This document shows positions 1-32,413 of a DNA stretch of 32,413 nucleotides, one piece after another. Source of the stretch: Nitrosomonas sp. GTDB lineage: Bacteria > Pseudomonadota > Gammaproteobacteria > Burkholderiales > Nitrosomonadaceae. Position numbers and translations under genes: made by a program. The notes under the pieces were generated by a model that searched no databases, was not told where the DNA came from, and saw nothing but the letters and a program-made list of their open reading frames with translations. The number at the start of each line of letters is the position of its first letter. The stretch's first letter is position 1. The stretch spans positions 1-32,413 of the forward strand of contig JAJFJH010000333.1 in NCBI GenBank assembly GCA_021774155.1, in the 5' to 3' direction.

Positions 1-1
1 C

Positions 2-475
2 GGTGATTTACTCCCTCGTTCTAACCCTGTTTTATCTAACATGACACTCATGGGCGCACCCGTTAGCACACAAGGTGCATTGCTGCGCAGAGGGACCGGT
101 GCAAATATCTGGAATTCAGTTTTCACTGGTTTCCCAACCTGCTTAATGATTGATGGCGCACCGACATTTGTCAATGCGGGCGCTCCGGGCAACCTAAGCG
201 GCGATTTAACCATTCAACATTCTTTTGTTGATTGCAACACTAACTTTGCGGATGGAGAAGGAGCAACATTTACCACCGCTGATTGGTTCCTTTCACAAGC
301 TGGAAACAGTGAAGAAAGCCCGCTCTTAAATGGCTTCCTACCTGCCTCAGGTTCGCCACTAACACTTGGTGGCACAGTGGTTAACGATCCTTTCTTTGAT
401 GTGGTTGATTATGTCGGCGCATTCAAAGATGAAAGCGATGATTGGACGCAAGAATGGACATTTGAATTTAATTAA
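2..475 (+). CDS. C-terminal part of a secreted/surface hypothetical protein (5' end outside window)
   Basis: The frame is open from base 2 upstream of the listed ATG at 41 (GDLLPRSNPVLSNM...). It is Gly/Thr/Asn rich and ends ...DYVGAFKDESDDWTQEWTFEFN*, followed by a terminator. Confidence 0.6.
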   Translation, partial: GDLLPRSNPVLSNMTLMGAPVSTQGALLRRGTGANIWNSVFTGFPTCLMIDGAPTFVNAGAPGNLSGDLTIQHSFVDCNTNFADGEGATFTTADWFLSQAGNSEESPLLNGFLPASGSPLTLGGTVVNDPFFDVVDYVGAFKDESDDWTQEWTFEFN

Positions 476-494
476 AATGCACTAATTGTTGAAT

Positions 495-535
495 AAAAAA
501 GGCTTCTTGGCTGTAAGGCTAAGTAGCCTTTTTTT
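495..535 (+). terminator. Rho-independent terminator
   Basis: AAAAAAGGCT ... AGCCTTTTTTT stem with T-tract 20 nt after the stop codon of the first CDS. Confidence 0.7.
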
Positions 536-628
536 ATGATTAACATCACTAGTGTCATTACCAAGGGAAACTGACGAACTAATTATCAGGGGACTTTGTC
601 GTAAAACTCTATTAGTAGCTCGTTAGTC

Positions 629-751
629 TTACAATGAATCATCATCGATGAAATAGGTGCCGTTGGGTGCAACAGGCTTAAACAGCAACCATGCGATGTG
701 AGACAACGTCTCATCATCAATAGATTGACCTTGCTGCCGTAAGCTTTGGTG
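629..751 (-). pseudogene. Possible remnant of a Tn3-like transposase C-terminus
   Basis: Minus-strand translation HQSLRQQGQSIDDETLSHIAWLLFKPVAPNGTYFIDDDSL* resembles the Tn3-family C-terminal pattern (LRxxGxxIxDExLxHLxPxxWxHIxxxGxY). An in-frame stop lies immediately upstream. Confidence 0.25.
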
Positions 752-870
752 TTATCTGAACCTCAACTGGATAAATGAGCGCTATAAGGTGTCGTAGTGT
801 GTCATTTCCTTGACGAAGTTTATTCATAAATTCTATTACGACCCAAGTTCAAAAAATTTTATTAAATACG

Positions 871-898
871 CTTGAAAATCTATTAGGCGACCTTAGAT
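871..898 (+). promoter_or_regulatory. Candidate sigma-32 heat-shock promoter for the Hsp20 gene
   Basis: CTTGAAA (871-877), 13-nt spacer, CCTTAGAT (891-898). The -35 is a full match and the -10 a partial match to CTTGAAA-N13-CCCCATNT. Confidence 0.4.
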
Positions 899-911
899 CA
901 TTGTTGTCGGC

Positions 912-976
912 GGTATGTCCAACATGGAATACCATCGATTTTGACTTTATTTTATTTTTGCTTCTAACGGAGGATA
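912..976 (+). promoter_or_regulatory. ROSE-like RNA thermometer in the 5' leader of the Hsp20 gene
   Basis: SD-sequestering hairpin UUUGCUUC (957-964)/GGAGGAUA (969-976), 4-nt loop, with G-G and U-U oppositions. A second hairpin GGTATgTCC/GGAATACC lies upstream (912-933). Confidence 0.65.
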
Positions 977-980
977 TATT

Positions 981-1463
981 ATGAACTCAATTGATTTAAC
1001 CCCTCTTTATCGCAGTAGTATCGGCTTTGACCGCTTTGGATCTTTGCTAGATAACGCACTAAGGGCAGATACAGCTGCGTCCGGTTATCCACCTTATAAT
1101 ATCGAAATAATTGATGAAAACCATTATGCAATCACCTTGGCGGTAGCGGGTTTTTCTCAAAACGAACTCAATATTAATGTGGAAAAAGGCGTACTGATTG
1201 TTCATGGTAAAAGAGCCGTTGCTGATGAGCATAGGTATCTCCATCATGGCATTGCCAATCGTACGTTTGAACGCAGGTTTAATCTTGCCGATTATGTCGA
1301 GGTGATCAATGCCGATCTATCAAACGGCCTGTTGACCATTAGCCTAGCTAGAGAAATACCTGAGGCAATGAAACCAAAAACCATTGCCATTAATCAGAGT
1401 GATAATGCGTTGAAGCATACGGCCAAAGATAAACCCGGAGAAAAAAGGATCAAAGCTGCTTAA
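981..1463 (+). CDS. ibpA: Small heat-shock protein, Hsp20/IbpA family
   Basis: Alpha-crystallin domain: YNIEIIDENHYAITLAVAGFSQNELNINVEKGVLIVHGKR...NRTFERRFNLADYVEVINADLSNGLLTISLAREIPE. SD GGAGGA precedes the ATG. Confidence 0.9.
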   Translation: MNSIDLTPLYRSSIGFDRFGSLLDNALRADTAASGYPPYNIEIIDENHYAITLAVAGFSQNELNINVEKGVLIVHGKRAVADEHRYLHHGIANRTFERRFNLADYVEVINADLSNGLLTISLAREIPEAMKPKTIAINQSDNALKHTAKDKPGEKRIKAA

Positions 1464-1468
1464 CATGG

Positions 1469-1496
1469 AAAAGGCTGTGTGCACCACAGCCTTTTT
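1469..1496 (+). terminator. Rho-independent terminator after the Hsp20 gene
   Basis: AAAAGGCTGTG ... CACAGCCTTTTT. Confidence 0.85.
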
Positions 1497-1500
1497 ATCC

Positions 1501-1602
1501 GGGGCTGAAACTAGCGGTGTTTCCTTAGAGTAACTTGTCGTGCATATGTAGGGTACTGTAATGCTGTGTATAGCATGTTCGTGCCGCTGGGTTTCAGACC
1601 CC
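1501..1602. repeat. 102-bp inverted-repeat element
   Basis: GGGGCTGAAACTAGCGG at the left end and CCGCTGGGTTTCAGACCCC at the right end form an imperfect ~17-bp terminal inverted repeat. It encloses the internal hairpin ATGCTGTGTATAGCAT. Confidence 0.55.
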
Positions 1603-1672
1603 ATTAAGTATTCCACCTTATTTAATTATAGAAACAGTGGGTTGTTATTAATAAAATACAGGAGAATATACT

Positions 1673-2593
1673 ATGAAGACTAGAACATCTATGCTTTGCC
1701 TAAGTATTTTACTGGTTATTCTATTTTCATCACCGCTATATGCAGAGGAAAATAGGGCCACAAAAAAATCCAGAAACTTGACTGAATCTTCAATGTCAGA
1801 TCCGAATGAAAATGCTAACGTAGAAGAAAAGGTTAGTCAGAAACGGGAAAAAATTGTTAAAGAAGCGGTAGCTGCTATTGAAGAAACAAAGAAGGCTTTA
1901 ACAGCACTGGAAAATGATAGGAAACAGGATGCATTAAATGCGCTAGAAAAATCAGTAGGCAAATTAGAAATTGTCCTTGAACGAGACCCAGATTTGGCAT
2001 TTGCTGTCATTGATACAAAAATTGCTATTCATGACTTATATGCATCGCTGAAAGGTATTGAGCAGGCAAAAAAACAAGCAGAGGACTACCTAGAAGATAA
2101 TGATATTCAAAAAGCGCGAGGCACTCTGAAAGGTATGGCTAGCGAAGTAGTTATTAGCGCCGTAAGCATTCCGCTAGCGACTTATCCAGAAGCCATAAAA
2201 GATGTGGTCCCGCTTATAGATGCTGGTAAAACTAAGGAAGCCAAAACTGCTTTGCATGTTGCATTAAATTCTCTAATAGTAACCGATTATATAATTCCAT
2301 TACCCTTCATAAGGGCTGAGGAAAACCTCAACTTAGCTGAATCTCTAGCAGAGAAAAAGGATCGTACGGAAAAAGAAAACACATCATTAACATTCTTACT
2401 AGAGGATGCACGCTTTCAGCTAAAAATGGCTGAAGCGCTTGGTTATGGTAATGAAGTAGTCTACGAAACATTACATAAACAAATAGACAAAGTTATAGAA
2501 AAGACTGAAGGAAATAAATATGGAAGTGGTTATTTTGACGAGATTTCTGAATTTCTTTCAGAACTTATTAGTCCTCTCACAGAAAATAAGTAG
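1673..2593 (+). CDS. YfdX family protein, exported
   Basis: Signal peptide (MKTRTSMLCLSILLVILFSSPLYAEE) and YfdX-like core EAVAAIEETKKALTALENDRKQDALNALEKSVGKLEIVLERDPDLAFAVID. SD AGGAG before the ATG. Confidence 0.8.
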   Translation: MKTRTSMLCLSILLVILFSSPLYAEENRATKKSRNLTESSMSDPNENANVEEKVSQKREKIVKEAVAAIEETKKALTALENDRKQDALNALEKSVGKLEIVLERDPDLAFAVIDTKIAIHDLYASLKGIEQAKKQAEDYLEDNDIQKARGTLKGMASEVVISAVSIPLATYPEAIKDVVPLIDAGKTKEAKTALHVALNSLIVTDYIIPLPFIRAEENLNLAESLAEKKDRTEKENTSLTFLLEDARFQLKMAEALGYGNEVVYETLHKQIDKVIEKTEGNKYGSGYFDEISEFLSELISPLTENK

Positions 2594-2625
2594 TTGTGTA
2601 CGGTAGAGATTTGTGAGGATTATTT

Positions 2626-2663
2626 CCCCGTAGCACGCCTGTACTGCTACGGGGTGGTTTTTT
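2626..2663 (+). terminator. Rho-independent terminator after the yfdX-like gene
   Basis: CCCCGTAGCA ... TGCTACGGGG then TGGTTTTTT. Confidence 0.85.
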
Positions 2664-2998
2664 AACATAGTAAAATTGCTCGTTACGGAAAAGATTTTAT
2701 CCGCCGCTAGTCGTATACATGAGAAAACCTTACAGAAGGAGGCGACTTACTTCCACGGTTACTATTATGGTGTGTACCTATAATGCGTTCCAGCTTATCA
2801 TCCCGCTGCCACGTAATGTAAAAACAGTGTGCTGACAATCCACCTGCCAAAAATAAGTAGTGAAAAAGCCAAAAACATTCCATTATCTTGACATATAGTT
2901 TTTTATTAGCTCTATGCAATAAGCTGTCCTAGTGCATATTTATGGATGAACTTGCACGGCTTCATGGGCATTGGGCCAAATACGCGAGACAGCTATCG

Positions 2999-3367
2999 CT
3001 ATTTTTCCGGTTTTACTTCACCCGTGAGCCAATCCCAGTCCAGTTTGGTTGGATTTGCCATATAGTCATCTGCATTTTCTACTACATCTTCAAGATAGCT
3101 TCGACGTAGCTTTAATTTAATATCGGGTGAATGTTCGCCTTCCACAACAGGTGTGAACATTCCATCAACAAAACGTGTACTAAAGTATGCGAGTTGCTCG
3201 TTTTCTTCACCTGTCATTATGAAAGTAATAGTATCTTGCGAATAAATGCGGTTAATCCCAGCAAGTATCCCATTGAGTAGCGGTAAATGCCGGTGTCTGA
3301 ACAGCGCGTAATTGCAAATATTAATATAATATTTAATAAGTGTTTTGTTGGTTAATTTTTCATTCAT
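2999..3367 (-). CDS. Hypothetical protein, possibly SCP2-like
   Basis: 122-aa ORF with SD-like AGGTGAG upstream. Contains IKLKLRRSYLEDVVENADDYMANPTKLDWDWLTGE; family assignment is weak. Confidence 0.55.
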   Translation of the reverse strand: MNEKLTNKTLIKYYINICNYALFRHRHLPLLNGILAGINRIYSQDTITFIMTGEENEQLAYFSTRFVDGMFTPVVEGEHSPDIKLKLRRSYLEDVVENADDYMANPTKLDWDWLTGEVKPEK

Positions 3368-3742
3368 CTAGTTTTATCTCACCTATTTTTAAGAAGTGTC
3401 AGAAGTTGATAAAAATCTTGCAAATATCTTGTATATTGTACTAGTTGAGCCTGTCGGATAATAGCTATTTTCGCAAGAAATCGATTGCTATCCTTCTGTT
3501 TTATAAAAATAATTATTCTTAAAGTCGTCATTTTTATTATTTATCAGACAGAAGCATCCTGGTATTTTTCTTTTATAAAAGCCTGAGTTAAAGTACGGCA
3601 AAATCCCATGGTATTAACCAATTAACATACTAGCTCAGATCTAACTTGGCTATCAGACGCCCCCAACACTGGGCAACACACGATCAAACCTTTCTTAATT
3701 TCTTTTTTTGGCCGGAGGGTTATTTTATCGATTTAATTGTTT

Positions 3743-5098
3743 TTAACGCATCTTAGGCATCATCCCCTTAAGGCCACGCATCATTTTTGACATGCCGCCT
3801 TTATTCATCATTTTCATCATTTTACGGGCTTGTTCAAACTGAGATAACACGCGATTGACTTCTTGCACGGAAACACCCGAGCCCGCTGCGATTCGTCTCT
3901 TGCGTGTTGCTTTTAGAATATCTGGCTTGGTGCGTTCTTGTGGTGTCATTGAATTAATGATCGCCTCAGTGCGATTAATTACTTTCTCATCGACATTAAC
4001 ATTTTGTGCGGCTTGGCTCAAATGGGCAGGTAATTTATCCATCAAGGCACTCATGCCACCCATTTTTTTCATTTGCTGAAACTGCATTCTGAAATCATTC
4101 AGGTCAAAGCCCTTGCCTGATTTCATTTTCTTCATCAGTTTCTTGGCTTCATCCTGGTCTGCACTTCGATGCGCTTCTTCAATCAGACCCAGCACGTCAC
4201 CCATGCCAAGAATACGAGACGCCATACGATCAGGGTAAAATTCTTCTAATCCAGTTAATTTCTCTGCAATACCGGTGAATTTTATGGGCTTACCTGTCAC
4301 ATGACGAACAGACAATGCCGCACCACCACGCGAATCACCATCAAGCTTAGTAAGGATGACACCCGTTAAAGGCAACGCATCAGAAAATGCTTTGGCCGTA
4401 TTAACCGCATCTTGCCCTTGCATGGCGTCGACCACGAATAAGGTCTCAATCGGCTTCAAAATTGTTTCAAGCTCACTGATTTCTTGCATCATGGCTTCGT
4501 CAATACCCAACCGTCCAGCGGTATCAACAATTAACACATCATGATGATGTCTACGAGCATAATCCAAAGCCGCCACACCGATATCTCCTGGCTTTTGATC
4601 GGTTTGTGTTGGAAAGAAATCTGCGCCAATCTGCTCTGCTAGCAACGCCAGCTGCTGAATCGCGGCAGGCCGATAGACGTCACAAGAAACCAGGAGTACT
4701 TTTTTCTTTTTTTGCTCCATCAACCACTTAGCAAGCTTACCACTACTGGTGGTTTTACCAGCGCCTTGCAAACCTGCCATGAGAATAACAGCAGGCGGAA
4801 CCGTACTGAGATTTAACTCGGCGGCCTCTCCACCCATAATCTCAATTAGTTCTTTATTTACAACGCCAACTAGCGCTTGTCCAGGCGTGAGGCTGTCCAT
4901 GACCTCATGACCGACGGCTTTTTCCTTAACACGCGCGATAAAATCTTTGATGACGGGCAGCGCCACATCCGCTTCCAATAGGGCCATGCGAATTTCACGC
5001 AGTGCTTTCTGAATATTATCTTCAGTTAACCTGGCCTCGCCACGTAATGTTTTAATGACACCGGAAAGTCGACCGGTAAGATTGTCAAACATGCTCAA
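3743..5098 (-). CDS. ffh: Signal recognition particle protein Ffh (SRP54)
   Basis: NG-domain GTPase motifs GLQGAGKTT, DTAGRLG and TKLDGDSRGG, and a Met-rich M domain (ARKMMKMMNKGGMSKMMRGLKGMMPKMR). Confidence 0.98.
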   Translation of the reverse strand: MSMFDNLTGRLSGVIKTLRGEARLTEDNIQKALREIRMALLEADVALPVIKDFIARVKEKAVGHEVMDSLTPGQALVGVVNKELIEIMGGEAAELNLSTVPPAVILMAGLQGAGKTTSSGKLAKWLMEQKKKKVLLVSCDVYRPAAIQQLALLAEQIGADFFPTQTDQKPGDIGVAALDYARRHHHDVLIVDTAGRLGIDEAMMQEISELETILKPIETLFVVDAMQGQDAVNTAKAFSDALPLTGVILTKLDGDSRGGAALSVRHVTGKPIKFTGIAEKLTGLEEFYPDRMASRILGMGDVLGLIEEAHRSADQDEAKKLMKKMKSGKGFDLNDFRMQFQQMKKMGGMSALMDKLPAHLSQAAQNVNVDEKVINRTEAIINSMTPQERTKPDILKATRKRRIAAGSGVSVQEVNRVLSQFEQARKMMKMMNKGGMSKMMRGLKGMMPKMR

Positions 5099-5218
5099 AC
5101 CCTCACAAATATGGTGGTATAGAAATAAAAATTAATGAAATATCCTGGTTAGCACTTTGAATTTATTAGTGTGCCATGTAGACTAAACGGATATTTCTGT
5201 CTTTTTAATCGATAATCA

Positions 5219-6058
5219 ATGCCCATCATTTTAACTTATCTCGCCGCCTTTTTGCTCTATACACTAATTGGCTGGCATTTCTGGCGAACTCGATGGAATG
5301 GATCTGCAATTGCTAACAACAAGAATAGTGATGCAGCCCCAGGATGGGAGCGTTATGTCATGCTCGCGCCCCTAACGCTACACGGTATCACACTTTATCA
5401 ATCTATACTTGTAGGGGACGGCTTAAGTTTTGGAGTGGGAAGCGCGATTTCCTCCATTGTCTGGCTCACCGCGTTTATTTATTCATTTTCAGGCTTGTTT
5501 TATCGTTTAGAAGGTTTACAAACTTTATTCGCACCAGTCGCTGCCGTTGGAGCCGTCAGCGTATTACTACCACTAGCTTTCCCTTCGATACATCCATTGG
5601 TTAATGCGGGCCTCCCTGCTTTTAAAGCACACATGATGGTTGCTATGATGGCTTATAGTTTTTTGACCATTGCGGTATTACATGCTTTATTAATGATGGC
5701 CGTTGAACGTCGCCTGCACCATCCATCAGCATCCCCTCTATTAACTAATTTACCGCCGCTCTTAGTGATGGAGAAATTACTTTTCCGTATCATTTGGACG
5801 GGTTTTATCTTGCTGACACTCACGCTATTTAGCGGCGTTATTTTTTCTCAGGAAGTCTTTGGCCAACCGCTCACCTTTTCACACAAAACCTTATTTGGCT
5901 TTATTTCTTGGGGTGTGTTTGCCGCGTTACTTTTTGGCAGACATCTATATGGCTGGCGCGGACGCATTGCCATACGCTGGACAATAGCCGGGTTTATCAT
6001 TTTGTTGTTAGCCTATATTGGCAGTAAATTTGTCGCTGAAATCATATTAAATCGCTAG
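5219..6058 (+). CDS. Cytochrome c assembly / CcsA-like (YpjD/HemX) inner-membrane protein
   Basis: Multi-TM protein divergent from ffh, with the CcsA-type segment FKAHMMVAMMAYSFLTIAVLHALLMM and a late KTLFGFISWGVFAALLFGRHLYGWRGR. Confidence 0.85.
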   Translation: MPIILTYLAAFLLYTLIGWHFWRTRWNGSAIANNKNSDAAPGWERYVMLAPLTLHGITLYQSILVGDGLSFGVGSAISSIVWLTAFIYSFSGLFYRLEGLQTLFAPVAAVGAVSVLLPLAFPSIHPLVNAGLPAFKAHMMVAMMAYSFLTIAVLHALLMMAVERRLHHPSASPLLTNLPPLLVMEKLLFRIIWTGFILLTLTLFSGVIFSQEVFGQPLTFSHKTLFGFISWGVFAALLFGRHLYGWRGRIAIRWTIAGFIILLLAYIGSKFVAEIILNR

Positions 6059-6062
6059 GAAA

Positions 6063-6320
6063 ATGAGAATGAGTCAAGAGAATATATCTTGTGAGCTACA
6101 CGATTTTATAGAAATTGCCTGTATGTATGGTTACCAAGTCCAATTGACGTTGAAAGACAACCAAACTCTTGAGGGCAAAGCTGTTGATATCAAAACTTCT
6201 AAAGAAAAACGTGAATACTTGATTATTAACAATGGACAAGAGCAACAAGTAGAGTTAACACAACTGACAAAAATGTCTGTTCTTACACAGAATGCTCAGT
6301 TTAAAGAAGTTAATTTTTAA
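6063..6320 (+). CDS. rof: Rho-binding antiterminator (Rof/YaeO family)
   Basis: ISCELHDFIEIACMYGYQVQLTLKDNQTLEGKAVDIKTSKEKREYLIINNGQEQQVELTQLTKM follows the Rof layout (IxCxxxDxxExACxxxxxxxLxLKDG...LEGKAxDxxxxxxxEYLxxxxxxxxxxxxLxxI). Start may be 6063 or 6069. Confidence 0.7.
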   Translation: MRMSQENISCELHDFIEIACMYGYQVQLTLKDNQTLEGKAVDIKTSKEKREYLIINNGQEQQVELTQLTKMSVLTQNAQFKEVNF

Positions 6321-6363
6321 CAGGTAAACCGCACGACTATTTCCCAAATGATTCATCTCTCCA

Positions 6364-7683
6364 ATGTACCGGCACTTTAAATACAGTCTGGTTATTTTTA
6401 TCGCTATCTTATTGTTAACCGGCCTGATTATTGCCGTCGTTACGCTATACGAACCCAACGCGTACAAACCACTCATTACACAATGGATTAAAGATAAAAA
6501 GAAGCGTGAATTACGGCTTGATGGGGACATCAGGCTCACAGTCTATCCTCAATTTGGCCTTAACATCAGTCAGCTCTCTTTAAGTGAATATGACTCGCAC
6601 GAGACATTTATCCACTTAGAGAATATTCAATTAGCACTGTCATTATGGCCGCTATTAAGTAAACAACTCGTTGTCGACAAACTCACTATGCAAGGACTTG
6701 ATGCCAAACTCATCCGCTACGCCGACGGGCGAACCAATATTGATGACTTGTTACCCACTGATGATGACTCCCCTGCGTTTGAATTCGATATTGAACAATT
6801 ACACGTCAATAATGCTGAGCTTGTTTTTCGGGATGAAAAAAACTCAAGAAACTATAGGCTATCCAACCTAAACCTTACGACCGACAAGATTACCGAGCTA
6901 TCACTCGACAACTTAAAGCTACATGCGCTAGGTGACACAAAACATATTAAAAAGAATGATTCAAATCACTTTGAAGTCCAACTTAATATTCCCAACCTAC
7001 AATTTGGTGTCAATCATCTTGCCAGCGACCAAATTAATTTGATTGCCAAAGTTACTCAGCTGGAGAATAGCATTAACGGCGTGTTCACTTTGTCCAACAT
7101 CACGAGCGCAGGACGTCACTTCGAAAGCGACATGATGACCATTGAACTAGCGGCAGAAAAAAATGCGCAAATTGTTAATCTTTTCTTTCACAGCCCACTG
7201 AGTGGAAATCTTGACACACAGGAACTAAAACTATCAGATGCGGAATTAAACCTGCGCATTTTTCAGCCTCAATCACCAGATATACCCATCAGTGGCAACT
7301 TACAGGGCGACCTATTTGTATCCAGCAAATCACCTGGATATTTACAAGCAAACCTCTCAGGCAACCTTGAAGGCAGCCTAATCAAAGCAGAATTTAATTT
7401 AAGCGACTTTAATAAACCAGTACTCCAGTTTATGGTTGATATCGACCAGTTCAATATGAACCGCTATCTGCCACCTCCCCAACAAAAGCATCAGCCAACT
7501 AAAAATGACAAAGACGCCACCAACCACATAAATGAATCACTGGATTTCGCATTATTGGCTGATTTAGATGTAAATGGAACCCTGCATATCGGTTCATTTC
7601 AATCTAATGATCTTTTCATCTCTGGCATTCAATTTGAAGTCCAGAACGATAATGGCCATTTACAGACAAGCCAAACGGAATAG
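6364..7683 (+). CDS. AsmA family protein (apparently short at the C-terminus)
   Basis: N-terminal TM then AsmA-like YEPNAYKPLITQWIKDKKKRELRLDGDIRLTVYPQFGLNISQLSLS, and later LDVNGTLHIGSFQSNDLFISGIQFEVQNDNGHL. Confidence 0.8.
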   Translation: MYRHFKYSLVIFIAILLLTGLIIAVVTLYEPNAYKPLITQWIKDKKKRELRLDGDIRLTVYPQFGLNISQLSLSEYDSHETFIHLENIQLALSLWPLLSKQLVVDKLTMQGLDAKLIRYADGRTNIDDLLPTDDDSPAFEFDIEQLHVNNAELVFRDEKNSRNYRLSNLNLTTDKITELSLDNLKLHALGDTKHIKKNDSNHFEVQLNIPNLQFGVNHLASDQINLIAKVTQLENSINGVFTLSNITSAGRHFESDMMTIELAAEKNAQIVNLFFHSPLSGNLDTQELKLSDAELNLRIFQPQSPDIPISGNLQGDLFVSSKSPGYLQANLSGNLEGSLIKAEFNLSDFNKPVLQFMVDIDQFNMNRYLPPPQQKHQPTKNDKDATNHINESLDFALLADLDVNGTLHIGSFQSNDLFISGIQFEVQNDNGHLQTSQTE

Positions 7684-7696
7684 CACCAGCCATTAA

Positions 7697-8767
7697 ATGC
7701 CAACCATCGCAACCAAATTAATCCGTTGGCAAACACAACATGGTCGCCATCATCTTCCCTGGCAGGGCACACGCGACCCTTATGCTATTTGGCTATCCGA
7801 GATCATGCTGCAACAAACGCAAGTCATCACAGTTATCCCCTATTACCAGCGTTTCATCCAACGCTTCCCTAGCATTGCGCACCTTGCTTTAGCCCCGCAA
7901 GATGATGTACTGGCTTGTTGGAGCGGCCTTGGATATTACTCCCGCGCAAGAAACTTATCTCATGCAGCTCAAATCATCAGGCAGGACTATCAAAGCAAAT
8001 TCCCTCAGAGCATTGAGTTAATTCAGGAGCTCCCAGGTATTGGTCGTTCAACAGCCGCGGCAATTGCGGTCTTTGCCTTTGGTCAATACGCTGCAATTCT
8101 CGATGGTAACGTTAAACGCGTTTTTACACGTTATTTTGGAATTGATGGCTATCCCGGCAAAGCCGATGTTCAAAAACAACTGTGGCACAAAGCCAATGCG
8201 TGTTTGCCTAAAAAAACTGCCAACCAATCTATTGAGACCTATACTCAGGCACTAATGGACTTAGGCTCAATTGTTTGCACACGCAGCAAACCAGACTGTA
8301 CGTCTTGTCCATTGCAGCATAACTGCGTCGCACACCAAGAAAACTGCACCGACAAACTACCATCGCCGAAACCACGCAAACAGTTACCTAAAAAAGAAAC
8401 TATTTTTCTTATGTTAATAAAACAAAACAAAATTCTACTTGAGAAACGCCCACCCTCAGGTATTTGGGGTGGGTTATGGTGTCCATTAGAAATATCAACC
8501 AGCGAAAACACCATCGCATATTGTCAACAAACATATGGATTAGAAGTAAGGCCTCTGGGTAATATCTCACCGTTGGATCACACATTCACTCATTTCAAAT
8601 TAAAAATACATCCACATTTATTGCAAGTCGTTTCGCCGAATGATGCACTACTACAAAAGGGAAAATGGATGGCATTAGATGACGCATTAGAATCTGCAAT
8701 TCCGACACCAGTGAGAAAATTATTGAAACGAGTAATATTAACTGATTTGGTAAAAACTAATGGATGA
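7697..8767 (+). CDS. mutY: A/G-specific adenine glycosylase MutY
   Basis: HLPWQGTRDPYAIWLSEIMLQQTQVITVIPYYQRF, HhH ELPGIGRSTAAAI, 4Fe-4S ligands CTRSKPDCTSCPLQHNC and a C-terminal NUDIX-like domain. Confidence 0.97.
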   Translation: MPTIATKLIRWQTQHGRHHLPWQGTRDPYAIWLSEIMLQQTQVITVIPYYQRFIQRFPSIAHLALAPQDDVLACWSGLGYYSRARNLSHAAQIIRQDYQSKFPQSIELIQELPGIGRSTAAAIAVFAFGQYAAILDGNVKRVFTRYFGIDGYPGKADVQKQLWHKANACLPKKTANQSIETYTQALMDLGSIVCTRSKPDCTSCPLQHNCVAHQENCTDKLPSPKPRKQLPKKETIFLMLIKQNKILLEKRPPSGIWGGLWCPLEISTSENTIAYCQQTYGLEVRPLGNISPLDHTFTHFKLKIHPHLLQVVSPNDALLQKGKWMALDDALESAIPTPVRKLLKRVILTDLVKTNG

Positions 8768-9368
8768 TTGGCAAACATGGCGAAAACAACAGCGCACCCA
8801 ACTAATTGCACGCAGAAAAACCGTAACTAAAAAAGACCATCAATTATGGAGCCATACAATAACCACTTTGCTCCAACAAAACTTCCCTAAATTGCGTAAA
8901 AATAACATTGGAATTTACTGGCCCATACATCGCGAATTTGACCCACGTCCCGCTGCCATCTATCTTCATCAACAAGGTGCCACGCTTGCATTACCTGAAG
9001 TAGTCAGTAAACATACGCCGCTATATTTTCAAAAGTGGTGGCCAGATGCGCCAATGAAAAAAGGAGCCTATGGGATACCCACCCCAAAGAATACCGGGCA
9101 GATAAATGTTGATGTGATTATGATACCTATGTTGGGCTTTGATTCACAAGGCTATCGGTTGGGCTACGGCAGCGGCTATTTTGACCGTACACTTGCTGTC
9201 ATCAAACCTCGCCCATTGGTCATTGGCATCGCATTTGAGATTTCACGCATAAACAGCGTTTACCCCCAGCCTCATGACATCTCGATGGATATTGTTATTA
9301 CTGAAGCGGGTATTTACCAGAATGTAGGAAACAAGCTCAACCTCATTGAGCCTAAATTCCTCAGTTGA
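8760..9368 (+). CDS. 5-formyltetrahydrofolate cyclo-ligase
   Basis: Characteristic motif LGFDSQGYRLGYGSGYFDRTLA. Overlaps mutY by 8 bp. Confidence 0.93.
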   Translation: MDDWQTWRKQQRTQLIARRKTVTKKDHQLWSHTITTLLQQNFPKLRKNNIGIYWPIHREFDPRPAAIYLHQQGATLALPEVVSKHTPLYFQKWWPDAPMKKGAYGIPTPKNTGQINVDVIMIPMLGFDSQGYRLGYGSGYFDRTLAVIKPRPLVIGIAFEISRINSVYPQPHDISMDIVITEAGIYQNVGNKLNLIEPKFLS

Positions 9369-9413
9369 CCGCTTATTTGTTTTCGGAAAGCCGCATATTT
9401 GTTAGCGCGAACA

Positions 9414-9502
9414 GTTTTTATGGGCAATCTGGCTGGCGTTGCTCCTCGTTGTAGAGAATATTAGCCTACGCCTCGTTGCACCTTGCCAGACAGCCCAAAA
9501 AC
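9414..9502. repeat. 89-bp imperfect inverted-repeat element between convergent genes
   Basis: GTTTTTATGGGCAATCTGGC pairs with GCCAGACAGCCCAAAAAC. It contains an internal CCTCGTTG direct repeat and GTAG/CTAC stem. Confidence 0.55.
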
Positions 9503-9560
9503 CACACACTTGGATACCTTCAACTGAGAAGTTTAGATTGAAACAGCACGGAATAGTGCT

Positions 9561-10187
9561 TCACTCGCTTTTCTCTCCCCAGCGCGTCATCAATGTATGT
9601 GCGACTCCCAGGTGATCAAGAATACGTGCCACCACAAAATCAACAATATCTTGCAAGCACTCAGGGTGATGATAAAAACCTGGATTTGCGGGCAAAATAA
9701 CCGCACCACTTCGTGCCAGCTTTAACATATTTTCGAGATGTATCACTGAAAAAGGCATTTCTCGCGGCACCAAAATAAGCTGACGATTCTCTTTTAACAT
9801 GACATCCGCAGCACGTTCTATCAGCTTCTGATTCAGTCCCGCAGCAACAGCCGCCAGTGTACCCATCGTACAGGGACATATCACCATAGCATCGGTAGGA
9901 TTAGAGCCTGATGCAACCGGCGAGAACCATTCTTCGCGTCCAAATACTCGCAATTGACCTTCAGTCACATTAAATCGACGATTGAAAAATTCTTCGGCTT
10001 CTTTTGCACGAGACGGCAAGGAAATTTGCATCTCCTGTTGCGCAACAATTTGCGCAACAGGAGAGTATAGAAGGTAAACCCGCACATTTTCTGCCAGCAA
10101 CATTTCCAACAAGCGTATGCCATATGGCATACCCGATGCGCCAGTAAAAGCCAACGTGACAGTTTTTTGGATGTTAGTTTTGTTCAT
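9561..10187 (-). CDS. ubiX: Flavin prenyltransferase UbiX
   Basis: TLAFTGASGMPYGIRLLEMLL, CPCTMGTLAAVAAGLNQKLIERAADVMLKENRQLILVPREMPFSVIHLENMLKLA. Confidence 0.96.
   Translation of the reverse strand: MNKTNIQKTVTLAFTGASGMPYGIRLLEMLLAENVRVYLLYSPVAQIVAQQEMQISLPSRAKEAEEFFNRRFNVTEGQLRVFGREEWFSPVASGSNPTDAMVICPCTMGTLAAVAAGLNQKLIERAADVMLKENRQLILVPREMPFSVIHLENMLKLARSGAVILPANPGFYHHPECLQDIVDFVVARILDHLGVAHTLMTRWGEKSE
10031..10064. repeat. Perfect 15-bp inverted repeat inside ubiX
   Basis: TCTCCTGTTGCGCAA CAAT TTGCGCAACAGGAGA; 15-bp stem, 4-nt loop. Confidence 0.9.
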
Positions 10188-10202
10188 TCTAAGACGTTAC
10201 CA

Positions 10203-11153
10203 CTAACCGTCTAGCACCGCGCCTTCCATGATTTGCTTTTGTCGTTCAATGAAATCCTGCGTGCTATCAATACCGCGCATTTGCAAAACATAGTTACGCA
10301 CAGCCGCCTCTACCAGCACAGCTAAATTACGCCCAGCTGCAACAGGGATAATAACCTTACTAACATCAACATTCATAATACTTTCATTCAAGTTACTAAT
10401 GGGTAAACGCTCCAACGAGTTGGTATCCGTCGCATTGTATCTCTGCAAATGCACGATGAGCTTCATATTCATCCGTCGACGCATCGCTGTTTCGCCAAAA
10501 ATAGTGCAAATGTTCAACACACCCAGTCCGCGTACTTCAAGAAAATCTCGCAGCATGGGCGGACAACGTCCTTCCAAAGTTTCCGGCGCAATACGTCTAA
10601 GCTCAACCACGTCATCGGCAACCAATCCATGGCCACGACTAATTAGCTCTAGAGCCAATTCACTTTTTCCTACACCACTTTCACCTGTAATCATCACACC
10701 CAAACCTAAGACATCTAACAATACGCCATGCAAACTATTTGAAGGCGCTAGAACACGACCAAGGTATGTTCGCAACAACCAAATAACTTCTAGACTGGGA
10801 TAAGGTGAACGTAAAACAGGTATAAGCGCCGTACTAGCCATTTTTTCCATGGAAGTAGGCACCGGCGCATTATCTGCCACAATGATACAACGAATGTCAC
10901 TTTTGGTAAGCAATGCTATTTTGCGGTTTAACGAGGTAGGATCCAATCTATTAAGATACTCAATTTCAGTATTACTTAACACCTGTATCCAATTGGGATG
11001 AATAAAATTGAGATGGCCAATAATTCCCTGGTTAGCTTGTGCGATTTCTTCACTGTTAAGTAGTTTATCCCCGCCGCTATTACCAGCTTCCCAGCTTAAA
11101 TTAAGCTTATCCTTTTTATCTTCAAATAGCTGTGAAATGCTAATTTGAGACAT
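10203..11153 (-). CDS. hprK: HPr kinase/phosphorylase
   Basis: P-loop GESGVGKSELALELI, then GHGLVADDVVEL and LEVRGLGVLNI. Start placed at MSQISISQLF (ORF open to 11171). Confidence 0.95.
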   Translation of the reverse strand: MSQISISQLFEDKKDKLNLSWEAGNSGGDKLLNSEEIAQANQGIIGHLNFIHPNWIQVLSNTEIEYLNRLDPTSLNRKIALLTKSDIRCIIVADNAPVPTSMEKMASTALIPVLRSPYPSLEVIWLLRTYLGRVLAPSNSLHGVLLDVLGLGVMITGESGVGKSELALELISRGHGLVADDVVELRRIAPETLEGRCPPMLRDFLEVRGLGVLNICTIFGETAMRRRMNMKLIVHLQRYNATDTNSLERLPISNLNESIMNVDVSKVIIPVAAGRNLAVLVEAAVRNYVLQMRGIDSTQDFIERQKQIMEGAVLDG

Positions 11154-11607
11154 TAGGTGTCCAACCAGCAATTAGCTGATGAATCTCATCGGCATCTTTA
11201 CTTTGCAGAAGACTTTCTCGGAATTTTTTATCGCTAAACATTTGAGCCAATTCACTCAGAATCTGTAAATGCTTATCTGTTGCTTTCTCGGGCACCAATA
11301 AAATACAAGCCAGATTAACTGGTTGACCGTCTGGTGCATCAAAAGGAATGGCTTCTTTCATCCGGATCAAAGCTGCGACAGCTTCACGCAGTCCCTTGAT
11401 CCGGCCATGGGGTATCGCCACACCCTGACCCAAACCAGTTGAGCCTAGCTTCTCACGCGCAAACAAACTTTCAAAAACTTGGCTACGTGCAATATGCTGG
11501 GTGTTTTCAAACAGCAATCCTGCCTGTTCAAACACTCGCTTCTTACTAGCAACATCCAGATCAACTATAACGTTTGACGAAGGTAATAATTGTGAAATGA
11601 GGTTCAT
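11140..11607 (-). CDS. ptsN: PTS IIA-like nitrogen-regulatory protein PtsN (EIIA-Ntr)
   Basis: EIIA active site GVAIPHGRIKGL; LGSTGLGQGVAIPHG; adjacent to hprK and rpoN. Confidence 0.94.
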   Translation of the reverse strand: MNLISQLLPSSNVIVDLDVASKKRVFEQAGLLFENTQHIARSQVFESLFAREKLGSTGLGQGVAIPHGRIKGLREAVAALIRMKEAIPFDAPDGQPVNLACILLVPEKATDKHLQILSELAQMFSDKKFRESLLQSKDADEIHQLIAGWTPNVSN

Positions 11608-11621
11608 GTAGAAAAATGTAA

Positions 11622-11954
11622 TTACTCAGTTTGATTAAAGTCGTGGTGTTTTATTGAATCCTGATTGCGTCGCTCAAGATTCTTCTCCTTATACTTGAGC
11701 ACCTGTCGGTCTAGTTTATCAATCAAACTATCAATGGAGGCATACATGTTATCACCGTCTGCTACAACAAAAATATCTTTCCCTTTCACATGAACATTTG
11801 CTTCAGCTTTTTGCTTATGTTTTTCTACCGTTAAAATCACACTGACATCGATTACATGGTCAAAGTGACGCGTTATTTTACTTAACTTAGTTGTTACGTA
11901 CTCCCGCATGGCAGGCGTAATATCTACGTGATTACCGGTAAGATTAAGATTCAT
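11622..11954 (-). CDS. hpf: Ribosome hibernation promoting factor (HPF/YfiA)
   Basis: [35 protein letters not shown]...[21 protein letters not shown]; located between rpoN and ptsN. Confidence 0.93.
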
Positions 11955-11975
11955 CTTGCCTCCTTATTTTTTTAA

Positions 11976-13433
11976 TTAAAATGTTTTTCGTTGATTTGCA
12001 GGAAGAATCTGCATAGATTCACGGTATTTTGCAACGGTACGGCGTGCTACAACGATACCTTGTTCTCCAAGAACCTCTGATATTTTATTATCACTTAGTG
12101 GTTTTTTTTCATTCTCAGCTTTTATTAATTGTTTTATCAGCGCTCGAATTGCAGTTGCGGAACAAGCGCCACCTGTATCTGTTGCAACATGGCTACCAAA
12201 GAAATATTTAAGTTCAAGTATTCCTCTTGGTGTCCTCATATACTTTTGTGTTGTCACACGTGACACGGTTGATTCATGTAAACCTAATGTCTCAGCAATC
12301 TCTCGTAGCACCAGTGGGCGCATGGCAACTTCACCATGCTCAAAAAACTGTTGCTGTCGCTCAACAATAGCATTGGATACTCTATGTATGGTATCGGAGC
12401 GTTGATGCATATTCTTGATTAACCATTTAGCCTCGTTTAGTTGCCCAGCAAGTCGGCGTGTCGAAATATCACGCGTATGCTTCAAAATATCGGCATAGAG
12501 ATGATTAATACTTAAGCGTGGCATTGATTCTGGATTAATATCGGCCACCCAAACATCATTAACTTTTGTAACAATAACATCAGGAACAACATATCGCGTA
12601 TTGATAGAACCAAATGCAGCCCCCGGCCTGGGATTTAAATTTACAATGAGAGACTGAGCCGAACGCAAGCATTGATCATCACAATGCATTAGCTTCTTAA
12701 TCTGACTAAAATCACGTGATGCCAAACTCTCCAAATGCTGTTCGACTAGCAATAACGCTTGCTCAAGAAATGGTGTGTCTTCAGACAAGGCTTGTAACTG
12801 TATCGTCAGGCATTCTTTTAAATTACGCGCACCAACGCCTGGTGGGTCAAGACGCTGTAGACTGGCCAATGCAATTTGCAAATCGCTAAGACTTATTTCC
12901 AGTTCCGGCGGCAGCAATTCGATTAATTCATCTAAGTCCTGAAAAAGATAACCTTCATCATCCAAACTATCTATCAATAACCCAACAATACTCTTATCAT
13001 CAGTTGTGATCTGGCTTAAACTCAATTGCAGGTACAAGTATTCACGTAGACTCTGAGGCCTAGCTGCCAATTGCAACTCACCCTCATCATCATGATCACG
13101 TGTACCGCGCGAATAACTATTATCTTGATACCAGTCAGCATCATCATTCTGGCTTGACTCTGTATCACCTTTGCTTTCAGTAATCGGTGTTATAGCATCA
13201 ACCCCATTCTCTACATCTGATGAATTTGTTGTCAAGGAGTCTACGGGGTCTTCTTGAGAAGCACCGCCATACTCCGCGCCATCATTTAACTCTAACAATG
13301 GATTTTCTTGAATAATACGTTCGACCTCTTGATTCAGCTCAAGTGTGGACAGTTGCAGCAATCGTATCGACTGCTGTAATTGGGGCGTAAGCTTTAATTG
13401 TTGAGATAATTTTAACTGAAGTGTTGGTTTCAT
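11976..13433 (-). CDS. rpoN: RNA polymerase sigma-54 factor
   Basis: Region I MKPTLQLKLSQQLKLTPQLQQSIRLLQLSTLELNQEV and RpoN box ARRTVAKYRE. An alternative GTG start at 13457 exists. Confidence 0.97.
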   Translation of the reverse strand: MKPTLQLKLSQQLKLTPQLQQSIRLLQLSTLELNQEVERIIQENPLLELNDGAEYGGASQEDPVDSLTTNSSDVENGVDAITPITESKGDTESSQNDDADWYQDNSYSRGTRDHDDEGELQLAARPQSLREYLYLQLSLSQITTDDKSIVGLLIDSLDDEGYLFQDLDELIELLPPELEISLSDLQIALASLQRLDPPGVGARNLKECLTIQLQALSEDTPFLEQALLLVEQHLESLASRDFSQIKKLMHCDDQCLRSAQSLIVNLNPRPGAAFGSINTRYVVPDVIVTKVNDVWVADINPESMPRLSINHLYADILKHTRDISTRRLAGQLNEAKWLIKNMHQRSDTIHRVSNAIVERQQQFFEHGEVAMRPLVLREIAETLGLHESTVSRVTTQKYMRTPRGILELKYFFGSHVATDTGGACSATAIRALIKQLIKAENEKKPLSDNKISEVLGEQGIVVARRTVAKYRESMQILPANQRKTF

Positions 13434-13571
13434 GACGTCGGAAATAATAGCTTCCACAAGTCCCTATCAAGTGAATCTTTAGAAATTATCATAGAATTTA
13501 CAAACCAATAACGGATGACTTACGTCTTTCATTTTTTTACTTACTTGGTTCAAAAAGCATTAGCAATTCCT

Positions 13572-14294
13572 TTACAATCGGAAATGTTCTCCCAAATAAA
13601 CTTCTCTTACACGTTCATTACAAATGATTTCGTCAGGTTTTCCGTCAGCCAAGACAGTTCCCTCGCTAATTATATAAGCTCTGTCGCAAATACCCAATGT
13701 TTCTCTAACATTATGATCAGTAATGAGAATACCGATACCGCATTCTTTTAAGAAACCAATCACTTTCTGAATATCAATAACTGCAATCGGGTCGACGCCA
13801 GCAAATGGTTCGTCAAGAAGAATAAAGCGTGGCTGTGATGCTAATGCCCTAGCAATTTCGACACGACGACGTTCTCCACCTGACAAACTAATAGATGGAC
13901 TGTCACGTAAGTGGCTAATGTTAAGATCATGCAGCAGATTATCCAAATGCTGCTGTCTTTCAGCAAAATCAAAATCCTGCAATTCCAGCACTGCAAGTAT
14001 ATTCTCTTCCACAGACAATCGACGGAAAATTGATGCCTCTTGCGGCAAATAACTTAAGCCGAGACGCGCTCGATTGTGAATAGGAAGTTTACTTAAATCA
14101 CACTCGTCCAAACTGATGTCACCACCATCTAATGGAACTAAGCCAACTACCATATAAAAACAAGTCGTCTTTCCTGCGCCATTTGGTCCGAGCAAGCCAA
14201 CCACCTCACCGCTTGTAAGCGAAAAAGATACATCATGCACCACGGTGCGTGATTGATAACTTTTATTTAAGTTACTCGCTCTTAGTTCACTCAT
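13572..14294 (-). CDS. lptB: LPS export ABC transporter ATP-binding protein LptB
   Basis: Walker [10 protein letters not shown], signature LSGGERRR, Walker [14 protein letters not shown]; adjacent to lptA/lptC. Confidence 0.96.
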
Positions 14295-14331
14295 TATCTA
14301 ATGGCCAAACCTTCATTCTATATTTTTTGTC

Positions 14332-14883
14332 CTACTGCACTTTAGTGTCAGGCCCATTAGCATTATTTTTTGGTTGAATAACTATGCGCACCCTACTGTC
14401 AGGGCCAGATTCTACACCGCGTTCGTTACTCCCTTTTACTTGAAAAAACTCACTGGTCATATTATAAGAAATGTAATCGCCCTTCACCTCATCTTCCCCG
14501 CGTTTTAGCCGTGCTTGTCTGAATAGCTCTAGTTGATCAGTTTTATTATCAAACTCGACGCGTCGACTCCAGCCTTTAATATATTCATCTAACCCATCAC
14601 GTTTTTGTCTAAAACTGACTAAGTCACCAAGTGCCGTTGCATGGCGAAAACCATTTTCATCTTCCTTCATAATTACTTTGTCGGCACGAATCACCATGGT
14701 GCCTTGAGTCAAAACAACATTACCGGTAAAAGTACTAATCCGACTGGTATCCTTGCTATTAACATCTTCCACTGTTGCACGGTCAGCCTCCAGATGAATA
14801 GGCTTGTCACGATCAGCACGTTCTGCAAAAACATTTCCTATGTATAGAAAATTTATCAGCAATAAAGCAATTAACAATTTCAT
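14332..14883 (-). CDS. lptA: LPS transport periplasmic protein LptA
   Basis: Signal peptide MKLLIALLLINFLYIGNVFAERADRDKPIHLEADRATV and OstA-like GNVVLTQGTMVIRADKVIM. Confidence 0.92.
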   Translation of the reverse strand: MKLLIALLLINFLYIGNVFAERADRDKPIHLEADRATVEDVNSKDTSRISTFTGNVVLTQGTMVIRADKVIMKEDENGFRHATALGDLVSFRQKRDGLDEYIKGWSRRVEFDNKTDQLELFRQARLKRGEDEVKGDYISYNMTSEFFQVKGSNERGVESGPDSRVRIVIQPKNNANGPDTKVQ

Positions 14884-14982
14884 TCGTTTCTCATGATATA
14901 ACACGCGACTTACTATAAATAAGGTTCAGCAACCAATGCCAAACTAACTATAATTCACCTGATCAAAATAGCCAACGATTCT

Positions 14983-15540
14983 TTAGTAATCAGAAGCTTT
15001 AACCCGTGATAACAGCTGAACAATACCTGTATGATTGTCTAGCTCTAAACCAATTGCACTAATTGTTGTATTTTTTCTTGAAAAAACAACTGTTTTATTT
15101 GTTTTCGCAATGTTTTCATCAGGAATCAAATGCAAATAACTGGTCATCATCGTTATTTTATCGTTATCTTCACCTCTCAATACCTTCACATTCCCCGTCA
15201 AATAAACATTCTCACCTTCACCTAACAACCGAGCCTTATCGGCTTTTACTCGCATGACTGGTTTTTGACTTTCCATGTTAGTAAAATACGGGCTCTCCAT
15301 ATGCGTTACATCGCCATCTAGATAATGTAGTAATTTTTTTGCCGAAAAGTTACGCTGCACAGTACTCTCGTGATTAGCTCGAATCCCCGACAAATTTTCA
15401 ATAATATAATCCGGTTTCTGATGCGTATCACTTCCTTGGTTTGTCATTGTCGGCACAACCGCATTTGTTATCCAAAAGGTTAGCAGCGCAAGTAAAACGA
15501 GCATAATCAGCAAAACACTGGGACGGAGATGGTTGAACAT
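14983..15540 (-). CDS. lptC: LPS export system protein LptC
   Basis: N-terminal TM then YIIENLSGIRANHESTVQRNFSAKKLLHYLDGD...LLGEGENVYLTGNVKV; gene context upstream of lptA. Confidence 0.88.
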   Translation of the reverse strand: MFNHLRPSVLLIMLVLLALLTFWITNAVVPTMTNQGSDTHQKPDYIIENLSGIRANHESTVQRNFSAKKLLHYLDGDVTHMESPYFTNMESQKPVMRVKADKARLLGEGENVYLTGNVKVLRGEDNDKITMMTSYLHLIPDENIAKTNKTVVFSRKNTTISAIGLELDNHTGIVQLLSRVKASDY

Positions 15541-15842
15541 CTATTGAAAAAAGATAATCAGTTTAAAAATCGAGGTATTTTGAGTCAATTTAATCCCCGC
15601 TCTGGAAGTTAACGCAACAAAGTATAACAGATATACCCAAATGCACATTTTACAAATAAAACAGCTCAGCTAAACAAATAACATCTAAATTTATTAAATG
15701 AACTTATCTTACGCAAGCCTGTCGACAAAGTTTGCACATTATAGTCCTGCAACATCGTATTTCATCATCATTGAATTTTTCAAATTTGAATACAGATCCC
15801 AATATGTTAATGTGTATTCTTAATCGAACAGTAAAATAATTT

Positions 15843-16811
15843 ATGCAAGCAAAACCCATTGAATTTGAGTATTTTGACCAATTAGAAGACGATATCTGTG
15901 CCCAACGTATTACTGCGGCCAAACGATCTCTTGGAAAACGTGCGGTAATTTTGGCGCATCACTACCAACGTGCGGATGTATATAAGCACGCAGATCTTAC
16001 GGGAGACTCTCTGAAACTCTCATTTCTTGCCGCCCAAACCGATGCTGACTATTTAGTATTTTGTGGCGTACATTTTATGGCTGAGGTCGCGGATATTCTC
16101 TCCAGTGAAAAGCAAATTGCAGTCTTACCAGATCTCTCAGCCGGATGCTCCATGGCTGACATGGCCAATCTTTCTAAAGTCACACGTGCATGGCAAGAGT
16201 TATCCGAAATACTAGATGCCGATGAAAAGGTATTATTTTTTCCCGACCAACATCTTGGACGCTGGAGCGGACATCAATTAGGAATTCCAATGGACCAAAT
16301 GGTGGTATGGGATTTTGATGAGCCCATGGGCGGATTAACACCAGAGCAAATCAAAAAAGCCAGAATAATCTTGTGGAAAGGCTATTGCTCAGTGCATCAA
16401 ATGTTCCAACCACAGCATATTCTGCGCTTCCGTAACAAACACCCAGATGGCTTGGTTATTTCACATCCCGAATGTAGCTACGAAGTGTGTCAAGCGTCGG
16501 ATTACGTTGGCTCTACTGAGTACATCATTAACACAATTCGGGATTCAAAATCCGGGACAAACTGGTTGGTAGGCACTGAATTAAATCTCGTCAGTCGCAT
16601 CGCAGAGGAATTTAAACCACAAGGTAAAATAGTACAGTTCATGTCGCCTATGGTCTGCATGTGCTCTACCATGGCACGTATTGACCCTCAACACCTCGCT
16701 TGGTCATTAGAAAACTTGGTAGCCGGCAACGTAGTCAACCAGATTAAAATATCTGGAGAAGAGTCGAAACTCGCCAAACGTGCACTAGATAGAATGCTCG
16801 AAATTTCATAA
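15843..16811 (+). CDS. nadA: Quinolinate synthase NadA
   Basis: ILAHHYQRADVYKHADLTGDSLKLS, FCGVHFMAEVADIL, PDLSAGCSMADM, HPECSYEVCQASDYVGST. Confidence 0.96.
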   Translation: MQAKPIEFEYFDQLEDDICAQRITAAKRSLGKRAVILAHHYQRADVYKHADLTGDSLKLSFLAAQTDADYLVFCGVHFMAEVADILSSEKQIAVLPDLSAGCSMADMANLSKVTRAWQELSEILDADEKVLFFPDQHLGRWSGHQLGIPMDQMVVWDFDEPMGGLTPEQIKKARIILWKGYCSVHQMFQPQHILRFRNKHPDGLVISHPECSYEVCQASDYVGSTEYIINTIRDSKSGTNWLVGTELNLVSRIAEEFKPQGKIVQFMSPMVCMCSTMARIDPQHLAWSLENLVAGNVVNQIKISGEESKLAKRALDRMLEIS

Positions 16812-16837
16812 TAATTTTCTAGCAAAACTACTTAAAA

Positions 16838-17812
16838 ATGCATAACAATATTGCCGCCGCCGCTGAATTACTTCGAGCCGGTGGGACCGTTGGGTTTCCC
16901 ACTGAGACAGTTTATGGCCTGGGCGCTGACATCTCAGTTCCTTCTGCCATCTCTAGAATTTTCGAGATAAAACAGCGGCCGACAGACCACCCACTCATTG
17001 TTCATTTTGCAGACATGTTTCAGCTACAACGTTGGGCTAGTGAAATACCGGAGTCAGCCTGGAAATTGGCTGAACATTTTTGGCCGGGGCCTCTGACATT
17101 AATTCTACAACGTAGTAACCGTATTCCCACAACAGTTACAGGGGGACAAGACACTGTAGGATTACGCATACCCAATCATCCCATCGCACTTGACTTACTA
17201 AGGACACTGGGTGCAGACACAGCAATCGCAGCACCCTCAGCAAACCGATTTGGACGGATAAGCCCCACAACAGCGGCACATGTATATGAAGAGTTAGGTG
17301 ACTCTGTCGGAATGATACTTGATGGCGGTGCATGTGAGGTCGGCTTAGAAAGCACCATCGTCAGTTTTAATAACGACACCCCCACCATATTAAGACCCGG
17401 TGGTATCTCGCCAGACGCATTAGCAGACGTACTAAATGGTCGAATTATTTTATTCAAAAAAAACCATTTAACTGAACGCGCACCAGGAACACATGATTCA
17501 CACTATGCACCGACCACACCACTTGAAGCCTGTTCGTCAGAACATATAATCCAGCATTCACTTGAATTGGCAGCACAAGGCTTACGTATAGTCGTCATCA
17601 CCTGGTCAAACTGTATGAAAAATATACCATCAAATGAAAACATCTCCAGATGTTGCATGTCGCCCGAACCCCGCGTCTATGGCAACCAACTGTATGCCAC
17701 GCTACATCAATTTGATCGTGAGAAATTTGATCGTTTACTGATAGAAACACCACCAAGCAGCCCGAATTGGCTTGCTATTAATGACCGCCTTCAACGAGCC
17801 AGCCATCTATGA
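16838..17812 (+). CDS. L-threonylcarbamoyladenylate synthase (Sua5/YwlC/TsaC family, long form)
   Basis: GGTVGFPTETVYGLGADI, FEIKQRPTDHPLIVHF, GLESTIVSF, plus C-terminal Sua5 domain (APGTHDSHYAPTTPL). Confidence 0.95.
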   Translation: MHNNIAAAAELLRAGGTVGFPTETVYGLGADISVPSAISRIFEIKQRPTDHPLIVHFADMFQLQRWASEIPESAWKLAEHFWPGPLTLILQRSNRIPTTVTGGQDTVGLRIPNHPIALDLLRTLGADTAIAAPSANRFGRISPTTAAHVYEELGDSVGMILDGGACEVGLESTIVSFNNDTPTILRPGGISPDALADVLNGRIILFKKNHLTERAPGTHDSHYAPTTPLEACSSEHIIQHSLELAAQGLRIVVITWSNCMKNIPSNENISRCCMSPEPRVYGNQLYATLHQFDREKFDRLLIETPPSSPNWLAINDRLQRASHL

Positions 17813-18594
17813 ACACTGACAAAAGCAATAAACTTCGCGCCGTATTATTTGATGTTGATGGCACACTTGCCGATACTGAACGCGATGGACATCGCCCAGC
17901 CTTCAATACTGCTTTTAAAGCTTTTAATCTCGACTGGAATTGGGACATTGATTGCTACGGGGAGCTTCTAGACATCACCGGAGGCAAAGAACGTATTCGC
18001 TATTTTATAGAAAGATACAAACCTGAATTTTTGACAAAAGCCAATCTGGATAACTGGATTGCTGATTTACATAAAACCAAAACCAAACATTATGTATCTT
18101 TACTTGAACAGGGAGAGATTCCACTACGGCCAGGTGTAGCTCGTTTAATTCACCAATTACGCAAAGATGGAATCAAAATTGCCATTGCAACTACCACCAC
18201 ACCAGAAAATGTTACCGCTTTATTAAAATCCACATTGGGCGAAGATTCTCCCGGCTGGTTTGATGTCATAGGCGCGGGTGATATTGTTCCTAAAAAAAAA
18301 CCCGCTCCTGACATTTATTTTTGGGTACTTGAGCAACTTGAACTTTCTGCACATCAATGTATTGCCATTGAAGATTCTGAGAATGGCTTAAATTCAGCAC
18401 ATGCTGCTAAGATCCCCACACTGATCACAGTTAACGGCTATACACGTCAACAAACATTTACTAACGCACTTGCTATACTGTCTGACTTGGGGGAGCCTGC
18501 ACAGCCGTTCACTGGAATCACAAAAAATAGAAACATATTGAACGGTCAATATATAGATACAAATATGTTAAATAGCCTACGAGACGATCAATAA
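17809..18594 (+). CDS. HAD-superfamily phosphatase, CbbY-like
   Basis: AVLFDVDGTLADTERDGHRPAFN, IAIATTTTPENV, KKKPAPDIYFWVLEQL, CIAIEDSENGLNSAHAA. Overlaps the previous gene by ATGA. Confidence 0.88.
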   Translation: MNTDKSNKLRAVLFDVDGTLADTERDGHRPAFNTAFKAFNLDWNWDIDCYGELLDITGGKERIRYFIERYKPEFLTKANLDNWIADLHKTKTKHYVSLLEQGEIPLRPGVARLIHQLRKDGIKIAIATTTTPENVTALLKSTLGEDSPGWFDVIGAGDIVPKKKPAPDIYFWVLEQLELSAHQCIAIEDSENGLNSAHAAKIPTLITVNGYTRQQTFTNALAILSDLGEPAQPFTGITKNRNILNGQYIDTNMLNSLRDDQ

Positions 18595-18658
18595 AGTTCT
18601 TCTAAAACACCATTTTTCTATCATATTTTGATAAAAATCATACCTGTCAAATATAGCC

Positions 18659-18688
18659 AGCTTGACCAAGCTCGTTTTATGCTATAAC
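18659..18688 (+). promoter_or_regulatory. Candidate promoter/operator for the smbP-like gene
   Basis: TTGACC (18662-18667) N15 TATAAC (18683-18688). The -35 lies inside the inverted repeat AGCTTG-AC-CAAGCT (18659-18672). Confidence 0.4.
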
Positions 18689-18827
18689 GTAACTGCACTG
18701 CGCGCTATCTCTCTTGAATTCAATTCTAGGAGGTTGGTTAGCTTTTCCCTCAATACAAACGAAGGAAAAGGGGTAGAGCAGGTGCGCTTTGGCTTCTTTT
18801 TTATTAACGGATAGTGGAGGATTTATT

Positions 18828-19172
18828 ATGAAAACCATACCAACAACCTTAGCAATCGGAATTTTGGCACTTTTCCTCAGTGCACAAGCAAATGCAGGAG
18901 ATGCCGCACATACTTCAGAAGCAATGGAGCATGCAGGTAAAGCTCAAGCTCACGGGGAAGACGGTCATGCAAAGGTATTACTTAAGCACGCAAAAGAAAG
19001 TTTGGCGCATGCTAAAGAAGCCGGAAAAGAACATGCTGAGGCTCATAAACATATGGATGAGGCTATTAAGCACCTGGAAGAAGCGATAACACACGCCGAA
19101 GCAGGTCATGCCGAAGTAGCTGCAAAACATACACAAGAAGCAATTATCCATATGCGCGAATCAGGCCATTAA
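18828..19172 (+). CDS. smbP: Small metal-binding protein SmbP-like, exported His-rich helical repeat protein
   Basis: SD GGAGG, signal peptide ending ANA|GDAAH, mature protein of about 91 aa with 15 His in HAKESLAHAKEA / HLEEAITHAEAGHAEVAAKHTQEAIIH repeats. Start moved from 18789 to 18828. Confidence 0.85.
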   Translation: MKTIPTTLAIGILALFLSAQANAGDAAHTSEAMEHAGKAQAHGEDGHAKVLLKHAKESLAHAKEAGKEHAEAHKHMDEAIKHLEEAITHAEAGHAEVAAKHTQEAIIHMRESGH

Positions 19173-19196
19173 TCAATAAGAAAATTCAGTAGCAAT

Positions 19197-19233
19197 AAAA
19201 AACGCCTCCAGTTAAATCTAGGAGGCGTTTTTT
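19197..19233 (+). terminator. Rho-independent terminator after smbP
   Basis: AAAAAACGCCTCC AGTTAAATCTA GGAGGCGTTTTTT. Confidence 0.9.
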
Positions 19234-19288
19234 ATTAAGCGAGACAAACCTCTAAACTACTAATGAAAAGTATGGCATTGCACAATTA

Positions 19289-19795
19289 TTAAATCCTGAT
19301 TGATTTCCAATAATTAGCTCTCCAATAGGCGTTATCTAATTTTGATATGGTCACACCTCGACGTTGGGAGGCATGTAAAAACTTATTTTCTTCTAAATAA
19401 ATACCCACATGTCTGGAGGCAGGGCCCGTTCTAAAGAACACCAGATCCCCAGCTTGTAATTCATTTTTTCTAATTTCCTTACCCAACCTTGATTGCAGCC
19501 TTGTTGTTCTGGGTAAATTCACACCTAACTTAGTCTTAAAGGTTATTTGTACAAATGCAGAGCAATCAATTCCACGCTTACTAGACCCACCCAGTCGATA
19601 ACGCACACCCTGCCATTTATGGTACTGGGTATATAACCTGCCTTTAATATTACCTGAGAATGTATCAATTGCTTTATCATAAGCGGTTTTTGGCGTAAAA
19701 ATACCTGTATTTTTTTCTTGCAAAGATCCACAGCCAGCTAGCAAAATGACGGCAACATAACAAGCAGAATGTGTAATTTTTCTTTTAGTCAACAT
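19289..19795 (-). CDS. NlpC/P60 family lipoprotein endopeptidase
   Basis: Lipobox VILLAGC, catalytic RGIDCSAFVQITFK, PRTTRLQSRLGKEI, GDLVFFRTGPASRHVGIYLEENKFLHAS. Confidence 0.9.
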   Translation of the reverse strand: MLTKRKITHSACYVAVILLAGCGSLQEKNTGIFTPKTAYDKAIDTFSGNIKGRLYTQYHKWQGVRYRLGGSSKRGIDCSAFVQITFKTKLGVNLPRTTRLQSRLGKEIRKNELQAGDLVFFRTGPASRHVGIYLEENKFLHASQRRGVTISKLDNAYWRANYWKSIRI

Positions 19796-19845
19796 TGTAT
19801 TATTGTGATTAGCTACGGTCTGAGCCAACAATAACCGGCAACCAT

Positions 19846-20925
19846 TTAGACTCTATTACTATGCATACCAAAGCTTGATAGTTTCAACAAAACTCTCCGT
19901 GCCATATCTTTTAGCGACACCACTTCATCCACACCACCCGCAGCAATTGCTTCTTTAGGCATACCGAAGACAACACAACTGGCTTCATCCTGGGCTAAAT
20001 TATAGGCGCCAGCGTTATACATTTCAAGCATTCCTTCTGCACCATCCTTACCCATACCAGTCAAAATCACGCCAATTGCATTTTTACCTGCGAAATTTGC
20101 GGCAGAACGGAACAAAACATCCACTGACGGGCGATGACGATTAACCAAATCACCCTGGTTTAATTCAGTCATATAATTTGCTCCACTTCGCTTGAGTAAC
20201 AAATGTGAATGCCCTGGTGCCAGAAATGCATGGCCAGGTAACACACGTTCACCACCCTGAGCCTCAACAACTGATATTCTACAGAGTCTATTTAAGCGAT
20301 CTGCAAATGATTTGGTAAATGCTTCTGGCATATGCTGCGTGATGAGTATGCCAGGGCAATCGGGCGGCAAATTAATCAGAAAGTCCTTAATAGCCTCAGT
20401 ACCACCAGTTGAGGCCCCGACAATAATTAATTTTTCAGTCGATGCGACACGATTAGATATGGATGGCAAAACTGCATCTGCAGTAGAACTTGTAGTTACA
20501 GGTAGTGAAACATGCTGTTTGATTTTCGCAGACTTTGCAATACGAATCTTATCTGCTATTTCATCCCCGTACTCATGTAAGCCATTAGTAATATCAATTT
20601 TAGGTTTTGCAATAAAATCAATTGCGCCTAACTCAAGGGCTTTAAATGTAGTGTCAGAGCCTTTTTCTGTCAATGTAGAAACCATTACAACTGGCATGGG
20701 GCGTAACCGCATTAATTTTTCTAGAAAATCAAGTCCATCCATTCTTGGCATTTCCACATCAAGTGTCAGCACATCAGGATTAAGCTCACGAATCATTTCG
20801 CGCGCTATTAATGGGTCAGCCGCCGCACCTATCGCTTCCATATCACGCTGACTGTTAACTATCTCGGTCAATAACTTTCTAACTAATGCAGAATCATCAA
20901 CAATCAAGACTTTAATTTTTTTCAT
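19846..20925 (-). CDS. cheB: Chemotaxis response regulator protein-glutamate methylesterase CheB
   Basis: Receiver [33 protein letters not shown]; methylesterase [36 protein letters not shown]. Confidence 0.97.
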
Positions 20926-20963
20926 AGTATTATAATATTAAGCCGGGTTACGCAAAATTCATC

Positions 20964-21575
20964 TTAAGAAAATAATTCTATCTCACCACCAGTATTCGTC
21001 TTACGTAAACGTGAACTGTAGTCTTTCTCACGCAGTGAAATCGTATTATTATGAGTTTCCTTCAATTTTTTGACCATGACTTTGCTATCTTTAGGAAAAA
21101 AATAGACTTTCCGTGGATAAATGCCAACCAAATCCTGCGCAATGACCTTAATATTCTCGGTTTTTAAAAATCTCAAAACAAATTCAGAATTACGCTGACC
21201 AACATTTGCAACGGTGAGCCCAGCCATTACATTGCCGCCACCGAATACCTTAGCCTCTAAATTTGCCCGTTTTGCGCCTAATTTCAACAACTGGTTAATC
21301 AATATTTCCATGGCAAACGTACCATAGCGCGCAGACGAACTCATGGGACTACCTGGGTCTCCACCACCGTCAGGTAGCATAAAATGGTTCATCCCTCCGA
21401 TCCCGCTATAACTATCACGGATACAAGCTGCAACACAAGAACCTAGCACTGTTACCAACATCATTCCTTGATTTGTAACAAAATACTCTCCTGGCAACAA
21501 CTTAACTGCTTTACTATTGAAATTTTTATCGAAATAAAAATTAGATGCTATTTGGTCACCGGTAATTTCAGGCAT
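20964..21575 (-). CDS. cheD: Chemoreceptor glutamine deamidase CheD
   Basis: LGSCVAACIRDSYSGIGGMNHFMLPDG, KVFGGGNVM, NVGQRNSEFVLRFL; C-terminal GGEIELFS. Confidence 0.95.
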   Translation of the reverse strand: MPEITGDQIASNFYFDKNFNSKAVKLLPGEYFVTNQGMMLVTVLGSCVAACIRDSYSGIGGMNHFMLPDGGGDPGSPMSSSARYGTFAMEILINQLLKLGAKRANLEAKVFGGGNVMAGLTVANVGQRNSEFVLRFLKTENIKVIAQDLVGIYPRKVYFFPKDSKVMVKKLKETHNNTISLREKDYSSRLRKTNTGGEIELFS

Positions 21576-22443
21576 TTTTCACCCGCTGCTTGTTCGCAAG
21601 CTCATAAACCGTCTTCTCACGCAACTTAAATAAATCAGCGGCATGCTGAAAACTTTCCGAATGACCTGCAAACAACAAACCATCGTTAGCTAACAATGGT
21701 TCAAATTTTTTCAAAATCGTATATTGAGTTAGTTTATCGAAATATATCATTACATTGCGACAAAATATTGCATCAAATCGTCCCCGTATTGACCAATTTT
21801 CTTCTAATAGATTTAATTGTCGGAAGGTAATAAGATTACGAAGTTCTGGGCGTACTCTTGCTGAGCCAGCGTGATTTCCTTTTCCTTTTTGGAAGAATTG
21901 TCTTAGTTTTTCTTTAGGTAACTTATCGAGTTTCTCAAGGGAATAAATACCTTGTTGTGCAGTTGCCAATACATTGGTGTCCAAGTCAGTTGCTAAGATA
22001 TGGACAGGTGGTGTAAATGATCTGAAGAGCTCCACCATCGCCATAGCCATTGAATAAGGCTCTTCACCAGTAGAAGATGCACTACACCAAAGCTGGATTT
22101 TTTGATGATTTTTTTGCTTTTCTATATGCTGTTGTAATATGGGAAAATGATGTTGTTCACGAAAAAATGCAGTAAGGTTAGTTGTTAAAGCATTTGTAAA
22201 TGCTTCCAATTCTACTAAGTCCCCACACTCCAGATAATCGAGATAAACTTTAAAGCTACCAAAACCATTTACACGCAAGCGTCGAACAAGACGACTGTAG
22301 ACCATATTTTGTTTACTCGAAGACAATGAGATACCAGCATGTTTGTATATCAGCTTGCATATGCGCTCAAAATCTTTTGATGTGAAAGTATATTCACGCA
22401 ATTTGTTATCAGAAACTTCGTCTTCAGCCAAATTTATACTCAT
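21568..22443 (-). CDS. cheR: Chemotaxis protein methyltransferase CheR
   Basis: LTTNLTAFFREQHHFPIL, WCSASSTGEEPYSMAM, ILATDLDTNVLATAQQGIY, FDAIFCRNVMIYFD. Start placed at MSINLAEDEV. Confidence 0.96.
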   Translation of the reverse strand: MSINLAEDEVSDNKLREYTFTSKDFERICKLIYKHAGISLSSSKQNMVYSRLVRRLRVNGFGSFKVYLDYLECGDLVELEAFTNALTTNLTAFFREQHHFPILQQHIEKQKNHQKIQLWCSASSTGEEPYSMAMAMVELFRSFTPPVHILATDLDTNVLATAQQGIYSLEKLDKLPKEKLRQFFQKGKGNHAGSARVRPELRNLITFRQLNLLEENWSIRGRFDAIFCRNVMIYFDKLTQYTILKKFEPLLANDGLLFAGHSESFQHAADLFKLREKTVYELANKQRVKNA

Positions 22444-22850
22444 AAAATATCCAGTTGTATTAATGTAGATACCTGCTGTGAATATTTCGGCATCATTTCT
22501 CAAAAACTTGATTTCTATTTAGCTAATAACCAAGTTAGCCTAACGACTATATCTCATACAAATATCACAAGAAAAGTCGGGCGCTCTTTTATGAACCAAT
22601 TATCAGAGAATTTAGTGTCCAATCGAGGACGACAGGATTAACCAATCAAAATATTGGGTAAATGCAGGTATTTAAAAGTTTGTTTCTATAAACAACAAAA
22701 CTTATAAAATTATTTGTAATTGGATGCCATAGATCAGAATTAGCGTTGCTTACAACAATAACAAACAACACGAATTCCTTTCTAATGCATCCAATACACA
22801 AACTTCATCTTAACAATTTACGATTACACCTAAAATTAGAAACTAATATT

Positions 22851-25610
22851 TTAGAACTCCTCCCAATCACTATCGGTGCCAGTCTTTTTAGACTCGAACT
22901 TTGGAGCGGAAAGCTTCTTTACTGCGGATTTATTTGCTGAAGAATTTGCAGGCAATCGTTCTACATTGACTGCACGGTTTGGTCCACGCTTCTCAACCTG
23001 AGGAGACTTGGTTCTATTACTTGTCGCCTCCTTCCTCAAGCTGAAGATTGCCACAGCACTAATCAAACTTCCTGATTGCTCCTGCATGGATTCTGAAGCA
23101 GCAGCAGCTTCTTCTACCAATGCTGCGTTTTGCTGTGTCACTTCATCCATTTGAGTAATTGCCTGATTAACCTGTTCGATTCCCGAACTTTGCTCTTGTG
23201 AAGCAGCGGATATTTCTGCCATAATGTCGGTCACTCGCTTCACAGATGCGACAATCTCATCCATGGTATTGCCTGCTTGATCAACCAGTTCAGTACCTAC
23301 TTCAACTTTATTGACTGAATCACTGATCAGCTCCTTGATTTCTTTAGCCGCTGCAGCAGAACGTTGTGCCAACGTACGCACTTCAGTTGCAACTACCGCG
23401 AAACCACGACCTTGTTCGCCAGCACGAGCCGCTTCTACTGCTGCGTTCAGGGCCAGAATGTTTGTCTGGAATGCGATACCATCAATGACACTAATGATAT
23501 CAACGATTTTCTTGGAACTATCATTGATCGAAGACATCGTGGTGACCACCTCAGCAACCACATTACCGCCTTTGACTGCGATTTCGCTGGCACCAATGGC
23601 AAGTTGGTTAGCCTGTTTGGCATTGTCCGCGTTTTGTTTCACGGTGGAAGTTAGCTCTTCCATACTGGAAGCGGTTTCCTCCAAACTTGAAGCTTGTTGT
23701 TCTGTTCGCTCCGATAAATCATTGTTACCAGAAGAAATCTCTTTCGCTGCCGTATCAATTGCATCAGTGCTTGCACGAATATCACTAATAATTTCGATTA
23801 GCTTACTTACTGTAGAGTTGGTGTCGTCTTTTAATTGTCCGAATATGCCTTTGTATTCTTTAATGATACTTTCGGTCAAATCCCCATGTGACATTGCTGA
23901 CAATACACGGCCAACATCAGCTAAACTAGATGAACAATTATCCATCAAGGAATTAATGCCACTACACAGCTTCTTGATCTCCCCATCCTTACCTTCCAAT
24001 GGAATACGCTGCGACAGATCGCCTTCTTCAGCCACAGAAACAACTTTTAAAGTTTCCTCTACGGCTTGCTTGAGCATCTGCGCTGCTTCGATCTGTTCGG
24101 TAACATCAGTGGCAAATTTCACCACTTTGTAAGGTTTACCGTTTATGTCCATGATTGGATTATAGCTCGCCTGAATCCATACTTCCTTATCGCCCTTGCC
24201 GATGCGCTTATACTGTCCAGCATCAAACTCGCCACGATTAAGTTTTTCCCAGAATTGTCGATACTCCGCACTGCCTGCATAAGCAGGTTCAGTAAACATG
24301 CTGTGATGTTTGCCTTTAATTTCGTCGAGCGAATAATCCAACGTTTGGCAGAAATTATCATTGGCCGTGATAACGGTACCGTCCAATTCGAACTCAATGA
24401 CCGCTTGCGCCTTGTCCACTGCTTTGAGCTGACCCTCATAGTTGGCGTTGCGTAATTTCTCCGCAGTAATGTCGGTAGCAAACTTCACGACCTTGAACGG
24501 CTTACCGTCTACGCCCATGATCGGATTGTAACTGGCCTGAATCCATACTTCCTTGCCACCCTTGCCGATGCGCTTATACTGTGCGGCATCATAGTCGCCG
24601 CGATTAAGTTTTTCCCAGAATTGTCGATACTCCGCGCTGCCTGCATAAGCGGATTCAGTAAACATGCTGTGATGTTTGCCTTTAATTTCGTCAAGCGAAT
24701 AACCCAACGTCTTGCAGAAATTATCATTGGCCGTGATAACGGTACCGTCCAGTTCGAACTCAATGACCGCTTGCGCCGTATCCACCGCCTTCATTTTACC
24801 TTCAAAGTCAGCATCACGTTCCTTTTGCTCGACAAGATGGCTCGTCATTTTCTTGAGTGATTGCAATAACTTACCGACTTCATTAGTTAAACTCGATTCA
24901 ATTCGATTGGAAAGATCACCTGACGCAACAGCATCTGCTACAGAAACAGCTTGATTAAGCGGCCCAACAATTGAGCGTATCACCAGAATACCGATAACGA
25001 AAGCTAACAATACACCTAACACAATGACGGCAATGGTCACTGTTGAAATGGTATTGAAATCACTTTGTGCTGCTGCATATTCTTCAGCGGCAACCCTGCC
25101 TTGCAGATTAAGCAAATCAAACACATCTTTATGTAGAGCCTCGAACTTCGGAGCGGCATCATTCATAGCATTTTCCCGTGCAGCTTCAAAATCGCCAGCA
25201 CTAGCCAATTGAAAGGTACGGTTGCGTGATTCAACATAACTCTTCTCACTAACCATATAACTTTCAGCAAATGCAGCCTCTTCCGGGACCAAATAAGTCG
25301 CCATAAAAGCTTCCCAGATCTTCCGAATTTCGGCATCACGTTGTACAGTATCTGCCATACGTGATTGTGCAATTGCTACATCATTTAAATTAGCTGCAAC
25401 AACCGCATTCATTCGAGCGGCTTGCCAATGATCATTCATAGCTGCCAAATCTACTGCCACTACTGTGCGATCTTCATAAACAGTTTTCAATCCCTGATTG
25501 GATTGGTTTACACCATACAAACCTAATACACCAATACCTACCAGCAAGAGCGACAAAAAACCGACTACAGCCATCAATCGAGACCTAATTGTTAAATTCT
25601 TAAACATCAC
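22851..25610 (-). CDS. Methyl-accepting chemotaxis protein (TM-4HB-TM-HAMP-PAS-PAS-signalling domain)
   Basis: TM/4HB N-terminus, HAMP ([24 protein letters not shown]), two near-identical PAS domains ([20 protein letters not shown]), signalling tip [38 protein letters not shown]-terminal DWEEF. Confidence 0.97.
24081..24800 (-). repeat. Tandem in-frame duplication of a PAS-encoding unit, period 366 bp
   Basis: AACATGCTGTGATGTTTGCCTTTAATTTCGTC occurs at 24295 and 24661 (offset 366 bp = 122 codons). The flanking sequence is also nearly identical. Outer limits are approximate. Confidence 0.85.
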
Positions 25611-25643
25611 AAATCTCCTTTACCCTTTCACTCAAAAAAAGTA

Positions 25644-26153
25644 TTAATTAACCACCTGATCAATTAAGCCCATATCAGCACTACCCATCAACTTCTCAAT
25701 ATCTATCAATATCAACATACGTTCTTCTACTGTTCCCAACCCCATGATGTATTCGGTGTCTATGACAGAACCAAACTCAGGTGTGGCTCTCATTTGACCC
25801 AAATCCAGACTGATAACATCTGAAACGCCGTCAACAACAATACCCATAACTCGTCCCGATACATTCAGAATAATAACCACTGTAAATTGGTCATATTCTG
25901 CACTTCCAAGCTCAAACTTGATCCGCATATCAATAATAGGCACTATGATCCCGCGTAGATTAACAACACCCTTGATAAATTCAGGCGCATTGGCGATTTG
26001 AGTGATTGAGTCATAACCTCTGATTTCTTGGACTTTCAAGATATCCATGCCATATTCTTCACTACCTAGCCGGAATGTAAGGAATTCATTTAATGTTTTT
26101 CCTGCAAGATTTCCTGCTGATTCAGTCGTTTCTACTGCCTGCGTTTGCGACAT
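25644..26153 (-). CDS. cheW: Chemotaxis coupling protein CheW
   Basis: FLTFRLGSEEYGMDILKVQEIRGYDSITQIANAPEFIKGVVNLRGIIVPIIDMR. Confidence 0.96.
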   Translation of the reverse strand: MSQTQAVETTESAGNLAGKTLNEFLTFRLGSEEYGMDILKVQEIRGYDSITQIANAPEFIKGVVNLRGIIVPIIDMRIKFELGSAEYDQFTVVIILNVSGRVMGIVVDGVSDVISLDLGQMRATPEFGSVIDTEYIMGLGTVEERMLILIDIEKLMGSADMGLIDQVVN

Positions 26154-26206
26154 TTTTATGCTCCTTCCAATATATGGGTTGAACTAGATGCCGATAAATT
26201 TAGCCT

Positions 26207-28333
26207 TCACACCGATTCTTTATGTGAAGATGTCACAATGACAGCGGAATCTAGAATTAACGCCACTTTACCGTCCCCCATGATGGTGGCACCTGAAACA
26301 CCGTGCACCCGACGATAATTGCTCTCCAGGCTTTTAATAACTACTTGATGCTGACCAATTAATGTATCAACAAGCATTGCAGCTTTCTTTCCTTCGGCTT
26401 CAAGAATAACCAAAATTCCATCATGGATTACTTCAGATGTAGGCTTCAAATTAAAGACTTCATGCAATGCAATCACAGGCAAATATTCACCACGCACCCG
26501 AACTACGCGTCCACGCCCGCTCACTGATTTAATATCTTCTGCAGTTGGTTGTAGTGATTCGATAATATAGGTTAGCGGCACGATGAACATTTGATCACCG
26601 ACACCGACAGACAAGCCATCTAAGATTGCCAGTGTTAGCGGCAAGCGAACTGATATTCGGGTGCCTACACCCAATGCAGACTCAATTTCTACTCGACCAC
26701 CCATTGCACTAATATTACGTTTAACAACGTCCATACCGACACCACGCCCGGAGACATCTGTCACAACGGCGGCTGTTGAAAAACCCGCTTCAAATATCAG
26801 CATCCAGACTTCTGAATCTGGCATTTCGTCATGTACGGGCATCCCACGTTCTTTAGCTTTAGCAAGAATCTTTTCGCGACTGAGGCCAGCACCATCATCA
26901 CCCACTTCAATGACAATACTGCCGCCTTGATGGAAAGCACGCAACGTAATCGTACCTTGAGCAGGTTTGCCTGCAGCTATCCGCACATCAGGCATTTCCA
27001 CACCATGATCAAGACTGTTACGTATTAGGTGTGTTAACGGATCAGCAATTTTTTCAATTAAACCTTTATCTAGTTCAGTACTTTCACCCACTTGCTTTAA
27101 TTCGATTTTCTTATTGAGCTTTGACGCCAAATCACGTACCACACGTGGGTAACGACTAAAAACAAAACTAATCGGCAACATGCGAATTGACATGACCGAT
27201 TCTTGCAAATCTCTGGTATTGCGTTCAAGTTGGTTCATACCGCTTAACAGTTTCTCAAAAATAACCGGATCAACTTCTGAAGCTGTCTGAGCTAACATCG
27301 CCTGAGTAATAACCAGCTCGCCAACAAGATTGATCATCTGGTCGACTTTCTCGATACTGACTCGAATTGAGGATGTTTCAGCAGAATTAGCAGAAGTCTT
27401 GGTAGAAGATGTATTTTTGTTTTTGACTGATACTTTACTACCCCCCACAGGCTGCTTCACTTCATCGTCTTTTGCGCCTGCAGGTGCTGCAGGTGTTCCA
27501 GAGAAGAACCCATAGGGTTTTGTTGTGTTACCCGGCGCATCAGGGAAAAACCCATAAGGCTCTTCTGGCTCGGACTCATCAGCATCAATAGCTGATAATT
27601 GTGCACTCGCGCTATCTTCGGCAAGAGCCTCTGTTTCTATTTTCAGATTAGTTGGGTCCACTACAAATGCAAGTATCTCCCAAACATCCTCTTCAGTTGA
27701 ATCAGTTACTAATCGTAATTTACTACCCGGCTCAGATTCACCAAAAATAAGCTTCTCAAGTTGGCCCATCTCACTTAAGTTAGAAAGTAAATTTTCTCGT
27801 GCCTTTTCATTTAATCCATCATTTGGAAACTCTATGAGAAAAACCATTTTCTCAGTTGCTGGTACTGGCGCATTCTTTTCTGTTAGTTCCGCAACTGGTA
27901 GCGCACTTTTCGTATTCACTTCTGCCGAATCAGTCGAATCAGAAGTTTGCTCTGAAAATTTACTCAATTCTTCACACACAGCAGCAGCAGCAGCTGGATC
28001 CGCCACACCATCTCCACGATGACCTGCTAATTGACCTTTGATAACATCTCCCGCCTTTAGAAAAGCATCTATCATCTCACTACGAACTTCGAGCTCACCT
28101 TTACGCAATTTATCCAGCAGAGTCTCCAACATGTGCGTCATCTCCGTCATATCTGTAAAACCAAATGTGCCCGCTCCTCCTTTAATAGAATGAGCAGCTC
28201 GAAAGATTGCATTCATATCTTCCATATCTGGGGAATTAACATCCAACCCAAGCAAACAGGCCTCCATCTCTGCCAGCAATTCTGAGGATTCCTCAAAAAA
28301 CACCTCATAAAACTGTTCTAGATCACTGCTCAT
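26207..28333 (-). CDS. cheA: Chemotaxis sensor histidine kinase CheA
   Basis: Hpt FRAAHSIKGGAGTFGF, N-box HLIRNSLDHGVE, GDDGAGL, GRGVGMDVV, CheW-like C-terminus. Start placed at MSSDLEQFYEVFFEE. Confidence 0.97.
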   Translation of the reverse strand: MSSDLEQFYEVFFEESSELLAEMEACLLGLDVNSPDMEDMNAIFRAAHSIKGGAGTFGFTDMTEMTHMLETLLDKLRKGELEVRSEMIDAFLKAGDVIKGQLAGHRGDGVADPAAAAAVCEELSKFSEQTSDSTDSAEVNTKSALPVAELTEKNAPVPATEKMVFLIEFPNDGLNEKARENLLSNLSEMGQLEKLIFGESEPGSKLRLVTDSTEEDVWEILAFVVDPTNLKIETEALAEDSASAQLSAIDADESEPEEPYGFFPDAPGNTTKPYGFFSGTPAAPAGAKDDEVKQPVGGSKVSVKNKNTSSTKTSANSAETSSIRVSIEKVDQMINLVGELVITQAMLAQTASEVDPVIFEKLLSGMNQLERNTRDLQESVMSIRMLPISFVFSRYPRVVRDLASKLNKKIELKQVGESTELDKGLIEKIADPLTHLIRNSLDHGVEMPDVRIAAGKPAQGTITLRAFHQGGSIVIEVGDDGAGLSREKILAKAKERGMPVHDEMPDSEVWMLIFEAGFSTAAVVTDVSGRGVGMDVVKRNISAMGGRVEIESALGVGTRISVRLPLTLAILDGLSVGVGDQMFIVPLTYIIESLQPTAEDIKSVSGRGRVVRVRGEYLPVIALHEVFNLKPTSEVIHDGILVILEAEGKKAAMLVDTLIGQHQVVIKSLESNYRRVHGVSGATIMGDGKVALILDSAVIVTSSHKESV

Positions 28334-28483
28334 ATTCAATCCCGTTTCAAAATTTAGCGCCAGACTAACACCCAAAACATCTTTTTGATTGAAAGGTAAA
28401 AGCAAAAAAACATAAGTTAATCCTGAGAATAAGTCCTACAAAACCTTTCTGTTTTACGAACTTCACCTTACGACAACTAGGCA

Positions 28484-28849
28484 TTAACCAATAACTTTTC
28501 CAATAACTTCTAACAGTCTTTTAGGATCAAAAGGTTTAACTAACCAGCCCGTTGCGCCAGCTTCTTTTCCTTTTGCTTTCAAGTCATCACCAGATTCAGT
28601 GGTAAGCATCAAAATTGGAACATATTTATAGTGGGATAATTTCCTCAATAATCCGAGCAATTGCAAACCATCCATACGTGGCATATTAATATCCGTTAAC
28701 ACTAGGTTTACTTGATAAGCATTTGCTTTATCGAGTGCATCTTGACCGTCTACGGCCTCTATCACATCGTAACCGGCACCTTTTAGCGTAAAAGCAACCA
28801 TTTGCCGAATTGAAGCAGAATCATCTACCGCAAGTATCGTTTTAGCCAT
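28484..28849 (-). CDS. cheY: Chemotaxis response regulator CheY
   Basis: ILAVDDSASIRQMVAFTL, LVLTDINMPRMDGLQLL, PILMLTTES, GWLVKPFDPKRLLEVI; single receiver domain. Confidence 0.96.
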   Translation of the reverse strand: MAKTILAVDDSASIRQMVAFTLKGAGYDVIEAVDGQDALDKANAYQVNLVLTDINMPRMDGLQLLGLLRKLSHYKYVPILMLTTESGDDLKAKGKEAGATGWLVKPFDPKRLLEVIGKVIG

Positions 28850-28912
28850 CTCTTCCCTGTCTCCTTAACTCTGAGTTGATTCTCGTACTTTAAAATCTTA
28901 TCTATAAGCTCG

Positions 28913-29677
28913 CTAAAATAAGTCAACTTCACCTACTCGCATACCTTGCTGCACTACTGGCTTACTTTTATTTTTTTTTCTGACAGAGACGACTGCATCT
29001 GAAATTTCTTGATGAATCTCATCAAGGTTCTTTGTACTAGTTCTATTGATGTTTTGCCTATCAATACGGTGCAGCGACATATTGAGCGCATCAATTTCAT
29101 GTACTGTATGACTTAGTAATTGAGTCACTAAATCTCCAAACTGCAATGAGGTAACTGCCGCCGATAATTCTTGCTCAATTTTTTCTGCAATCTTCATCTG
29201 CCGCTTTAGTAGCTGTAAAACCGGCTCGTTATCTGCGGGTGCCGCCATCTTTTCGATCGCCAGAACCATGCTATGATGAGAACTAGTTAACTTACTAATA
29301 TAGTTGAAATTCACCACAAGATTATTAACTGCATCGCTAACTAATTTATCGGCCTGCCCCAAATCATCTTTGATTCCACAAAAATACTCATCTGCCTCTA
29401 TAGTGCAAATACTTTCTGGAACCAAAATTTGCGGCTCATTTGACGGGCCATCCTTTAGCTTATTATTTTCCAGCTGTGTACCTGAATTTTTATCATGCTC
29501 AACTATTGACAACATCACCAACGCCCAAACCAAACCCACACTAGTTAAGGTTGACAACCCTTGCATAGCTGACCCACTTTTATCTAAAAACCAATAAATC
29601 TGGATTCCAACAAAAATAAGAACTATTCCTGCTAAAGCATTAAACAACCATTTTCTCTTAAGTTCTATTTTTGGCAC
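28913..29677 (-). CDS. Membrane-anchored helical protein in the che cluster, candidate CheZ-like phosphatase
   Basis: Two N-terminal TM segments, helical cytoplasmic region with SLQFGDLVTQLLSHTVHEIDAL, C-terminal VGEVDLF. GTG start preceded by AAGGGGTGG. Confidence 0.8.
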   Translation of the reverse strand: MPKIELKRKWLFNALAGIVLIFVGIQIYWFLDKSGSAMQGLSTLTSVGLVWALVMLSIVEHDKNSGTQLENNKLKDGPSNEPQILVPESICTIEADEYFCGIKDDLGQADKLVSDAVNNLVVNFNYISKLTSSHHSMVLAIEKMAAPADNEPVLQLLKRQMKIAEKIEQELSAAVTSLQFGDLVTQLLSHTVHEIDALNMSLHRIDRQNINRTSTKNLDEIHQEISDAVVSVRKKNKSKPVVQQGMRVGEVDLF

Positions 29678-29720
29678 TGGCCACCCCTTACATATTAAGG
29701 AAATAAATACCTACATGTAC

Positions 29721-29750
29721 TCATCGACACAGAACGTGCTTTCCTTAAAG
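29721..29750 (-). promoter_or_regulatory. Candidate sigma-28 (FliA) promoter for the che operon
   Basis: Minus strand CTTTAAG-GAAAGCACGTTCTGT-GTCGATGA versus TAAA-N15-GCCGATAA; 3/4 and 6/8 matches with the exact 15-nt spacer. Confidence 0.4.
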
Positions 29751-29814
29751 AGGGTAAAATCGACAATTGCTGCCTATTTTTTGAAACATTTAGTTTTTCA
29801 TCTTTGATCAAAGA

Positions 29815-31050
29815 CTAATTTGCAGCATCACCTATGCGGTTAGCCCAACTCAAAGCCTCCAACTCTATATTTGTAAACTCACCTAAGCTTAAAAAGCCCA
29901 TATCAGCCAACATAGTTTGAACTGTTTCAGCTTCATTTTTTTCATTTGCTTCAATTAACCGCAGTTGATCGCCTAAACGCCCCTCTCGAAGCAGCAGCGC
30001 TTGGCTCATATCTTCTGGTATACCAAGTTTATCAACGATACTAGGCATTTCAATACCAAGTAGCGCATCTAATAAGGATAAAATACCGACCATAAATGCT
30101 CGATCCTGATGATTCTTATCATGCGGCCGATCAGCTAAAGCGATTAACTCCATTAGTTTTCCACGTGTAGCTGCGGTCTGCATCAAGGCACTTGACATGC
30201 TCTCGCCTGATTTGCCAGCGGAGTACAGCAGCAACTGTATCCACCGCTGTAGTTGTCTCTTTCCCAGTATCATGATGGCATGCTTGATAGAATTTATCTT
30301 TTGCGGCAGACCCGAAGCCACCGAATTCACCATTCGTAATAGGTTATAGCTTAGACCGGGCTGATGCTTGAACTCCCTCTCTATTTCTTCCGCGTCACTA
30401 TCACCCATCACAAGTGTCAGTAATTTCAGCAAAGACATCTTAGCTGGGTCGGCGCGCTTTCCCGTCATAATTTCTGGCTTAGCGAAGTAATACCCCTGAA
30501 ACATCTGGAAGCCTAATTCCATGCAATATTTTGCCTGCTCATCACTCTCCACTTTCTCTGCTAAAAGTAAAACTGGCCAGCGACTCAATTTCTTAACTAA
30601 GCCAGATATCGCTTCTTTCTCCAACCCAAGCACTTCAACTTTCACCACATTAACAACGGGCAACAACAATTCAACACCATCATTAATCTCCGTGACGTCA
30701 TCAAGAGCAAGTTGATAACCCATTTGCTTCAATTCGATACAGCGCTGCACTATCTCACTTGTGATTTTTACCGTTTCCATGATTTCGAGCACAACATACT
30801 TACTAGGAAGCAAGCAAATCACATCGCTCATTAGTAATTCAGCGTCGATATTAATGAAGCCCCTTTGCTGACCTAACACATTTTGAATGCCTAATTGGCC
30901 GTAGGCATTAACAATTACATTTGCAGTTGCTGACAGGTCATCTTCTACACTAGCTTCTGTTGAATGAGCCAGCCTAAACAACAATTCAAATGCAACTATA
31001 TTCTGATCACGGTCAAGTATTGGCTGCCTTCCAAGAAAAATTTCTTCCAT
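29815..31050 (-). CDS. EAL + HDOD domain protein (degenerate EAL)
   Basis: IFLGRQPILDRDQNIVAFELLFR, YQLALDDVTEINDG, FQGYYFAKPEIM; HDOD LGKRQLQRWIQLLLYS. SD GGAGGAAGG. Confidence 0.88.
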   Translation of the reverse strand: MEEIFLGRQPILDRDQNIVAFELLFRLAHSTEASVEDDLSATANVIVNAYGQLGIQNVLGQQRGFINIDAELLMSDVICLLPSKYVVLEIMETVKITSEIVQRCIELKQMGYQLALDDVTEINDGVELLLPVVNVVKVEVLGLEKEAISGLVKKLSRWPVLLLAEKVESDEQAKYCMELGFQMFQGYYFAKPEIMTGKRADPAKMSLLKLLTLVMGDSDAEEIEREFKHQPGLSYNLLRMVNSVASGLPQKINSIKHAIMILGKRQLQRWIQLLLYSAGKSGESMSSALMQTAATRGKLMELIALADRPHDKNHQDRAFMVGILSLLDALLGIEMPSIVDKLGIPEDMSQALLLREGRLGDQLRLIEANEKNEAETVQTMLADMGFLSLGEFTNIELEALSWANRIGDAAN

Positions 31051-31254
31051 TCCTTCCTCCGGTATAATTTATCAACCGCATTAAATTTCGAACTATTTAA
31101 TTGATAATAAATTTTTATTTTCGACCTGATCAAATGGGATTATTTGATCTTTATAATTAGATAGCTCATCGAAAGAAAATTGATTTCTCCCAAAAGCTAA
31201 TTGTCAAGACCTTGCAATAGAATACAGATCTAAAAAAACTTCTCAGCCACAAAC

Positions 31255-31280
31255 AAAAAATCACCTCATCAAAGAGGTGA
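31255..31280 (-). terminator. Rho-independent terminator after the GGDEF gene (minus strand)
   Basis: Minus strand TCACCTC TTTGAT GAGGTGA TTTTTT. Confidence 0.75.
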
Positions 31281-31329
31281 ATACCCGCCACTGTATCTAC
31301 TCAGCACAAGCAAATTATTGTTACTTATT

Positions 31330-32130
31330 TTAAGCAGGCATCACACGATTTTTTCCAGCATGCTTTGCTTTATATAATGCTTGATCCGCACGACTGATTG
31401 CCGAATTTTGGTGCTCTCCAAAATCACGTACAGCTACACCGGCACTAAAAGTAACCAACACAGATTGGCTTTCAGAATACTGCAATGATTGTTTCGCAAG
31501 ATTTCTCTGTAAACGATGAATAACTGATATTGCTTTTTCCAGACTAATTTCTGGCAACAGAACGACAAATTCTTCTCCACCATAACGAGAAATAATATCA
31601 CTCGGACGTAATGTTTCTTTAGCCACGGCAACTAAATGCATCAACACGTTGTCACCAAACTGATGCCCGAAGCTATCATTAGTCTGCTTAAAGTTATCTA
31701 AATCAATCATTACAACACAGAGCGATACGTCACTTCGGTCAGCACGAGCAGCTTCACGAATAAATATCTCATCAAGGCCACGACGATTAAAAGCACCCGT
31801 CATTTGATCTGTATGCACCAACTCTCTCAGCTGTTCTAATTCGCCCTTCAGCAACTCAATTTTTTGTTCTGCATGTTGAACTTGTTCTTGTGCTGCGTTG
31901 ACTTCATCAGTCAATTGCAGACCCTTTGTTTCAGACAAAACAACCTCAAGAATACTGATGATTTCATCCACATCACTCGTGCGACGAATTTGCTGCGCGT
32001 AACGTTCAACTTGCTTATAGTACTTATCTGAAGCAACCATAGTCTTCGTGAATCCAGTCATCTTGGAACCTTCTAAATTATCTGTTGACTTAACCAATCG
32101 CAACGGTTTTCTTTCATTTAGAATTTGCAT
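31330..32130 (-). CDS. GGDEF diguanylate cyclase (GGEEF)
   Basis: DQMTGAFNRRGLDEIF, MIDLDNFKQTNDSFGHQFGDNVL, I-site RPSD-IISRY-GGEEF, ADQALYKAKHAGKNRV. Confidence 0.95.
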   Translation of the reverse strand: MQILNERKPLRLVKSTDNLEGSKMTGFTKTMVASDKYYKQVERYAQQIRRTSDVDEIISILEVVLSETKGLQLTDEVNAAQEQVQHAEQKIELLKGELEQLRELVHTDQMTGAFNRRGLDEIFIREAARADRSDVSLCVVMIDLDNFKQTNDSFGHQFGDNVLMHLVAVAKETLRPSDIISRYGGEEFVVLLPEISLEKAISVIHRLQRNLAKQSLQYSESQSVLVTFSAGVAVRDFGEHQNSAISRADQALYKAKHAGKNRVMPA

Positions 32131-32336
32131 AACTCACCCTCAAAAAGAGCACTATGAAATGACGAGCTTTCCGGGAAGGATTTGATTCGTTGGATTGCGA
32201 AGGAGAACCCAAACCGGTATTGCCTGCCTGTTGTGTAAATTAGCAGAACCACTACCGATTAAATGAGGGAACAAATAGAGAAATCGCCTCTATTTAAAGA
32301 AGAAGAAAAACTTCGAAAAATTTAGAGTTATATACT

Positions 32337-32413
32337 CTATGAACTCTCCGCAACAACCACTTGATTCTTACCGTTATTTTTTGCTTGATACAAGGCTTTG
32401 TCAGCTCTAACGA
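32337..32413 (-). CDS. C-terminal end of a second GGDEF-domain protein (truncated by window edge)
   Basis: Minus translation ...VRADKALYQAKNNGKNQVVVAESS* matches the GGDEF C-terminal consensus; not in the supplied ORF track. Confidence 0.8.
   Translation of the reverse strand, partial: VRADKALYQAKNNGKNQVVVAESS

Follow-up and report, generated by a model that had tools for sequence, protein, structure and literature searches.

Stage 1 and stage 2 F7 chemosensory systems, whose function is unclear, are widespread and carry their own cheY but lack cheZ. The gene considered here lies immediately upstream of an F7-type cheY in Nitrosomonas sp., in the 32,413-nucleotide stretch of contig JAJFJH010000333.1 that was analysed in full (the window), where a first-pass annotation had proposed a membrane-tethered phosphatase related to or convergent with CheZ. 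We conclude that the product is probably a dedicated CheY-P phosphatase for the adjoining F7-type CheY, CheZ-like in its action, with catalysis predicted from sequence. The features concerned are all on the minus strand:

19846..26153 (-), cheW, an MCP ending in the CheR tether DWEEF, cheR, cheD and cheB (domain search)
26207..28405 (-), cheA with a P2 CheY-binding domain (domain search)
28484..28849 (-), cheY of the F7-type cluster, the proposed substrate (Response_reg, 4e-27)
28913..29677 (-), gene for the candidate CheZ-like, probably McpA-derived protein (ORF, 254 aa)
29582..29671 (-), TM helix 1, residues 3-32 (hydrophobic sequence; AF2 helix)
29486..29563 (-), TM helix 2, residues 39-64 (hydrophobic; AF2 helix)
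29246..29401 (-), hairpin helix 1, residues 93-144, matching the ascending arm of the McpA-like MCP hairpin (AF2, profile match)
29045..29227 (-), hairpin helix 2, residues 151-211, carrying the active-site-like motif and matching the descending arm (AF2, profile match)
29114..29146 (-), LQFGDLVTQLL motif, residues 178-188, with D182 at 29132-29134 and Q186 at 29120-29122 (conservation; alignment with CheZ D143/Q147)
28916..28963 (-), C-terminal tail KPVVQQGMRVGEVDLF, residues 239-254, a candidate CheY-binding peptide (tail pattern in 48/48 relatives; likeness to the CheZ tail)

The cluster 3′ of the gene runs cheY-A-W-mcp-R-D-B and is of F7 type; the same gene order has been reported for stage-2 F7 systems (PMC7184735). 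Only 63 nt separate the gene from the downstream cheY, and cheY lies directly downstream in every Nitrosomonas locus whose contig covers that side. The ORF begins with GTG, with AAGGGG 5′ of the start. In the AF2 model two TM helices are followed by a linker, a hairpin, one further short helix and, last, a tail predicted as disordered, and the soluble part modelled alone as a monomer, with its hairpin, has a pLDDT of 80. The two N-terminal TM helices and the helical region upstream of cheY described in the first-pass annotation are thus borne out by the ORF, by AF2 helices at 3-32 and 39-64, and by the hairpin at 93-144/151-211. The TM hairpin has no periplasmic sensor domain, as is also the case in McpA-like relatives (L026, L030 and L031).

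The CheZ-like D-x3-Q spacing that had been pointed out in QFGDLVTQLL (residues 179-188) holds up well. F180, D182 and Q186 all lie on the second hairpin helix (AF2 helix 151-211), and D182 and Q186 are profile-aligned with the CheZ active site. Conservation of the pair, which had been set as a check, is complete: among 48 diverse relatives aligned at 35% mean column identity, the only invariant columns are Q179, D182, Q186 and the C-terminal F254. QFGDLVxQL hardly varies across 45 Nitrosomonas sequences, and in the relative in which the motif F is substituted (L160) D and Q are still kept. Bare D-x3-Q is frequent, with 12 occurrences across the 5719 residues of the other proteins in the window, whereas F-x-D-x3-Q-[LIVM] occurs 0 times in the same residues. 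Judged by these comparisons, the D/Q pattern is not due to chance. The C-terminal end is equally constant, reading [DENS][IV][EDTV][LFI]F in all 48 diverse relatives and GEVDLF in the window protein. A distant member of 202 aa (L163:1210-1815, +) has AFQFFDRLSQRLDH and the tail DGEIELF, lies far from its own genome's F7-type cheA, and is possibly a phosphatase for another receiver.

The layout parallels that of CheZ (E. coli b1881, PF04344), with which the window protein shares a hairpin of helices whose second helix carries F-x-D-x3-Q, a linker, an acidic/hydrophobic tail with a final F, the spacing from D to the C-terminus, and a cheY neighbour. That spacing is 72 residues in the window protein (family median 77) and 68-77 in CheZ; the CheZ tail QVDDLLxSLGF and the window tail GEVDLF are both acidic/hydrophobic and F-terminated, at similar spacing. 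In CheZ, Gln147 orients water and an acidic residue engages the receiver lysine (PMC3035606), and an AxxFQ motif neighbours the active site (PMC7750401). The latter is partly echoed by [AS]xxF[QE] in the C-terminal module that carries the motif and tail.

Profiles of this module recover CheZ. In whole genomes without McpA-like genes, the best match of profile A2 was true CheZ (E-values of 8.8e-5 in G036 and 3.9e-4 in G001). The broader profile A5, searched against four Nitrosomonas genomes without the gene, had true CheZ as best match in three (0.002 in G036, 0.0097 in G001, 0.068 in G010) and none in G012, so that whole-genome E-values for CheZ weakened with the larger alignment. In the profile alignments D falls on D143 and Q on Q147. 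By hhalign, A5 matched 33 CheZ sequences with P=0.0009 over 37 columns and a score of 25.6; the highest score among 60 shuffles of the columns was 20.4, and reversal gave 14.2. The likeness is weak and restricted to about 40 residues around the motif, and being local and weak it does not distinguish remote homology from convergence.

Searches with the window protein or with narrower inputs recovered far less. Neither Pfam nor NCBIfam gave a CheZ (PF04344) match for the protein at a cutoff of E=1, and single-sequence scans of Pfam, NCBIfam, PHROGs and the PDB (phmmer) gave nothing usable. The full-length, Nitrosomonas-only alignment had no hhalign match to CheZ (P ~0.3), the likeness emerging only with the diverse module; the module profile returned only repeat artefacts from the PDB. 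Foldseek with both AF2 monomer models found generic helical hairpins and no significant PDB match, CheZ not being among the best 50 listed. The proposed relation to CheZ thus survives for the D/Q site, the tail and the overall layout, and does not extend to a Pfam or NCBIfam family match. By these searches the window protein is not a CheZ family member. It differs from CheZ in having no full-length similarity, an MCP-derived hairpin, a TM anchor in some members, and linkage to an F7 rather than an F6 cheY. We give almost no credence to the already disfavoured idea of a canonical CheZ orthologue that has merely diverged: it would account for the motif and tail, but a canonical CheZ coexists in the genome, PF04344 is not matched and the nearest homologues are MCP-derived.

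Helical proteins of such composition yield spurious weak matches, and the generic Foldseek hairpins would suit a chance resemblance in a protein of unrelated function, such as scaffolding. We consider this very unlikely, given D and Q invariant in 48 sequences, CheZ as best match in three of four genomes without the gene, and the linkage to and co-occurrence with cheY. Among other phosphatases, the remote CheZ proteins of Helicobacter and Azorhizobium resemble the module in being conserved mainly at the D-x3-Q region and the CheY-binding C-terminus, but unlike it are recognised as CheZ over their full length. CheC, CheX and FliY share the proposed role and differ in fold and motif. A 181-aa remote CheZ-like protein with an EFQDLAGQ motif and the tail LSQRDVDSLLKDL was also seen in another family of the order (L152:4529-5071, +), with a weak PF04344 match.

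What the first-pass annotation missed is that the protein is likely a tip-less McpA-like receptor, as indicated by architecture, synteny and a profile match to the McpA hairpin arms. A module profile search found the module beside F7 clusters in 107 of 369 sampled gammaproteobacterial genomes, in two recurrent contexts: directly upstream of cheY-cheA, and after cheD-cheB. D-x3-Q and the tail are kept in all 28 class loci examined. Most relatives outside Nitrosomonas are ~400 aa long and consist of two N-terminal TM helices, a truncated MCP signalling hairpin (PF00015) and then the module, whose tail reads [DENS][IV]xxF, with 115 residues between the MCP tip and the module D in 26 of 27 measured. 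An ordinary MCP 'MDxVTQ' site was ruled out as the identity of the motif, since in the window MCP the distance from tip to MDxVTQ is 100 residues, as against 115 for the module D.

From architecture and synteny, rather than a comparison with the CttP and VCA1088 sequences themselves, we infer that the ~400-aa proteins are McpA-like receptors (P. aeruginosa CttP, V. cholerae VCA1088). Such receptors (CttP/PA0180, VCA1088) occur only with F7 clusters, which they adjoin; no heptad class can be assigned to them, the array forms without them, and their final pentapeptide has valine at position two (PMC7184735, PMC7534058). Conservation of the McpA C-terminus has been called 'striking' and of 'unclear biological role', and McpA itself puzzling, since it is not needed for array formation (Ortega et al. 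2020, PMC7184735). A search of a plasmid collection turned up no named relatives. With these F7 receptors (CttP/McpA/PA0180, VCA1088 and S. oneidensis SO_2117), as identified by architecture and synteny, the window protein shares the sensor-less 2-TM N-terminus, the C-terminal module and tail, and the position beside the F7 che cluster. Unlike them, the Nitrosomonas protein (254 or ~190 aa) has no MCP signalling tip, and most of its orthologues have no TM helices either.

The window protein has no MCPsignal (PF00015) match, whereas the ~400-aa relatives have one. The Nitrosomonas profile matches the McpA hairpin weakly N-terminally, before the tip (best i-E 3e-5), and strongly C-terminally, after it. 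Because both hairpin arms are matched, we read the window protein as a 2-TM anchor plus a hairpin base without the tip, likely a reduced McpA-like protein. TM helices are present in only five of 46 Nitrosomonas orthologues (the window protein and L077-L080), the other 41 being soluble and ~190 aa long; membrane tethering, which had been taken as central, is therefore not a defining property. Tip-less versions occur in other families of the order too (L027, L067, L074 and L160), with cheY adjacency, module and tail kept, and some are short (155 aa in L067, 168 aa in L074). Wherever the receptor part is lost, the D/Q hairpin and tail beside cheY are the constant.

We suggest the following mechanism. 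The antiparallel helical hairpins would presumably dimerise into a four-helix bundle, the second helix of each presenting D182 and Q186. The acidic D182 would engage the conserved lysine of the receiver and Q186 would orient water for attack on the phospho-aspartate, with CheY captured by the flexible linker and the acidic/hydrophobic tail GEVDLF. The protein is likely a reduced McpA-like receptor that keeps the 2-TM anchor and the MCP hairpin base with its module and has lost the array-forming tip. Dimerisation, CheY binding and catalysis are thus proposed for the window protein by analogy with CheZ. A binder that captures F7 CheY-P by its tail for sequestration, localisation or delivery, using D and Q only for packing or binding, would fit tail conservation equal to that of the D/Q site and the shortness of some tip-less members (L067, L074). 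We regard such a non-catalytic role as unlikely, because a plain binder would not be expected to keep both D and Q so strictly, always equally spaced and in profile alignment with the catalytic pair of CheZ.

Gene distribution also bears on a phosphatase role. The first-pass annotation saw no cheZ, cheC or cheX and took signal termination to be otherwise unaccounted for. The absence is correct within the window, and CheC (PF04509) and CheX (PF13690) have no match in the window protein or in the genome. However, a canonical cheZ is present elsewhere in the genome, next to a different cheY (PF04344, 232 bits, G000:C473:17017-17622), and the argument from a missing cheZ therefore fails. On our reading each cheY of the genome would have its own CheZ-type partner, cheZ or the window gene, although a single canonical CheZ may be enough for both CheYs. 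Of the 107 genomes with the module in the class sample, 11 have no CheZ match; nearly complete genomes among these include G128, G142, G205, G259 and G363, and in such genomes the module may be the sole CheZ-type phosphatase.

Across 37 genomes of the window's genus, treated throughout as Nitrosomonas, the F7 CheY orthologue and the gene occur together in 22 and are both missing from 14, the remaining genome having the gene alone at a contig end. F7-like CheA is kept without F7 cheY and without the gene in eight of the 37. Because genomes with F7-like CheA that lack F7 CheY also lack the gene, it appears tied to CheY and not to the kinase array, although gene and cheY are neighbours and their co-absence may reflect few loss events. 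Five Nitrosomonas genomes (G001, G009, G012, G017 and G036) keep F7-like CheA and CheZ with F7 cheY and the gene absent, a pattern reminiscent of the takeover of flagellar control published for stage 3, in this case among betaproteobacteria.

These distributions weigh on a further reading, in which McpA-like proteins are F6-array chemoreceptors and the module acts either as a structural base or as a dock for CheD, CheB or CheW. MCPsignal is recognised in McpA-like proteins, and Shewanella McpA clusters with CheA3/CheW3 and enhances swimming when overproduced (PMC9855816). Nevertheless, the tip is gone while module, tail and cheY adjacency are kept in Nitrosomonas and at least four lineages of the order (L027, L067, L074 and L160), genomes that retain F7 CheA without F7 CheY lack the gene as well, and P. 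aeruginosa McpA is reported to bind no CheR (PMC7184735). We therefore also doubt that the gene product is such a receptor or adaptor remnant.

We propose tentatively, at slightly less than even confidence, that the McpA-like 'chemoreceptors' of Gammaproteobacteria in general, CttP/PA0180 and VCA1088 among them, are hybrids of receptor and phosphatase. Their MCP hairpin, reportedly in the F6 array, would carry a CheZ-type site and a CheY-capturing tail at its membrane-proximal base and switch off F7 CheY; loss of the tip in Nitrosomonas would have left a minimal phosphatase. In the open-access literature searched, we found no paper that ascribes CheZ-like activity to McpA-like proteins. The module proposal would assign the McpA C-terminus a definite role that point mutation can probe, and the soluble, tip-less Nitrosomonas proteins of ~190 aa are small enough to serve as a handy minimal system. 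Should it be true, one family of chemoreceptors would have to be re-annotated as phosphatases, and CheZ-type chemistry would have arisen on, or be related to, the MCP hairpin.

Two neighbours of the gene merit mention. The cluster MCP (window 22851-25610, -) is built of a periplasmic 4HB domain, HAMP and a pair of PAS domains, with the DWEEF end; the receptor described for stage 1-2 F7 systems is instead of the cytosolic Aer2 type. An EAL-HDOD protein (window 29815-31050, -) is encoded upstream of the gene in almost every Nitrosomonas locus that extends far enough; its EAL signature looks degenerate (AFELLFR), and it is a possible c-di-GMP-related partner.
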